From assembly GCA_913056455.1 (NCBI GenBank), contig CAJXMJ010000001.1, positions 1,178,001-1,242,000 on the forward strand: a stretch of 64,000 bases of DNA. The letters are read 5' to 3'. Of the stretch, positions 1 to 64,000 are shown one piece after another. Source of the DNA: an uncultured Fodinibius sp. (lineage in GTDB: Bacteria > Bacteroidota > Rhodothermia > Balneolales > Balneolaceae). The notes beneath the pieces are model-generated. The model was not told the origin of the DNA and searched no databases. It saw only the letters and a program-made list of their open reading frames with translations. Positions within the stretch are counted from its first letter, which is position 1, and every line of letters starts with the position of its first letter. Position numbers and translations under genes: made by a program.

Positions 1-27
1 CAACAATAACTTATACAGGTCTATGAC

Positions 28-2667
28 ATGGGTGATCTAAACTGGGATAAAGTTGAAACAATTATTGACGAAGTTCTAAACCTTCCCGAGGAAAAACGAT
101 ATACCTATATAGAAGAAACATGTGGCCATGACCAGCGCCTAAAAAGTGAGGTTACCCAACTGATTGAATCCATTTTTGATTCAGAAGGATGGCTGGAAGA
201 TTTAAATGATAATAAGCATGAGTTTTATAACGATGTTTCAGAAGACTTAAAATCTCTTAGTTCCAATCAAGATTTTGTTGGTCAACAAGTTGGATCCTAT
301 ACGATCAAGAAAAAAATCGGTCAGGGCGGTATGGGGTTGGTATATTTGGCCAAGCATGCCGATGATAATTTTGAACATCAAGTTGCCATCAAAATAATAC
401 GGCAAAATCAGGCCACTGAAACAAACATAGAACGGTTTAGAAGAGAGCAGCGTATTTTAGCCGGTCTTAAGCATCCGGGAATTGCTCAGCTTTATGACGG
501 AGGCGTAACAGCCGAATCATTTCCCTATATCATTATGGAATATGTTGATGGCATTCCAATCACTGAATATTGTCAGAGACATAATTATTCGCTTGAGGAT
601 CGGATTGCCTTATTTGAACAAGTTTTAAAAGCAGTCCGATATGCCCACGAGAATCTGGTCATACATCGGGATCTAAAACCAGACAATATCTTAGTTGATC
701 AAAAAGGAAATATTAAAATCCTGGACTTTGGGATTTCAAAAATATTGCAAGATGAAGATGACCTCTCTCTCACGCGAACAGGATCACGAATTCTGACGCC
801 TAAGTATGCTGCCCCCGAGCAGATTACACAAACGAACATTACTACTGCAACGGATTTATATTCGCTGGGAGTTATTTTTTATGAACTTTTGGCAGGTGTT
901 CCACCTTTTGACTTCGCTAATTGCACCACCTATCAGGCCGAACAAATAATCCTTGAACAGAGTCCTCCCAAACCCAGCTCCAAAGTCTCTGATCCTAAAA
1001 TTAAGAAGCAACTCAAAGGAGATTTGGATGCCATTACTTTGAAAGCCATCCGTAAAGAACCTGACTATCGTTACCGTATGGCTAATGAGTTTTTGGAAGA
1101 ACTAAAAAATTATCAAAAAGGAATCCCGGTTACGGCACATGAAAACTCTTTTAGCTATCGTAGCCAAAAATTTATTACCCGACATAAACAAGGAATCACT
1201 GTCACGGTCGGAATTATCCTACTCCTTATCGGTCTTACCGGCTTTTATACCTGGCGTATAGCCCAGGAAAGAAATCAAGCCCAGCTACAAGCCCAGCGAG
1301 CAGAACGTCAGGCTGAACGGGCTGAACAAGTTTCTAAATTTATGATTGATTTGTTTGACAGCAATTTGCCTGAACGTACACCCGGTGAAGACATTCCAGT
1401 AAGTGCAGTCATTGATGCGGGGATAACGAATCTAAATAAACAGCAATTAAGTCCGGTTAACCGGGCAACAATACTTGGTGTGATTGCCCAAGTGCAGGTA
1501 AAACTTTCTGAAATTGAATCTGCCCGACAACTAAGCAACGAAGCTTTTGATTTAATAACGGATTCCGTAAAAAAACATAATATCAACACGGTAGTTGTAC
1601 CAACGATATACGGACAAATTGCTTACCAAGCTGGTAATTTTGAAGAAGCAGTACGGGCGTTTCAAACAGGTGATTCTTTATTTAAGGCAAATAATCTTAC
1701 CAACACATATGAATACCACACCTTAAAGTACAATCTGGTTAATCTCTATACCGAACAAAAAAAATATCAAGAGGCTCTTAAAGTTCTTGATGAATTAGAT
1801 CCAGACGCTTTTGGTATAGATAGAGAAGCAGTCATAGAAAAAAGCGATTATTATAACTATAAAGCCATCACTCTTAAAAACTTGGGACAACTAAGAGAAG
1901 CATTGCCAATCTACAAAAAAGCTCTCAAATACAGATTAGAGATGTATGGGGCAAATAACCCTGAGGTCGGTACCATATATCACAATATTAGCAATGTATA
2001 TATCTCTTTAGATCAGTACGAAAAAGCTTTGGAATATAGCAAAAGAGCATATGAAATTAGGAATAATGCTCTAGGACCAAATCATCATCTAACTGCATCA
2101 ACGCTTTGGGGGCTTTCTCTAATCAATCGTAAATTGGGCAATTTTGAAGAAGCTCTTAAATATGCAGAAGAATCGGGAACGATACTGAAAGAAACCCTTG
2201 GACCAGATCATTGGAGATATGCCTATACCATTCGGGGACAAGCTGAAGTTTTGATAAAAATGAATCAGTTTCGAAACGCAAAGCAAAAAGCTGATAAAGC
2301 AATTGGAATAATTAACGCCAATTACCCATCAAATGTCACATTCAAAGCCCATTTTAATGCAACCTATACAAATATATACAAAGGGTTAAAAGATCTTGAT
2401 AAAGCCGCAGAATATTTTACTAAATCGATTAATTTCCTTAGAAAAGGCATGGGAGATAAACATCCACTTTTAGCAGAAATGTTGATTAGTTATGCAAAGA
2501 TGGAAATAGGCAGAGAAAACTATGAAAAAGCCCAACATCTTTTAAAAGAGGCCCTTGAAATAGAAAATTATAACGGAAAAAGTGATGAAGAAGTACAGGC
2601 AACTAAAAAACTTATTGATGAGTGCGCAAATAAGATAAAATCCACTTCAAAATTCTCTTCCACCTGA
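28..2667 (+). CDS. Transmembrane serine/threonine protein kinase with C-terminal TPR repeats
   Basis: Membrane-anchored Hanks-type kinase that probably phosphorylates cytosolic partners. The kinase domain spans about residues 90-360: glycine loop IGQGGMG (97-103), lysine in VAIK (K122), catalytic HRDLKPDN (213-220) and DFG (233-235), so it should be active. One membrane helix lies near 389-409, followed by an Arg/Glu/Gln-rich coiled coil (411-435) and many TPR units from about 470 to the end. The N-terminal ~60 residues (starting NWDKVETIIDEVLNLP) resemble the leader of kinases often encoded beside ECF sigma factors; such a gene would lie left of the window. ATG start. The TPR half probably lies in the periplasm. 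The substrate is unknown. Confidence 0.9.
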   Translation: MGDLNWDKVETIIDEVLNLPEEKRYTYIEETCGHDQRLKSEVTQLIESIFDSEGWLEDLNDNKHEFYNDVSEDLKSLSSNQDFVGQQVGSYTIKKKIGQGGMGLVYLAKHADDNFEHQVAIKIIRQNQATETNIERFRREQRILAGLKHPGIAQLYDGGVTAESFPYIIMEYVDGIPITEYCQRHNYSLEDRIALFEQVLKAVRYAHENLVIHRDLKPDNILVDQKGNIKILDFGISKILQDEDDLSLTRTGSRILTPKYAAPEQITQTNITTATDLYSLGVIFYELLAGVPPFDFANCTTYQAEQIILEQSPPKPSSKVSDPKIKKQLKGDLDAITLKAIRKEPDYRYRMANEFLEELKNYQKGIPVTAHENSFSYRSQKFITRHKQGITVTVGIILLLIGLTGFYTWRIAQERNQAQLQAQRAERQAERAEQVSKFMIDLFDSNLPERTPGEDIPVSAVIDAGITNLNKQQLSPVNRATILGVIAQVQVKLSEIESARQLSNEAFDLITDSVKKHNINTVVVPTIYGQIAYQAGNFEEAVRAFQTGDSLFKANNLTNTYEYHTLKYNLVNLYTEQKKYQEALKVLDELDPDAFGIDREAVIEKSDYYNYKAITLKNLGQLREALPIYKKALKYRLEMYGANNPEVGTIYHNISNVYISLDQYEKALEYSKRAYEIRNNALGPNHHLTASTLWGLSLINRKLGNFEEALKYAEESGTILKETLGPDHWRYAYTIRGQAEVLIKMNQFRNAKQKADKAIGIINANYPSNVTFKAHFNATYTNIYKGLKDLDKAAEYFTKSINFLRKGMGDKHPLLAEMLISYAKMEIGRENYEKAQHLLKEALEIENYNGKSDEEVQATKKLIDECANKIKSTSKFSST

Positions 2668-2934
2668 GTTATAACCCAGCGCTTTTATACTTTTATCCCA
2701 TCGATTACCACATCAAATCATAAATAATATCAAACGATATTACAGGGATAAACTTATTGTTGCTTCCAAAAAAGTTACACCTCTCATTAATTCATAGTAG
2801 TAACTTTGAAATTCTCCTATTTTTTCTTCCCCATCTATCCATTCCAAATAGTTGAGTAAACTTTATTTAGTTTTGAAACTCACCTTATTCTGTAATTAAT
2901 TTAACACTACAGAGAATCAATTATTTTAATTTTA

Positions 2935-2954
2935 GGCTGTAAGCGCTTACGGCC
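2935..2954. promoter_or_regulatory. cre-like palindromic operator upstream of pckA
   Basis: A 20-base inverted repeat with a perfect 12-base core, GTAAGCGCTTAC (2939-2950), and one mismatched pair on each side (2938/2951). The 14 bases TGTAAGCGCTTACG fit the CcpA/LacI-family site TGNAAGCGCTTNCA in 13 positions. It lies about 150 bases upstream of pckA, a gluconeogenic gene that is a logical target for catabolite control. A second, perfect site of this type occurs before menF at 46522-46535. The regulator is inferred. Confidence 0.55.
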
Positions 2955-3021
2955 ATCAAAGAATTCATATTATTTCATCCCACAACACATTCATCATAAA
3001 AATCCTTATACTTAGCACCTG

Positions 3022-3050
3022 AAATTGGTGGCAATGGTAACTACCAATTT
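3022..3050 (+). other. Hairpin in the pckA leader
   Basis: AAATTGGT (3022-3029) and ACCAATTT (3043-3050) form a perfect 8-bp stem with a 13-base loop, followed at once by TAATTTTTC. It sits about 55 bases before the pckA start. The stem is AT-rich and weak for a terminator, so an attenuator, an RNA-stability element or a protein site are all possible. No known riboswitch class is recognised. Confidence 0.35.
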
Positions 3051-3105
3051 TAATTTTTCGAGCTGTTAAATTAAAAACGCTAAAGGAATCTAAAATCACT
3101 TTTCA

Positions 3106-4704
3106 ATGAGTAAGCATTCACATCCCCGTAGCAACATCGGACTCGATTATTTAGGGTTAGAAAACAACGAAAAGGCTATTTGGAACCTCACTCCTCCAGA
3201 ACTTTACGAAGAGGCTATTGAAAATGGAGAGGCTGTTTTAACAAAGGATTATGCACTGCGTGTCCTTACAGGAAAATATACCGGCCGCTCCCCAAAAGAC
3301 AAGTTTATTGTTGATCAGCCCTCAATACACGACGACATCGACTGGGGCGAAATTAATCAACCTACGGATGAAGAGGTTTTTGAAAACCTTTTTGAAAAAG
3401 TAACTGATTACCTGCAGGACAAAAAAATCTATGTGAAAGACTGCTATGCAGGTGCCGATGAAAAATATCAACTGAATGTAAGAGTAGTAAGCGAAGCAGC
3501 TTATCACGGACTCTTTTCTCACAATATGTTTATTCGTCCTACGAATGAACAGCTCAAAGATCATGAGCCAGATTTTACTGTACTTGCTGCTCCCAATTTT
3601 AAAGCTGATCCCGAAGAGGACGGAACAAGAAGTGAAGCGTTTGTACTCGTAAATTTTGATAAAGAAATCATCCTTATCGGAGGAACCCTGTACTCCGGCG
3701 AAGTTAAAAAAGGAATTTTCGGGGTCATGAATTACCTGCTTCCCAAGCAAGATGTGATGGCCATGCACTGCTCGGCCAACATGAGTGAAGACGGTGACAC
3801 TGCCGTATTCTTTGGACTGTCCGGAACTGGAAAAACGACGCTGTCATCCGATCAAAGTCGAATACTTATTGGAGATGACGAGCACGGTTGGAGCGAGGAC
3901 GGTGTGTTTAATATCGAAGGAGGATGTTATGCCAAAACCATCAACCTTTCTGAAGAGGGAGAACCCCTTATTTATGCAACTACCAAGATGCCGGGGACCA
4001 TTCTCGAAAATGTTGTACTCTATGAAAATCGCGAACCGGATTTTGACGATACCAGCTATACACAAAACACGCGATGTTCCTACCCTATTCATTATATCCC
4101 CAATGCGGCAGATGATGGAAAAGGAAACCATCCGAGCAATGTGATCTTCTTAACGTGTGACGCTTTTGGAGTACTTCCTCCTATTTCTAAGCTGACACCT
4201 GAGCAGGCGATGTACCACTTTATCAGCGGGTATACTGCAAAAGTTGCCGGGACGGAACGTGGAGTGACCGAACCACAGGCAACATTTTCAGCATGCTTTG
4301 GCGCACCTTTTATGCCACTACATCCTACAGTATACGCCGAGCTGTTGGCCGATAAAATTCGAAAACATAATTCCACAGTGTGGTTGCTCAACACCGGCTG
4401 GACTGGAGGGCCTTACGGAGAAGGTCACAGAATGAAGCTGGGATACACTCGTCAAATGTTGAGTGAAGCCCTGGAAGGGAATCTCGATAATGTCACTTTC
4501 GATATCGATCCGGTATTTGGCCTTGCTATTCCTAACGAAGTGGATGGCATTCCTACCGAAATACTTACCCCTCGAAATACCTGGAGCGACAAGGAAGCCT
4601 ACGACAACAAAGCAGAAGAGTTGGCAGCTATGTTTGCTGAAAACTTCCAGCAGTTCGAAGATGAGGCAAGTCAAGAATTGATTAAAGCAGGTCCTAAAGT
4701 ATAG
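3106..4704 (+). CDS. pckA: Phosphoenolpyruvate carboxykinase (ATP)
   Basis: Cytosolic enzyme converting oxaloacetate and ATP to phosphoenolpyruvate, CO2 and ADP, the entry step of gluconeogenesis. Length 532 residues is normal for the ATP-dependent family. The substrate loop GRSPKDKFIV lies near 60-69, the P-loop GLSGTGKTT at 236-244, and the second kinase motif IGDDEHGW at 254-261. The start ATG has only a weak AAAGGA 18 bases upstream. The gene stands alone; its 400-base leader with a cre-like palindrome and hairpin suggests carbon-source control. It converges with prfA over a hairpin. Confidence 0.97.
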   Translation: MSKHSHPRSNIGLDYLGLENNEKAIWNLTPPELYEEAIENGEAVLTKDYALRVLTGKYTGRSPKDKFIVDQPSIHDDIDWGEINQPTDEEVFENLFEKVTDYLQDKKIYVKDCYAGADEKYQLNVRVVSEAAYHGLFSHNMFIRPTNEQLKDHEPDFTVLAAPNFKADPEEDGTRSEAFVLVNFDKEIILIGGTLYSGEVKKGIFGVMNYLLPKQDVMAMHCSANMSEDGDTAVFFGLSGTGKTTLSSDQSRILIGDDEHGWSEDGVFNIEGGCYAKTINLSEEGEPLIYATTKMPGTILENVVLYENREPDFDDTSYTQNTRCSYPIHYIPNAADDGKGNHPSNVIFLTCDAFGVLPPISKLTPEQAMYHFISGYTAKVAGTERGVTEPQATFSACFGAPFMPLHPTVYAELLADKIRKHNSTVWLLNTGWTGGPYGEGHRMKLGYTRQMLSEALEGNLDNVTFDIDPVFGLAIPNEVDGIPTEILTPRNTWSDKEAYDNKAEELAAMFAENFQQFEDEASQELIKAGPKV

Positions 4705-4720
4705 AAACAGTATGTCGGTG

Positions 4721-4753
4721 GCAGTAGGCAGTTTATAATCAACTGCTTACTGC
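4721..4753. terminator. Hairpin between convergent pckA and prfA
   Basis: GCAGTAGGCAGTT (4721-4733) and AACTGCTTACTGC (4741-4753) form a 13-bp stem with one G-U pair and a 7-base loop; outer GGTGG (4717-4721) and CCACC (4757-4761) could extend it after a bulge. It fills the 69-base gap between the two stop codons. There is no strong T-tract on either side, so it may be a weak bidirectional terminator or a dispersed palindromic repeat. Confidence 0.5.
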
Positions 4754-4773
4754 TTTCCACCAACTGTAATTAC

Positions 4774-5856
4774 CTATCCCTCCTCCATCACTGCATTTAG
4801 CTTATCAAGATTATCCTGCACGCGCAATGCTTCAATAACCTCTTCAATCTCTCCCTTCATAATATCTTCGAGATTATACAGCGTTAAATTAATACGATGG
4901 TCGGTCAAACGGCTTTGTGGAAAATTATAGGTCCTAATTTTGGCACTTCGATCACCCGTTGAAATTTGACTATTCCTCTCTTCTTCACGCTCCTTCCGCA
5001 GCTTTTCCTCTTCCTTTTCATATAGCTTTGAACGCAACATCTTCATGGCTTTATCCTTATTCTGGTGCTGCGATCGTTCCTGCTGACATTCAACCACAAC
5101 GCCACTGGGTTCATGCGTTAAACGTACAGCTGAATCCGTCTTATTTACGTGCTGACCTCCCGCTCCACTGGCCCGAAACGTATCTACGCGGATATCCGAC
5201 ATATTTACGTCTATATCTACCTCTTCTGCCTCTGGCAATACTGCAACGGTGGCAGCAGAAGTGTGAACCCGTCCCTGTGTTTCTGTTTCCGGAACTCGTT
5301 GAACGCGATGTACGCCGCTCTCATATTTCATCTTTCCATAGACCTCTTCGCCTTCCAGCTCAAAGTTAAGTTCTTTGTATCCCCCTTTTGTAGATTCACT
5401 GAGCCCCAGAATGTTTAATTTCCAGCCTTTTTTGTCTGCATAACGTCTATACATATCAAAAAGGTCTCCAACAAAAATAGCAGCCTCATCACCGCCGGTA
5501 CCAGCACGTAATTCGACAATGACATTCTTTGAATCATCCGGATCTTTAGGAATTAACTTAAACTTGATGGCTTCTTCCAACTCTTCCAATTGTGGTTTGA
5601 GTTCTTCCAGCTCGAGTTCGGCCATCTCGGTAATTTCCTCGTCATCGCCTTCTTCTATCAGCTCCTTGTTGCCCGCAATTTGATTTTTAGTCTCTTTCCA
5701 TTTGTCATAGAGCTCCACTAATTCCTTCAAATCACTATGTTCTTTAGTAAGTTCTGTATAGCGATCTGGATCATCATACACCGACGGATCGCTCATTGCC
5801 GCCGTTACTTCTTCAAATCGTTCTTTGACCTGTTCTAACTTTGCCTCAATATCCAT
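4774..5856 (-). CDS. prfA: Peptide chain release factor 1
   Basis: Class I release factor ending translation at UAA and UAG. The 360 residues match the family. The peptidyl-tRNA hydrolysis motif GGQ is at 233-235, and the tripeptide anticodon loop reads PET (189-191), the PxT form of RF1 rather than the SPF form of RF2. An acidic coiled-coil N-terminal domain (residues 1-105) precedes the core. The gene is monocistronic and divergent from purK across about 170 AT-rich bases. Confidence 0.97.
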
Positions 5857-6030
5857 ATAGCTGCTTCCTTTGAAAAATATTTTTCCATTTTACGGTCGTT
5901 AAAATACGATACTTTCCGCAAAATTAAGAATAGATAGCGGATTCAAATTACCTCATCTATTTTTCTTAATTACCAACTGAATAATTATTAAGTTCGAGAA
6001 AAATTTATGAAATCATAAAACAACAGATTG

Positions 6031-7191
6031 ATGGATAAAAATTCATTATCGGCAAACTTTAAAATTGGCTTTTTAGGTGCCGGACAGTTAGCTCGAATGT
6101 CTGGATTACAAGCATTTCGGTACGGCATTCAGGTTGCCGTTTTTTCTGATCGAGATGAAAATGAACCCGTACAATTTATGACACCGCATTCGACCACCGG
6201 CTCTTACGATTCTGTGGATGATCTTGCCCATTTCGCCAAAGAATGCAATGTTCTTACGCTCGAAAATGAATTTATTGATTCGACAATTCTCAAAAAAGCC
6301 CAGGAACAGAGTGGTACCTCAATTTTTCCATCCCCCTCCTCTTTTGCTCTAATCGAAAATAAGCTTATCGAAAAGCAGACTTTTGAGGATGCCGGAATTC
6401 CTGTTACGCCTTATGCTTTAATAAAAGACGAAGAAGAGCTGGAAACCTTTGGAGAAGAACATGGCTGGCCTTACTTACTTAAATCTTCAAAAGGAGGATA
6501 CGATGGATATGGTAATGAGACGGTTGCTAACATGGATGAAGCAATAATTGCGTATGAAAACCTGGGTGGTAACAGTGGTCGTGATATCGTCGCCGAAGCA
6601 TTTGTTGATTTTACACACGAACTGGCAGTGCAAGTCGCCCGCAATGAAACAGGACATGTTGTTTATCCCTGCTGCGAAACAGTGCAGAAAAACCATATCT
6701 GTGTGGGTGTCAAATCACCGGCTCCGGTTGCAGAATCTATTCAACAAAAAGCCCAGGAACTAGCTATTAAAGCGACGGAAACTATTGACGGGAAAGGTAT
6801 CTTTGCCTACGAGTTTTTCCTCACAAAGGATGGGAATCTACTTCTTAACGAGTCTGCTCCTCGTCCTCACAATTCGGGTCACTATACCATTGAAGGATGC
6901 GTTACATCGCAATTCGAAAATCACGTCCGTGCCGTAATGGGGCTACCGCTGGGATCTACTGAATTACAGGCTCCTGCCGTAGCAATGATCAACCTCTTGG
7001 GAACCGATGAACGCAGTGCCCAGGTTGACAGTGCTTTAGAAGCATTAAACGAAAGTGACGGACATCTTCATATATATGGTAAGCTCGATAGCCGCGTAGG
7101 ACGAAAAATGGGACACTTTACATTGCTTGGTGATGACGGAGAAGCTATATATACAAGAGCTCAAAAGGTTACAAAGGAGATCAGAATTTAG
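6031..7191 (+). CDS. purK: N5-carboxyaminoimidazole ribonucleotide synthase
   Basis: Carboxylates aminoimidazole ribonucleotide with ATP and bicarbonate in purine synthesis, handing the product to PurE encoded next. N-terminal Rossmann-like segment (IGFLGAGQLARM) followed by an ATP-grasp domain with the nucleotide-binding stretch LLKSSKGGYDGYGN and the catalytic segment LLNESAPRPHNSGHYT. I start at ATG 6031; the in-frame TTG just before it would add only one residue. The 83-base gap to purE shows no terminator, so the two are probably co-transcribed. Confidence 0.95.
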   Translation: MDKNSLSANFKIGFLGAGQLARMSGLQAFRYGIQVAVFSDRDENEPVQFMTPHSTTGSYDSVDDLAHFAKECNVLTLENEFIDSTILKKAQEQSGTSIFPSPSSFALIENKLIEKQTFEDAGIPVTPYALIKDEEELETFGEEHGWPYLLKSSKGGYDGYGNETVANMDEAIIAYENLGGNSGRDIVAEAFVDFTHELAVQVARNETGHVVYPCCETVQKNHICVGVKSPAPVAESIQQKAQELAIKATETIDGKGIFAYEFFLTKDGNLLLNESAPRPHNSGHYTIEGCVTSQFENHVRAVMGLPLGSTELQAPAVAMINLLGTDERSAQVDSALEALNESDGHLHIYGKLDSRVGRKMGHFTLLGDDGEAIYTRAQKVTKEIRI

Positions 7192-7274
7192 GCAATTATA
7201 ATTAATTCTGTTTTCTTAGTTCTGAATTCTATATTCGAACTCAAAGAAAGGTGAACTAAAAAAAATAAAACTGC

Positions 7275-7766
7275 ATGAGTACCGAAAAACCTGAAGTTGG
7301 GGTAATTATGGGTAGTGACAGCGACTGGCCTACCATGAAAGCAGCCTGTGATATTTTAGACAAATTTGATATCCAATATGAGAAAAAAGTGGTTTCTGCC
7401 CATCGTACTCCTGAAGATATGGCTGAATACGGCAAGTCAGCCCGAGAACGGGGAATGAAAGTAATCATTGCCGGTGCAGGTGGTGCAGCCCATCTACCGG
7501 GAATGACGGCTGCCCACACGACTCTGCCTGTTATTGGGGTACCGGTCAAGACGAGCACACTGAGCGGCCTTGACAGCCTTTACTCAATAGTACAAATGCC
7601 ACCAGGAGTTCCCGTAGCAACGGTAGCAATCGGCAAAGCAGGGAACGCTGCCCTTCTTGCTATTCGTATGTTAAGCACCGAAAATAAAGACCTGGCTGAC
7701 AAATTATTGGAATACCATGAACAAATGGCTGAGGATTCCCGGGCAAAGACACAGAACTTAACATAA
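7275..7766 (+). CDS. purE: N5-carboxyaminoimidazole ribonucleotide mutase
   Basis: Class I PurE, moving the carboxylate from N5 to C4 of the imidazole ring in purine synthesis. The 163 residues are typical. Signature segments are GSDSDWPTM (near residue 12), VSAHRTPE with the catalytic His, and [11 protein letters not shown]. Pairing with purK shows the two-step bacterial route is used. Two small genes follow after 6 and 10 bases, suggesting a four-gene transcript. Confidence 0.97.
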
Positions 7767-7772
7767 CTTGTT

Positions 7773-8222
7773 ATGCATCTGCATGAACAGGATTTCTTAA
7801 TGCGACAGATTCAACTCCTAACGCAATTGCTTCAGCAGATTATTTTCAAGAAAAATAGCAATCAGTATCAAGAGGCCGTAGAAGAAATACAAAACGCGCT
7901 AACGAAACTCACCAAAGATCATCCCAAAGCATTCCACCAGCTTAACTTTGAAGAAACCCTCGAGCTGTTCAGTCATAACGAAACTTTTGAATCTGAATTG
8001 GCTTTGGCAGTAGCAGATCTTCTTGTAGAAGAAGGGGAACTGTTGCATGAAAAGTCCTTTGAACGTTCTCAAAAATCCATGGCCCAGGCACTCATTTTGT
8101 ATAAAAAATCACTACAGGCCCCGAATGCTTCTGTTCCATTGGATATCAGCAGTAAAATTGATAACCTTGAAAAGAAAGTGACAGAGAAAAAGCTCGAGCA
8201 AATAAACAGTACTCTCAATTAA
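7773..8222 (+). CDS. Small helical protein resembling DUF6483
   Basis: 149 residues, predicted largely helical and soluble, with no signal peptide or membrane segment. The N-terminal pattern EQDFLMRQIQLLTQLLQQII resembles the start of DUF6483 proteins (DYxMRxIEQL...). The rest has amphipathic helices with Lys/Glu/Gln-rich surfaces. It begins 6 bases after purE, so translation is probably coupled. ATG at 7773 is used; the in-frame ATG at 7800 would remove the first nine residues. Function unknown; the family link is by pattern only. Confidence 0.7.
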   Translation: MHLHEQDFLMRQIQLLTQLLQQIIFKKNSNQYQEAVEEIQNALTKLTKDHPKAFHQLNFEETLELFSHNETFESELALAVADLLVEEGELLHEKSFERSQKSMAQALILYKKSLQAPNASVPLDISSKIDNLEKKVTEKKLEQINSTLN

Positions 8223-8232
8223 AATAACTGCT

Positions 8233-8592
8233 GTGTCTGAGTACAATGAAAAACTGGAAGACTTACTTGATCACCATCTGATTGCAAACGAAGAGCTCGA
8301 AAAAAGAAAAGAAGGCGGCGGGGTCGGGTATCTGATTAACGGAAATATGTGCTTGGGTATTTATGAGGATCTGCTTATCGCCCGAATTGGTGAGCGGTTG
8401 GCCACATCTCTTGTAGATCGTCCCGGTATCAGGATGTATCTCCCGGATAAGGGATTATATGATGATTTTGTTATGGTTGAAGAGAAAGTATACTCTCATA
8501 CAAAAGCACTTCGAAAATTTATCGATCAGAGTATCTCTTATACCGGCAACTTACCGGCCAAAGACCATGGCAAAACACAGCAAGACTCTTAA
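8233..8592 (+). CDS. TfoX N-terminal domain family protein
   Basis: 119 residues matching the TfoX N-domain fold: an early helix (MSEYNEKLEDLL), then the segment GYLINGNMCLGIYEDLLIARIG that parallels the family's FMVNGKMCxGVxxDxLMxRVG, and a late YDDFVMVEEK strand. Only the N-terminal TfoX domain is present, so this is not a full competence regulator. GTG start, 10 bases after the preceding gene, at the end of the purKE run. The role of such single-domain proteins is not known. Confidence 0.75.
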   Translation: MSEYNEKLEDLLDHHLIANEELEKRKEGGGVGYLINGNMCLGIYEDLLIARIGERLATSLVDRPGIRMYLPDKGLYDDFVMVEEKVYSHTKALRKFIDQSISYTGNLPAKDHGKTQQDS

Positions 8593-8631
8593 ATAGTATA
8601 ATAGAAGTCGATAAACACCTATTAACTTACA

Positions 8632-9207
8632 CTACGATTCTGACAAAAGGATTTTCAGTCTGGGCTCAAGCTCTTTGTTTGTAAGAGCACCAACGGCAAA
8701 GTACTCCAAATTACCTTTTTTATTAATAACATAGGTTGTTGGAATACCCATGGTAGGGCCATATTTCTCCATAATCGTACCATCATCGATCACTATCGGA
8801 TAGGATACGTCATACTCCTCGATAAACGGTCGTACTACTGACTCTCCCTGTTCGTCAATGGATACTCCCAGAACAACAAATCCTTCATCCTTATATTTTT
8901 CATAGAGTTCCTGTAAGTCAGGGGTTTCTTCGCGACACGGAGCACACCACGTTGCCCAAATATTTAACAGTACCACCTGGCCTTCGTAATCCGAGAGTTT
9001 AAAGGTTTCATCATTAAGCAGTGTGACTTCAAAATCCCGGGCCTTTGCTTCACGCTGGGCAGGATATAATTTGGCGGATGCGGGATCAAGCTGCTCCAGA
9101 GGTTGGGTGGGCCTTTCTTTTTGAGATTTATTCTCCGAATTACATCCCAGGAACAAAAAGAGGGATATGAATAAAAATACTCCGTAAAGGCAAAATAACT
9201 TCCTCAT
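8632..9207 (-). CDS. TlpA/ResA-like thioredoxin-fold lipoprotein
   Basis: Probable periplasmic thiol-disulfide reductase anchored by lipid. A hydrophobic leader ends in FLGC, with the putative lipidated Cys at residue 22. A TlpA-like domain follows with the redox motif WCAPC and the family segments GQVVLLNIWATWC and GIPTTYVI (cis-Pro after the Thr). I start at ATG 9207 because AGAGG lies about 7 bases upstream; the longer frame would begin at TTG. The gene follows a DUF411 protein on the same strand with a 26-base gap, suggesting a shared role in Cys/metal handling such as cytochrome or copper-site maturation. Confidence 0.9.
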   Translation of the reverse strand: MRKLFCLYGVFLFISLFLFLGCNSENKSQKERPTQPLEQLDPASAKLYPAQREAKARDFEVTLLNDETFKLSDYEGQVVLLNIWATWCAPCREETPDLQELYEKYKDEGFVVLGVSIDEQGESVVRPFIEEYDVSYPIVIDDGTIMEKYGPTMGIPTTYVINKKGNLEYFAVGALTNKELEPRLKILLSES

Positions 9208-9233
9208 AATCAAACCTCTATTCCCTTAGTTGG

Positions 9234-9710
9234 TCAATGCTGGGCAAACACTTCGGTACTGCCATCATTCTTAAGCAGATACACCTTATAAGGTTCATTT
9301 GGCTTAGTGTTCATTCCCGGGGAACTGGCAGGCATACCCGGTACAACCAAGCCTCTTGCATTTGGCTTCTCAGTTAGCAAGCGCCGGATATCTCGAGCTG
9401 GAACATGTCCCTCTACTACATAGTCTCCAACTACTGCAGTATGACAAGCACCCAAGTTTTGTGGCACTCCCTGATCAGCTTTAACAGCATACAAATTTGG
9501 AGAATTTACTGATTTGACCCGGTATCCATTACTCTGCATATAAACAGCCCATTTGTCACAGCATTGACAACCTTCATTTTTATACATGACAACCTCGGCC
9601 GTCGAGTTATCATTCTGACGTTCATAATAGTCATCAATGATATACCAGATGGCACCACCGGCAATTAGAATAATTAGTGCGGCATAGGAGAAAAATTTAC
9701 GGGGCTTCAT
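9234..9710 (-). CDS. DUF411 family membrane-anchored metal-binding-like protein
   Basis: 158 residues with an N-terminal membrane helix (about 7-26) and a periplasmic DUF411 domain. The domain shows the signature YKNEGCQCCDKW (Cys48, 50, 51), then GACHT (Cys89-His90) and the conserved GHVPARDIRRLL and GLVVPGMPASSPGM segments. DUF411 proteins are often linked to copper and other metals, and the Cys-rich motif suits this, but the function is not established. It lies just upstream of a TlpA-like gene and downstream of tRNA-Leu on the same strand. Confidence 0.92.
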   Translation of the reverse strand: MKPRKFFSYAALIILIAGGAIWYIIDDYYERQNDNSTAEVVMYKNEGCQCCDKWAVYMQSNGYRVKSVNSPNLYAVKADQGVPQNLGACHTAVVGDYVVEGHVPARDIRRLLTEKPNARGLVVPGMPASSPGMNTKPNEPYKVYLLKNDGSTEVFAQH

Positions 9711-9743
9711 AAGAGATCTATTTACCGTTTAAGAAGTGAAAAG

Positions 9744-9828
9744 TACCTGAGGGGGGACTCGAACCCCCACGACCGCAATGGCCACCGGATTTTGAATCCG
9801 GCGCGTCTACCAATTCCGCCACTCAGGC
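9744..9828 (-). tRNA. tRNA-Leu (anticodon CAA)
   Basis: An 85-base class II tRNA on the minus strand. The acceptor stem pairs GCCTGAG (9828-9822) with CTCAGGT (9751-9745), with G-U at the end, and the discriminator base is A. The anticodon stem CCGGA/TCCGG encloses the loop TTCAAAA, giving anticodon CAA. A variable arm and the T-arm with GGTTCGAGTCC-like sequence are present. CCA is not encoded. Confidence 0.96.
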
Positions 9829-10077
9829 ATTTATTCAGAGAAACTGAATATAAGAGATAAGCATATATTTCTACAACCAAATTTATACTTTTTTGATATT
9901 ATAGAATTCGTCCCTTGATAACTTTAGAGTAAAAAAGCTATTTCCATTAAAACATGCGTTTAGAAAAGCTTAAACCATCTTTAAATATATTATGAATTCC
10001 TGTTAGGATAAGTCTTCATAACTTTTGGAACAATAAATGCAGTAAAGAACAGAACTGAATTATTTCATGCTATTGTT

Positions 10078-10479
10078 CTACGCAAACACTCCCCGTTCAA
10101 CCTGCTTACTCTCTGTTAACAGACTTTTTATCTCATCCATCAACGCTTGGAATTCTAAAGGTTTCTCTATAAACCCATCGGCTCCTACCGCATCTACCTT
10201 TTCACGAATTATGGTATCAGCCTTTGAGGAAACTAAAAAGCATGGAATACTCTCCCCTTCCGGAAACCTCCTGACTTCTTCAATTAGTTCAAAGCCATTG
10301 AGTTCAGGCATGTGGATATCCGAAATAATTAAGTCCGGTCTGTCTAATGAGATTCCCTCAATTAAATCAGGCCCATTACTATAAGCCTTAACAGCAAATC
10401 CCTCTCTTAGTAAGACCTTTTCCAATAATACCAACTGTATGGGAGAATCGTCTGCAATATATATCGTTTCCTTCTTCAT
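10078..10479 (-). CDS. Stand-alone response regulator receiver protein
   Basis: 133-residue CheY-like protein with a single receiver domain and no output domain. The acidic pair is D10/D11, the phospho-acceptor is D54 in IISDIHMP, the switch Ser is near 84-85 (LVSSK) and the conserved Lys is in EKPL (K106). All active-site residues are present, so it should accept phosphate. No histidine kinase is nearby. It is divergent, across about 350 bases, from a second receiver gene. Confidence 0.93.
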   Translation of the reverse strand: MKKETIYIADDSPIQLVLLEKVLLREGFAVKAYSNGPDLIEGISLDRPDLIISDIHMPELNGFELIEEVRRFPEGESIPCFLVSSKADTIIREKVDAVGADGFIEKPLEFQALMDEIKSLLTESKQVERGVFA

Positions 10480-10828
10480 TAACTTCTTAGCAATTAGGGT
10501 AACGGGTTAACCTTTAGATCTGTAGTGGATAGTGAAATTAATATGACTTAAAGTAAAGTTTTTAACACTCTGTGTCGTTTAAGTTTTATTAATTAAACAT
10601 TTTCTAATGGCTTTAAAACCGTGTTAATATCTGTCACTTCCCTATTAAATGTCCGGCACCCAATTTTTGGATTTATTCATCATCTATGTATTTATTTATA
10701 CATTTAGTATTTAATTTTACAATTATTATGAGCGAAAAAAATCAAGCTTCTAATTGTAAAATCAGTATGAATTTTGCATACTAACAGAAATATATATCAT
10801 CCCAATTTGCAATAGTTTTAAAATATTT
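10480..10828. other. Intergenic region between two divergent receiver genes
   Basis: 349 AT-rich bases that must hold promoters for both receiver genes. The clearest structure is a perfect 12-bp inverted repeat (10714-10762, listed separately). I see no ORF, tRNA or terminator. Confidence 0.6.
10714..10762. repeat. Perfect 12-bp inverted repeat upstream of receiver gene
   Basis: ATTTTACAATTA (10714-10725) and TAATTGTAAAAT (10751-10762) are exact reverse complements separated by 25 bases. The right arm ends 66 bases before the ATG at 10829. It could be a spaced operator bound by a dimer or tetramer, or a weak RNA hairpin. There is no T-tract to suggest a terminator. Confidence 0.6.
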
Positions 10829-11227
10829 ATGGCCCAAGATTCAAAATTGCAATCAAAAAAAGTGCTGATTGTAGAAGATGACAGCATTCAACAGATATTC
10901 CTTGAGCGCATTATTAATCAAATGGGACATACCGTAATTGGATCCAGTTCTAAAGGTTCTCAAGCTATTGAATCAGCACTACGAATTGGAGCCGTTGATA
11001 TTATTTTGATGGATATTAACCTTGCCGACGATGTTGATGGAATTGAGGCAGCAAAAGAAATTAATAAACACCGCGAGGTAAAGTTGGTCTATATAACTGC
11101 TTCCGAAGACCCGGAACACCTTAAAAGGGCTAAAGAAACAGATTATGTGGCCTATCTTACCAAACCACTATCGAAAGAGAGCTTAGAAAGTGCCTTTAAT
11201 AAAGCATTTGTAAACGCTTCATTGTAA
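10829..11227 (+). CDS. Stand-alone response regulator receiver protein
   Basis: 132-residue single receiver domain. Acidic residues E16/D17/D18 sit in VLIVEDDS, the phospho-acceptor is D62 in ILMDINL, the switch Thr is T90 in VYITAS, and the Lys is in TKPL (K112). The DINL form followed by DGIEAA is typical of receivers linked to PAS/histidine kinases of the FCB group. It has no output domain, so it acts through protein contacts. The next gene, a DUF5343-like/TPR protein 117 bases downstream, is a possible partner. Confidence 0.92.
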   Translation: MAQDSKLQSKKVLIVEDDSIQQIFLERIINQMGHTVIGSSSKGSQAIESALRIGAVDIILMDINLADDVDGIEAAKEINKHREVKLVYITASEDPEHLKRAKETDYVAYLTKPLSKESLESAFNKAFVNASL

Positions 11228-11344
11228 TAGGATGCTTGCTATTACAAAATCTTAATTCTAAAGGCTTTTATTAATAGTTTTTAATTAGTGGTTCTGCTGT
11301 GAATTTAAGAAAATACACTTCACACAAAACTAACTATTCGTGCT

Positions 11345-13030
11345 ATGAAGGTATCTGAAGCTTTTTTAGTAAACACAAAGAATTTCGCACCAATTATCGA
11401 AACATTAGTTAATTACGATGCTGATGACATCGTAATTAACAGCGATCTTCTTGAACAACTTTCATATTCTGATCCTAACGACTTGTTAGTTATACGAATA
11501 CTGAAAGATTTTTCCATCATCGATAATGATGGTAAACCGGCCAAACATTTTGAAGAGTTTCAAAACCCCGAGACAACTAACATAGCATTAGCCAAAGGGC
11601 TTGTTACCGCTTATAAAGGAATTTTTGATCAGCACCCTGAAATTCACCGGCGCCCTCCCGAAAAAATTAAAGAGGTCTTTGAACAGCATTTCAGAGATAA
11701 AAAAACCGATCTTATCATTAAATATATTTCAGGAACCTTTGAAAAAATTGTCTCTTATGTTGGGGTATCCACTGTTGATGCTGTTTTGGATGGGGAAGTA
11801 GACAATGAGAAGGTTGCAGCTGAAGTTACAACCGTTGAAGCATCTGAGAAAAATACCAGCAGTAAAGGGAATAGCAATATTGATGATCAATCCGATCATG
11901 ATAAAAACAGTCAGCCTGTTCAAAAAGAAGAGATAAGTAACAACAATATTGATGATTTTTTAGATAGTTTTGAAATCGGGGGCTCTAAAAGCAATTCTTC
12001 TAATACCCCGGTTAGTCCTACTCCGAACTCTTTGGATAAAGATGACGAAACGGAGGATTCATCCATTCAGGAATTTGTAAACAGTGAAGATGATGATGAA
12101 TCCGAAATGTCGATTGAATCGACTGAGGAAAATGGAAAAGACTTAGATACAGAAGAACTTTCTGATAATCATGAGGAAACAGAAGAGGAAAATACTATGG
12201 AGATGGATAATAACAGGGATGAAACAACAGATGAAGATAATTTAGATCTTAACGTAGACGATCAATCAGATCAGAAATACAAACCCACCCCTTCTGAAAA
12301 CAATCAGGAAAAAGTAGCCGCAGATATTGATCCCATCGATCTGGAACTGCCCATGTCACAGGCAACGAAACCAAATAATGTTATGCAAAATGTAACTAAA
12401 GAGCATCAATTCGTACAAAAAGCGTTGCTTCGGAAATCTGATTTACTCCACAAGATGAAGCGATGGGAGGAACTGGTTCCGACACTCGAAGAAATTATTG
12501 ATCGATACGATAACCAAGAAAATATTGATTTCAAAGATGCGGTAGAACGCGCTGTTATTCGCAGAGCAATAGCTTTATTAAAGCTCGGTAAAAATGACGA
12601 GGCCCTTCCTGCTTTAAACTCAGTTATTAGTCGCTTCAAAGACTCAGATAACAAGGAGTTTTACGAACAGGCTTCACGAGCTATGCTTTTTAAAGCTAAT
12701 ATTTTGGAAAACAAGGATGCCTCTTCTGATGAATTACTGCCTCTTTATAATGATATCATCAAAAGGTTAGATTCTAATTCCGAGCTATTGTTGAAAGAAA
12801 AGCTTGACGAAATTCATTGCAGACGATTTGATTTAATCCTTGATGAAAATGATACTTCGTTATTATTGGATGCCAGCTCAAAACTTATCAGTAGATTCAA
12901 GGATTCTAATAAACATCAAGAGTATTTGCAAAAAGCCATGATTATCCGTGCTGAAACCCTTGATGAAATGGGCGAAGATGAAGCAGCCCTCCAGGCTTAC
13001 GACGAATTTCTAAAGCGATTTGGAAACTAA
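11345..13030 (+). CDS. DUF5343-like domain, acidic linker and C-terminal TPR protein
   Basis: 561 residues in three parts. Residues 1-140 resemble DUF5343: helical, with the winged-helix-like stretch LKDFSIIDNDGKPAKHF and then the helix ALAKGLVTAYKGIF. Residues 150-345 are low-complexity and extremely acidic (Glu, Asp, Ser, Asn), surely disordered. Residues 350-561 form helical repeats of tetratricopeptide type. There is no signal peptide or membrane segment. A hairpin terminator follows. It could be a scaffold or nucleic-acid-mimicking regulator coupled to the adjacent receiver protein; its function is unknown and the domain combination is unusual. Confidence 0.8.
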   Translation: MKVSEAFLVNTKNFAPIIETLVNYDADDIVINSDLLEQLSYSDPNDLLVIRILKDFSIIDNDGKPAKHFEEFQNPETTNIALAKGLVTAYKGIFDQHPEIHRRPPEKIKEVFEQHFRDKKTDLIIKYISGTFEKIVSYVGVSTVDAVLDGEVDNEKVAAEVTTVEASEKNTSSKGNSNIDDQSDHDKNSQPVQKEEISNNNIDDFLDSFEIGGSKSNSSNTPVSPTPNSLDKDDETEDSSIQEFVNSEDDDESEMSIESTEENGKDLDTEELSDNHEETEEENTMEMDNNRDETTDEDNLDLNVDDQSDQKYKPTPSENNQEKVAADIDPIDLELPMSQATKPNNVMQNVTKEHQFVQKALLRKSDLLHKMKRWEELVPTLEEIIDRYDNQENIDFKDAVERAVIRRAIALLKLGKNDEALPALNSVISRFKDSDNKEFYEQASRAMLFKANILENKDASSDELLPLYNDIIKRLDSNSELLLKEKLDEIHCRRFDLILDENDTSLLLDASSKLISRFKDSNKHQEYLQKAMIIRAETLDEMGEDEAALQAYDEFLKRFGN

Positions 13031-13061
13031 TAGCCCATAATTAAAATTAATTTTATTTAAA

Positions 13062-13092
13062 GGCGATGTATGTTACATGCATCGTCTTTTTT
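13062..13092 (+). terminator. Rho-independent terminator after DUF5343/TPR gene
   Basis: GGCGATGTATG (13062-13072) and CATGCATCGTC (13076-13086) pair with two non-Watson-Crick G-U/G-T type positions around a TTA loop and are followed by six T. It lies 32 bases after the stop codon. Confidence 0.85.
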
Positions 13093-13180
13093 ATTGCTCT
13101 TTTGGGGATATTATTTCTTGTTTTAATACATTTATTCTCCAGTTACAAGGGAAGATATAAGCACATAATCACAGGGGCGA

Positions 13181-14353
13181 ATGCATATTACTAAATTACG
13201 AAGAGATACTCCCGGCACAGAAAATGTCATTCACTTCAATAATGCCGGAGCGGCTCTAATGCCAAAGACTGTCTCAAAAAGTATCATTAATTACCTGCGT
13301 GAGGAATCCTTATATGGAGGATACGAAACAGCCGATAAAAACAGGAACTCTATAGAAGAAACATATTCTATTATTGGTAAATTTATAAACGCTCATTCCA
13401 ATGAAATTGCCCTACTCGAAAATGCAACTGCAGCGTGGAATATGGCATTCTTCTCGATCGATTTCAGTGACGGAGATCGTATACTGACCTCAAAGTCAGA
13501 ATATGCAAGCAATTATCTTTCCTATTTACGACTTCAGGAAAAGGTGAATGTTCAAATTGAGGTTATTCCCAATGACGAGCATGGTCAAACCTCAGTAACG
13601 TCGCTCAACAACATGATGGATGGGAAGGTTAAATTAATTAGCATCACTCATATACCTACCAATAGCGGACTGGTTAACCCTGTCGAAAAAATTGGAGAGA
13701 TTGCTCAAAAGCACGACTGCTTTTACTTGGTTGATGCTTGTCAGTCCGTAGGTCAATACCCTGTTGACGTACAAGCAATTGGTTGTGATATGCTCTCAGC
13801 CACAGGACGCAAATATCTTCGAGGACCTCGGGGTACCGGTTTTTTGTATGTTAACAGTGATCAAATCAGTAATCTCCTCCCCCCGTTTATTGATTTACAT
13901 GCTGCTGAATGGACATCAAAGACTACATACCAAATTCGTAATGATGCTCGCAGATTTGAAAACTGGGAAATGAACTATGCCGGGGTTATGGGATTAAAAA
14001 AAGCTGTAGAATATGCCAGTGATATTGGGATTCAACGAATCTGGAAGCGTATTACCAAGTTGGCAGAAAAGCTCCGCTGGGAACTTGCTGAATTGCCGGA
14101 TATCACCATCCATGATATAGGTAAAACAAAAGGAGGCATAGTTACTTTTACAATAGATTCCATATCCGCACAGGAAGTAAAAAAGTATCTTTCTGACAAG
14201 AACATTAACGTTAGTAATTCATCGAAAAGTAGTACGCTGTTAGATATGGAAGAACGAGACCTCTCCAATCTTATACGAGCATCCGTACATTACTACAACA
14301 CCGAAACTGAAATCGAGCAGTTTATTACTGCTATTGATAATATTGCAAATTAG
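13181..14353 (+). CDS. Class V aminotransferase-family PLP enzyme
   Basis: 390-residue fold-type I PLP enzyme of the NifS/isopenicillin-epimerase group. Visible features are the N-terminal FNNAGAALMP, the PLP-interacting Asp185 in VDACQSVGQ, and the Schiff-base Lys211 in SATGRKYLRGPRGTGF. The fully placed cysteine loop of a cysteine desulfurase is not obvious, so a SufS role is not claimed; this subgroup includes kynureninase-like, selenocysteine-lyase-like and ergothioneine-lyase-like enzymes. AGGGGC lies just upstream of the ATG. It converges with the ABC half-exporter gene with only 6 bases between stops. Confidence 0.85.
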   Translation: MHITKLRRDTPGTENVIHFNNAGAALMPKTVSKSIINYLREESLYGGYETADKNRNSIEETYSIIGKFINAHSNEIALLENATAAWNMAFFSIDFSDGDRILTSKSEYASNYLSYLRLQEKVNVQIEVIPNDEHGQTSVTSLNNMMDGKVKLISITHIPTNSGLVNPVEKIGEIAQKHDCFYLVDACQSVGQYPVDVQAIGCDMLSATGRKYLRGPRGTGFLYVNSDQISNLLPPFIDLHAAEWTSKTTYQIRNDARRFENWEMNYAGVMGLKKAVEYASDIGIQRIWKRITKLAEKLRWELAELPDITIHDIGKTKGGIVTFTIDSISAQEVKKYLSDKNINVSNSSKSSTLLDMEERDLSNLIRASVHYYNTETEIEQFITAIDNIAN

Positions 14354-14359
14354 CAATCC

Positions 14360-16144
14360 CTATTCCGATTTCACCGTTGGAAGCAACTCATCTTTATACT
14401 GCAACTCGTAAAGTTTGCGATAAATACCCTCTTCTTTTCCAATAAGCTGCTGATGAGTACCGCGTTCCCTGATCTCCCCTTTGTGCATGACTAATATTTT
14501 GTCAGCCCCTTGAATGGTTGACAAACGGTGAGCAATGACAATGGATGTACGCCCCTCCATCAGCTTTTTGAACGCTTTATTCACCGTTTCCTCCGTCTCA
14601 GAATCTACGCTGGATGTCGCCTCATCAAGAATAAGAATATTGGGATCATAGACCATCGCGCGGATGAAACAGATAAGTTGCCGCTGTCCCATCGAAATAG
14701 ATTGCCCCCGCTCACTGAGCTCATAATTATACCCATTCGGCAGCTTATTGATAAAAGCATCAGCTCCAATTTCACGGGAGGTTGCAATAACTTCTTCTTT
14801 GGATATATTCGGATTTCCAAGCGTAATATTTTCCATAATACTACCTGAAAAGAGTGCATTGTCCTGCAGTACCAATGCAAAATTAGAGCGTAACTCACTT
14901 AGGGTTAGATCCCTTATATCTTTTCCATCAATTTTAATTGAGCCTTCATCGATATCATAATAACGAAGTAACAAATTGATAATCGTTGATTTTCCGGCCC
15001 CGGTCGCCCCTACAAAAGCAATTGTTTTTCCGGGTTCTGCCTTAAAAGAAACATCCCTTAACACGGTCTCTTCTTTATTATAGCTAAACCAAACATTTTC
15101 AAACTCGATTTCACCTTTTACTTCTCCAATCTTCTCAGGCTCGGCCGGATCAGTGATTTCATTTTCAGTATCCAATACATTGAAAATTCGTTCAGATGAT
15201 GCCAGAGCTGATTGCAACGTGTTAAACTTCTCGGAAAGTCCCTGTATAGGCCGAAAGAAATCCCGCACGTACTGTATAAAGGCTAACAAGATTCCAAACG
15301 TTACTTGCCCCATTAAAGCACGACCTCCTCCATACCAAATCACTAAAGCCATAGCTAAACTGGCAATAATCTCTACCAGCGGCCAAAAGATGGCAAAGTA
15401 GAAAATCGTCTCAATATAGGCATCACGATGAGCAGCGTTAATATCTTTGAACTTTTCCCGTTCCCTCTCCTCTTTATTAAAGAGCTGAACGATGCCCATA
15501 CCGTTAATATGCTCCTGTACAAAAGAGTTAAGACGTGATATTTGATCACGAACGTTAAGAAATGAAACCCGTACTTTTGCTTTAAAAACAAATGTAGCAT
15601 AAAATAGTATCGGCAATACTGAGATCGCAACCAGAGATAGCTCCCAACTCATGCTGAACATAAAGTACAGAATGAAAAAGATCCTGAACATATCCCCGAT
15701 GATATTGACCACCCCATCACTTAATAAATCACTTAGTGCCTCAATATCACTGGTAGTTCGGGTAATCAGGCGACCAATGGGATTTTTATCAAAAAACTGT
15801 ACATGCAGAGACTGTATTTTTTTAAAAACTGCATTGCGCAGGTTAAAGAGTGTTCCCTGACCAAACCAGCGGGTTAAATAAGTATTAGCAACGAGTAATA
15901 AGAACTCACCGACCAATGCACCAATAAGCAATAGAACAATCCATAGTAGTCCCTGAAAATCTTTATTGCGGATATATTCATCAACAGCGATTTGGGTAAG
16001 CTTAGGACGTACCGTACCCATGAAGGCCGCACTCAGGGTAAGTGCAATGCCCAGTAATACATACCATCGATAAGGTCGAATAAATTGATAAAGCCGCCGA
16101 AGCAGATCCGAATCGACGGCTTTATCAGTTGTTGAGTTGCTCAC
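14360..16144 (-). CDS. ABC half-exporter, subunit with non-canonical signature motif
   Basis: 594 residues: a six-helix transmembrane domain (about 20-325) fused to an ATPase domain. Walker A is GATGAGKS (379-386), the signature reads SMGQRQ (483-488) instead of SGGQRQ, and Walker B ILILDEATSSVD keeps the catalytic Glu. This resembles the YheH/LmrD/TM288 side of heterodimeric exporters. GTG start, 13 bases after the rnz stop. The partner is probably the half-exporter at 17529-19331, which has the complementary defect. The substrate is unknown; lipids or drugs are usual for the family. Confidence 0.92.
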   Translation of the reverse strand: MSNSTTDKAVDSDLLRRLYQFIRPYRWYVLLGIALTLSAAFMGTVRPKLTQIAVDEYIRNKDFQGLLWIVLLLIGALVGEFLLLVANTYLTRWFGQGTLFNLRNAVFKKIQSLHVQFFDKNPIGRLITRTTSDIEALSDLLSDGVVNIIGDMFRIFFILYFMFSMSWELSLVAISVLPILFYATFVFKAKVRVSFLNVRDQISRLNSFVQEHINGMGIVQLFNKEEREREKFKDINAAHRDAYIETIFYFAIFWPLVEIIASLAMALVIWYGGGRALMGQVTFGILLAFIQYVRDFFRPIQGLSEKFNTLQSALASSERIFNVLDTENEITDPAEPEKIGEVKGEIEFENVWFSYNKEETVLRDVSFKAEPGKTIAFVGATGAGKSTIINLLLRYYDIDEGSIKIDGKDIRDLTLSELRSNFALVLQDNALFSGSIMENITLGNPNISKEEVIATSREIGADAFINKLPNGYNYELSERGQSISMGQRQLICFIRAMVYDPNILILDEATSSVDSETEETVNKAFKKLMEGRTSIVIAHRLSTIQGADKILVMHKGEIRERGTHQQLIGKEEGIYRKLYELQYKDELLPTVKSE

Positions 16145-16157
16145 GCCAAGGATTTAT

Positions 16158-17438
16158 TTAGAAACGGTCAAAATCATCAAATGGGGTACGCGGAGTAATC
16201 TGCTTAGGTTGTCGCTGATTACCGTTATTACCACCATTATTATTGCTTTTATCTTTTTTACTACCGCTCTTATTTCTTCGCTTTCTTTTTCTACCGGAAT
16301 CACTGTCGTTGCTTTTACTGTACTTATTTCGGGTTTTTTTATCTTTTCCCGAATGGTTTTTCCGTTTTCGGAATCGCTTTTTCTTTTTCCGGCTCCGTTT
16401 CTTCTTATTATCCGAAGAGGAAGATCTTCCCCCGCTATTATTATTACTATTGTTGTCTTTATTTTTGTTTTGGTTGATCTCCTTGAGATAAACCTTTGGT
16501 TGGATAATTCCCTTTTCGTGAGCTGGATCAGTAAAGATCGGGCGTAATTCAGTGGCAACCCATGTTGGGAAAAAGTCATCTCTGGCTTCTCGAAGCAACA
16601 CATACTCATTGGTATAGCGAGCAGAGAAGTGCGTGATTACCAACAGTTTGGTTTTTGCCTCATTCGCTACCCGCGCAGCATCTTTAGCTGTAGAGTGTCC
16701 CGTTTCTTCTGCTTTCTCAGAAAGGCTCTCACTGAATGTAGCTTCATGGAAAAGCACATTTGTATTCATTGCCAACTTTACTGAGTTTGGGCAGTATTTT
16801 GTATCTGTTATATAGGCAAAACTATCTCCGGGACGAGGATGTCCGACAATATCTGCTGATTTTACAACAGTACCGTCATCAAGTTCGACATCATTACCCG
16901 CCTTTAATTCTTTGTATTGCCAATCTTCACTGATACCCTGTTCTTGGGCTTTTTCGGCATCAACTTTTCCAGGCTTATCTTTTTCTTGGAAGCGATATCC
17001 AATACAAAACTTAGTATGATTTAACGGACGTGCTTCAACATAGAACTCATCTTCATCAACAACACGCTCCTCCTCAAATCCTTCCTCAACTTCAACAAAG
17101 TTGAGCGGATATTTGAGATCTATATTAGCAAAATCAAAATTCCATTCCACAAATTCCTGTATCCCCTTCGGGCCAACAATGGTTAATTCTCTATCTCTCC
17201 GCTGAAGCTGAAGCGTCGAGAGTAATCCAATAAGCCCCGAATAATGATCCGTATCAAAATGGGAAATAAAGATACAGTCGATTTGTGAACGTTTTAATCC
17301 ACCTTGCAGCATCCTCATTTGTGCGTTTTCTCCACAGTCAAATAAGTAAACGCTGCCTTCTCTCCATACAGCTACTGATGAAAGGTGACGTGTAGCCGTT
17401 GGTGTAGCAGAACCGACACCTAATGGTACAATAATCAT
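16158..17438 (-). CDS. rnz: Ribonuclease Z-like metallo-beta-lactamase nuclease with long basic tail
   Basis: Residues 1-315 form an RNase Z core, the enzyme that trims tRNA 3' ends: LGVGSATPT start, LNHTKFCIGYRF, FHEATF, GHSTAKDAA and ITHFSARY are all family motifs. The metal motif, however, reads HFDTDH (60-65), where HxHxDH is expected, so the second His is Asp. Residues 318-426 are a disordered Lys/Arg/Ser/Asn tail absent from standard RNase Z and likely to bind RNA. The ATG has AGAGGT upstream. The gene lies between two ABC half-exporter genes on the same strand. Confidence 0.88.
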   Translation of the reverse strand: MIIVPLGVGSATPTATRHLSSVAVWREGSVYLFDCGENAQMRMLQGGLKRSQIDCIFISHFDTDHYSGLIGLLSTLQLQRRDRELTIVGPKGIQEFVEWNFDFANIDLKYPLNFVEVEEGFEEERVVDEDEFYVEARPLNHTKFCIGYRFQEKDKPGKVDAEKAQEQGISEDWQYKELKAGNDVELDDGTVVKSADIVGHPRPGDSFAYITDTKYCPNSVKLAMNTNVLFHEATFSESLSEKAEETGHSTAKDAARVANEAKTKLLVITHFSARYTNEYVLLREARDDFFPTWVATELRPIFTDPAHEKGIIQPKVYLKEINQNKNKDNNSNNNSGGRSSSSDNKKKRSRKKKKRFRKRKNHSGKDKKTRNKYSKSNDSDSGRKRKRRNKSGSKKDKSNNNGGNNGNQRQPKQITPRTPFDDFDRF

Positions 17439-17528
17439 TATGATACCTCTTTTATTTTTTAGATTAGATCGCTGTCAAACAATCAATCTTTGTTCGTTGA
17501 TAATTCTATTTGTTATTTATTTTATTCA

Positions 17529-19331
17529 TTAAATTTCAGCCAACTCCTGTTCGATGAGCTGTTTGTTGTACATCACTGAATAACGACCCTCTTTTTCAAG
17601 CAACTCTTCATGAGTTCCCTGTTCTACAACTGTTCCATCTTCAAGATAGTATATAATATCTGCATCTTTAATTGTTGAGATGCGATGGCTTATCATTAAG
17701 GTTGTCCTTCCTTTTAGCTCTTTTCTGAGGTGTTGTAGAATGGCCTCTTCAGTTTTTGTGTCAACTGCACTTAACGAATCATCGAGTATTATGATTTTAG
17801 GATCTCGAATCAAGGCCCTTGCGATAGCGGTTCTTTGTTTTTGGCCGCCCGACAAGGTTATACCTCTTTCTCCTAATATGGTCTCAAATTTTTTATCAAA
17901 TTCCAAAATATTGTCGCGCACTTGTGCCTTTTCAGCTGCTTCTTCAATTTCTTCTTGCGTAGCATTTGTCGTTCCAAATGCAATGTTTTCCCCGATGGTA
18001 TCAGAGAATAAAAATGTATCTTGAGGGACAAGTCCAATACTTTCTCTAAGTAATTGCAGCGGAATAGATTCAATGTTCTGGCCATCGATTAAAATCTCTC
18101 CCTCCGTTACGTCAAACAGGCGTGGTACCAATTCTATCAACGTAGTCTTGCCACTTCCCGTTCGCCCTACAATAGCTGCATTTTGTCCCGCCTCTACCTT
18201 TAAATTTACATCATTTAAAGCATATTCTTCGGCACCGGGGTATTTAAAAGAGACATCATTAAATTCTATTGTTCCATTAATATGATCTATCTGCTGATCG
18301 GTATGTGCTTGATCCTCAATCTTCACATCTTCGGTCAACACTTGGTCGATCCTTTTCCAGGATGCCATCGACTGTTGAAAACGATTTACCGTATATCCCA
18401 ATGAAGCTACCGGCCAAGTCAAGTATGCTACATACACGATAAACTCAAGAATGTTCCCAACCGTAAGCTGCCCTTCAATTACAAGTTGCCCCGCTTTCCA
18501 GACAACTATCACCACTGACAACCCAATTAGTAAATTTAGTGTAGGATGGAAAAGAGATTCAACCAGATCGAGCCGTAATTTTTTCTTCCGGTACGATTCA
18601 CTTTCATCCTCAAACCGTTGCATCTCATAAGCCTCACGATTGTATGCTTTTATAAGACGAATACTTGAAAACGATTCCTTAGCTCGTCCCGCTATCGTCG
18701 AATACTGCTCCTGAATAATACGTGAATAATCATTGATATAACCGCTTACCCAATAGGCAAATGCAGACAAAAATGGCAGCGGCAGTAAAGCCCACATCGT
18801 CAATTCAGGGCTCACAATAATCATCATGGTGATAATAAATCCCATGCGCGTTAACGTATTGATCGTATACATATAAGCCGGACCAAAATATTCACGCACT
18901 TTAGATACATCTTCTGTTGCACGAACATAGACTTCCCCTGAATCATAATTACTGTAAAACCGCTGGGGCAATTTTAGCAGCTTATCAAAAATGTCATTAC
19001 GGAGATCAAATTCGATTTTACGAGATGCTACAATTAATGTTTGGCGGGTAGCAAATAATAGAAACCCCGAAAGGAGAACAGCTCCCACAAGCAATAACGC
19101 ATTTTTGGCCAAAACCCAACTCGCACTACTGTTAAATAGCACCTCGATGATAGAATCAAAAGAATCAGGAGATTCTTCTACATTAATATTAGAAACTTCA
19201 TCCACCGTACGTCGCAGATATACCGGTATCCAAATCAAAAAGAAATTTGAAGCGGTCAGAAAAAGAGAACCAAGGATAATGGTTCCCTTGTATTTCTTAA
19301 AATATTGATTGAGCTTTTGTAGCGACCCCAC
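17529..19331 (-). CDS. ABC half-exporter, subunit with catalytic Glu-to-Asp change
   Basis: 600 residues with a six-helix membrane domain (about 15-320) and an ATPase domain. Walker A is GRTGSGKT (389-396), the signature is canonical LSGGQKQR, but Walker B reads IIILDDSLSAVD, so the catalytic Glu is replaced by Asp. That change marks the degenerate-site subunit of heterodimers such as TM287/288 and BmrCD. It should pair with the half-exporter encoded two genes downstream. GTG start. It is first in the run ABC, rnz, ABC, with a 90-base gap before rnz. Confidence 0.92.
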   Translation of the reverse strand: MGSLQKLNQYFKKYKGTIILGSLFLTASNFFLIWIPVYLRRTVDEVSNINVEESPDSFDSIIEVLFNSSASWVLAKNALLLVGAVLLSGFLLFATRQTLIVASRKIEFDLRNDIFDKLLKLPQRFYSNYDSGEVYVRATEDVSKVREYFGPAYMYTINTLTRMGFIITMMIIVSPELTMWALLPLPFLSAFAYWVSGYINDYSRIIQEQYSTIAGRAKESFSSIRLIKAYNREAYEMQRFEDESESYRKKKLRLDLVESLFHPTLNLLIGLSVVIVVWKAGQLVIEGQLTVGNILEFIVYVAYLTWPVASLGYTVNRFQQSMASWKRIDQVLTEDVKIEDQAHTDQQIDHINGTIEFNDVSFKYPGAEEYALNDVNLKVEAGQNAAIVGRTGSGKTTLIELVPRLFDVTEGEILIDGQNIESIPLQLLRESIGLVPQDTFLFSDTIGENIAFGTTNATQEEIEEAAEKAQVRDNILEFDKKFETILGERGITLSGGQKQRTAIARALIRDPKIIILDDSLSAVDTKTEEAILQHLRKELKGRTTLMISHRISTIKDADIIYYLEDGTVVEQGTHEELLEKEGRYSVMYNKQLIEQELAEI

Positions 19332-19383
19332 GGGGACCTTCCTATTTTCTATCTGACTCTCTCAGATTATTAACCTATAAATG

Positions 19384-20418
19384 TTATGCAGTAACTTCAG
19401 TATATTTCTTATTCCAATACTCAGAGAGGTTATATCCTGATACAAAGGCATTTTCCAGAGAAGAACCACCTAAGTAGTCTCCTATTAACGCGAGCGGAGC
19501 GTCTTCAAGTTCCAACTCCATAAAATATTCATTAATAGGATTTTTTGTTTTAAAGTACTTCCAGTTTTCGATATGAGTAGATTGCGGGCGAAGAACCCAT
19601 GATCCAATGATGTTTGAAGCTTCTTCTAACAGCATTTCTTTTACCTCTTCTTCACTTTTTTGTGCGTGTTTGCGGTAAAAGTCCGGGGTAGACTGGATCA
19701 CAAGAGCTGTTTTATCGGTATCCAACTTTGACGACTCATTACTAATCCATTTCAAAGCACTCTTTTCACATTCAATTCCCTTCCAATCGGGCACCTCTTG
19801 GCTATCATAGGTCGCCGCTAATGAGAAACAACCATCATAGCGTATGTCATCAATATGTCGGATAATACGACGTGATTCTGTTCTATTTTGTGCCGTTTGC
19901 AAAAGACCATAAGCCTGAACAGCAGAAGTAGCAAGAATAACGGCATCACATTCAAAAACACTAATATCAGTGAGATTAATCATCCAAGATCGTTTTTTTC
20001 CACGATCAGGACCAATATAGGTCAATCCTCCGGCCTGCTCTTCAGATTTAATATCTACCCATCGACTCATACTTTCAGCCAAAGATTGAAGTCCATTTGT
20101 ACCAGTATAACGCTGGCGGGAATCTGAATTCGGATCAATGTCAAAAACTTCCATTCCATCGTATAGGCCAAAATCTTTCGTCCATTTCTGTACGGATCCT
20201 TTTTCCAACTGCTGTTTTACAAAAGTGCCAAATGTATTGGTACTTACATCAAAATGGGTAAGCCCAACATCCAGATTAAGACTATCAAGCTCCACTGTTT
20301 TGAGGCGACCACCAAGCGAGCGACTTTTTTCAATAACTGTAACATCATGACCGGTCTCAGCTAATCGCTTGCCGGCAATAAGTCCCGAAATACTTGCGCC
20401 AATAATTCCAATAACCAT
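19384..20418 (-). CDS. FAD-dependent amine-oxidase/renalase-like oxidoreductase
   Basis: 344 residues beginning with a dinucleotide-binding fold. The FAD motif reads GASISGLIAG, with Ser in place of the second Gly of GxGxxG, followed by VIEKSRSLGGRL, the GGR segment of renalase and amine-oxidase relatives. DVGLTHFDV near residue 52 and LIGDYLGGSSLENAFVSG at the C-terminus are typical of the group. It is soluble with no signal peptide. The substrate cannot be told from sequence. ATG start; isolated between the ABC gene and the AtuA-like gene on the same strand. Confidence 0.85.
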   Translation of the reverse strand: MVIGIIGASISGLIAGKRLAETGHDVTVIEKSRSLGGRLKTVELDSLNLDVGLTHFDVSTNTFGTFVKQQLEKGSVQKWTKDFGLYDGMEVFDIDPNSDSRQRYTGTNGLQSLAESMSRWVDIKSEEQAGGLTYIGPDRGKKRSWMINLTDISVFECDAVILATSAVQAYGLLQTAQNRTESRRIIRHIDDIRYDGCFSLAATYDSQEVPDWKGIECEKSALKWISNESSKLDTDKTALVIQSTPDFYRKHAQKSEEEVKEMLLEEASNIIGSWVLRPQSTHIENWKYFKTKNPINEYFMELELEDAPLALIGDYLGGSSLENAFVSGYNLSEYWNKKYTEVTA

Positions 20419-20504
20419 TCTGAGTACTCTTTTTTACTGTTTTATTTTCAGTCCTGTAAAATCCGAAATATTACGCCAAAATTCTAAGTTAATTAGCGAT
20501 AAAT

Positions 20505-21875
20505 TTAAAAGATGCGCACTCGTGGAGAAACAGCTTCTTTATCTAAAAGGGCCGGCCAATAAGCTACAATGCCGCTTGCTTTCGGCCGCCCCCCCGCAAA
20601 ACCGGTAACTCCACTGGGACCGGTCAAAATGAGAGGAGCCACTTCTTTACCAAAACGGTTTAAATCTTCTTTACTGCTTCCTGAAAGAGAAACACGCATT
20701 TGTACCTCTTCCTGCTCACCATCCAACTGCTTCTTCGTAATAGGTTGCTCACTACATCCATTCACGCCAACATATTCAACTCTGAAATCATCATACTCAA
20801 GTCCCAGTGCATCTGCCCTGCCCTGCAATATTTCTCCAGCCCTTTTTGCTTTTTTTAAAGCTCCCGGCCATGAATACACCAGTGTTGACGATAACTTATA
20901 CCCATCATTATAGCTGGCTGAGATTTTATAGGTTTCTGTTTCGGGTTTACCTTTTATACCAGAAACTTTAACCCTATTGGGCCCTGCCTTCTCCAAATTA
21001 ACAGACGTAAAATCGGCAATACAATCAGGAGTTATATATTCAGTAGGATCGCCAATTTCGTATAGCAACTGTTCTTTTACGGTTTGTTCACTAATTAATC
21101 CACCGGTATCATCATGTTTTGTCACATAAAAACTACCGTCGGGTTTTGCTTCAATAATGGGAAACCCGATATCCACGAAATCATCAATCTTTTCCCAATC
21201 AGTAAAATTACCCCCAGACACCTGAGCCCCACATTCAATGATGTGCCCTGCAATGGTACCCGCCGACATTTTATCATAATCATCAAACGACCAGTCAAAT
21301 TCGTGAATCATTGGGGCCAGCGTTAGTCCGGTATCCGTAACACGTCCTGTAACCACAATATCAGCGCCCTTATTTAAAGCCTCTACAATGGGCCGCGACC
21401 CAAAATAAACATTCGCGCTAAGCAGCTCATCCTTAACCGAAGTAATAGGTTCTCCGGTTTCCATATTGTTAAGGGGATGCCCTCCCTCAATTAGTGAATC
21501 AAGATCATTCAGAATATTATCACCATCGACGACCGCTACTTTTATGCCATCGTACCCCTGCTCCTCAATAGCTTTCAGAATTTGTTCTTTGCAGGCTTCA
21601 GGATTTACTCCTCCCGCATTGGAAATTACTTTTATGCCTTTTTCTGCAATATCAGGCAGGATTTCACTTATTACCCCAACAAAATCACGGGCATATCCAT
21701 AATCAGGATTACGTAGTTTCTGTTTCTGCATGATAGACATAGTTACTTCAGCCAGATAATCCATCACCAAATAATCAATAGGTCCCTTTCGTACTTGGTT
21801 GATGGGTGCGTTTGGTAAGTCTCCCCAAAAACCTTGGCCTGAGGCAATCCTGATAGAATCTTTCACGGTCTGCAT
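20505..21875 (-). CDS. AtuA-like (DUF1446) family protein
   Basis: 456 residues of the acyclic terpene utilisation AtuA family. Visible motifs are the start RIASGQGFWGDLPNAP, the central ISNAGGVNPEACKEQI, ADIVVTGRVTDTGLTLAP and ECGAQVSGGNFTDW. Family members occur with acyl-CoA carboxylases in terpene or branched-chain acid breakdown, but no such genes are here, so the pathway is not known. It is cytosolic. The ATG lies 198 bases from the divergent trkA start. Confidence 0.92.
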   Translation of the reverse strand: MQTVKDSIRIASGQGFWGDLPNAPINQVRKGPIDYLVMDYLAEVTMSIMQKQKLRNPDYGYARDFVGVISEILPDIAEKGIKVISNAGGVNPEACKEQILKAIEEQGYDGIKVAVVDGDNILNDLDSLIEGGHPLNNMETGEPITSVKDELLSANVYFGSRPIVEALNKGADIVVTGRVTDTGLTLAPMIHEFDWSFDDYDKMSAGTIAGHIIECGAQVSGGNFTDWEKIDDFVDIGFPIIEAKPDGSFYVTKHDDTGGLISEQTVKEQLLYEIGDPTEYITPDCIADFTSVNLEKAGPNRVKVSGIKGKPETETYKISASYNDGYKLSSTLVYSWPGALKKAKRAGEILQGRADALGLEYDDFRVEYVGVNGCSEQPITKKQLDGEQEEVQMRVSLSGSSKEDLNRFGKEVAPLILTGPSGVTGFAGGRPKASGIVAYWPALLDKEAVSPRVRIF

Positions 21876-22073
21876 TTTTTTTTATTAGATTTATATCTGT
21901 TGCGAAGATAAGATTTGCACCAACACTATAAAAATAATAAGTCATTTCAAATTCGTCGTTTTTAAATATTTGAGTAAATATATTTTAAATCCAAAAATAA
22001 TAGATAACATGTTGCAATTTGGATATCACTTTATGACTTTTAGCATACTTTTTGAAATTAGAAGGAGTAAGAT

Positions 22074-23423
22074 TTGAAAATAGTTATCATTGGTGCAGGC
22101 GAAATTGGCTACGATCTTGCCAGCGTGCTGTCAAAGGAAAAGCACGATGTTACAGTACTTGACCGTGATCCGGAATGTCTGGACAAAGTATCAGAAAGTC
22201 TGGATGTACTAACCCATGAGGGCAATGCTACTTCGGCAAAAGATCTCGTCAATACGGGGGTCAAAAATGCAGATATTTTAATTGCTGTAACCAGTATCGA
22301 CGAAGTGAACATGATTGCCTCCATGATGAGTAAGCGGCTGGGTGCTGAAAAAGTTATTGCCCGCATCCGCAGTGATGAACTTTCTCGTCCCAACGCCCCG
22401 CTTAAACCTACCGACTTAGGCATTGATGTGCTCATCCATCCTGAACTAAGTGCGGCATACGAAATTGTTCGCCTCATAAAACGTGCCTCTGCCAACGATC
22501 TGGTAACCCTTGCTGATGGGAAGATGCAAATGATCGGCCTTCGTATTGGCAAACAATCTCCGCTTGTTGGAAAGACGCTTCACGAATATGCCCAGGAAAA
22601 TTCTGATATTACTTTTCGGGTCGTTGCTATATCACGCAAAGGGCTTACAATCATCCCCAGCGGTAAAGTTTCTATCCAGGCCCTTGACCATATCTTTATT
22701 TTGGCCAAAACCGAAACAATCCCAGAAGTTATAGAAACAACCGGTAAGCCAGACATTGAAATTAACCGTGTTATGATTGCAGGCGGTTCGCCCATCGGAG
22801 CTATGATTGCTCGCATCCTCTGCCAGGAAGATAAAAAATGGAATATAAAACTTATTGAACCCGATTTTGACACGGCGCAAGAGCTGGCAAAGGAATTTAA
22901 AGACGTACTAGTATTAAACGGCAATCCCACCGATCCCGATTTACTGGCAACAGAGGGTATTACCGATACTGATGCCTTTATCTCTGTTACTAACGATGAG
23001 GAATCCAATATTATATCGTGCCTGATGGCAAAACATCTTGAAGTAAAAAAGACCGTAGCATTGGTTTCAAAATCGGATTATATTCCCCTTAGCCAAACTA
23101 TCGGTCTCGATGCAGCCATCAACAAAAAGTCGGCCGCTTCTAATGAAATTCACCGCCACGTTCGGGGAGGACGTGTTATTTCCGTTACGGCCCTACAGGG
23201 AATTAAAGCAGAAGTTATTGAACTACAGGCAGCTCCGAAATCGAAGGTTACAAAAAAGCCAATTCATAAAATTAACTTTCCAGAGGGATGCGTTATCGGC
23301 GGCATTTTAAGTAACGGTACCTCAAATATCGCAACGGGCGAATCACAAATTCAGGCTCAAGATCGTGTTATCATATTTTGTCTGTACGAAGCAATTGAGA
23401 AAGTAACCTCGCTATTTCAATAA
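22074..23423 (+). CDS. trkA: Trk potassium uptake regulatory subunit TrkA
   Basis: 449-residue cytosolic gating protein of the Trk potassium channel, with two RCK-N/RCK-C repeats. The first NAD-binding motif IIGAGEIGYDLA lies at residues 5-16; the second starts near 225 (VMIAGGSPIGAMIA) and is degenerate. Start choice: TTG at 22074 is preceded by GAAGGAG (22061-22067) at ideal spacing and gives the complete beta-strand, so it is preferred. The stop overlaps the trkH ATG by one base, so the two are translationally coupled. Confidence 0.95.
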   Translation: MKIVIIGAGEIGYDLASVLSKEKHDVTVLDRDPECLDKVSESLDVLTHEGNATSAKDLVNTGVKNADILIAVTSIDEVNMIASMMSKRLGAEKVIARIRSDELSRPNAPLKPTDLGIDVLIHPELSAAYEIVRLIKRASANDLVTLADGKMQMIGLRIGKQSPLVGKTLHEYAQENSDITFRVVAISRKGLTIIPSGKVSIQALDHIFILAKTETIPEVIETTGKPDIEINRVMIAGGSPIGAMIARILCQEDKKWNIKLIEPDFDTAQELAKEFKDVLVLNGNPTDPDLLATEGITDTDAFISVTNDEESNIISCLMAKHLEVKKTVALVSKSDYIPLSQTIGLDAAINKKSAASNEIHRHVRGGRVISVTALQGIKAEVIELQAAPKSKVTKKPIHKINFPEGCVIGGILSNGTSNIATGESQIQAQDRVIIFCLYEAIEKVTSLFQ

Positions 23424-24937
23424 TGGCCAAAACCTATCTCGATAACATAACCCGGGCCCAATTTAATTTATCAACTGTTTTAGGCATTCTGGGGGCTTTC
23501 ATATTTTTTCTGGGCTTTGCACTACTTTTGCCCATGATCATTGCTTTTGTTTATGATGAAGAGGTATGGCACACATTTCTATATTCAGCCTCTATTGCTT
23601 TCTTGACTGGTGGGATACTTTACTACCTCTTTCGTACTGATGAAGAATTACGCATTCGAGAAGGTTTTTTAGTCGTCAGTTTAACCTGGCTTTTTTTATC
23701 ACTTGTAGGCGCCCTCCCCTTTGTTATCTCAGGAATTCTCCCCAGCTATACCGATGCCGTTTTTGAGACTATGAGTGGGCTAACTACCACAGGAGCTACA
23801 ATTTTAGGGGGAACTACCAACTGGGGATTTGTCAATCCTGAAATAGAATCGCTGCCACAAAGCATGCTTTTCTGGCGATCACTTGCCCATTGGCTTGGCG
23901 GTATGGGGATTATCGTTTTAACACTGGCCATTCTCCCGTTACTGGGCGTTGGTGGCATGCAGCTTTTTCAAGCAGAATCACCCGGACCCACTACCGACAA
24001 ACTTACGCCACGTGTTCAAGAAACTGCCAAACTGCTTTGGGGCGTCTATGTTGCCTTTACCGGTATCGAGTTTCTGCTCCTCTGGGTTCATCCCTCGATG
24101 GATTGGTTTCAAGCCATTAATCATGCTTTTGCTACTCTTGCTACAGGAGGGTTTTCTACTAAAAGCGGGAGTATCGCAGCCTTCGATTCGGTCTACATTG
24201 ATGCCGTAATAACCCTATTCATGTTTTTGGCCGGCATCAACTTTGCAATGCACTTTCGGCTTCTAAAAGGCAATACAGAATCATTTTTTAATAATCGAGA
24301 AATTCGTTTTTATTCTCTCATCACAGCGATTTCTATTGTAGCCATCAGTGGTTCGCTCTGGCTTTTTGACGGGTACGACATTGGAGGCGCCATACAGTAT
24401 GGAGCATTCCAAGCGGTATCGATAATAACCACTACCGGCTTTGGTACAGATGACTATGAACTATGGCATTCCTTCGGTGCATTCTTTCTATTTCTACTTT
24501 TCTTTACCGGCGGGTGTGCAGGTTCAACAGGCGGTGGTGTAAAAATGATTCGCTGGATGATCATTATTCGCAACTCATTCCGAGAAATAAAACAGATCAT
24601 TCACCCCAAGGCTATCTTACCCATCCGTATAGGTGATAAAACCATCGACTACAATATTCAACGCACCGTGCTAAGCTTTTTCGTCCTCTACCTTATCGTC
24701 TTCGGTATTGGAGCACTCATTATGGCCACGATGGGATACGATATGCAATCGGCCATTGGGGCAAGTATTGCTTGTCTCGGAAATATCGGTCCGGGATGGG
24801 GAGAATTCGGACCAACAGATAATTATGCTCAAATTCCACTCTTCGGCAAATGGGTATTAATTATCATGATGATGATTGGCCGGCTCGAAATTTTTACGGT
24901 TCTGCTGATCTTTACTCCTACCTTCTGGAAACAGTAG
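23423..24937 (+). CDS. trkH: Trk-type potassium transport membrane subunit TrkH
   Basis: 504-residue potassium channel subunit with the four-repeat pore architecture. Pore-loop filter segments are visible: LTTTGATIL, FATLATGGFSTK, ITTTGFGTDD and CLGNIGPGWG, each carrying the filter Gly. The ATG shares a base with the trkA TAA. Together with TrkA it forms the uptake system used for turgor and osmotic control. No trkE-like gene is present. It converges with the MMPL gene across about 100 bases. Confidence 0.96.
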   Translation: MAKTYLDNITRAQFNLSTVLGILGAFIFFLGFALLLPMIIAFVYDEEVWHTFLYSASIAFLTGGILYYLFRTDEELRIREGFLVVSLTWLFLSLVGALPFVISGILPSYTDAVFETMSGLTTTGATILGGTTNWGFVNPEIESLPQSMLFWRSLAHWLGGMGIIVLTLAILPLLGVGGMQLFQAESPGPTTDKLTPRVQETAKLLWGVYVAFTGIEFLLLWVHPSMDWFQAINHAFATLATGGFSTKSGSIAAFDSVYIDAVITLFMFLAGINFAMHFRLLKGNTESFFNNREIRFYSLITAISIVAISGSLWLFDGYDIGGAIQYGAFQAVSIITTTGFGTDDYELWHSFGAFFLFLLFFTGGCAGSTGGGVKMIRWMIIIRNSFREIKQIIHPKAILPIRIGDKTIDYNIQRTVLSFFVLYLIVFGIGALIMATMGYDMQSAIGASIACLGNIGPGWGEFGPTDNYAQIPLFGKWVLIIMMMIGRLEIFTVLLIFTPTFWKQ

Positions 24938-25037
24938 CTGCTGGAAATTGGAAGTTTTAAGAGAAATTACAGCACATATTTGTGCCGAAGCCTAAACTAC
25001 GCTCTATTCTGTCTTATTATTGAGCCATCCAATCCCA

Positions 25038-27536
25038 CTAAAATCGAATCCAATCGGTGTCTTCAAGCCACTGAATTAGGGCCGGCAAAAAGGTAAGTGC
25101 AGCAACCAAGGTCATTCCAATGCCGATTACGGCCATCATTCCCAGTGATTGCAAGCCGGGATGATTTGTAAACAACAATCCTGAAAACCCAAGCATCGTT
25201 GTTAAAGAACCTACTGTTACATGCTGACCTGTACTCGACAAGACATCCCACATGCTGTTCTTACCCTCTTCGCGATAGCGATGCGCCAAGTGTACGCCAT
25301 TGTCTTCTCCAATACCCAATATGGCCGGCAGAACAACAAGGTTGTAGAAGTTAAACATCATGCCTGTAAACATCATAATAGCAAAAAGTAGTAATAAGCC
25401 AACCAGCAACGGAAGCATGGCAATGATCGCCCATCGTAGTGATCGGAATGAGATCAACATCAGGATAAATACCATTATGAACGTAGCTACGACCATATAA
25501 GGGCTCTCCTCTCGCATTAGCTCCAGCATTTCAGCAGCTATAATTGACGTACTGGCCGCGTAAAACACCTCTCCACTATCGAGCTCTACTCTACCAACAT
25601 CATTTTTAAAGGCTATGGATTTTTCTCCGTCTGATAATCCCACACTGGGATATACCATCACAAAATTACCAATATCTCCATCCTGGGTTACAAACTGACT
25701 TTTAAAGTAGTCTGGCACCTGATCAATGTTGAGCTTTTGCTTGGTCTGCGAAGCTCTTCGTAGCTTGTCGAGCTGTTCATCTTCCTGATCAACAAGGAAC
25801 GGATCTTTTAGCAGTTCACGAACTTCGGCAATCTCCTGTAGTTTCGCTTTGGCCGCAGTATCAGAAGGCGGGAAGCGCTCGGGCAACGCCTCTACATCTA
25901 AAATGGTAGGACTTGTTGTATCAGTCTTCATCCGATGGCGAAGCTTCTCTAAAATCTCAATAACCTGATCCTCATTGTCGGCCAGAATATAGGCGGGATT
26001 TCGCTTATCAGAGCTTGAGACCTGATTTTCGAGCTTATTGAACTCTACATATTCGGGAAATTCGGGTTCCAGTTCTCCAAAATCATACTGAAAGTTCAAG
26101 TGCTGATAATTGAATACTACAGTAACGGAGATGAGCAATCCCATCACAACAATGGAGCGAGCGAATGGGAAACGATGAAACAGATTTTCTGAACGATCCT
26201 GAGATGTTTTACTCTCATTAAATAAAATCCAGTTAAAACGCTCAAATATAACCAGCAATGAAGGTATTATAAATAACATACATAACAGTGCCAGAATAAT
26301 TCCGGAACCCGCTATAAAACCAAATTCAGAGAATCCTCTAAACTGTGCCAATATCAATACGAAGAGTGAGAATGCCGTTGTTAGACCACTGACTAAAATT
26401 GCTGATCCTGTATTCTCATAAGTATCTATAAGTGAGTCCATGATAGGTTTTCCACCTGCACGAAACTCGATATATCGTGCATAATAGTGGATACCATAAT
26501 CGATTCCCATCCCAAAGAGGATGACAAAAAGCACTGATGTCATTGTATTTAGGGTACCAAGCACGAAATAGGTAACTCCAAATGTCCAAGCCAAACTGAT
26601 TACTAGGGGGATCCCAATTACCAAAATGGGTACCGGTAATCGCAGCAAGTGCTCCCAAAAGCTGTGTTCTTTCCCTTCCTTGTCGCCGCGCTGGTAATTA
26701 ATATACTTTTTAAAAGAGAAATAAAGCATCACTAATAACAAGACACTTGAAATACCCGAGGCAAAGCTGTTCAGAACATCGCTCATGATGGAATCTATTT
26801 CAGAAAGGTGTCGCTTAAGACGTCCACCGTACTCTACTTCCATCTCAGTATTATATTGCTTCGGATTCACCTCGGCAAGTAACGAATCATATGAGGCAAA
26901 CATCCGTCGCAGATAGCTTAAATTACTTTTGGAGCCTGTCGGGTACAACTTAAATACAGCAATAGTGCTATCGGCGCTGATGGGATATTCGGAAGGAATT
27001 AAAGCATCATAACTCTCCTCAAACTCTCCTACTTCTGAGGATTCCTCTTCCTCATCGTCAAAGTTCACCAGAAAAGGATTAGCCTCCTCTTTGGCTTTTT
27101 GAATCTCATCCCTCAGGTATGATTTAATATCTGCCAATTCATTTGGGGTAGCAAAATAAAGGGCATTATCTTCTAAAAAGTCGGTCTCTTTACGAAACTG
27201 AGCCCGTTTAAAAAAGTACCGATCTCCCTCATTATCGTAGAGCTTCAAGCTTTCCCGGATCAGATCCTCAATAAAACGCTTGTTATCTTCGAAACTGGGC
27301 GACTTAACAGCCACTTCCATCGCAGTTTCACCTCCCACGGTATTCTGTAATTCATCCAGAGCTACCACATGGGGGTTTTTATCAGGAAGTAAGTTGGCCA
27401 GATCGGTATCTATCTTTAACTGTAGAGCGAAACTACCTAAAAATATTGCAGATAGTACGGCAATTCCTAATACCCAAAATGGATGCGAGGCGTTAAATTT
27501 TATCAGGGGACGAAAGAAATGGAGAATTTTTTCCAT
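25038..27536 (-). CDS. RND/MMPL-superfamily exporter (HpnN-like)
   Basis: 832 residues with the duplicated RND layout: one N-terminal helix and large periplasmic loop (about 45-250), a five-helix bundle, then a second copy. The helix-four motifs are GMGIDYGIHYYARY in the first half and GIGEDNGVHLAHRY in the second. The size and lack of adaptor genes fit lipid-transporting MMPL/HpnN-type proteins of the inner membrane rather than tripartite drug pumps. The following DUF3047 gene is divided from it only by about 75 bases upstream on the same strand. Cargo is not known. Confidence 0.88.
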   Translation of the reverse strand: MEKILHFFRPLIKFNASHPFWVLGIAVLSAIFLGSFALQLKIDTDLANLLPDKNPHVVALDELQNTVGGETAMEVAVKSPSFEDNKRFIEDLIRESLKLYDNEGDRYFFKRAQFRKETDFLEDNALYFATPNELADIKSYLRDEIQKAKEEANPFLVNFDDEEEESSEVGEFEESYDALIPSEYPISADSTIAVFKLYPTGSKSNLSYLRRMFASYDSLLAEVNPKQYNTEMEVEYGGRLKRHLSEIDSIMSDVLNSFASGISSVLLLVMLYFSFKKYINYQRGDKEGKEHSFWEHLLRLPVPILVIGIPLVISLAWTFGVTYFVLGTLNTMTSVLFVILFGMGIDYGIHYYARYIEFRAGGKPIMDSLIDTYENTGSAILVSGLTTAFSLFVLILAQFRGFSEFGFIAGSGIILALLCMLFIIPSLLVIFERFNWILFNESKTSQDRSENLFHRFPFARSIVVMGLLISVTVVFNYQHLNFQYDFGELEPEFPEYVEFNKLENQVSSSDKRNPAYILADNEDQVIEILEKLRHRMKTDTTSPTILDVEALPERFPPSDTAAKAKLQEIAEVRELLKDPFLVDQEDEQLDKLRRASQTKQKLNIDQVPDYFKSQFVTQDGDIGNFVMVYPSVGLSDGEKSIAFKNDVGRVELDSGEVFYAASTSIIAAEMLELMREESPYMVVATFIMVFILMLISFRSLRWAIIAMLPLLVGLLLLFAIMMFTGMMFNFYNLVVLPAILGIGEDNGVHLAHRYREEGKNSMWDVLSSTGQHVTVGSLTTMLGFSGLLFTNHPGLQSLGMMAVIGIGMTLVAALTFLPALIQWLEDTDWIRF

Positions 27537-27612
27537 TAAAACGGGTGCATTATTTTTTTAGAAGCGGGGAAGTTAACCATTTTATAAACATATCTACAAT
27601 GAATAGGTGAGA

Positions 27613-28395
27613 TTACTTCTCGGGTTTCAACATAATATCGTCGTAATCAGCCTTAACATAACTATTTGTACTGTCCCCGTCGCTAAGTATCAGGATGGCT
27701 ATTGGATTCTTAGGCGGATCATCCCCAAACATGCGTCGATAATCTTCCACGAGGTTTCGCTCAAAGGTGATCCATTTACCTCTATCTTGTTCACCCGAAT
27801 TGACAACAATTATCTGTTGATTGCCAAATAATTTTGATCCGGTCTCCCCTTCCGGCAATGTGGTACTCCATGTATAGCGGATCGATTTGGGAACTTTTTT
27901 CACCAGTGCCACCCGCCCCATACCAAAGACAACATAAATACTTGCTACCGAATCATTTCTATCGCTTGATTTCTCATTTGCACCTTCAGGAAGTTTATGA
28001 GCCCGCACTTTCCACGAGAGTATCGGAGTCTCGTAAAGATTAATGTCATAAATATTTTCCTTATCCTCATTGATTAAGGGGAAACTCATATGTTTGGCTC
28101 GAGTACCTTCATAACGTAGAAAATTGTTACTTCCCTCTTTTTTTACCTGATATTTATATGTTTTCTGTTCCTCGATACTATGTTTATATAAAGGCTTGTT
28201 TCCATCCCGGTCATACCAATCCCCTGGTAAGTTACCAACCCAGTTATCTTCGAAGTCCTCCAGAAGAATCGAACCATTGTCCAATCTTTTGACATCAGAT
28301 TGTCCAAAACCCAAAGAATGAAATAACGTAATGAATAAACAAAGTAATAGAATTCGCCTGTAAATAATTTTCACTATGAAATATCGATTGAACAA
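27613..28395 (-). CDS. DUF3047 domain exported protein
   Basis: 260 residues: signal peptide (hydrophobic RILLLCLFITLFHSLGFGQ), then a DUF3047 domain with the conserved pieces LEDFEDN, LSWKVRAHKLPEGAN, SIYVVFG and the end ILSDGDSTNSYVKADYDDI. Domain members are predicted secreted beta-rich proteins of unknown function. The frame starts at TTG; a GTG eight residues in (28374) would give a shorter leader and cannot be excluded. It precedes the MMPL gene on the same strand, so a role in envelope lipid handling is conceivable. Confidence 0.87.
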   Translation of the reverse strand: MFNRYFIVKIIYRRILLLCLFITLFHSLGFGQSDVKRLDNGSILLEDFEDNWVGNLPGDWYDRDGNKPLYKHSIEEQKTYKYQVKKEGSNNFLRYEGTRAKHMSFPLINEDKENIYDINLYETPILSWKVRAHKLPEGANEKSSDRNDSVASIYVVFGMGRVALVKKVPKSIRYTWSTTLPEGETGSKLFGNQQIIVVNSGEQDRGKWITFERNLVEDYRRMFGDDPPKNPIAILILSDGDSTNSYVKADYDDIMLKPEK

Positions 28396-28448
28396 TTAGA
28401 TTTATATCCGTCTGTTGATGTTATTTAAACTTTAAAAAAGTCGGTATA

Positions 28449-29582
28449 TTATCTCATCACTGCTAAAATCTTCTGAGCAGAGGTATCCCAATTAATTTCT
28501 GATAAAATTCGTTTCCTTCCGGCTTCTCCCATTTGATGGGATAATTCATCATTTGTAATTAACTTCCATATCGCCATAGCTAATTGTTCAGCATCATTCT
28601 CATCCACCAGCAGACCTGTTTCCCCGTCAACAATAGCATCGGGTATTCCCCCTGATTTACTTCCTATAACCGGAGTCTTACAGGCATTAGCCTCTAAAAA
28701 TACGATACCAAATCCTTCTACATCAGGAGGATCACTTTTAGCAGGCATCACAAATACATCTGCCAAACTATAATAATAGGGCAACTCTTCTTCGGGAATA
28801 CGTCCCAAAAACTTTACATGATCTTGCAAGTTTAATGTATCACATAACCTTTTTAGACGGAAACTATCGGGACCACTCCCTCCCACAAGGTAAACCACGT
28901 TGGGGTTTCTAGACACAATCTCGTTTAACGCATGAAGCACTAAATCCATTCCCTTACGAGATACTAATCGGCAGATAGAAAGAATAACCTTCTTATTTTC
29001 GACTTTAAGTTCTTTGCTCAATGCTTCTGTGTCTTTTTTGGAAAAAAAATGTGGATCCGTACCATTTTTCACTATCTGTATTTTTTCCTGTGATACTCCT
29101 TCATTTTCAAGCAGTCCAGCAGTATATCGACTAACCGGAAAAAACCCATCTACCTGTGATAACAATTTTTTTCTAAATTTGTGTAACTGCTTCGAGATAG
29201 CCCCTCCCTGACCTGCAAAAGGTTCAATCAACAGTTCTCTGGCATGCGCTGCAACATAAATTTTCTTTGGGTATCCGATCATTTTTCTTGTGAATACTGA
29301 GGCAATAACGGTTTGCCATTGGGCATGTAAAACAGTATCAAAACGGCTCTTCCCAATCACATCAAGCAATGCCATGGGAGCAACAAATGGCAATAAGCTA
29401 TCCTTGACAGGAACACGAAAAACCTCAAAAGGTAAATTGCTATCCATTGCCTGCGAATGTGAAGGAGCAATTACACCGAACTTTTTGACATTAGTTCGAA
29501 ATCGTTTTGCCAGTTCGAAAGAATAGGTTTCAATTCCTCCTGTTTTCGGTGGAAAGTCTTGCGTTATAAGCAGTAAATTCAT
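28449..29582 (-). CDS. Family 4 glycosyltransferase
   Basis: GT-B fold sugar transferase of group 1. The N-terminal acceptor domain begins MNLLLITQDFPPKTGGIETY, the donor domain has ICRLVSRKGMDLVLHAL, and the EX7E-type donor motif lies in GFGIVFLEANACKTPVIG followed by GGIPDAIVDGETGLLV. I start at ATG 29582, which begins the first beta-strand directly; the frame extends 16 residues upstream with no homology pattern. It borders envelope genes and may work on a cell-surface glycan or glycolipid. Confidence 0.9.
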   Translation of the reverse strand: MNLLLITQDFPPKTGGIETYSFELAKRFRTNVKKFGVIAPSHSQAMDSNLPFEVFRVPVKDSLLPFVAPMALLDVIGKSRFDTVLHAQWQTVIASVFTRKMIGYPKKIYVAAHARELLIEPFAGQGGAISKQLHKFRKKLLSQVDGFFPVSRYTAGLLENEGVSQEKIQIVKNGTDPHFFSKKDTEALSKELKVENKKVILSICRLVSRKGMDLVLHALNEIVSRNPNVVYLVGGSGPDSFRLKRLCDTLNLQDHVKFLGRIPEEELPYYYSLADVFVMPAKSDPPDVEGFGIVFLEANACKTPVIGSKSGGIPDAIVDGETGLLVDENDAEQLAMAIWKLITNDELSHQMGEAGRKRILSEINWDTSAQKILAVMR

Positions 29583-29668
29583 CGGAACTAATTTGCCATA
29601 AGTTGTTTTTTTGGTATGGCAAAAGTACATATATTTAACCTGAAATTTTAACTATTCGAGAGCTTATT

Positions 29669-30151
29669 TTGGAGAGAAGAGAACAACTCAAGGAATACCA
29701 GAAAGTAACCCTTATCACATTAGTGATTTATGGACTACTCGTTGCTACCCACCTTGGAGAATTTTGGCCCTTTAGTATATATCCGATGTTTTCCCAAGCT
29801 GGTAATCCATGGAAAAGAGCTATTGTACAAGATGTCACTCAAGAAAATATAGATTCTCTATGGAAAACAACTGATAAAAATGGGCTGCCTGGCAAAACCG
29901 TTGCGCTTAACGAACTAAATGTTAATACAAATGACATAGCCAATTATCTATCCAAAACAGAGGTTTGGACCCCCAAAAAACAATCGGGCGTTCGCAAACT
30001 GCTACAGAAAAAAATAAATGAAAGCAATTTATTGGTATATCAAGCCAGAGGATCACTAAGCGAAAATGACAAGCCTAAGGTGGATTTTATTCCATATCTC
30101 TACCTTTCATCAGACACAACCCTATTAAATAAAGATCTAAAAGTTAAGTAG
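29669..30151 (+). CDS. Single-pass membrane protein with FWPFSIYPMFS motif
   Basis: 160 residues with one membrane helix (about 15-32) followed by FWPFSIYPMFSQ and a polar domain of about 110 residues, with Lys/Gln-rich helices. TTG start directly followed by GGAGAG. It stands 3 bases before a polytopic HTTM-like gene, so the two are coupled and probably act together. I do not recognise a family with certainty; similar WPFSxYPMFS segments accompany HTTM-type proteins in related genomes, from memory. Function unknown. Confidence 0.65.
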   Translation: MERREQLKEYQKVTLITLVIYGLLVATHLGEFWPFSIYPMFSQAGNPWKRAIVQDVTQENIDSLWKTTDKNGLPGKTVALNELNVNTNDIANYLSKTEVWTPKKQSGVRKLLQKKINESNLLVYQARGSLSENDKPKVDFIPYLYLSSDTTLLNKDLKVK

Positions 30152-30153
30152 AC

Positions 30154-31056
30154 GTGAATTTTTGGAAAAATCTATTTAAAACTGAAAAAGGGCCAACAAA
30201 AGGAGAAGCACTTTTTTTTAAGCTATTTGAGCTTTTTGTTGTGATATTTGTTTTAAAATATGCCTGGCAATGGGGTCCTTATATTCAACAAATTGGAGAA
30301 GTAGTCCTACCGCTGGGTATTGCCCAGTATATTGATGTCTCTTTTATGTTTGAGCATAATATATCTTTGTTCAGTGCTGCTCTCATTTCCCTTTTTACGA
30401 TTATGGGGTTTCTTCGAATATTTCCAAAATATTCTTACCTCATAGCGCTGGGCCTTTTTCATTTACACTATGTATCTCGTTTTTCATTAGGAGAAATTTC
30501 ACATGGTTCTAATTTTATTGGGATGAGCTTGTTAGCATTAGGGTTGGGCTTATTTTTCTTTGGAGATAAGCCTGTGCAATACCGTCGATTTATTATGGGA
30601 TTTATCTTTTTCTTTTTTGGATTGGGATATACCTCCGCGGCTGTAAGTAAGCTAATCGGAACTGGCCTTATATGGCCTTCAGGCGAACATCTTTGGCTTT
30701 GGATCGCAGAGCGTAGTGTTGACGTAGCTTCAGCTAAAGGACAATTTACACCAAATATGATTCAAGAATGGATTATGGATTATCGGTTCCTCGGCACTTT
30801 ATCTCTTATTTTTGGCCTTTTAGCTGAATTTTTTGGGTTTCTCTTCTGGTTTGAGAAAACACGTCCCTATATTGCCACTGCACTTATCATGATGCACTTT
30901 GGAGTATATTTAACTATGAGTATCATGTTTGATGTTTATATCTATGAATTACTCATCATAGGATATCCCTGGGCTAAACTTATTGACCGCTACCTCAATT
31001 TTGAAGAAAATCCATTCCTAAGAAAAACATACCGTTGGAGTATGAAAATTTCGTAA
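30154..31056 (+). CDS. Polytopic membrane protein, HTTM/DoxX-like
   Basis: 300 residues with about seven membrane helices and almost no soluble portion. The layout, with a GLGYTSAAVSKLIGTGLIWP segment before a Trp-rich loop and a later FGVYLTMSIMFDVYIYELLI, resembles the HTTM membrane domain related to vitamin K-dependent carboxylases, and more loosely DoxX. The residues needed for carboxylase activity cannot be assigned. GTG start, coupled to the preceding gene. Function unknown, possibly a redox or quinone-linked membrane enzyme. Confidence 0.7.
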   Translation: MNFWKNLFKTEKGPTKGEALFFKLFELFVVIFVLKYAWQWGPYIQQIGEVVLPLGIAQYIDVSFMFEHNISLFSAALISLFTIMGFLRIFPKYSYLIALGLFHLHYVSRFSLGEISHGSNFIGMSLLALGLGLFFFGDKPVQYRRFIMGFIFFFFGLGYTSAAVSKLIGTGLIWPSGEHLWLWIAERSVDVASAKGQFTPNMIQEWIMDYRFLGTLSLIFGLLAEFFGFLFWFEKTRPYIATALIMMHFGVYLTMSIMFDVYIYELLIIGYPWAKLIDRYLNFEENPFLRKTYRWSMKIS

Positions 31057-31204
31057 TTTTACTATTTAGTCACCTACCCATTTAATCACTATTTTCAGTA
31101 CTTTCTCTCGGGTCTATTATCGGACCATCCAGCTTCGCAATTGCCTGCCGATATTGATATATTTTCATCCCTTTTTAAATAAAAATAAAATTATAATTCA
31201 GTCG

Positions 31205-32611
31205 ATGAGTTTTAAAAAACTGTTATGCTTTGTAGTTCTTTGCACCCTGATTTTAACGGGAATGTATTCAATAGCTTCGGGTCAAAATCAGGAAGGTAAT
31301 ACAAATCCTGACCTCAACATCGACTTGGAATTTGGAACAGCTATTAGCAAGGAGAACGAACTTCCATTCTGGCTGCATAGTAGCCGTTGGGGAATCATTG
31401 ATCGAAACCAGACTAACGGCTTTGTTCGAGTAGCCCCGACACTTGACCTAGGAACGGCTGGTCCAGTTGAATTACAGGCCGGAGGCGAACTTATTAGTCG
31501 TATCGCCGAGGATAATGCTATCTTTTTTAACGAAGCTTACCTACAAGCCAACTGGAAGATATTTAGATTTGTGGGAGGACGAAAAAAAGAAAGAATCGGT
31601 ATGACCGATAGTAGTATGACGAATGGATCGATGATTCAAAGTGGAAATGCTTCGCCCATCCCTAAGATTCGTATTTATACTCCTAAATTTGTAGGAATAC
31701 CTGGAACTCATAATTGGCTTAGTTTTAAAGGATATTTTGGACACGGCTGGATGGGGAATGGTCGTTATATAGATGATCCTTGGCTACATCAGAAATATTT
31801 CTATTTAAAAGCCCTTCCCAAAAGTTATCCCCTACAATTATTTGGAGGGATTGTGCAAAGTACCCTCTGGGCAGGTACGCATCCAACATATGGTGATTTA
31901 CCCGATGGACTAGGAGATTTCTGGAATGTATTTACAGCCCAAGAAAGTGATGCCGAAAATGCGGAACCCTCAGCAACCGGAGAAGCGGTGGGCAGCTCCA
32001 TAGGTATTTATGACTTTGGAATTAGTTATGATTACAATGGATATAGTGGCATCATACATCGCCAATTTTACATGGAAACTGGTGCTGGAGCAAAGTTCCG
32101 AAATGTGTGGGACGGTCTCTGGGGTGCATCAATTACGTGGAATAAGGAATTTCAGCTGATAAATCGACTGTCGTGGAGTCATCTTTATACAAAACGGCAG
32201 AGTTCTCAGGAACACCGTGGGGATCCTCCTTACGGTGCAGATGGTTATTATGGAAATAGCACCTATCGTAGCGGATGGACGTATCATGGTCGCACTATTG
32301 GAAATCCATTAATGTTTACGGATGGCATTGGCATAGGAATAGATAATAATATCGTAATTGCTCACCAGTTTGGTTTGGGGGGAGAAATCGGAAAAATCAA
32401 TTATTCGCTAACAGGAACCTACAGCAGAAATTATGGATCAATAAGAACTGTAGGTTTTACCGGACGTCAAGACCAGTATTCTTTACTGCTACAAACTTCA
32501 GTGAATATAAAAAATAACATGGATCTAAATATGGATTTAGCCTATGACACTGGTGATCTATATCCTGACCAAATAGGTGGGATGGTCAGTTTAGTCTATA
32601 AAATTCGATAA
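31205..32611 (+). CDS. Capsule assembly Wzi-family outer membrane protein
   Basis: Outer-membrane beta-barrel lectin-type protein that anchors or assembles surface polysaccharide. A signal peptide (residues 1-25, ending ASGQ) is followed by the family start ENELPFWLHSSRWG, aromatic-rich strands throughout, and terminal strand VSLVYKIR. I start at ATG 31205, which gives a normal signal peptide; the frame runs 17 residues further upstream. About 150 bases separate it from the HTTM-like gene. Its presence supports a capsulated Gram-negative cell. Confidence 0.85.
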   Translation: MSFKKLLCFVVLCTLILTGMYSIASGQNQEGNTNPDLNIDLEFGTAISKENELPFWLHSSRWGIIDRNQTNGFVRVAPTLDLGTAGPVELQAGGELISRIAEDNAIFFNEAYLQANWKIFRFVGGRKKERIGMTDSSMTNGSMIQSGNASPIPKIRIYTPKFVGIPGTHNWLSFKGYFGHGWMGNGRYIDDPWLHQKYFYLKALPKSYPLQLFGGIVQSTLWAGTHPTYGDLPDGLGDFWNVFTAQESDAENAEPSATGEAVGSSIGIYDFGISYDYNGYSGIIHRQFYMETGAGAKFRNVWDGLWGASITWNKEFQLINRLSWSHLYTKRQSSQEHRGDPPYGADGYYGNSTYRSGWTYHGRTIGNPLMFTDGIGIGIDNNIVIAHQFGLGGEIGKINYSLTGTYSRNYGSIRTVGFTGRQDQYSLLLQTSVNIKNNMDLNMDLAYDTGDLYPDQIGGMVSLVYKIR

Positions 32612-32715
32612 TTATTTTATTGGTTGTGTTTGTTTTGCTTATCTACCTATTACATTATCAATGAACTTCCTTATCCAATTGGCGACTCAGAGACATCTAC
32701 CCAATGAAGCCTCCC

Positions 32716-33690
32716 CTATCCCGAGTCACCTTCAGATGTAGCCTTCTGGGTAGAATCTGTCTCTTCTTTTTTTATTAAACTCCCTTTAAATGCTAAAAAA
32801 GAATAGAGTCCCAAGTTCATTAGTTTTGTTAACACATTACTTGCCAATAATATTCCAGCAATTCCTGCTCCCGAAATGTTCAAGAATTTAGATATCTCCA
32901 AACTTGCGCCTATAAATAATAAATCTCTACTCGGTAAGAACGGTATACGTGTAGAAATAATCTTAATACCCATATATGTAAACCAAATATATAAAGGCAC
33001 TTCAGGCATAACTACCATCCACTGAATAATCTCTACACTATAGACAAATAGCAACCGAGCTAAGTGTATACCAAATATTTTAGATGCCATTCCCGAGGAC
33101 ATTGTAATAATATAATGCCTAAAGTAGATGAGTGATGCTAAGATTAATACTACAGCCAAAGCACCATAATAAAAGTATTCCCGATCAACCTCGATAATCT
33201 GTTGTAAATTCAATTGGCTAACATACAGGAAAACAGATAGCAATACCGCTGCAACCAGCGTCGAAGTAATTGAAGAAATAATATTATTATCTTTAATTAC
33301 TCCAAATATGTATCCTGAAGATTCTTTTAGATTATTTTTTGCCCAGATAAAAAAATAAGCCTCTCCTGAATAACCCAGCACATCTGCATTATATATTTTC
33401 TTCTGTATGAAAACTGGCAACCCTTTTTTAAAAGAAAAATTGAGGGAAGTGCCATATATAAATTGCTCAGACACTGGTAAAGCAAAATACAAAAACAGAA
33501 ATAACACATAGAACCACGGTGTCACGGGTAGGGATTCCCAAACACGCTGCCATCCAATTTCAGTAAGCTGATAAATCAGATATCCAATAACTATTGCAAT
33601 AAAAACATACTGCAATGTTTTTGATATTCGCTTACCTGTCTTTGTTTTCCAAAAAGACAGCCATCTTTTTTTAAGCTTAGAAAAGTTCAA
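32716..33690 (-). CDS. UPF0104/LPG-synthase-TM-like membrane protein
   Basis: 324 residues with about eight membrane helices and a basic N-terminus and loops. Layout and a late PFLPSRDLLFIGASLEISK segment resemble the lysylphosphatidylglycerol synthase transmembrane (UPF0104) family, some members of which flip or transfer lipid-linked groups. The match is by topology and pattern, so it is tentative. TTG start. It converges with Wzi and sits beside glycosyltransferase-like genes. Confidence 0.6.
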   Translation of the reverse strand: MNFSKLKKRWLSFWKTKTGKRISKTLQYVFIAIVIGYLIYQLTEIGWQRVWESLPVTPWFYVLFLFLYFALPVSEQFIYGTSLNFSFKKGLPVFIQKKIYNADVLGYSGEAYFFIWAKNNLKESSGYIFGVIKDNNIISSITSTLVAAVLLSVFLYVSQLNLQQIIEVDREYFYYGALAVVLILASLIYFRHYIITMSSGMASKIFGIHLARLLFVYSVEIIQWMVVMPEVPLYIWFTYMGIKIISTRIPFLPSRDLLFIGASLEISKFLNISGAGIAGILLASNVLTKLMNLGLYSFLAFKGSLIKKEETDSTQKATSEGDSG

Positions 33691-33817
33691 TTTATCTGTC
33701 TAACAAAATTTAGATAAGGCAGTTTTTACTGCGGTTATTTTAAATGAAAAATACTTGGAAGGAAACAAAGAAGTTCATCAATAAAAAAATGTGAACGTTG
33801 AGATATTAGTCAAAACC

Positions 33818-34840
33818 TTATGGTAAGTTTTTTAACCGACTTTGACTGTCTCCTAAAACGGGGGCTTGTTTCTTTACCAGCCGATTCCATGTGCGCTCGG
33901 AAAACTCAAAAAATGGCTGTTTTTGATGATACCATCCAAAGTGCAGGCAATACGGTGTTGTCTTTAAGTAATCCCCTTTTCCGGGTATGAGTGAAAATAA
34001 ACTAATCAGAAGCTTACGAAGCACCTTACTCTTTAGGCCTCGAAAACTGTACACAAAACGGTCACTATAGTATTTACAAACCACATACTCGAAATCAGCA
34101 TCGTGGGACGTCAGATCCGAAATATAGTCCAATTGTGGACTGGTATGACCCTGTAGCCATGGGTATACAGGCAAGTCGAGTTTTGACATAGCCATAGCCA
34201 TACTCCATTCACAGGATTCTTCACTGCGGCCCTGCTCTAATGTGCGACTACGGAAATGAGTTTCATCTTTTCGATCCAGCATTTTCTGAGCCAGCTCAGA
34301 CACTTTCTTAGTCAAATTATAATCTTGGGCATATACCATTCCAGTTTGTACACGACTCAGATAGGTAAGTCCAAAATGGTCCAGCGTACGCTTTCTACGT
34401 CGAAGCAAAATATCAGCGACAATGCCAATATTCTTGGGTCCCCCAAAGAAATTATCAGAAATTTGTGTTCCCGTTACGGTAAATGGATAAGGTTCAAAAG
34501 ACTTCCACAAATTTTCGGGATCTTTGCACCAAATGATATCACTGTCGAGAAAAATATTTTTCTCGAAAAACATGAATTTATGCAAATGGTGCTTAAATCC
34601 GACAATAGAAGTATTCTCTTCGGGTAAAATATGTATATGGTCAAAAATGCCCGTTAAACCGTGCTCTTCGAGAATATTTTCATGCTTTTCTGTACATGCC
34701 AACGCAACGGGACGATCCTCATCATATCGACGCAATGAAACCACCGAAGCTACCGCATGCTTTAGGTAACGTGGATGTCCGTAAGTGGCATATACGTATC
34801 CTTCGGGTGCTAATCGTTTCTGTTGTACGGATTTAAGCAT
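33818..34840 (-). CDS. Glycosyltransferase-like (GT-A type) protein
   Basis: 340 residues with a GT-A-like N-terminal part: YVYATYGHPRYLKHAVASVV, then FFEKNIFLDSDIIWCKDP containing a DSD that fits the metal-binding DxD of GT8-like enzymes. The C-terminal half has conserved-looking WxHxW-type aromatic clusters (HFGWYHQKQPFFEF) but no known domain. No signal peptide or membrane helix. Probably a sugar or phosphosugar transferase for surface glycans; donor and acceptor unknown. Confidence 0.6.
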   Translation of the reverse strand: MLKSVQQKRLAPEGYVYATYGHPRYLKHAVASVVSLRRYDEDRPVALACTEKHENILEEHGLTGIFDHIHILPEENTSIVGFKHHLHKFMFFEKNIFLDSDIIWCKDPENLWKSFEPYPFTVTGTQISDNFFGGPKNIGIVADILLRRRKRTLDHFGLTYLSRVQTGMVYAQDYNLTKKVSELAQKMLDRKDETHFRSRTLEQGRSEESCEWSMAMAMSKLDLPVYPWLQGHTSPQLDYISDLTSHDADFEYVVCKYYSDRFVYSFRGLKSKVLRKLLISLFSLIPGKGDYLKTTPYCLHFGWYHQKQPFFEFSERTWNRLVKKQAPVLGDSQSRLKNLP

Positions 34841-34892
34841 AAAAATAGGCTAGTTTCTACGAATATAAAGGGATCATGCCACTTTATTAAAC

Positions 34893-35504
34893 TTATTTAG
34901 CAGCTCTTTTGCGGAGGGTTTCTAAAAGAGAGTCGTATCCTTTTTTACGGATAATATTTTGAAATTGGCGCTGATAAGATCCGGCTGTTGAAACATCATC
35001 AATAATCATATCTGTGACAACCCATTGATCACTTTCTCCATCATATTTCATCTCATAGCTAACTGGGGTTCGCACCTTCTCAAGCTGAGCTAATGTTTTA
35101 ACCGTTGCAGAACTGTCCTCTACATTTATTTGCTCGTATTTTACATCTGCACGATATATATCCAGCTTATTCAGCGACTGGTCACGAATAATTGTCGAAA
35201 ATAAATCGACAAACTCGGTTCGTTTCTCCTCGGACAAGGTATCATAAGTAGCTTGCAAAGCCTGCTGTGCCATAGCACGGTAATCAATAATCCCGTTGAT
35301 AATATCTTTTAACTTGTCACGCTGTTCCTGGGTGTATTCTGTGCCTTTTGGGCCAAGCAAATCTTTTATTTCATCATCTCGTTCTTCCAGTAAATTACGT
35401 ACAGTGGAACTGTCTAATTGTGCAAAACTGGTTATAGGATTCATTAACACAAATCCGAAAAGAATTGATATAAATACTATCGTCAGTTTTTTAAAAAAAA
35501 TCAT
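34893..35504 (-). CDS. MlaC-like phospholipid-binding periplasmic protein
   Basis: 203 residues with a signal peptide (ending TSFAQ) and the MlaC/Ttg2D fold. Family segments are FAQ-LDSSTVRNLL, the central IIDYRAMAQQAL (the YxxM-like loop) and KYDGESDQWVVTDMIIDDVS. MlaC proteins shuttle phospholipids between membranes for an MCE ABC transporter. None of the partner genes is nearby; instead it follows a tolC-like gene after 4 bases. It may form a separate export or lipid route with TolC, or serve an MCE system encoded elsewhere. Confidence 0.85.
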   Translation of the reverse strand: MIFFKKLTIVFISILFGFVLMNPITSFAQLDSSTVRNLLEERDDEIKDLLGPKGTEYTQEQRDKLKDIINGIIDYRAMAQQALQATYDTLSEEKRTEFVDLFSTIIRDQSLNKLDIYRADVKYEQINVEDSSATVKTLAQLEKVRTPVSYEMKYDGESDQWVVTDMIIDDVSTAGSYQRQFQNIIRKKGYDSLLETLRKRAAK

Positions 35505-35508
35505 TGTA

Positions 35509-36897
35509 TTAATTCTGGTTCGAAAGTTCTAAAATGGGTAGTCCGGATTTACGATATAATTCAGCTATATTATTATTAAAATTAAAGACCTCACGTTTCA
35601 ATTTAACTCGAAGCTCCAGCTCTTTTTTCATTGCATCAACCAGATCCTTGGTATCTCCCATACCAAAATCGTAATCCAGTTGTTCCTGGCGTAGCCATTT
35701 CTTACTGGTTATGTGAGCCTCGTCTGTTTTATCAACTTTAACTTTAGAAAGCGAAGTCTCTTTATACGCCTGATTAATTTCCAAAACTATACCATCAACG
35801 GCGGCGGCTTTCAAATATTTTGCTTGACGGTACTGAATTCTCCCCTTGTTGATATCAGCTTGTATGCTTAAAAAGTCAAGATTTTGGCGGATCCCAAATC
35901 CAAAAGAGCCCGATGCATAGTTCGAATTATTGATAATAAAAGGGTTGCTTTGCCGCGGACGATTAGGAGTATTTGCAAAACTCCCTGTTAACCCAATAAA
36001 AAGAGAAGGGTAATTCTTCTGCTTTTGGGCCTTCATACCATATTCAGCAGCATCAATACCCGCCTCTATGGCATCAATTTCGGATCGGTTGGCAAGAGCG
36101 TACGAACGATAATAATCTATTTCCCTTAATTCCTCGGCAACAAGATCTAAAAAATTGGTATCAGGAACGTATACCGTATTTTCCTCAGCATTTAATACAT
36201 AATTCCAAATACGCTGTGTCATTGCTGCTTCCTCGCGTACTTCGGCCGCACGAATATCAAATTCAGATTTGAATACCTTGAATTTGAATAAATCCGATTC
36301 ATCAAAATCAGCAGCTCCCTCTTCTTGCTTTTCCTCAATCTGTCGTTCTATCCTATCGATCTGACTTTGAGCCTCATCGAGCAATACCAAAATTTCATTT
36401 GTTAACAAATAACTTTGATACAGTTCAAATAAACGTAGGCGCAGATTTGCCTTTTCTTTTTCAAATTGCTTTTGAGCAGCAACGGCGGCAGATTTCGCCG
36501 CTTTTACTGCATTTTTAAGAGCTCCCCACGAAAAAATTGGCTGTATGGCAGACACTTCTGCCCGGGTAAATACGGCCCAGTTTTCCCAATCATTTTCCAA
36601 TTCGGGATCCAGATAGAATTCATCCTCCGGCAAATTTGTCTGGCTTCTTACCCCAGGTACAACCCCATGCTGAGTACTAAGTTCAAATTTGGGGAGATAT
36701 CTCTTGGCCTGTGCCTGATCAATTTGGTTATTTGCAAGAGACACTTTTCGCTGCTCGTATTCTATTTGGCCTGAATTTTCAATCCCTCGCTCTATAAATG
36801 ATTCCAAGGAGACCTTTACGGTATCCTGTCCCACAGAAATCATAGGAAGCAAGAAAAAGAAAAAAAGTAATGCAGATATATATTTTTTCATGCTCAT
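35509..36897 (-). CDS. TolC-family outer-membrane channel
   Basis: 462 residues of the outer-membrane efflux family. The signal peptide ends near GQ (about residue 23), then two long coiled-coil repeats rich in Glu, Gln, Lys and Ala flank beta-strand segments such as IFSWGALKNAVKAAK. Length and helical periodicity fit the TolC alpha-barrel trimer. ATG at 36897; Met3 is an alternative. It is transcribed with the mlaC-like gene. No RND pump or MFP is adjacent, so the exported substrate is not known. Confidence 0.9.
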   Translation of the reverse strand: MSMKKYISALLFFFFLLPMISVGQDTVKVSLESFIERGIENSGQIEYEQRKVSLANNQIDQAQAKRYLPKFELSTQHGVVPGVRSQTNLPEDEFYLDPELENDWENWAVFTRAEVSAIQPIFSWGALKNAVKAAKSAAVAAQKQFEKEKANLRLRLFELYQSYLLTNEILVLLDEAQSQIDRIERQIEEKQEEGAADFDESDLFKFKVFKSEFDIRAAEVREEAAMTQRIWNYVLNAEENTVYVPDTNFLDLVAEELREIDYYRSYALANRSEIDAIEAGIDAAEYGMKAQKQKNYPSLFIGLTGSFANTPNRPRQSNPFIINNSNYASGSFGFGIRQNLDFLSIQADINKGRIQYRQAKYLKAAAVDGIVLEINQAYKETSLSKVKVDKTDEAHITSKKWLRQEQLDYDFGMGDTKDLVDAMKKELELRVKLKREVFNFNNNIAELYRKSGLPILELSNQN

Positions 36898-36955
36898 ATT
36901 ATTAGTGAGAAGTATTACATCAATTAACGAACAACCAGTACATTTATTTAAATAA

Positions 36956-36983
36956 AAAGCCCCTCCCGTTAGGAAGGGGCTTT
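36956..36983 (-). terminator. Rho-independent terminator downstream of tRNA-Ser
   Basis: AAAGCCCCT (36956-36964) and AGGGGCTTT (36975-36983) pair perfectly, with two more GC pairs inside. Read on the minus strand the stem is followed by TTTTATTT. It lies 8 bases past the tRNA-Ser 3' end, so it ends the atpG-tRNA transcript, and partly protects the downstream tolC gene from readthrough. Confidence 0.8.
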
Positions 36984-36991
36984 CTTAAGAG

Positions 36992-37078
36992 CGGAGGGAG
37001 AGGGATTCGAACCCCCGAGACCTAAAAAGGCCTGCCGGTTTTCAAGACCGGTGCATTCAACCGCTCTGCCATCCCTCC
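36992..37078 (-). tRNA. tRNA-Ser (anticodon UGA)
   Basis: An 87-base class II tRNA on the minus strand. Acceptor stem GGAGGGA (37078-37072) pairs with TCCCTCC (36999-36993) and the discriminator is G. The anticodon stem CCGGT/ACCGG encloses loop CTTGAAA with anticodon TGA. The T-arm GGTTCGAATCC is present. The gene is 17 bases after atpG, in the same direction, and has a terminator behind it, so it may be read with the ATP synthase transcript. Confidence 0.96.
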
Positions 37079-37095
37079 AATGTGTCAAAAACTAC

Positions 37096-37983
37096 TTATG
37101 CTTCTTCCAGAGCCTGAGCACCTGAAATAATCTCAGAAATTTCGGTAGTAATAGCACTCTGTCGTGCTCTATTGTACTCAAGCTGGAGATCTTCCTTCAT
37201 CTCCTGAGCATTTTCCGTAGCATTATCCATCGCTGTCATTCGGGCACCCTGCTCTGCGGCATTCGATTCCAGAATAGCTCTCCAAAGTTGTAAATTCAAG
37301 TGCAAAGGTAACAGTTTTTGAAGAATATTTTCTACATCCGGTTCAAAAATATATTCAGTAGAAGAAATTTCTTCTTCCTTATCTACTAACTTTGTAGGAT
37401 CAATCGGTAGTACTGCCTCCACAATTCTATTTTGAGCTATAACAGACTTAAATTCGTTATATGCAACTTTTACCTCATCAAAGGTACCCGATTTGAAGTC
37501 ATTAACAACTGATTTCATAATTTCAGTTGCTTTGTTAAAAACTATGTCATCCCAAAAACCAGGATATTCTGCAATTACGTTATAATCACGTTTTCCGAAA
37601 TATTTAATTGCCTGACGACCTATGCACATTAGTGATAGATTGCCATTTTGGTGATACTCGCTGTATTCTTCGTTAATGGTGTCTTCAATAACTTTAAACA
37701 AGTTGTTATTAAATGCACCACATAGCCCCCGATCAGAACCGATAACAATTATTAAAACATTATCCTTAGATTCAGGTGTGCGTAAAAGCACATTATCTTC
37801 ACTGGAATTTTCTACCAGGCGCCCCACAACTTCTTTCATTTTAGAAGCATAGGGCCGTGTTTCAATAATGCGATCTTGCGCTTTGCGCAGCTTGGCGGCA
37901 GCTACCATTTTCATGGCACGCGTAATCTGCTGCGTGTTTTTAATTGATTCTATCCGATTTCGTATGTCTCGAAGATTGGCCAT
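37096..37983 (-). CDS. atpG: F-type ATP synthase gamma subunit
   Basis: 295-residue rotor shaft of the F1 head. The N-terminal helix MANLRDIRNRIESIKNTQQI and the C-terminal QLEYNRARQSAITTEISEII, the pair that forms the central coiled coil, are both intact. GSDRGLCGAFNNNL is the conserved Rossmann-like segment. The start codon is 3 bases after the atpA stop. In related genomes the genes atpD and atpC follow elsewhere; here the run ends at atpG and tRNA-Ser. Confidence 0.97.
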   Translation of the reverse strand: MANLRDIRNRIESIKNTQQITRAMKMVAAAKLRKAQDRIIETRPYASKMKEVVGRLVENSSEDNVLLRTPESKDNVLIIVIGSDRGLCGAFNNNLFKVIEDTINEEYSEYHQNGNLSLMCIGRQAIKYFGKRDYNVIAEYPGFWDDIVFNKATEIMKSVVNDFKSGTFDEVKVAYNEFKSVIAQNRIVEAVLPIDPTKLVDKEEEISSTEYIFEPDVENILQKLLPLHLNLQLWRAILESNAAEQGARMTAMDNATENAQEMKEDLQLEYNRARQSAITTEISEIISGAQALEEA

Positions 37984-37986
37984 GGA

Positions 37987-39612
37987 TTACGCTTCCTCTT
38001 CTTCTTGTGCAGCGTTGAGTTGATTGATTACCGTTTTGGCAACTTCCATCAACTTGTCACCAAACTCTTCATCAAGGTTTCCTGTTTCAGCAAGCTCAGA
38101 CATTTCATCGTCATATTTAACATGTACAGTCTCAATATATTCTGCCTCGAACTCCTGAATTTGATCAACATCCAGCTCATCAAGCAAGCCTTCACTGTTG
38201 ATTTTCAACAATGCTATTTGATCTTCAACCGGGCGCGGCTCATAAATATCCTGCTTCAAGAGTTCGACCGTACGTTCTCCACGCTTCAATTGACGTTGTG
38301 TAGCGGGATCAAGATCAGAACCAAACTTGGCAAAAGCCTCAAGTTCACGGTACTGAGCTAAGTCAAGCTTCATAGTACCGGACAATTTCTTCATGGACTT
38401 AACCTGAGCAGAACCGCCTACACGTGATACCGATGTACCAACATCAATAGCGGGGCGTACACCCGAATTAAACAGATCCGTATCCAGGAAGATCTGTCCA
38501 TCAGTAATTGAAATTACATTTGTTGGAATATAAGCAGATACATCACCGGCCTGTGTCTCGATTATTGGCAATGCAGTTAATGATCCGCCACCTTTAATCT
38601 TCGGCTTCAACTGCTCGGGCACATTATTCATCTGCTTAGCAATCTTGTCATCGTCAATGATCTTAGCAGCACGCTCAAGCAGTCGACTGTGCAGGTAAAA
38701 TACATCGCCGGGATATGCTTCACGGCCGGGAGGTCTTTTAAGTAGAAGTGAAAGTTCACGGTATGCAACAGCCTGCTTTGACAAGTCATCAAATACTACC
38801 AGGGCATGGCGTCCCGTATCACGGAAATATTCACCAATAGCCGCACCAGCAAATGGTGCTATATAACGCATTGGAGCCGACACACTTGCCGGAGCAGAAA
38901 CGATCGTGGAGTAGTCAATAGCGTCGTTATCTTCTAACGCTTTCGCAATACCAGCAACCGTAGATCCTTTTTGACCGACTGCCACATAAATACAATGTAC
39001 CGGCTTGTCGGTATCTTGTGTTTCTTTCTGGTTGATAATAGTATCAACAGCGACAGAAGTTTTTCCCGTTTGGCGGTCACCAATGATTAGCTCTCGCTGT
39101 CCACGGCCAATGGGAATCAATGAGTCAATAGCTTTAATCCCTGTTTGGAGGGGTTCTTTTACCGGCTCGCGATAAATTACACCGGGAGCTTTACGCTCGA
39201 GAGGAATTCGGATAGTTTCTCCAGAAATAGGTCCTTTTCCATCGAGAGGACGTCCAAGCGGATCTATAACCCGACCCAGAAGTCCATCCCCTACGTTAAT
39301 AGAAGCAATATCTTTTGTTCTTTTAACGGTATCCCCCTCTTCAACAGCGCTGGTTTGACCAAAGAGAACCACACCAACATTGTCCTCCTCAAGGTTAAGT
39401 ACCATACCGCGAATCGAGTTACCGTCCTCATCTATTGAATCAGGCAAATCAACAAGTTCACCGGCCTGAACTTTTGACAATCCATATACGCGGGCAATAC
39501 CGTCCCCTACCTCGAGAACTGTTCCCACATCATAGGTGTCCGCTTCACTATCAAAGCCGGATAATTGTTTACGTAATATTGCTGAAACTTCGTCTGGTCT
39601 AACTTGACTCAT
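37987..39612 (-). CDS. atpA: F-type ATP synthase alpha subunit
   Basis: 541-residue non-catalytic nucleotide-binding subunit of F1. The P-loop [10 protein letters not shown] and the arginine-finger region near [10 protein letters not shown] are present, as is the C-terminal helix-rich domain. The N-terminal [16 protein letters not shown] crown segment identifies alpha rather than beta. The gene is inside the atpBEFHAG run, with 33 bases to atpH. Confidence 0.98.
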
Positions 39613-39645
39613 TGGTTCAAATGTTATTTAAAACGTCTTTAATTT

Positions 39646-40194
39646 CTATTCTACAGTTGTTGACAATAACGATTCTTCAAGCTGTTTAAGCTTGTGTTTA
39701 ACCGTTCCGTCTATTACTGTGTCCTCAATGCGAATAGCCATACCACCTTTCAGTTCTTCATCGACAGTGATATTCATATCCACTTTTTTCTGCGTTTTTT
39801 GCTCCAGGTTTTTATGAAGTAGTTCTTGCTGTTCACTACTCATCTGCTGGGCAACAAACACGTCCACAGTAATAATGCCGGCATACTCCTTATACTTCTC
39901 AATAAAAGCCTCGGTGATCTGATCTACCAGATTTATACGATCTTTGCGAGATAGCAGCTTAAGAAACAACTTCGTTGGTTCTTCAAGCTCATCAAAAAAG
40001 ATCTTCTGCAAAGCTTGTGTCTTGTCATCAAAATTGATGACAGGACTTTGTAAAAATAGAACCAGCTCTCGCGATCCCTCCAACGTGTTATGGATGTACT
40101 CGATATCATCTAATATTTCATCGACCTCATCCCGCTCTTTGGCCAACTCAAGAAGGGCGGTCGCATATCTTCGGGCTGCTTTTGTTGTAGGCAT
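39646..40194 (-). CDS. atpH: F-type ATP synthase delta subunit
   Basis: 182-residue peripheral-stalk subunit that links F1 to the b subunits. It begins with ARRYATALLELAKERDEV, the family's N-terminal helix, and ends with the short beta domain containing GGMAIRIEDTVIDGTVKHKL. The start is 5 bases from the atpF stop, so the two are coupled. Confidence 0.95.
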   Translation of the reverse strand: MPTTKAARRYATALLELAKERDEVDEILDDIEYIHNTLEGSRELVLFLQSPVINFDDKTQALQKIFFDELEEPTKLFLKLLSRKDRINLVDQITEAFIEKYKEYAGIITVDVFVAQQMSSEQQELLHKNLEQKTQKKVDMNITVDEELKGGMAIRIEDTVIDGTVKHKLKQLEESLLSTTVE

Positions 40195-40199
40195 CTACC

Positions 40200-40715
40200 T
40201 TAGTTTTTTGAGATGTCTTTTATAAAGCTTTCAACCAGCTTATTATTCTTTTTCTCATCCAATTCAGAATCAATGATTTTGGAAGCCGACTGTACGGCCA
40301 AACGTGCCACTTCGTCGCGAAGCTCCATCATAGCACGTTTCTTTTCCTGTTCAATGGTTTCACGGGCCTGCTCAATAATTTGCTCAGCCTCTTCCTTGGA
40401 TTTTTCTATACGTTCTGCACGGAGCATTTCGGCTTCTTCGATAGCCTCTTTGCGGATTTCTTTTGCCTTTTTCTCGGCTTCCCGCAATGCTTTTTCATTA
40501 TCCTTAGAGATCTTCTCAGCACGCTCTAAAGCCTGCTCAGCCGATTCCAAAGAGTCTTTGATGCGGGTTTCGCGCTCTTCCAGGGCATCCATTATCAATG
40601 GTACTGCGTACTTGCTCATTACGGCAAGAAAGATTACCAATGACAAAGCTACCCAGAGAGCAAACCCACTACTAAAAGAGAGTATGCCGCCTCCGCCTGC
40701 TAAAAATAGCATCAT
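40200..40715 (-). CDS. atpF: F-type ATP synthase subunit b
   Basis: 171-residue peripheral-stalk subunit. One membrane helix (about 14-33, FSSGFALWVALSLVIFLAVM) is followed by a long Glu/Lys/Arg/Ala coiled coil (45-150). The N-terminus has two adjacent ATG codons. Only one b gene is present in the run, so the stalk is probably a homodimer. Confidence 0.95.
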   Translation of the reverse strand: MMLFLAGGGGILSFSSGFALWVALSLVIFLAVMSKYAVPLIMDALEERETRIKDSLESAEQALERAEKISKDNEKALREAEKKAKEIRKEAIEEAEMLRAERIEKSKEEAEQIIEQARETIEQEKKRAMMELRDEVARLAVQSASKIIDSELDEKKNNKLVESFIKDISKN

Positions 40716-40737
40716 AGTTTAATTTCAATAGTTTGAA

Positions 40738-40974
<237 letters not shown>

Positions 40975-41023
40975 TTAGTTTAGTTTTAAGTTTAGGTTTA
41001 GATTATGTGATATAAATAAGTCG

Positions 41024-42058
41024 TTATGCGTGCGCTTCAATTCCTTCTTCATGCGCATGTTCTTCGGCAGCCATACCAATAAAAACAGCCGATAGAAGCG
41101 TAAAAATATATGCTTGTAAAAGCCCAACAAATGCCTTCAATACGTACAGTGCTACCGTTAATGGTACTGCGAAGAGACTCATGCCAATTCCGGCAAAACT
41201 TCCAAAAAGATCCGCAAAGATAAAGATCAGTCCCAGAATACAGATGATCATAATTTTACCAGAGAGCATGTTGGCAAATAAACGTACGGCCAAGGCAAAT
41301 GGCTTGGTGAACAATCCGATAATTTCAATGGGGGTAAGAATAATGCGCATCCACCCTGGAACGCCGGGAAACCAAAACACATGTTCCCAGTGATCTTTTG
41401 AACCATTCCACTGCGTAATAAAAAACGTGAATGCCGCCAATACTCCTGTAACTGTAATATCTGCGGTTGCTGTCGCCCCCCATGGCAACAGACCAAAAAG
41501 ATTCATGAATGAAATCCCAATAAATACCGTAAACAAGTAGGGCACAAACTTCTGATACTTACTGTCAGATATGTTTTGCTTTGCGATATCATCACGCACA
41601 AATACAAAAACAATTTCAAAAAGATTCTGAAACCATCCCTTCGGTTCTGTTTTTCGCCCAACTCCTTGCTTGTACCTTCGTGCCATTGCCACAGTTATCC
41701 AAACCGTTAATACCAACCCAAACCATACATACATCAAGTGTGAGGTAATAGAGAAATCCATGGTAATCTCTGCCCCACTGGCGGGCACCAAAGATCCGTC
41801 CTTACTTATAAATTCACCGGATTCAATAGCACTCTCCGTACTACTATAAACAAAGAAATCACCTTCAACTAAAAAGATGCGAGGAAGAGGTACATAATAA
41901 CCCAAGACCGCCAACTCGTGATGGTCGACAACCTTTCCTACTACGTCAATAGGAGCGCCTTCGGAATCTTTCGTTGATTGATCCGAGGCTTCTGTTAATG
42001 GGGTAAAGAAGAGAACCAGTAAGAGTGTTACGAACAGTCGGCGGCAGGCCCTTAGCAT
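41024..42058 (-). CDS. atpB: F-type ATP synthase subunit a, with N-terminal extension
   Basis: 344-residue proton-channel subunit. The stator arginine lies in FALAVRLFANMLSGK, and the terminal helix has LLQAYIFTLLSAVFIGMA. The first ~27 residues form a signal-like segment (LFVTLLLVLFFTPLTEA), and about 100 residues come before the usual first helix, an extension typical of FCB-group subunit a. Its role is not established. The gene begins 6 bases after a small membrane protein's stop. Confidence 0.96.
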   Translation of the reverse strand: MLRACRRLFVTLLLVLFFTPLTEASDQSTKDSEGAPIDVVGKVVDHHELAVLGYYVPLPRIFLVEGDFFVYSSTESAIESGEFISKDGSLVPASGAEITMDFSITSHLMYVWFGLVLTVWITVAMARRYKQGVGRKTEPKGWFQNLFEIVFVFVRDDIAKQNISDSKYQKFVPYLFTVFIGISFMNLFGLLPWGATATADITVTGVLAAFTFFITQWNGSKDHWEHVFWFPGVPGWMRIILTPIEIIGLFTKPFALAVRLFANMLSGKIMIICILGLIFIFADLFGSFAGIGMSLFAVPLTVALYVLKAFVGLLQAYIFTLLSAVFIGMAAEEHAHEEGIEAHA

Positions 42059-42064
42059 TAAATT

Positions 42065-42448
42065 CTAATTATCAGTTTCAAGTAGTTTGTTGATTAAAAT
42101 AATCTCGATTACAGAGTGGAAAATATAAGAAATTATGAAGCTAACTGTAAAGTAAATTTCATGAATTTTTATGGTCTTCAAAATCACCACTAAAGCTACC
42201 AAAACTAAGAGAAATCGGACCCCGAGAGAAATATAAAACCGAGTAATAAAATTTGAGCTTTTTTCTGTCTTAATTCGTTTTATGACAAAAAAATTGCTGC
42301 CAACAAATAGGAAGCTCAGAAAAAAACCGATACTTGCAGCCGGGTAATATTGATCTCCCAAAAAGGAAGTGACCCCCATAATGATTAGAAAAGCAATACA
42401 AGAATTCCATAAAAATTTGTGCGCCAACTTTTGCACCTGCTGATCCAA
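42065..42448 (-). CDS. Small four-helix membrane protein, AtpI-like
   Basis: 127 residues with four hydrophobic helices and short loops, placed just before atpB. Position and topology fit AtpI-type accessory proteins of ATP synthase, though sequence similarity is weak (charged-poor, aliphatic residues throughout). TTG start; no upstream Met offers a better choice. A role in assembling the c-ring or in cation supply is inferred from location only. Confidence 0.6.
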   Translation of the reverse strand: MDQQVQKLAHKFLWNSCIAFLIIMGVTSFLGDQYYPAASIGFFLSFLFVGSNFFVIKRIKTEKSSNFITRFYISLGVRFLLVLVALVVILKTIKIHEIYFTVSFIISYIFHSVIEIILINKLLETDN

Positions 42449-42462
42449 ACCCCACCCCTGTT

Positions 42463-42672
42463 TTATTCTTTATTCAATCGGTCGCTCAACCTAAAGATGA
42501 GAATAAATATATTTATAATGCCCACAACGCAACCCACCAACAGCAGCCAGGGACTGAGGTCAAAATAACTATCTAGCCAATATCCCAAAAATATAGGAAT
42601 AGATAGCGCGGCTGCTATTTCTCCTCCTAATGATACATACTCTAAATAATCAGTTGACTTTTTACTCGTCAA
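42463..42672 (-). CDS. AtpZ/AtpI-family two-helix membrane protein
   Basis: 69 residues with two membrane helices. The pattern YVSLGGEIAAALSIPIFLGY then WLDSYFDLSPWLLLVG matches the AtpZ/AtpI family (PF09527), thought to support F0 assembly or magnesium/calcium supply. The TTG start overlaps the bactofilin TGA stop by four bases (TTGA), so translation is coupled. Confidence 0.8.
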   Translation of the reverse strand: MTSKKSTDYLEYVSLGGEIAAALSIPIFLGYWLDSYFDLSPWLLLVGCVVGIINIFILIFRLSDRLNKE

Positions 42673-43169
42673 TCTTTTTTGGCTTTGGATTTTTCTTTAG
42701 CGCCAGAACTATCTGATTTGCCATCCTTTGGTTTTGAGCTTCCCAACTTTGAAGACAAACCATCACTATTTTTCTTGATTTCGTCTTTTATATTTTCACT
42801 CATGTGGAATGAGCCATTTATCTGTGATCCCTCTTCAGCCAAAATCGTTTTTGTATAAATATCCCCTTCGATAGTAGCCGACTTACGAAGAATAAGCTTA
42901 TTGGTAACCCGTACTTCACCATCAATATTCCCGGCTATATCGGCATCAACAGCTTCAATATTACCATCAACCTTGCCCGTTGATGAAACAATAATTTTAC
43001 CTTCTGCTTTTGCCTCACCATCCAAGGTGCCGGCAATTCGGACATCGTTTTTTGTTTCCAAGGTGCCTTTAAGATTCGTGCCTTCGCTGATCATATTTAC
43101 TGAGGGTAAATTTTTGCCGGATTTATTAGAACTCATAGATTCCTTCTCTTTCTTATTGTTATTAAACAT
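42669..43169 (-). CDS. Bactofilin
   Basis: 166-residue cytoskeletal protein that polymerises into filaments and positions envelope enzymes. The central beta-helix (about 25-130) repeats short Gly/Ile/Asp turns such as GTLDGEAKAEGKIIV and GEVRVTNKLILRKSATIEG. The Lys/Ser-rich tail (about 135-166) is disordered. It lies 7 bases downstream of an M23 peptidase gene, the classic bactofilin-LytM pairing for cell-shape control. Confidence 0.93.
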   Translation of the reverse strand: MFNNNKKEKESMSSNKSGKNLPSVNMISEGTNLKGTLETKNDVRIAGTLDGEAKAEGKIIVSSTGKVDGNIEAVDADIAGNIDGEVRVTNKLILRKSATIEGDIYTKTILAEEGSQINGSFHMSENIKDEIKKNSDGLSSKLGSSKPKDGKSDSSGAKEKSKAKKD

Positions 43170-43176
43170 AAACTTC

Positions 43177-44031
43177 TTATGATTTTATTAAGTACGTATT
43201 CGGATTTTGGGGTACTCCGTTCTTCCAAATTTCCAAATGTAAATGAGGACCGGAGCTTAATACGCCCACATCACCAGTTGTTCCCAAAATATCACCTTTC
43301 AAAACAATATCACCGATAGATTTTGAAACGCTTGCCGCATGTTTATAGACGGTTATAATACCACTACTATGCTGTACATGCAGTACATATCCATAATTAA
43401 TTGTCCAATCCTGATTAATTACGGCTCCATCTGCTATTGCTTTAAATGATGTACCCTGTTTGGTAGCAATGTCAATACCATAGTGCCCATTTTCGGGATT
43501 AAATCCTCGAGTGAAGGTCCCATTCACAGGGTAATCTGTCGGGAATTCAGGTGCCTGCTTAAATATATTCGAGAAAATTATCTCATTTTGAGATAACATC
43601 CCCCTATTACTTACTTCAGATGTAAAATCAAGTTCCGATCTTTTTTTATTTACTGACTGCATTGCTGCGCTCCCCCCTTCTTTTACAGCAAAAGCTGTAT
43701 CATCACCGGATGCAATGACCTGTTGCATCTCAGCCAACTGTGTGTCACGCGCTTCCAAGGAATCTTTGAGTGCCTGAACTTTTTGTGATACAGTGATGAC
43801 TCGTTCGCGAAGCTCTGCATCATGCTGATTATATAAGAGGCCACTAACTGGCGTAAACATGACAAACAGCAACACGATAACAGTGACAGTCAACAATGAT
43901 ACATAAAATAAATTCCACAATCTCGAAGGTTTGAAATTGTAGGATGTGGAAGATTCCGGATCATCATCAAAAACAACAAAGGTGAGATCCTGATCCTGGT
44001 TTTTAAATAACCGTTTTAAAAATTCGAACAT
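43177..44031 (-). CDS. M23 (LytM-type) metallopeptidase, membrane-anchored
   Basis: 284 residues: cytosolic leader, one membrane helix (about 40-58, LTVTVIVLLFVMFTPV), a coiled coil (75-105) and a C-terminal M23 domain. The zinc ligands fit HYGID (H then D four residues later) and the HLHLEIW motif, so it should be a working peptidoglycan endopeptidase. Pairing with a bactofilin supports a cell-wall remodelling role. The same strand run continues into the ATP synthase genes. Confidence 0.93.
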   Translation of the reverse strand: MFEFLKRLFKNQDQDLTFVVFDDDPESSTSYNFKPSRLWNLFYVSLLTVTVIVLLFVMFTPVSGLLYNQHDAELRERVITVSQKVQALKDSLEARDTQLAEMQQVIASGDDTAFAVKEGGSAAMQSVNKKRSELDFTSEVSNRGMLSQNEIIFSNIFKQAPEFPTDYPVNGTFTRGFNPENGHYGIDIATKQGTSFKAIADGAVINQDWTINYGYVLHVQHSSGIITVYKHAASVSKSIGDIVLKGDILGTTGDVGVLSSGPHLHLEIWKNGVPQNPNTYLIKS

Positions 44032-44043
44032 GGAACGTTTTTT

Positions 44044-44367
44044 TTACGCTTCGGGCGTTGGTCCGCGATAGTTAAATGGAACATCTATTTCATCGTTATT
44101 ATTTGATATAGCTCCATTCTCATTCTCATAACGCTTTATATTTTCAGAGAGAGCATTCATCAATCTTTTAGCATGATCGGGAGTAAGCACCATTCGTTTT
44201 ACTACTTTTGCCTTAGGTGCACCCGGCATAACTGAGATAAAATCGAGAATAAATTCGGAAGGTGAATGCGATATCATCACCAAATTAGAATAGGTTCCAG
44301 AAGCTTCTTCTTCGGGTAATTCAATTTGAATTTGTCCCTGCTCGAAATCTTTTGTTTGGTCTGCCAT
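44044..44367 (-). CDS. DUF3467 family protein
   Basis: 107 residues with the DUF3467 core: YSNLVMISHSPSEFILDF, then a variable acidic section and KVVKRMVLTPDHAKRLMNAL ENI-like helix. Family members are small cytosolic proteins of unknown function widespread in the FCB group and relatives. It is 12 bases before the M23 gene, so it shares that transcript. No catalytic residues stand out. Confidence 0.9.
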   Translation of the reverse strand: MADQTKDFEQGQIQIELPEEEASGTYSNLVMISHSPSEFILDFISVMPGAPKAKVVKRMVLTPDHAKRLMNALSENIKRYENENGAISNNNDEIDVPFNYRGPTPEA

Positions 44368-44400
44368 AATAAACGTATTACAAATTAGATTTGCCGTTCT

Positions 44401-45393
44401 TTACTCATCGGAATCTAAAAATCCATGCTCATCCATCCACTCATCATTGTAAATCTTTGAAACATATCGCGTGCCACTATCTGGTAAGATAATGACCATA
44501 GTATCATCTTTACCAAAATTGTTATTTCGGGCATATTCGAGTGCTCCATATACAGCAGCTCCGCATGAGCCGCCAACAAATAACCCTTCTTTCTTAGCCA
44601 GCTTTCGCGTCATCTGGAAGGCATTTTTATCATTGACCTGAATTACCTCATCCAATAGATCAAAATCCATATTTTCGGGAATAATATCTTCTCCTATCCC
44701 CTCTGTCAAATAGGGATGAATTTCATCTTTATCAAATTCTCCGGTTTCAAAATAATGTTTATAAACCGAACCTTCGCTGTCGACGCCAACGGTTTTGATC
44801 TCAGCATTCTGTTCCTTCAGATATTTTGAGGTTCCCGACACAGTTCCTCCGGTACCCATTCCTGCCACGTAGTGTGTTACTTTACCTTCCGTTTGCTCCC
44901 ATATTTCAGGTCCTGTAGTTTCGTAATGTGCTTGGGTATTACTCGGATTATCGTATTGGTTGGGATAATATGAATTGGGGATTTCTTCACTAAGTCGTTT
45001 AGCAACAGAATAGTAACTGCGCGGATCATCGGGTTCCACATCAGTCGGACAAATTTTCACTTCAGCTCCCAAAGCACGCAGCAAGTCTATTTTTGCCTTG
45101 CTCTGTTTATCAGTTGTCGTAAAAATACAATCATATCCTTTAATAGTAGCCGCAAGTGCCAACCCCATACCTGTATTTCCGGACGTTCCTTCAATAATAG
45201 TCCCGCCGGGCTCTATAAGTCCCTTCTCCTCTGCATCCTCAATCATTTTAAGTCCGATTCGGTCTTTCACACTTTGCCCCGGATTAAAATACTCTACTTT
45301 AGCAAGGATAGTCCCTTCAAATTCTTTCGTGACTTCATTGAGCTTGACCAGCGGAGTATTGCCGATAGTTTCTAATATGGAATTGTAATACAT
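44401..45393 (-). CDS. Cystathionine beta-synthase/cysteine synthase-type PLP enzyme
   Basis: 330 residues of the beta-family PLP fold. The Schiff-base Lys is K43 in SVKDR, the substrate loop is TSGNTG (70-75) and GMGTGGTVSG binds the PLP phosphate. Segments such as ICPTDVEPDDPRSYY and PNQYDNPSNTQAHYETT match cystathionine beta-synthase more than CysK, but there are no C-terminal CBS domains, so the choice is not firm. It makes cystathionine or cysteine from serine derivatives. It heads the long minus-strand run. Confidence 0.88.
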   Translation of the reverse strand: MYYNSILETIGNTPLVKLNEVTKEFEGTILAKVEYFNPGQSVKDRIGLKMIEDAEEKGLIEPGGTIIEGTSGNTGMGLALAATIKGYDCIFTTTDKQSKAKIDLLRALGAEVKICPTDVEPDDPRSYYSVAKRLSEEIPNSYYPNQYDNPSNTQAHYETTGPEIWEQTEGKVTHYVAGMGTGGTVSGTSKYLKEQNAEIKTVGVDSEGSVYKHYFETGEFDKDEIHPYLTEGIGEDIIPENMDFDLLDEVIQVNDKNAFQMTRKLAKKEGLFVGGSCGAAVYGALEYARNNNFGKDDTMVIILPDSGTRYVSKIYNDEWMDEHGFLDSDE

Positions 45394-45586
45394 CTTATAA
45401 TTCGTATGGTTGCTATTTGTATAAAAGTTAAAAAATGTAAGCGTCTGAATATAGGAATTTTGAGTTGTCTACTCGAAAAATTATTTAAAATGGACGAGCA
45501 GTAAGGCCGAAAAGTGTAAATAGTTCTTTATTCGAAGGGACAACTCTGTTATCTTCCTCAAAAATTAACACTTAACAAAACTGCAT

Positions 45587-45844
45587 ATGTTTGTAGAACA
45601 GAAGAAGCCGAAAGATTTTGACTGCGGATATAATCTTGATCGAATGATTGATTCACTGCCACGTATTGAAGATGAAGAAGAGCGGGTAGAATATGCCGAA
45701 CGTGCTGTAGGACTTATTAAACAAAGCCATCCAAACTGGGTTGATGAGGATGGGGAAAGTAAAGCAGCGTGGGATCACTTTTTTGAATTAGCTGACTACG
45801 ATCCGACGGACTATGGTATTTATAATCCCTTTGATTCCGAATAG
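45587..45844 (+). CDS. DUF4290-like small protein
   Basis: 85 residues, acidic and aromatic-rich. The pattern GYNLDRMIDSLPRIEDEEER, a helix with AERAVGLIKQSHPNW, then AAWDHFFELADYDP parallels DUF4290 proteins of Bacteroidota (GRNIQKM..IEDREERN..., KLWDHL.IMSDF), but is shorter than usual. Function unknown. It converges with the GNAT gene with 29 bases between stops. Confidence 0.7.
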   Translation: MFVEQKKPKDFDCGYNLDRMIDSLPRIEDEEERVEYAERAVGLIKQSHPNWVDEDGESKAAWDHFFELADYDPTDYGIYNPFDSE

Positions 45845-45873
45845 AACAACGATGCCCGGTAGTTACCTGAAAC

Positions 45874-46422
45874 CTATTCGGCTACAGCAGCTTCTACCTG
45901 GTTAGATTGAAAATCTTTTTCCAGCAAACTAAAAATCAGCTTATCACAATACTCATCATTTTTGATGACATGCTCTCGCAACTGCCCTTCTTGCTGGAAG
46001 CCAAGCTTTTCAACGCTTTCTATCCAAGAAGTATTAAAGTCAAAGGCTGCTGTACCAACTTTGTGCATCCCCTTCTCATTGAAACAGTGATCTAACACAA
46101 TTTTTAAGGCTTTCTCATCATACCCCTTGTTAGCATATTTGCGATCACCGATGGTACAATTTACAAAACAACGCTTGTTGTACTTATCGATGGCATGAAT
46201 GTCTACAATACCGATTAGCTTATCGTTTTCAGACAAATGAATTTCGAACAACTCGCTCGTTTCATTACGCTCATCCAAAACCGACTTAATCCGTTTTAAA
46301 AATGTCTCGAAACTCTCATGCTGGTGGGGATAATCAGAATCGTAGTAATTTAACTTCTTATCGTTATTCCATTTATAATGCACGGATACATTCTGAAGAT
46401 CAAATTCCTTTATTTCTACCAT
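45874..46422 (-). CDS. GNAT-family acetyltransferase (RimJ/RimL type)
   Basis: 182-residue N-acetyltransferase fold. The acetyl-CoA loop is approximated by DRKYANKGYDEKALKIVL, and the second half ends in the RimJ/RimL-type NTSWIESVEKLGFQQEGQLR. The final LREHVIKNDEYCDKLIFSLL is typical of protein-N-terminal or antibiotic-type acetylators. Substrate not known. It is divergent from the men genes. Confidence 0.87.
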   Translation of the reverse strand: MVEIKEFDLQNVSVHYKWNNDKKLNYYDSDYPHQHESFETFLKRIKSVLDERNETSELFEIHLSENDKLIGIVDIHAIDKYNKRCFVNCTIGDRKYANKGYDEKALKIVLDHCFNEKGMHKVGTAAFDFNTSWIESVEKLGFQQEGQLREHVIKNDEYCDKLIFSLLEKDFQSNQVEAAVAE

Positions 46423-46521
46423 GGGGCTATGTAAGTAAATGATATATGTCTGTGCTGAAATATTATCGGTTGAATTTTCTTAATCTTAACGTAGACATGC
46501 AAACTTATTTTCCCTGTTGGG

Positions 46522-46535
46522 TGAAAGCGCTTTCA
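46522..46535. promoter_or_regulatory. Perfect 14-bp cre-like palindrome before the men genes
   Basis: TGAAAGCGCTTTCA is a perfect palindrome and fits the CcpA/LacI-family cre consensus at every position. It lies about 90 bases upstream of the menF start and 100 bases from the divergent GNAT start. The same half-site architecture stands before pckA, so a single LacI-type regulator may control both. The regulator gene is not in this window. Confidence 0.6.
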
Positions 46536-46614
46536 ATTTAAGAGGATATTTAAAGAGTTAATTATCATTATGGAAAGATCAATTTTCAATTTATATTGAA
46601 ACTTATGAAAATTG

Positions 46615-48096
46615 ATGTTGAACAAGTGTAACTACTCCATGAATGACGATCTATTATCGGAAGTAAAAGACCACCCGGAAACTCCGGTTTCTCATCTTAA
46701 TGAATCGGAGTTTAATGATTTTTTGAATAGCCTTTTTAAAAATCCTGTTTCACAATACGCCACCTTCAGTTTCCCCATTCAGTCTATTGATCCACTGGCC
46801 TACCTGGAAATGTGCTGGCAAGAAAATACCTTCCAGTACTATTGGGAAAAGCCAAATGACGAATTTGCGATTGCTGCAAGCGATGAAATTACTACAGTTT
46901 CGGCCGACGGTGCCAATCGATTTAGCACGATCAATGACAAAGTTACAAAGGTACGCCAAAATACAGCTGAATTTTCAGCCATCTCTCATCCGTATTCAGG
47001 ATTGTTTTTACTTGGTGGATTTTCCTTTTTTGATCAAAATGACGGTGAACTCTGGAAGAACTTCCCTCCTGCTTCATTTACCCTTCCAAAATGGATGATC
47101 ATTAAAGATGGTAAATTCACACTGGCTACATTTTCAGTTGATCTAAATACGTTTAGTACAGCAAATGAATTAAAAAAACACATCACCAGCCAGCTTGAAG
47201 ATCTAAACGAGACCTTAGAACAAAAAAACTCGACTGTTAGTATTGACCTAAATGGAGAAACATCAAATATACCTCTCCCAAAACGAAAATCAGATTATCA
47301 AAAATGGTCTGATTCTGTAAATGAGGCTAAGGAGCTCATTAGTAAAAAAGCATTTAAAAAAATTGTCTTGGCACGCAATATAAAAGTATCCAAAAGGGCC
47401 GAAACTTCCTCTACCCAAGTTATTAACAACCTCCGTAAACAATATACAAGCTGTTACAACTTTCTCATTCATAAACCCTCAGGAGATAGCTTTTTGGGAT
47501 CTACTCCTGAACGATTGATATCGGCCCGAAATAAATTACTCCTTACAGAAGCATTGGCGGGAAGCATAGGAAGAGGAAATACAGCTACCGAGGATGCTTT
47601 CTTAGAAAAGAAATTATCCGGTAATGGTAAAGACCAGAACGAGCATAATTTTGTAGTACAAGATATAGAGGAACGCTTGGCCCCCTTTGTAAAAGAATTG
47701 AACCGAAATAAAACGCCCGAAATAAAAAAGTTATCAAACGTCCAGCATCTCTACACCCCAATCCGTGCACGTTTGAATGAAGAATCAAATTTATTTGAAG
47801 TACTCGGCCAGTTACATCCAACCCCAGCTGTGGGCGGATATCCCTGGCAAAAAGCAGCGCCCCATATTAAAGACCTTGAACACTTTGAACGTGGACGTTA
47901 TGCTGGCCCCATTGGATGGATAAATAGCAAAGGAAATATGGAATTTGCTGTAGCTATACGTAGTGCTTTATGTACCAAAAATTATGCGCATTTATTTGCA
48001 GGATGTGGAATTGTAAAGGATTCTGATCCCGTCACCGAATGGGAAGAAACAAATCTTAAGCTAAAGCCAATGCTTTCGGCCCTGCAATATGACTAA
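46615..48096 (+). CDS. menF: Isochorismate synthase (menaquinone pathway)
   Basis: Converts chorismate to isochorismate, the first step of the classical menaquinone route. The chorismate-binding C-terminal half has EALAGSIGRG, HPTPAVGGYPW and RYAGPIGWINSKGNMEFAVA, all hallmark segments. About 490 residues is normal. The start is uncertain: ATG 46615 is used, but TTG 46612 and ATG 46639 are alternatives, and none has a clear ribosome site. The 3' end overlaps menD by 8 bases. Confidence 0.93.
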   Translation: MLNKCNYSMNDDLLSEVKDHPETPVSHLNESEFNDFLNSLFKNPVSQYATFSFPIQSIDPLAYLEMCWQENTFQYYWEKPNDEFAIAASDEITTVSADGANRFSTINDKVTKVRQNTAEFSAISHPYSGLFLLGGFSFFDQNDGELWKNFPPASFTLPKWMIIKDGKFTLATFSVDLNTFSTANELKKHITSQLEDLNETLEQKNSTVSIDLNGETSNIPLPKRKSDYQKWSDSVNEAKELISKKAFKKIVLARNIKVSKRAETSSTQVINNLRKQYTSCYNFLIHKPSGDSFLGSTPERLISARNKLLLTEALAGSIGRGNTATEDAFLEKKLSGNGKDQNEHNFVVQDIEERLAPFVKELNRNKTPEIKKLSNVQHLYTPIRARLNEESNLFEVLGQLHPTPAVGGYPWQKAAPHIKDLEHFERGRYAGPIGWINSKGNMEFAVAIRSALCTKNYAHLFAGCGIVKDSDPVTEWEETNLKLKPMLSALQYD

Positions 48097-49786
48097 CCAA
48101 CACCAAGGCAATACTGCCTTACAATGGACCAATACTTTCTTCCGAGCACTTTACAAATACGGCATTGAACATGTTGTGGTTTCTCCCGGTTCACGATCTA
48201 CTCCTTTAACACTGGCAGTGGCCTCAAATCCGAATATTCAAAAACATGTGATATTGGATGAGCGCTCCGCTGCCTTCACAGCCCTTGGCATTGGCAAAGC
48301 TACTAACATACCCGCCATCTTAGTTTGTACTTCTGGAACAGCATTAGCGAATTATTACCCGGCCGTTATTGAGGCTCGTCAGTCTGGTATACCCATGATT
48401 TTAGCAACGGCCGATCGCCCTCCACACTTGCGAGCTACGGGGGCCAATCAAGCTATTGACCAGCTTAATATGTTTGGCGATTACCCGGTCTTTTTCCATG
48501 AGGTCGGTGAACCAAAATCTAATAAAAAAGACCTGAACAGACTTAAAATCCTGGCACAACAATCAATATCCATATCCAGAGAAAAGCGAGGACCCGTACA
48601 CTTAAATTTCCCGTTTCGTAAGCCATTGGAACCAACGGACGAAGTACTGACGCAGGTTGAAAAGGAAAATCAGAGTCAACCAAATTCTGGTAAAGAAAAC
48701 AATAACAGTCCTACATCTCTTCGCTTAGGAGCGGCACTGCAAGAAACACTTTCATCTGCACAAAAACCGCTTATTATTATCGGTCCCACAGCTCCCTCTG
48801 ATGATATGGATTCTATTTCTAAGCTCGCTAATCAGCTTGACGCTCCTATCCTCTCCGAATCTTTCATTAACAGTTCACAAACTATCCACAGATTTGCCGG
48901 ATTTTTACGTAATGAACATAAGCGAAATCAATTAGAACCAAATGTAATCTTGCGCTTTGGCTTTCAACCTACAACAAAAAGTCTTGAGATGGCATTGAAA
49001 GAGTGGAAACCCGAACATCATTTCCATTTTGCAAGCACAGATGCCTGGCAGGATGCCACTTTTTCGGAAGCAGAACGCATCCCCTGGATGGGACAAAAAA
49101 TTCATATGAATAATACTTTTACACTAAATAACACCAACTGGATGGATAGTTGGAAAAAAACCGAACATGATTTTTCCAACTATTATCAACAAACAATTAG
49201 TCAGCATTCAGAATTAACCGATGGTAGTATATATCATCAGTTAACAGGGCAAATTCCGCAGGACCACTTTATCGCTGTTTCTAATTCTTTTCCCGCTCGC
49301 GATATTAATTTATTCGGCAAGCATCCCTCAGATTCGCTCTTATTTCTAAACCGCGGAGCCAGCGGTATAGATGGTGTTACCTCAACAGCTATAGGTATTG
49401 CTAAAGGCCTGAAAAAATCGGGTATTCTTTTTACGGGTGACCTAGCCTTTTTACATGACACAAACGCCCTGCTAAGTCATAAAAATATGAATCAGTCCCT
49501 TGTTATAGTCGTCATCAATAATCGGGGTGGATCTATATTTAGGATGTTGCCAATCCATGATAATAAACAACATTTTGAGCCCTACTTCGAAACACCCCAG
49601 AATACGAATATCAGCACACTTGTAAACGCTTATGGCATTTCTCACTTTTTAATAAGTTCGCTCTCCGAATTGAAAAAAGTGGATCTGAACTCGATATCAC
49701 GTCAAACAAACAGACTGTCTATTATCGAATGTCAAACTAACGCTGATGCTTCTATGCAATTACGAAAACAACTCTGGAATTACTAA
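48089..49786 (+). CDS. menD: 2-succinyl-5-enolpyruvyl-6-hydroxy-3-cyclohexene-1-carboxylate synthase
   Basis: 565-residue thiamine-diphosphate enzyme joining isochorismate and 2-oxoglutarate. The N-terminal VSPGSRSTPLTLAV and ERSAAFTALGIGKAT contain the catalytic Glu, and the TPP-binding segment is near GDLAFLHDTNAL with VVINNRGGSIF. It overlaps menF by 8 bases and ends 2 bases before menH, so the three are coupled. Confidence 0.95.
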   Translation: MTNQHQGNTALQWTNTFFRALYKYGIEHVVVSPGSRSTPLTLAVASNPNIQKHVILDERSAAFTALGIGKATNIPAILVCTSGTALANYYPAVIEARQSGIPMILATADRPPHLRATGANQAIDQLNMFGDYPVFFHEVGEPKSNKKDLNRLKILAQQSISISREKRGPVHLNFPFRKPLEPTDEVLTQVEKENQSQPNSGKENNNSPTSLRLGAALQETLSSAQKPLIIIGPTAPSDDMDSISKLANQLDAPILSESFINSSQTIHRFAGFLRNEHKRNQLEPNVILRFGFQPTTKSLEMALKEWKPEHHFHFASTDAWQDATFSEAERIPWMGQKIHMNNTFTLNNTNWMDSWKKTEHDFSNYYQQTISQHSELTDGSIYHQLTGQIPQDHFIAVSNSFPARDINLFGKHPSDSLLFLNRGASGIDGVTSTAIGIAKGLKKSGILFTGDLAFLHDTNALLSHKNMNQSLVIVVINNRGGSIFRMLPIHDNKQHFEPYFETPQNTNISTLVNAYGISHFLISSLSELKKVDLNSISRQTNRLSIIECQTNADASMQLRKQLWNY

Positions 49787-49788
49787 TT

Positions 49789-50604
49789 ATGGAACGTATT
49801 TCTGTCAATGATCATGAATATGCAATGCATATTCATCAGCAGAGTAATAATCTGCCCCATTTGTTGATGTTGCATGGCTTTATGGGTGATCATCGTGCTT
49901 TTGATCACCTTGTTGATAACCTAAGTATGTTTTCCAATCCCATAAGTATCGATTTGTTGGGACACGGAACCTCTTCGAGGCCTACTGATCCTTCAAGGTA
50001 CAATGAAATCAATCAAGTTGATGATATTATCAGCATCATTCATACAAAAAATCTGGCTCCCCTATTTTTATCTGGCTACAGTATGGGCGGACGATTAGCT
50101 TTGAAAACAGCTTTGCATAAACCATCATTGTTTGAGGGATTAATTTTGGAAAGTACTAATTGCGGCATATCTGATTCTCAACAAAGAAAGGATCGGCAAA
50201 AAGTAGATGCAACAAGAGCTCAACAAATTGAAGAAGACTTTAACCATTTCTTAGAAGATTGGAGCAAGCTCGACCTATTTAAATCGCCAACACCTATAGA
50301 CCAAACACTTTCCCAAAAATATCAAAAGATACAGTTCGAGCAGTCTCCCAAAGCGTTATCAGCTTCGTTACAGGGATTTGGAACCGGAAGCATGACTCCC
50401 GTTTGTGGCAAACTATCAACGTTGAGTTTACCCACACTCCTACTGGCCGGCTCGGCCGATGAGAAGTATCAGGAAATCAATCAATATTTGGTAGAACAAC
50501 TTCCAAATGCTACCTTTTCGTCCATCACAGCCGGTCATCGGGTCCACCTCGATAATCCGACCGATTTTATCGACAGTATAAATGATTTTTTAAAAAGTAT
50601 ATAA
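49789..50604 (+). CDS. menH: MenH-like alpha/beta hydrolase
   Basis: 271-residue alpha/beta hydrolase, likely the SHCHC synthase that eliminates pyruvate after MenD. The nucleophile elbow [10 protein letters not shown] carries the Ser, [13 protein letters not shown] is the oxyanion-loop region, and the late [10 protein letters not shown] holds the His. Position 2 bases after menD and before menB supports the assignment over a generic hydrolase. Confidence 0.88.
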
Positions 50605-50632
50605 ACAGAATTATTCAATACTCATTACTACA

Positions 50633-51466
50633 ATGAACTGGAAAACCGTCAACGAATACGAAGATATCACTTTCAAGAAATCTAACGGCGTCGCACGTAT
50701 TGCCATCAACCGACCGGAAATTCGTAATGCATTTCGTCCCAAAACCCTCTTTGAATTGCAGGATGCTTTTTTGGATGTCCGCGAAGATTCATCTATTGGC
50801 GTAGTTCTGCTTACAGGTGAAGGTCCTTCACCGAAAGATGGAAAATGGGCATTCTGCTCCGGTGGTGATCAAAATGTGCGGGGAAAGGCCGGATATAAAG
50901 ATGATGCCGGAACGCCACGATTAAATGTATTGGATCTGCAACGATTGATACGTTTCATGGGTAAAGTTGTTATCTGTGTTGTCCCGGGATGGGCCGTTGG
51001 CGGCGGACATAGCCTACATGTAGTTTGCGATCTCACCATTGCCAGTAAGGAACACGCAATCTTTAAACAAACGGATGCCGATGTAGCCAGCTTTGACGGC
51101 GGCTTCGGCTCTGCCCTGCTGGCACGACAAGTGGGACAAAAGAAAGCGCGCGAAATCTTCTTCCTTGGTCGTGATTACTCAGCACAAGAGGCTTACGATA
51201 TGGGGATGGTAAATGCGGTTGTTCCTCATGATGAGCTCGAAGAAACAGCATACCAGTGGGCTCAGGAAATCCTTAAGAAAAGTCCCACTGCCATTCGCAT
51301 GATTAAATATGCATTCAATTTAGTTGACGACGGTATGGTTGGACAACAGGTATTTTCCGGTGAAGCAACACGTTTGGCCTATATGACCGATGAAGCCCAA
51401 GAAGGACGTGATGCCTTTCTCGAAAAGCGCAAACCAAACTGGGATGATTATCCTTGGATTGGATAG
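50633..51466 (+). CDS. menB: 1,4-dihydroxy-2-naphthoyl-CoA synthase
   Basis: 277-residue crotonase-fold enzyme closing the second ring of menaquinone. Diagnostic segments are [33 protein letters not shown] and [16 protein letters not shown], with the C-terminal [14 protein letters not shown]. The 28-base gap after menH and same orientation support one operon. menC, menE and menA are not in the window and must lie elsewhere. Confidence 0.96.
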
Positions 51467-51647
51467 GATAACTTGGCATAACCCTGAACTCACTACGTAC
51501 CAACCATTTGATATTTCAGGGTATATCTCTCTTAATATCCTAATAAATACGAAAATACATTCAGGATGACATTGTATTAGGTGTACCAAATTAATTACAA
51601 AGCCTGTATAGCCTTTCTATCCATTGCAAATAAAATACGTGAGTCAG

Positions 51648-52079
51648 CTACTTTATAATCAGTTTGGGAGGTGAATCACCCACTACAAAAGTATCTGCAG
51701 CAACTACGTAAACCGTATACACAAGGGTATCTTGTGGGGCTCTCTCTTTTACTGTAAGTCTGAGTTTTTTATTAGCCTCAACTCGTTGAGATCGTCCATC
51801 TTCGAACAATCCCTCCTCGTAGGTAAAATAGGTATTTATATCTTCGGGAAATGTAAAAACCATTTCCGATCCGATGGCCTGCCAATTTATGTTATCCTTG
51901 CGGGATGAAACGATGGTGCCCTTGTTCTGGCCCTGGTTATCTTTAACTCTCCAGGTGTTATCCCGATTATCTTTTTGAATTTTTACATTAATGGTAGCAA
52001 GCATATGTTCAAATCCCAAGCTACCCGTCGTACCCACAAAAAGTATTAAGACAAGTGTGATTATTAGTTTATTATTCAT
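51648..52079 (-). CDS. Small exported protein of unknown function
   Basis: 143 residues with a signal peptide (MNNKLIITLVLILFVGTTGS). The remainder is a beta-rich domain with WRVKDNQGQNKG and FTFPEDINTYFTYEEG. No motif is recognised. It follows a kinase-TPR gene by 26 bases on the same strand and could be its periplasmic target or sensor, since the kinase has a membrane helix. Function unknown. Confidence 0.75.
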   Translation of the reverse strand: MNNKLIITLVLILFVGTTGSLGFEHMLATINVKIQKDNRDNTWRVKDNQGQNKGTIVSSRKDNINWQAIGSEMVFTFPEDINTYFTYEEGLFEDGRSQRVEANKKLRLTVKERAPQDTLVYTVYVVAADTFVVGDSPPKLIIK

Positions 52080-52105
52080 AATTGATTTTATAAGAGTTAT
52101 TGGTA

Positions 52106-54658
52106 TTAATTTTTATTTAAGTTATTGGCTCCCTGTTGCTTCAATTTTTTCTTCAGCTCTAAGTACCTTTTATCAACGGCTAATTCGCTTAATTCTACCT
52201 GAGAATCGATATAATCTAACAATGACGCATCAATCCACTGCATCGCTTTTTTTCTCATACCAATCTTTTCAAAAGTAGATACCGCCCGCTTTCGTACCCC
52301 TTCTTTATCAGGATCAATAGCAAGAGCTTTTTCGATATACTCAAGGGCTTTTTCCTTGTCTTCAATATCAGAATAGTAAGCTCCAAGATCGGCAAATACT
52401 TCAGCGTCATTGGGATTTATCTTTAGTTGAATCTTAGCTTTTTCAATCGCCATTAAATATGAGCGAAGAGCCTCTTCATTACTCCCTCCCAATTCATAAG
52501 CTACAGCCAGATTTCCCCATAAGATGTAATGATCACTGTATTCTGCAACAGCCAATTCATACATCTCTGCAGCTTCAAGATACAATCCATCAGAAAAATA
52601 TATGTACGCTAAATTGTTAGCTGTAATAGGATCATGTTCAATAGCCATTGCACGTTCAAACATATGACGGGCTTTTTCATTTTGCCCGTCATATAAATAA
52701 GCCACACCAAGATTTGAATAGGCACCACTATTCATAGGAAGGATATCCACCACTTTTTGAAACTGTTCAATAGCAGATGGATAGTCTCCACGCTGAAGAT
52801 AATGCTCTGCCAGATCTTTGTGACCTTTCCAGTAATCAGTTTTTAGTTCAACAGCTTTCAGATATGTTTGTTCTGCTTTTTGGGGAATCCCCTGCATATC
52901 ATAGACGCTTGCCAATCCTCGTATAGCAGAACTTGATTTCCCATCTATCGCTAACGCATTTTCAAAATGTTTGAGGGCTGTTTCATAGTTGCCAGTACCC
53001 GTATTCAATCTGCCCAGCATTACCTGTATTGCCGTTAACTTTCCGTTTAATTCCTCTGCCCGACGCAAGTAAGTCCTGGCACTGTCAACATATTCGGGAG
53101 TTTTCCTCTTTTCGTATACTTCCCAAAACGCTTCTCCCAATCCGGCATGAGCTAACGCATACTCTGTATCAAGTTTAATGGAATTCTTAAAAAAGCGAAT
53201 AGCATCATCCAAATGATCAAACTGGTTTACGTTATTAAGAGCACCAACTCCCTTGAGATACAGTTCGTAAGCCTCCGGTGTAGAAGTTTCTCCCTCAGAC
53301 AAACTTTCAGATACCCTGGAACTAATATCAATATTTAACATTCCCAGCATTGCCCTTACCCCTCGTTTTTCGAGATCGGGAAGATTATTTGAAGAGACAA
53401 CCACTTGCCTCGTTTCAAGACTTCGCATGTTGTCGGCATCTACCAGCTCTAATAGCAATCGGGTAGAATCCTCTATCGATTGAAGGGATGATGAAATAGC
53501 CAGATTAATTCCAAAAAGCTGTTTTGCTTTCGTTATGCTTTTGACATTTTCCTTGCGCAATTCACTCGCAGGAGTAATCCAGTAGGAATCTTCATATTTT
53601 TCAATTTCAGTCAGACGGAAAGAAAGCGTTTCGACAAGTCCCACGCCGATACCATCAAGGGGTTCTTGTTCACCAATAATTTCAATAGGAAGCACAGCCA
53701 ATAATATTTTGTCGGGTATCCTACTATAAACATTCGAAGGATTACTAAATACTATCATCAACAACGCTAAAAAGATGATGCCCAATGTACTTGCTACCCA
53801 AATGCTCTTTGATCTACCAGACCACCGTTTTAATGAAGAGTCAAAATAGTTCGTTTGTAAACTATCTTCATTTAGATCAGAAGTTATTTCACCAAAACTT
53901 GAATAGCGCTTTTCCCTGTCCTTTTCTAAACATCTGGATATGACGTACCTAATTTTTTCCGGTACTTCAGCTGTATACTCTTCTATTGGGATGGGCTCCT
54001 CCTCAGTAATTGAATACATTATGGCCGGTTCATATGAACCCTGAAAAGGAAGGTTTTGAGTAAACAACTCGTACAATATAACACCAAACGACCAAATATC
54101 TGTTACTTCATCGGCATCAAACCCACGTAATTGTTCCGGAGACATGTAGGCAGTTGTACCCAAGGTTGTACCAGTCTTGGTAATATGATCTTCGCCCCGA
54201 AAATAAGCTATCCCAAAATCCATGATTTTTACATCGCCCGATCGAGTAATCATGATATTATTCGATTTAATATCACGATGAATTATTCCTTTATCATGGG
54301 CCGCTTTTATACCTGCTGCAATCTGTTTGGTTATTTTTAACTGGTCAAGCAAGGTACACTCTTCACTTCTAATCCACTCTTTCAGCTCAATACCTTCAAT
54401 ATACTCCATCACAATAAAAAGCTCCTCAACCTTTTCGATTGAGTAAACCTGGGCAATATTGGGATGGTTAAGCGCTGCAGATGCCCGTGCTTCTTTTAAA
54501 AATCTGGCTCTTTCAGTGTGATCTGATGAAATGTGACGTGGAAGAAATTTTAGCGCAACTTGACGACTTAGCTTCTTATCTTCAGCTAAATAAACAACTC
54601 CCATCCCTCCTTCACCCAGTTTTTTTACTATTTCATAATGTAGATATGAGGTAGTCAT
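52106..54658 (-). CDS. Transmembrane serine/threonine protein kinase with TPR repeats
   Basis: 850 residues: kinase domain (1-270) with KLGEGGMG (13-20), K37, HRDIKSNN (127-134) and DFG (147-149), one membrane helix (about 286-305), then a domain (320-440) like those of FlgO/TolB-N-type kinase and cyclase proteins, then TPRs (about 450-800). The conserved Asn of HRDxKxxN is at 133-134, so it should be active. It is divergent from a GAF-SpoIIE phosphatase, its possible antagonist. ATG start. Confidence 0.93.
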   Translation of the reverse strand: MTTSYLHYEIVKKLGEGGMGVVYLAEDKKLSRQVALKFLPRHISSDHTERARFLKEARASAALNHPNIAQVYSIEKVEELFIVMEYIEGIELKEWIRSEECTLLDQLKITKQIAAGIKAAHDKGIIHRDIKSNNIMITRSGDVKIMDFGIAYFRGEDHITKTGTTLGTTAYMSPEQLRGFDADEVTDIWSFGVILYELFTQNLPFQGSYEPAIMYSITEEEPIPIEEYTAEVPEKIRYVISRCLEKDREKRYSSFGEITSDLNEDSLQTNYFDSSLKRWSGRSKSIWVASTLGIIFLALLMIVFSNPSNVYSRIPDKILLAVLPIEIIGEQEPLDGIGVGLVETLSFRLTEIEKYEDSYWITPASELRKENVKSITKAKQLFGINLAISSSLQSIEDSTRLLLELVDADNMRSLETRQVVVSSNNLPDLEKRGVRAMLGMLNIDISSRVSESLSEGETSTPEAYELYLKGVGALNNVNQFDHLDDAIRFFKNSIKLDTEYALAHAGLGEAFWEVYEKRKTPEYVDSARTYLRRAEELNGKLTAIQVMLGRLNTGTGNYETALKHFENALAIDGKSSSAIRGLASVYDMQGIPQKAEQTYLKAVELKTDYWKGHKDLAEHYLQRGDYPSAIEQFQKVVDILPMNSGAYSNLGVAYLYDGQNEKARHMFERAMAIEHDPITANNLAYIYFSDGLYLEAAEMYELAVAEYSDHYILWGNLAVAYELGGSNEEALRSYLMAIEKAKIQLKINPNDAEVFADLGAYYSDIEDKEKALEYIEKALAIDPDKEGVRKRAVSTFEKIGMRKKAMQWIDASLLDYIDSQVELSELAVDKRYLELKKKLKQQGANNLNKN

Positions 54659-54698
54659 AATGAGTTGAGTTTGCCGATTTTATAATATCAACGCCCTC

Positions 54699-54739
54699 AT
54701 TTAGGTATTTATATTGTATGCTATTATTAATTTAGGTAT
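54699..54739. repeat. Direct repeat in the kinase/phosphatase divergent promoter region
   Basis: ATTTAGGTAT occurs at 54699-54708 and again at 54730-54739, a 31-base period near three helical turns. The 183-base AT-rich gap must contain the promoters for the divergent kinase and phosphatase genes. A regulator may bind both copies cooperatively; this is an inference from spacing. Confidence 0.45.
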
Positions 54740-54841
54740 AAACTTCTAATTTTCACCTATTTATCTTTAAATAATTGATTATAATTATCTTATAATTATT
54801 CATATTACTTTCTCCTATATCAACAAAAGCACAGATAAAAA

Positions 54842-56125
54842 TTGGATAATCTCCTCAAACAAAATCAGAATCTGCAACAAGCAGTAAATGAACTAAAGGT
54901 TCTCAATGATATTGCAACAGCTATTTCTTCGCTCAACAAGGTGGAGGATATAATTGATCAAATAGTACTAAAATGTATCAAGCACCTTAAGGTTGAGGAA
55001 GGAACTGTTAGCCTGCTCAATGAAGATGAGAATTCAGAGGAATTCCATACAATGATTAGACATCGCGATACTTCTGCCTCTGAATTACCGATACACCTTG
55101 ACAGTAGACTTAAGGGATGGATGTTTAAAAACAGGTCTGTATTGATGAGTAACAACATCTATGAAGATCCTCGTTTTAGTTCGCTAAACAGTGATAAACA
55201 ACCATTTGATTCTATTCTTTGCGTGCCTTTAATAGTAAAAGACAAATTAATAGGCTATCTGGCTGTGTTTAATAAAAAGGAAAATACTTTTTTTACGGAT
55301 CAGGACAGGAGATTACTCTCAATCATTGCTTCCCAGTCGGCACAGGTCATAGAGAACGCCCGTCTATACGAAGAAGAAAAGGCCTTGATAGGATTGAAAA
55401 ACGAAATGAAAATGGCACAGGAGATTCAGATCAAATTACTCCCAGAGGAGACTCCACATATCAATGGAATTGAGATTGCCGCATTAAATAAACCAGCGAA
55501 GGAAGTGGGAGGTGATTACTATGATTTCTTGAAAGTAGATTCCAATAAATGGGGATTTTGTATAGGTGATATCACTGGTAAAGGAATGCCTGCAGCTCTT
55601 TTGATGGCAAATCTTCAGGCCACCTTTAGGAGTCAGGCTATAATTTCAAGGAAATGTAGCGAATGCCTCCGAGGAACAAACTATATGCTTTATCAAAGTA
55701 CTGAAGTAACAAAGTTTGCAACTTTTTTTTACGGTGTTTTGCATCAAGAAAATGGACAAACGATACTCTCCTATTCAAACGGCGGACACGATCCCCCGAT
55801 CTTATATAAGAAAGATACTAACCCCCAATTTTTGGAGGCCACCGGCTTGCTATTGGGAGTATTTGAGAGTAGTGAATATAGTGAAAACTCAATTAACTTA
55901 GATGCTGGCGATGTATTGTTTATGTACACCGATGGAATAACTGAGGCATTTAATAGTAAGGGAGTAGATTTTGGTCTTGACCGTTTAGTTGAACTGGTAG
56001 GAAAAAACAGGAATAGCTCGGCCGATGAAATCATGAACCTGGTTTTGCATAGTGTGGGGAACCATGTAGATGAGGCTCCTCCAAGCGATGATATTACTAT
56101 GATTATTATTAAAATTAAGCAATAA
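54842..56125 (+). CDS. GAF domain and SpoIIE/PP2C-type serine phosphatase
   Basis: 427 residues. A coiled coil (1-25) leads to a GAF sensor domain (about 25-175), followed by a linker helix LKNEMKMAQEIQIKLLPE and the PPM phosphatase (195-427). Metal residues are D225 in GGDYYDF, D243 in GDITGKGMPAALL and the late MYTDGITEAF. TTG start. It is the RsbU/SpoIIE type that often controls anti-sigma partner switching, but no anti-sigma gene is here. It is divergent from a kinase gene, suggesting opposing roles. Confidence 0.92.
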   Translation: MDNLLKQNQNLQQAVNELKVLNDIATAISSLNKVEDIIDQIVLKCIKHLKVEEGTVSLLNEDENSEEFHTMIRHRDTSASELPIHLDSRLKGWMFKNRSVLMSNNIYEDPRFSSLNSDKQPFDSILCVPLIVKDKLIGYLAVFNKKENTFFTDQDRRLLSIIASQSAQVIENARLYEEEKALIGLKNEMKMAQEIQIKLLPEETPHINGIEIAALNKPAKEVGGDYYDFLKVDSNKWGFCIGDITGKGMPAALLMANLQATFRSQAIISRKCSECLRGTNYMLYQSTEVTKFATFFYGVLHQENGQTILSYSNGGHDPPILYKKDTNPQFLEATGLLLGVFESSEYSENSINLDAGDVLFMYTDGITEAFNSKGVDFGLDRLVELVGKNRNSSADEIMNLVLHSVGNHVDEAPPSDDITMIIIKIKQ

Positions 56126-56233
56126 CCAATTTTCAGACCCAAATATCCCTTAATATCTAATAGAATATATTAGATCAGATAATCCCCGAAATCTCTATCC
56201 CCCCTATTTCAGCATATTTCTACCGGAAATAAA

Positions 56234-56264
56234 AAAAGCCCGCTGCACTACACAGCGGGCTTTT
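56234..56264. terminator. Bidirectional rho-independent terminator
   Basis: AAAAGCCCGCTG (56234-56245) and CAGCGGGCTTTT (56253-56264) pair perfectly around a 7-base loop. It lies between the convergent phosphatase (plus) and nrdJ (minus) stops, with an A-tract on one side and a T-tract on the other, so it serves both. Confidence 0.9.
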
Positions 56265-56293
56265 GCAATTGAGTTATTTAACCTTAGTAATAT

Positions 56294-59200
56294 TTATGAG
56301 CAACCAGTGGTTGATCCACAGGTAATGCACTTCTGACAAGTTCCGTTTCGGACCATTGTCATACTACCACATTCGGGACAGGAATCACCGGTATAGCCAA
56401 GCTCTTTGGCTTTTTCGTAATCACTCTGGTAACTACTGTCATCAGCTGTGGTTTGTGCTTGCTTAGTTGGTTGCGATTCAACTACAGTTTCCGGTTGATC
56501 TGGGCTTCCATTGTTATTCGGCTCCTGCGAAGTGTCTTCCCGATTCGCCTTTTCCTTCGACTGTTTCTCCTCTTCAGAAGGACGAATTTTGCGTGTCATT
56601 ACTTCTTCGGCAGGAACATGGGCCAGATCATCGCGACCAAGGTATGTTACAGCAAGCTCGCGGAAAATATAGTCGATCACCGAGGTAGTCATCTTAATAT
56701 GCGGACTTCCGCTAACGGTTCCACTCGGCTCAAACTTGGTGAACGTAAATGCATCCACAAATTCTTCGAGCGGTACGCCGTGTTGCAGGCCAAGTGATAT
56801 TGCAATGGCAAAACAGTTCGTCAAGCTTCGGAATGCGGCTCCCTCTCGATGCATATCAAGAAAGATTTCACCGAGCTGACCATTTTCATATTCACCGGTT
56901 CGCAGATATACGCTCTGCCCTCCAATTTTCACCTTTTGGGTATATCCATTTCGGCGGCTGGGCAAGCGCTTGCGCTCAGCCACATATTTGTGAACAATCC
57001 GCTCAGCTGTTTCTACCACCTTGTCTTGTTCTGCCTTCGTTTCTTCATCCAGATCTTCTTCGTCCAGATCTTCAAAGACATCACTGAGACTATTCAGCGG
57101 CTGACTTAACTTGGAACCATCACGATACAAGGCATTGGCCTTCAGCATCAACTCCCAGGATTCCATATAGGCATCCTTGAAGTCTTCAACCGTAGCTTCA
57201 TTCGGCAAGTTGATCGTTTTCGAAATAGCGCCCGAAACAAACGGTTGGGCAGCTGCCATCATGCGAATGTGTCCTTTAGGCTTGATGTAACGTGTTCCGA
57301 TGCGCCCACAGCGATTTGCACAATCAAAGACCGGCAGATGCTCATCTTTCAGATGCGGAGCTCCTTCAACCGTCATTGTACCACAGACATAATCATTAGC
57401 CTCCTGAATCTCTTCTTTAGAAAATCCAAGATGCTTGAGAATATCAAACTGAGGATTGGCCAGCTGCTCATCAGAAAGACCGAGCTCTTCCTTGCAGAAG
57501 TCTTCGCCCAGGGTCCACTGATTAAAAGCAAACTTGATCTCAAAACTGCTTGGCAGCGCTTCTTCAATGGCTTCAAGCTGTTTGTCGCCAAATCCCTTTT
57601 CGCGGAGACTTTCCTCATTGATATGCGGACAGCCATCCAGCGAGCCATGACCTTTGGCATAGTTAATAATTTCTTCACGCTCTTTAGGACTGTATCCCAG
57701 ATTCTGGAGTGCTCTAGGAACACATTGATTGATAATCTTAAAGTGTCCGCCACCGGCAAGTTTCTTGAACTTCACCAGTGCAAAGTCTGGTTCAATGCCC
57801 GTTGTATCGCAGTCCATCACCAGACCAATTGTTCCGGTTGGAGCAATTACGGTAACCTGAGCATTGCGATAGCCGTGCTTCTCTCCCATCTTTACGGCTT
57901 CGTCAGAATCTTCGCGAGCAGCCTTTAGCAAGTTATCGGGACATTCATTCGCATCAATGCCCATGGGCTTTACCGTCAGATCCTCGTACTCATCAGGATC
58001 AACATTATAAGCCGCACGTTTATGATTTCGAACGACTTTGAGCATCGGCTCTTTATTCGCTTCGAATCGCTCAAAAGTTCCAAGCTCTTTGGCCATTTCG
58101 GCACTGGTCTTATAGGCATTCATGTGGATAATACTCATCAATCCACCGGCAATTGCACATCCTTCATCACTGTCATACGGCACGCCCTGTACCATCAGTG
58201 CTGCACCGAGATTAGCAAATCCAAGCCCAAGCGTACGATATTTGTATGAGAGATCTGCAATCTCTTTGGATGGGAACTGTGCCATCAGAACAGAGATCTC
58301 AAGCACCACCGTCCACATGCGCGATGCATTACGGAGCGATTCAACATCAAATTCCTCACATTTATCCGTCTTGAAATACTTCATCAAGTTTAACGAAGCC
58401 AAGTTACAAGCCGTATTGTCGAGGAACATATATTCCGAGCATGGATTACTTCCATTAATCGGTCCGTCATTGGGGCATGTATGCCACTCGTTGATAGTAT
58501 CGTGATATTGTGCTCCCGGATCGGCGCATGCCCAGGCTGCATTTGAGATCTGATCCCAGAGTTCACGGGCCGGCATTGTCTTGTGGGGTTCAGGCTCACG
58601 TCCTTCTTCGGCAGCCTTTCGCTTCTCAGTTCTCCAATACAGATCCCACTCATCATCATTTTTGACGGCTCGCATGAATTTATTAGGAATACGAACAGAG
58701 TTGTTCGAATTTTGTCCACTCACCGTGCGATAGGCTTCGGAATCCCAGTCCGTATCATAAGTTTCAAACTCCAGATCGGTATACCCTTGTGCCGCCAGCT
58801 GAACAACACGTTCTATATAATTGAGTGGTACCTGATCTTGCTTAGCCTCCTTAATAGCTTTGCCAAGCTCTTTGTTTTTTACAGGATCACGACTTACCGC
58901 ACCGTTGAACGTCCGTCCGTCTATTTCTACCGGCTTATTGCAAAGCTGGATAATTTTCTTGAGATGCTTCTCCAATATTTTGGAACCAGCCACCATGGAA
59001 GCGACTTTTTGCTCTTCCCGGACTTTCCAATTCACATACTCCTCAATATCGGGATGGTCAAGATCAAGGGTTACCATTTTGGCTGCGCGCCGCGTGGTAC
59101 CGCCCGACTTAATAGCACCTGCTGCTTTATCCCCAATTTTAAGGAAGCTCATCAACCCGGATGATTTACCGCCACCGCTCAAGGGCTCTCCCTCACCGCG

Positions 59201-59923
59201 GATCTTGGAAAAGTTACTTCCTGTTCCGGATCCATACTTAAAGAGACGTGCTTCACGAACCCAAAGATCCATAATTCCACCCTCGTTAACGAGGTTATCA
59301 TCAATGCTCTGGATAAAGCAGGCATGTGGCTGTGGATGGGAGTAGGCATCGTCAGATTCTGTTAATTCTCCTGTTTTTCCATCTACATAGTAGTGCCCTT
59401 GCGACGGACCATTAATGCCATACGCCCAATGCAAACCGGTATTAAACCATTGGGGACTATTTGGGGCCGCCATTTGATTGGCCAACATATAACTAAGCTC
59501 ATCGTAAAAAACCTTTGCATCTTTTTCAGAATCAAAATAATCATGCTTCCATCCCCAATACGTCCAACAACCTGCAAGGCGGTGAAAAACCTGGCGACTG
59601 TCATACTCTCCGCCATAATAATCATCTTCATCTATCCCTTCCTTTTTCATGGCTTTCTCATCAGCTTCTGATCGCTGCAACCATTCCGGTACTCCCTTTT
59701 CTTTTACTTTCTTTGTGATCTGTGGGACGCCCGCTTTACGGAAATATTTTTGGGCAATCACGTCGGTAGATACCTGTGACCACGTTTCAGGTACAATCAA
59801 CTCTTCCATTAAAAATACGGTCGACCCGTCAGGGTTTTTTATCTCTGATCTTCGACTCTCAAAATCCATGTCTCCAAATGGACTATCCCACTCCTCTTGT
59901 GTATAAAATCGTGTAAATTTCAT
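56294..59923 (-). CDS. nrdJ: Adenosylcobalamin-dependent ribonucleotide reductase (class II)
   Basis: 1209 residues reducing ribonucleotides to deoxyribonucleotides with coenzyme B12. Hallmarks: [19 protein letters not shown] and [19 protein letters not shown] near the active site, [10 protein letters not shown], and [20 protein letters not shown]. The length fits the long vitamin B12-dependent NrdJ. The C-terminal 28 residues form a zinc-finger-like region, CPECGS...CQKCITCG, used in these enzymes. It stands alone with a complex upstream region of DnaA boxes and 31-bp repeats, and lies beside cobalamin uptake genes. Confidence 0.96.
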
Positions 59924-60054
59924 ATGACTAACTCCGGTTTACTTTAATAATTTTTGACTTAACTGGTAGGCTCTGAAAAAGCACATATCATCTCGTTTTC
60001 TTCTAATTAAATATAAAGGAATGCCACTATGGAGCAAGCCAAAAAGGCCAAAAC

Positions 60055-60275
60055 TTTTCCACAAAATGCAGAAGTTATCCACAATTAACTAAAGAATATG
60101 ACTGAAAAATTGCGGACTTTTTTATCCGGTATTAGAAAAATTGCGGACTTTTTTATCCGGTATTAGAAAAATTGTGGATAACTTTTATCAATCCTGTAAA
60201 GGAAACCAAAGTTCCACTGAAAGGTGCTTTCAAAACCTTACCTTTTATTGTTCAATACGTTGCAATTTATCCAAA
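60055..60275. promoter_or_regulatory. Cluster of DnaA-box-like sequences
   Basis: Two sequences match the DnaA box TTATCCACA exactly: 60075-60083 on plus and 60173-60181 (TGTGGATAA) on minus. One-mismatch boxes are TTTTCCACA at 60055-60063 and TTATCCAAA at 60267-60275. Related TTATCCGGT occurs in both 31-bp repeats. DnaA control of ribonucleotide reductase genes is known in other bacteria, so this may time nrdJ expression to replication; a replication origin is a second possibility. Confidence 0.6.
60104..60165. repeat. Two tandem 31-bp repeats with a third partial copy
   Basis: Bases 60104-60134 and 60135-60165 are identical 31-base units in direct tandem. A third unit begins at 60166 with the same GAAAAATTG and then turns into a perfect DnaA box (TTGTGGATAAC in place of TTGCGGAC). 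Each unit holds TTGCGGAC and TTATCCGG, near-inverted variants of the DnaA site. The arrangement looks like an iteron-type binding array. Confidence 0.85.
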
Positions 60276-60280
60276 TAAAA

Positions 60281-60313
60281 GGCCTCCCATCATCAGTAAT
60301 ATGAAAGGAGGCC
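60281..60313 (-). terminator. Terminator of btuB
   Basis: GGCCTCC (60281-60287) and GGAGGCC (60307-60313) pair, with a 19-base loop. On the minus strand the stem is followed by TTTTATTT. It is 21 bases past the btuB stop. Confidence 0.75.
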
Positions 60314-60333
60314 AAAACTGTTAGGATTTCGTT

Positions 60334-62535
60334 CTACAGCTGATATTGTAATTTAATAAAATATCCTCGACCTCGGGTCTTATAACCGTTAATCTCTTGA
60401 TAGTCAGTATCAAATAGATTCTCAACTTTCAATAGGGCCGATAAATTTTCCGTGACCGAATAGTCCACTGTTGCATTCGTTACGTTATAACCCGAGATAT
60501 CATTGCGATCCAGGGCCCCATAGGGTCCCAAGCTGGCACTGTAATAAACATCATCTCTGGAACCGACATATCGGGAATCGACTTTAAAGCGCAATCTGTC
60601 AGTTGCTAAATAGGTTGCGCTGATAAAAGCATTTACAGAGGGGCGTCGGGTTAAGCCTTCAATTTCTTTCTCCTCGGTTACATAAGCTCCGCTCTCATAT
60701 ATTTGCACATGATTTCCCCCCGTATATGCTGGGTCAATATCCTCCGGCGAAAAGGTTATTGTTGATCGGGTAAGCGATGCATTTCCCTGCAGATTTATTT
60801 TAGGAGTTATTCTGGCAGAGGCCGAAACTTCAAGCCCTGATATCTCCTGTCCGGAAGCATTGATATACGTGTCACCGAGATAGTCTGAATCAGGAAAGCT
60901 TGCACTTAAATTTTCAATCGCTGTGTTACCATCCCATAGGTACACGTATTCAATCACATCATCTACTACTGTTTTAAAAGCAGAAAACTCAAAAGAAATC
61001 TGATTACCAATCTCTTGCTTCCATCCTACCTCATAGGATATCGATGACTCGGGATTCAGATTCTCATTGCCACGATTTGTATAGCTGCCTGCACTTTGTG
61101 ACGGCGAATACAGCTGGTAGAGTGACGGTGCATTAAACCCACTGGTGACAGCTCCGTATAAAAGTGTCGATTCTGTAAGCTGAAGCTTGGGATTCACCTC
61201 ATAAGTAAAGTGAGACCCAAACTCATCGTGATGAACCAATCTTCCGCCCAATCCCAATGAAAACAACTCTAATTGATCGTTAATCAATCCTCCATTAAGA
61301 GTAGTCTGAGCATAGCCGTTATATATTATTTCCTTCAGGCCCAACGAATCCAAATCCGTTGTTGATTCATAAACACCAAATTGCGATCGGCTGTAGGTAT
61401 AGTTACGAGTAGACATCGTTTGTCGTGATGCAGAAGCACCGGCCACAAATCGGATATGATCCCCATCTATGACAGCCTTCAGTTCATTTTCCCAGAGCGA
61501 ACCCTCGGCGTTAAGTTCGGTATAAATTCCATCATAGGTACCACCGGAACTAACAAGTGAAGAATCGTTTACGAAGTCCCTGTTTAAATCTGAGTAAGCG
61601 CCTTGGAATTCTATAGCTGCCTGGTCGGATAATTCCACACCGCCTCCAAAATTAAACAGGTCGCGCTCAAATTCGGTGTAAGCATTACTATCATCTTCAT
61701 AACCCCCCTGATCAACATCACTGTGCTGATCCACACGTCGATAAGATGCATATAAATCATACTGGTCCGTCGAATATCCAAGTTTACCAACTAAATCAAG
61801 TTTATTAAAATCATCCTGATCTTGCGGATTAAAGGTATTGGCATCGGATACCGTATCAATGGTTGCATCCAAGCCGTTGGCCAACTGAAAGTTGGCACCT
61901 ACATTCGCATACCATCCATTCTCTGTAGTATAATTGGCAAAAAGACTATTAGTCGTAGAATACGTTCCTTCGCCAAATCGTCCGTGTTTGGTCTGTGCAT
62001 TTATGTTAAATCCTTCTCCGCCCCTCTTTTTTGTGATAATATTGACAACTCCTCCAATAGCTGAAGATCCATAAAGCGTACTGTGCGATCCGCGGACAAT
62101 TTCTATCCGCTTTATTCCAGTAAGTGAAAGCTCCGAAAGGTCAATGGAATTATTATTGGTAGAGGGATCACTGATTCGAACGCCATCAATCAATACAACA
62201 GAATGATTGGAATTAGCATTACGGATAAATCCCTGCTGTAATGAACCCGGGGTTTGCCCCGCTCCTATCATGTGCACACTCTGCTGTTGCGCCAATAACT
62301 CACTGACGTTTGTATAAACAGCATTCTGAATTTCATCCTGTGAAATAACAGTCACATTGCGCCCCACCGATTGTGGCGACTGTTCGTACTTGCTGGCACT
62401 AATAATAATTTCGTCCAGCTCATAGATTGTGGTATCGGCTTCTACATTATGCTGTTGAGCCATTGTTGGCGTGGTAATCCAAAGAAAAGCCATCAAGGCA
62501 AATAGCCCTGAGGATAATCGTTTAATAGTGTTCAT
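60334..62535 (-). CDS. btuB: TonB-dependent outer-membrane receptor, BtuB-type cobalamin transporter
   Basis: 733 residues: signal peptide (to about 26, ending TMAQ), a TonB-box-like ELDEIIISASK, a plug domain (about 50-160, with VLIDGVRISDP and RIEIVRGSHSTLYGSSAIGG) and a 22-strand barrel to the C-terminus (GYFIKLQYQL). The family alone is not substrate-specific, but the cobalamin riboswitch in its leader and the btuCD-like genes point to vitamin B12. ATG start. Confidence 0.88.
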   Translation of the reverse strand: MNTIKRLSSGLFALMAFLWITTPTMAQQHNVEADTTIYELDEIIISASKYEQSPQSVGRNVTVISQDEIQNAVYTNVSELLAQQQSVHMIGAGQTPGSLQQGFIRNANSNHSVVLIDGVRISDPSTNNNSIDLSELSLTGIKRIEIVRGSHSTLYGSSAIGGVVNIITKKRGGEGFNINAQTKHGRFGEGTYSTTNSLFANYTTENGWYANVGANFQLANGLDATIDTVSDANTFNPQDQDDFNKLDLVGKLGYSTDQYDLYASYRRVDQHSDVDQGGYEDDSNAYTEFERDLFNFGGGVELSDQAAIEFQGAYSDLNRDFVNDSSLVSSGGTYDGIYTELNAEGSLWENELKAVIDGDHIRFVAGASASRQTMSTRNYTYSRSQFGVYESTTDLDSLGLKEIIYNGYAQTTLNGGLINDQLELFSLGLGGRLVHHDEFGSHFTYEVNPKLQLTESTLLYGAVTSGFNAPSLYQLYSPSQSAGSYTNRGNENLNPESSISYEVGWKQEIGNQISFEFSAFKTVVDDVIEYVYLWDGNTAIENLSASFPDSDYLGDTYINASGQEISGLEVSASARITPKINLQGNASLTRSTITFSPEDIDPAYTGGNHVQIYESGAYVTEEKEIEGLTRRPSVNAFISATYLATDRLRFKVDSRYVGSRDDVYYSASLGPYGALDRNDISGYNVTNATVDYSVTENLSALLKVENLFDTDYQEINGYKTRGRGYFIKLQYQL

Positions 62536-62664
62536 AATTAAGTATTAAGGTTACAAATGATGATTTATTCATCACTCGTACCTTTGGGTATAAAACTTGG
62601 AAGGTATAAATACGCTCTGATAGCCAGAAACGACATTTACTCTTCGCTTTTCTCCCGAAAGCTA

Positions 62665-62890
62665 CGAATGCTGTGCGTTGGCAGGTCTTCTGGCTTGTTC
62701 CGCTTTTGACAACCTTCCCGTCCCATCCCGGTACAACCGAGAGAAACAGTGGTTCAAGAAAGATCAAAAGGTTATGGAACTCACAGCATCGGGGAATGCT
62801 CCGGATTTTCCCGAAAATTATCGAGAGCACCGGATTCCCTTTTAATCCCATCCCGAAAATATGTCGAGGATGGGAACCAATGCACGGGTC
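62665..62890 (-). promoter_or_regulatory. Cobalamin (vitamin B12) riboswitch
   Basis: The minus strand carries the B12 box AAGCCAGAAGACCTGCC (62696-62680) and, upstream of it, AAAAGGGAATCCGGTG (62843-62828), GATGCTGTGAGTTCC, an AACCACTG segment and CGGGAAGG, in the order of the class I cobalamin riboswitch. It lies in the 402-base leader between the btuD stop and btuB. About 130 bases from the B12 box to the btuB ATG form the expression platform; whether it acts by termination or by ribosome-site blocking is not clear. The outer limits are approximate. Confidence 0.93.
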
Positions 62891-62937
62891 GAAAATACGA
62901 GGCACACCGAATAAATCAAAACCTATTGGGATAATTT

Positions 62938-63957
62938 CTAATTCTTTCTCAATGCACCTAACAGATCTTTTATTGAGGAATAAGAATGCTCCTCCTTTTC
63001 TGAAATGATTTTCCACAAGAACGTTTCTTGCTTTGAATGAGCCTCAACCTTGAGAGACGTTCCATTCTTTTCGACCACCTCATAACCTTCACGCTCAAGT
63101 GCTCGTCGGGTCCAGAATACTGGGACAGCATCACCGGTTAAATAGATAGGCTCTTTATCCGGATTATGCAGTGTAAAAGAGCCAGTACTACGATCAAAGT
63201 CAAAGCTGTCTTTTTCAAAAACAGCCTCAAAGGTGCCATCTAACACAAGGTCTTCGGGTGTCCCTGTTATTACTTTTCCATCACGACTAATGAGCCACAA
63301 GGTATCGGCAGCCTTGAGAGCCAAATCTAACTCATGGGTCGATAACAAAATACCCTTTTTGGTATGATGGGCCAGCTTTCGCAACAAGCGAATAATTTCT
63401 ACCCGGTTCGGCAGATCCAGGTGAGCTGTAGGTTCGTCGAGCAATACGGCAGAAGTATCTTGGGCCAGTGCCCGTGCAATCATTACTTTTTGCCGTTCAC
63501 CGTCACTGAGATGCAATACATCCCGGTCAACAAACTGTTCAATCCCCGCAGAGGCAATAGCCCATTCCACGATCTCTTCATCTTTTTTATTAAGCGATCC
63601 AAACCAACCGGTATAGGGCGATCGCCCAAAAGCCACTAATTCATATACACTGATGTTCCCTATCGTAATACGATCAGTCAAAACGGTACTTACTTTTTGC
63701 GCAATCGTTTTTACACCGAATTTATTCAACTGTTTACCGTTCAACAGGACCTCTCCATCCAATGGATAATGTAGGCCGGCCAGCGTTCGAATCAACGTAG
63801 ATTTTCCCGATCCATTGGGACCCAACAGGCACACAACTTGTCCACCCTGCAGCGCCACATTTATGTCGGAGGCCACAACCGTAGCAGACTTCCGTCCTTT
63901 TGGCGGAAATCCAATATCCAATTCGTTGGTCGATATGATGGAAGACTGTTTACTCAT
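62938..63957 (-). CDS. btuD: ABC transporter ATPase, FecE/BtuD type
   Basis: About 339 residues: cytosolic ATPase of a vitamin B12 or siderophore importer. Walker A GPNGSGKST, signature HLSDGERQKVMIARALAQ and Walker B AVLLDEPTAHLDLP are intact. The C-terminal ~80 residues after the ATPase core are an added domain seen in FCB-group members. I start at ATG 63957, which shares its A with the TGA stop of the upstream permease. The nearby riboswitch-btuB unit suggests cobalamin, though the riboswitch lies downstream and so does not control this gene. Confidence 0.87.
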   Translation of the reverse strand: MSKQSSIISTNELDIGFPPKGRKSATVVASDINVALQGGQVVCLLGPNGSGKSTLIRTLAGLHYPLDGEVLLNGKQLNKFGVKTIAQKVSTVLTDRITIGNISVYELVAFGRSPYTGWFGSLNKKDEEIVEWAIASAGIEQFVDRDVLHLSDGERQKVMIARALAQDTSAVLLDEPTAHLDLPNRVEIIRLLRKLAHHTKKGILLSTHELDLALKAADTLWLISRDGKVITGTPEDLVLDGTFEAVFEKDSFDFDRSTGSFTLHNPDKEPIYLTGDAVPVFWTRRALEREGYEVVEKNGTSLKVEAHSKQETFLWKIISEKEEHSYSSIKDLLGALRKN

Positions 63958-64000
63958 CAAAATGAAGCCTGCAGGTTTTTGCGCTGAATGATTACCCAGA
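63957..64000 (-). CDS. C-terminal end of a FecCD-family permease (partial)
   Basis: On the minus strand the last 44 bases read into a frame ending WVIIQRKNLQASF then TGA, with its A shared by the ATG of the ATPase gene (TGATG). A short basic tail after a hydrophobic helix (LIxRR-type) is the usual end of FecCD/BtuC permeases. The rest lies beyond the window. This is the expected partner of the downstream ATPase. Confidence 0.55.
   Translation of the reverse strand, partial: WVIIQRKNLQASF

Follow-up and report, generated by a model that had tools for sequence, protein, structure and literature searches.

The intergenic region at 59924-60333 of the window (the whole 64-kb stretch of DNA that was analysed) separates nrdJ, which encodes a class II, B12-dependent ribonucleotide reductase (RNR), from a TonB-dependent receptor gene, both of which are read from the minus strand (Table 1). 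Neither a match to a class I small subunit nor a class III enzyme was found in the source genome (3.28 Mb in 7 contigs, completeness 95.87%); NrdJ is therefore the only RNR found there. Domain search detected no ATP-cone in this protein. The receptor is probably a BtuB-like B12 uptake protein, a name that rests on the cobalamin riboswitch in front of its gene. Since the receptor gene ends in a strong hairpin, probably its terminator, nrdJ is probably carried on its own transcript. An Rfam scan of 56000-64000 returned nothing in the nrdJ leader, the only matches being the receptor riboswitch and two weak Thr_leader matches below the gathering score. The latter fall, on both strands, in a hairpin 3′ of nrdJ (56157-56293), which is probably a terminator.

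Table 1. Features of the nrdJ upstream region and its neighbours (positions in the window)
Feature	Position	Strand	Remarks
nrdJ, class II B12-dependent ribonucleotide reductase	56294..59923	-	PF02867, PF08471, PF12637
Predicted -7 element TATATTTAA	60007..60015	-	TAnnTT match
Predicted -33 element TTG	60035..60037	-	46 bp from box 1 start
Box 2 TTTTCCACA	60055..60063	+	One mismatch; TGTGGAAAA toward nrdJ; promoter-proximal; invariant in 56/56 Balneolaceae upstreams
Box 1 TTATCCACA	60075..60083	+	Exact; TGTGGATAA toward nrdJ; 20 bp from box 2
Two identical 31-bp tandem units	60104..60134 and 60135..60165	.	Spacer duplication, outside the conserved module
Partial third unit	60166..60178	.	12/13 bases alike; leads into distal box
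Distal inverted box TTATCCACA	60173..60181	-	Exact; 98 bp from box 1
TTATCCAAA	60267..60275	+	One mismatch; just beyond terminator hairpin of receptor gene
Hairpin 3′ of receptor gene, probable terminator	60281..60313	-	Fold z-score -4.34
TonB-dependent receptor gene	60334..62535	-	PF00593, PF07715
Cobalamin riboswitch before receptor gene	62663..62896	-	RF00174, 104.6 bits

The box cluster and the predicted promoter

A preliminary description of this region reported two exact DnaA boxes in opposite orientation together with two one-mismatch boxes. The exact boxes (box 1 and the distal inverted box) were confirmed, and both one-mismatch boxes are present as well; box 2 is conserved, whereas TTATCCAAA does not appear in the box lists of the nearest relatives, L002 and L003, and is probably a chance occurrence. 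It is the clustering of the boxes, and not their number in the window, that is unusual. Thus, TTATNCACA occurs 4 times in the window, which is not above chance (mean 3.06), and exact TTATCCACA is found 56 times in the genome, against 34 occurrences of the reversed pattern. Only 4 sites genome-wide hold at least two exact boxes in 400 bp: the nrdJ upstream region, C2:622119-622338, C3:245798-245903 (in front of dnaA) and C2:136652-137053. With one mismatch allowed, the source genome has a background of 0.16 boxes per 400 bp. A chance cluster was rejected on account of this background rate, the rarity of such clusters in the genome and the conservation across the Balneolaceae described below.

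The two identical 31-bp units are likewise real, and the third stretch does end in an exact box. The units had also been thought to hold box-like sequences; the best match inside a unit has 3 mismatches, which is roughly chance level. A single unit is present in L002 and L003, and no unit is recognisable in the nine other congeners aligned. An iteron array was rejected on the grounds that the units contain no box better than 3 mismatches and that the two nearest relatives have only one of them, and the proposed iteron-like binding of DnaA by the repeat falls with it. The extra 31 bp of the source genome is, judging from this comparison, a recent duplication of a spacer unit. The inverted distal box lies 67 bp from box 1 in 9 of the 12 genus members, 68 and 65 bp in two, and 98 bp in the source genome; because 31 bp corresponds to about three turns of DNA, the helical phase of the distal box is nearly kept. 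The sequence between these two boxes can hardly be aligned across the genus.

The promoter was searched for as TTG followed by TAnnTT at 20-24 bp, a pattern that we take to fit the -33/-7 promoter of Bacteroidota. In 55 of the 56 Balneolaceae nrdJ upstreams, the distance between the TTG and the box 1 start is 45 or 46 bp, and in all 56 TAnnTT follows 22-24 bp beyond the TTG. If transcription starts, as we assumed, ~12 bp past the TA of the predicted -7 element, the pair formed by boxes 1 and 2 is located at about -52 to -80.

Conservation of the direct box pair

Upstream regions of nrdJ were taken from relatives, a phylum sample and named genomes. Up to 400 bp was scanned, and identical 200-bp upstreams were counted once. 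Named loci were assigned to groups from their names and their identity to the G genomes. Among the named genomes, an uncultured Aliifodinibius MAG is nearest (L139; 98% NrdJ identity). It should be noted that L160, labelled only as a Bacteroidetes bacterium, was placed in the Balneolaceae on NrdJ identity once its boxes were already known, and that L068-L071 were left out as repeats of genomes already counted. NrdJ matches were obtained in 57 of 58 relatives, that of G031 being weak and to a class I enzyme, and three of the 58 yielded no nrdJ start: G019 (no N-terminus), G031 (weak class I matches) and G047 (no match).

The direct pair, defined as box 1 within one mismatch and box 2 as TTTTCCACA, 20 bp apart, is present in 56/56 non-identical Balneolaceae upstreams, with an exact box in 54/56. 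Thus, the conserved core is not the inverted exact pair emphasized in the preliminary description; what recurs upstream of nrdJ in the relatives is the direct pair, and not the 31-bp unit. The information content across the 56 upstreams is 1.95 bits per column in box 1 and 2.0 in box 2, compared with 0.62 in the 11-bp spacer and 0.22 in the upstream flank. The Balneolaceae genomes are not independent, yet by this measure their flanks have diverged while the putative DnaA sites were kept.

Within the spacer, a middle box at the 10-bp phase matches within three mismatches in 12/56 upstreams, 9 of which match within two (shuffled spacers: mean 0.13 within two mismatches, largest 2). Among the same 56, no middle box within 2 mismatches occurs in the source genus.

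The 22 nrdJ upstreams of other Balneolales carry at least one box in 20 cases, at least two in 19 and an exact box in 16, with the direct pair in just one; the boxes differ in number, spacing and orientation, and 2 of the 22 have none within one mismatch. Outside the Balneolales, the direct pair is found in 0/94 upstreams (0/47 same-phylum and 0/47 named). Two boxes occur in 2 of these 94, at least one within one mismatch in 14 and an exact box in 3; given the background rate, these groups are near background.

The exact two-box motif occurs at 35 places in 31 of the 58 genomes, and 31 of these places are at nrdJ; the reversed control gives 0. With two mismatches allowed, there are 27 places in the 12 genus members, compared with 3 control hits. 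Several Balneolaceae outside the genus also have a second, distal box group at ~-320 to -385 of nrdJ, which in some genomes again contains two boxes spaced 19-20 bp and, close by, one in the opposite orientation.

DnaA boxes elsewhere in the genome and at other RNR genes

The alternative that the nrdJ cluster is part of a replication origin draws on the grouping of boxes in both orientations. Around nrdJ, however, GC skew does not change: each of the nine 20-kb blocks between 1138 and 1318 kb of C1 has a negative value. On another contig, at C2:~622,000 (L031:5983-6339), 12 boxes within one mismatch are packed into ~360 bp between purM and dtd (genes read from protein sequences), and the skew per 20 kb changes sign, with values between -0.04 and -0.08 on one flank and between +0.04 and +0.15 on the opposite one. 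This site, away from dnaA, is probably oriC, and box-like repeats are present at the corresponding place in two congeners (L260 and L261). We therefore consider an origin at nrdJ, as suggested earlier, to be wholly improbable.

Five boxes precede dnaA (L033:6799-7067; G000:C3), which suggests dnaA autoregulation. Both this cluster and the oriC candidate are made of the same 9-mers as the nrdJ boxes. DnaA is over the cut-off in 56/58 relatives, and the DnaA of the source genome can be matched to solved DnaA chains, among which is 1j1v, an entry of the DNA-binding domain. In G033, an exact box pair is located upstream of gyrB and points away from it (L252:2992-3020).

Matches to the class I small subunit were found in 23 of the 58 relatives; promoters of the 13 strong matches were examined, and 10 weak ones were left out. 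All 13 nrdB promoters contain box 2 (one mismatch) and, 20 bp from it, a second box with one to three mismatches. In this comparison box 2 was picked by hand and the box at 20 bp was the test: it averages 1.7 mismatches versus 6.9 at other offsets, and the 20-bp offset is best or tied best in 13/13. In 12 of the 13 operons a cobalamin riboswitch follows the boxes, and in six of those 12 (L240-L245) metE lies between the riboswitch and nrdB (MetE domains were checked for L242). TTGA is found 16 bp from box 2 in 11 of the 12 riboswitch-bearing promoters and is missing from one. G031 has no NrdJ and no riboswitch match at its class I nrdB; there, the distance between box 2 and TTGA is 25 bp, which is that of nrdJ promoters (45 minus 20). 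Because this nrdJ-type distance precedes its nrdB, class I looks to have taken over the nrdJ promoter in G031.

A third kind of RNR gene with boxes is a very distant class II enzyme from same-class genomes outside the order, presumably Rhodothermales (14 genomes, of which 11 were fetched and 10 scanned; PF08471 was checked for two). A reverse-oriented box within one mismatch is present in 10/10 scanned upstreams, which come from four families; the number expected per region from the rest of each locus is 0.00-0.34. The box is exact in 5/10, L275 has only TTACCCACA, and in three upstreams from a single family TTGTCCACA occurs twice at a 22-bp interval. L269, which has TTTTCCACA at 5758, was left out of the scan as its start is uncertain. 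In a quick tree, these proteins form a very long branch from the Balneolales NrdJ, the sister group of which is the NrdJ of Ignavibacteria (SH-aLRT 98). The Ignavibacteria upstreams lack the pair and the distant class II genes have boxes; the presence of boxes therefore goes with the lineage of the genomes rather than with that of NrdJ. The putative DnaA module thus tracks RNR function rather than one gene, with boxes at three kinds of RNR gene in the lineage.

In genus members, the nrdJ promoter has five additional near-copies, comprising the box pair and -33/-7-like elements: L249/L262 (G004:C16), L251/L263 (G006:C1), L250/L259 (G004:C32), L257 (G002:C1) and L258 (G005:C1). Each has a GC-rich hairpin within ~300 bp after it. 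One precedes a Pycsar cyclase and a PycTM effector beside an integrase and tRNAs; another precedes MazG, two ThsB-like TIR genes and SLATT genes. The nrdJ-type promoter may serve defence islands. A 15-base leader motif of two defence-island copies occurs at 3 places in 34 genomes.

A putative DnaA-regulated promoter and its relation to known systems

In our opinion, the nrdJ upstream region is best explained, and with good probability, as a DnaA-regulated promoter of the cell's RNR, the boxes being putative DnaA sites. DnaA would bind the direct pair immediately upstream of the predicted -33 element, where it would most likely aid RNA polymerase. The inverted distal box, with its helical phase kept, may join by looping or cooperative binding. 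Expression of the RNR would then follow the amount and nucleotide state of DnaA, such that dNTP supply tracks initiation. A link of this sort at a class II RNR had been raised in the preliminary description, and it gains from the present data: the boxes are positioned such that they could provide it and are kept without exception in the sampled Balneolaceae.

With the pair at about -52 to -80, if the start assumption holds, activation is favoured and repression is its main rival. A site upstream of the -33 element at a fixed distance is more usual for activators, and the nrdJ pair is placed in this way. A reading in which DnaA is chiefly a repressor that covers the promoter by spreading out of the pair, and so lowers RNR at high DnaA-ATP, nevertheless has a precedent, since high DnaA-ATP represses nrdAB in E. 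coli according to the available text of PMC8203912; we regard it as unlikely, though deserving of some weight. The boxes are among the few clusters of the genome and include a distal inverted box with kept spacing, as might be expected of a DnaA titration or reactivation site (datA- or DARS-like) situated beside nrdJ by accident. The fixed distance to the predicted promoter and the recurrence of boxes at other RNR genes make such an accident very improbable.

Spacing bears on the identity of the regulator. According to the accessible part of PMC11317965, the DnaA of E. coli favours boxes with 2-3 bp between them, and at purH its binding suffered when the spacing was widened. The gap at nrdJ is 11 bp, so the site is not a double box of the E. 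coli type, and another binding mode or weak intervening sites would be needed. This gap and the invariance of box 2, always TTTTCCACA, could be taken to indicate that a regulator other than DnaA binds the motif in this lineage. That possibility we also rate as slight, since the oriC candidate and the cluster in front of dnaA are built of these 9-mers too, and NrdR is over the cut-off in 0/58 genomes. NrdR was also not matched in the source genome and was over the cut-off in 0/148 phylum-sample genomes. Loss of NrdR as a sufficient cause of the module was rejected, because the phylum sample has no NrdR over the cut-off, yet the 47 same-phylum nrdJ upstreams from outside the class lack the pair.

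Returning to the preferred reading of a DnaA-regulated promoter, since no NrdR was found and no ATP-cone was detected in NrdJ, replication state may act on dNTP supply chiefly through DnaA. The comparison of loci suggests that the supply of DNA precursors is wired to replication whichever RNR is used. A wider proposal, which we offer tentatively and hold to be possible rather than probable, is that across the class (Balneolales and other families) dNTP synthesis has DnaA as its constant master switch, irrespective of RNR class. RNR genes, those of class I as well as two class II types that are very distant from each other, would have been exchanged behind a single DnaA promoter module or newly connected to it; B12 supply would pick the enzyme via the riboswitch, while DnaA would set the level. 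The mobile defence islands of the genus would have copied the promoter and could thereby sense replication state. Because RNR classes seem to have been exchanged behind a single promoter geometry, one can test whether it is the regulator, rather than the enzyme, that selection preserves.

Regulation by NrdR, which acts in E. coli too, has in common with the present case the transcriptional control of RNR at the promoter; it differs in that NrdR was not found in the source genome or its relatives. In Streptomyces, nrdABS is reportedly a class I RNR operon under a cobalamin riboswitch. Twelve relatives share with it a cobalamin riboswitch before class I nrd genes; unlike in Streptomyces, the promoter of the riboswitch leader in these relatives carries a DnaA-box pair, and six have metE in between.

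The closest parallel is E. coli nrdAB (class Ia), which also has DnaA boxes upstream of an RNR gene. In the available text of PMC8203912, nrdAB is described as regulated by DnaA in E. coli, and such regulation is proposed for B. subtilis and C. crescentus. In E. coli, one exact and one 2-mismatch box lie at -162 and -150 from the start of nrdA, that is, 12 bp start to start and along the gene, whereas the nrdJ boxes are 20 bp apart, run against the gene and are invariant in the family; furthermore, the nrdJ module belongs to a class II enzyme in a genome in which no NrdR was found. DnaA ChIP-seq peaks occur at E. coli nrdA and nrdD (PMC11317965), the latter (class III) being a second RNR class with DnaA binding; class II is not among the targets given in the accessible part of that source. 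A literature search, thin on subscription journals, found no earlier report of DnaA control of a class II RNR, nor any work on DnaA boxes in Bacteroidetes or on DnaA in Balneolaceae. DnaA control of the class Ia RNR and DnaA binding at the class III RNR are thus known from E. coli, and the class II version, here a putative one, appears to be new.
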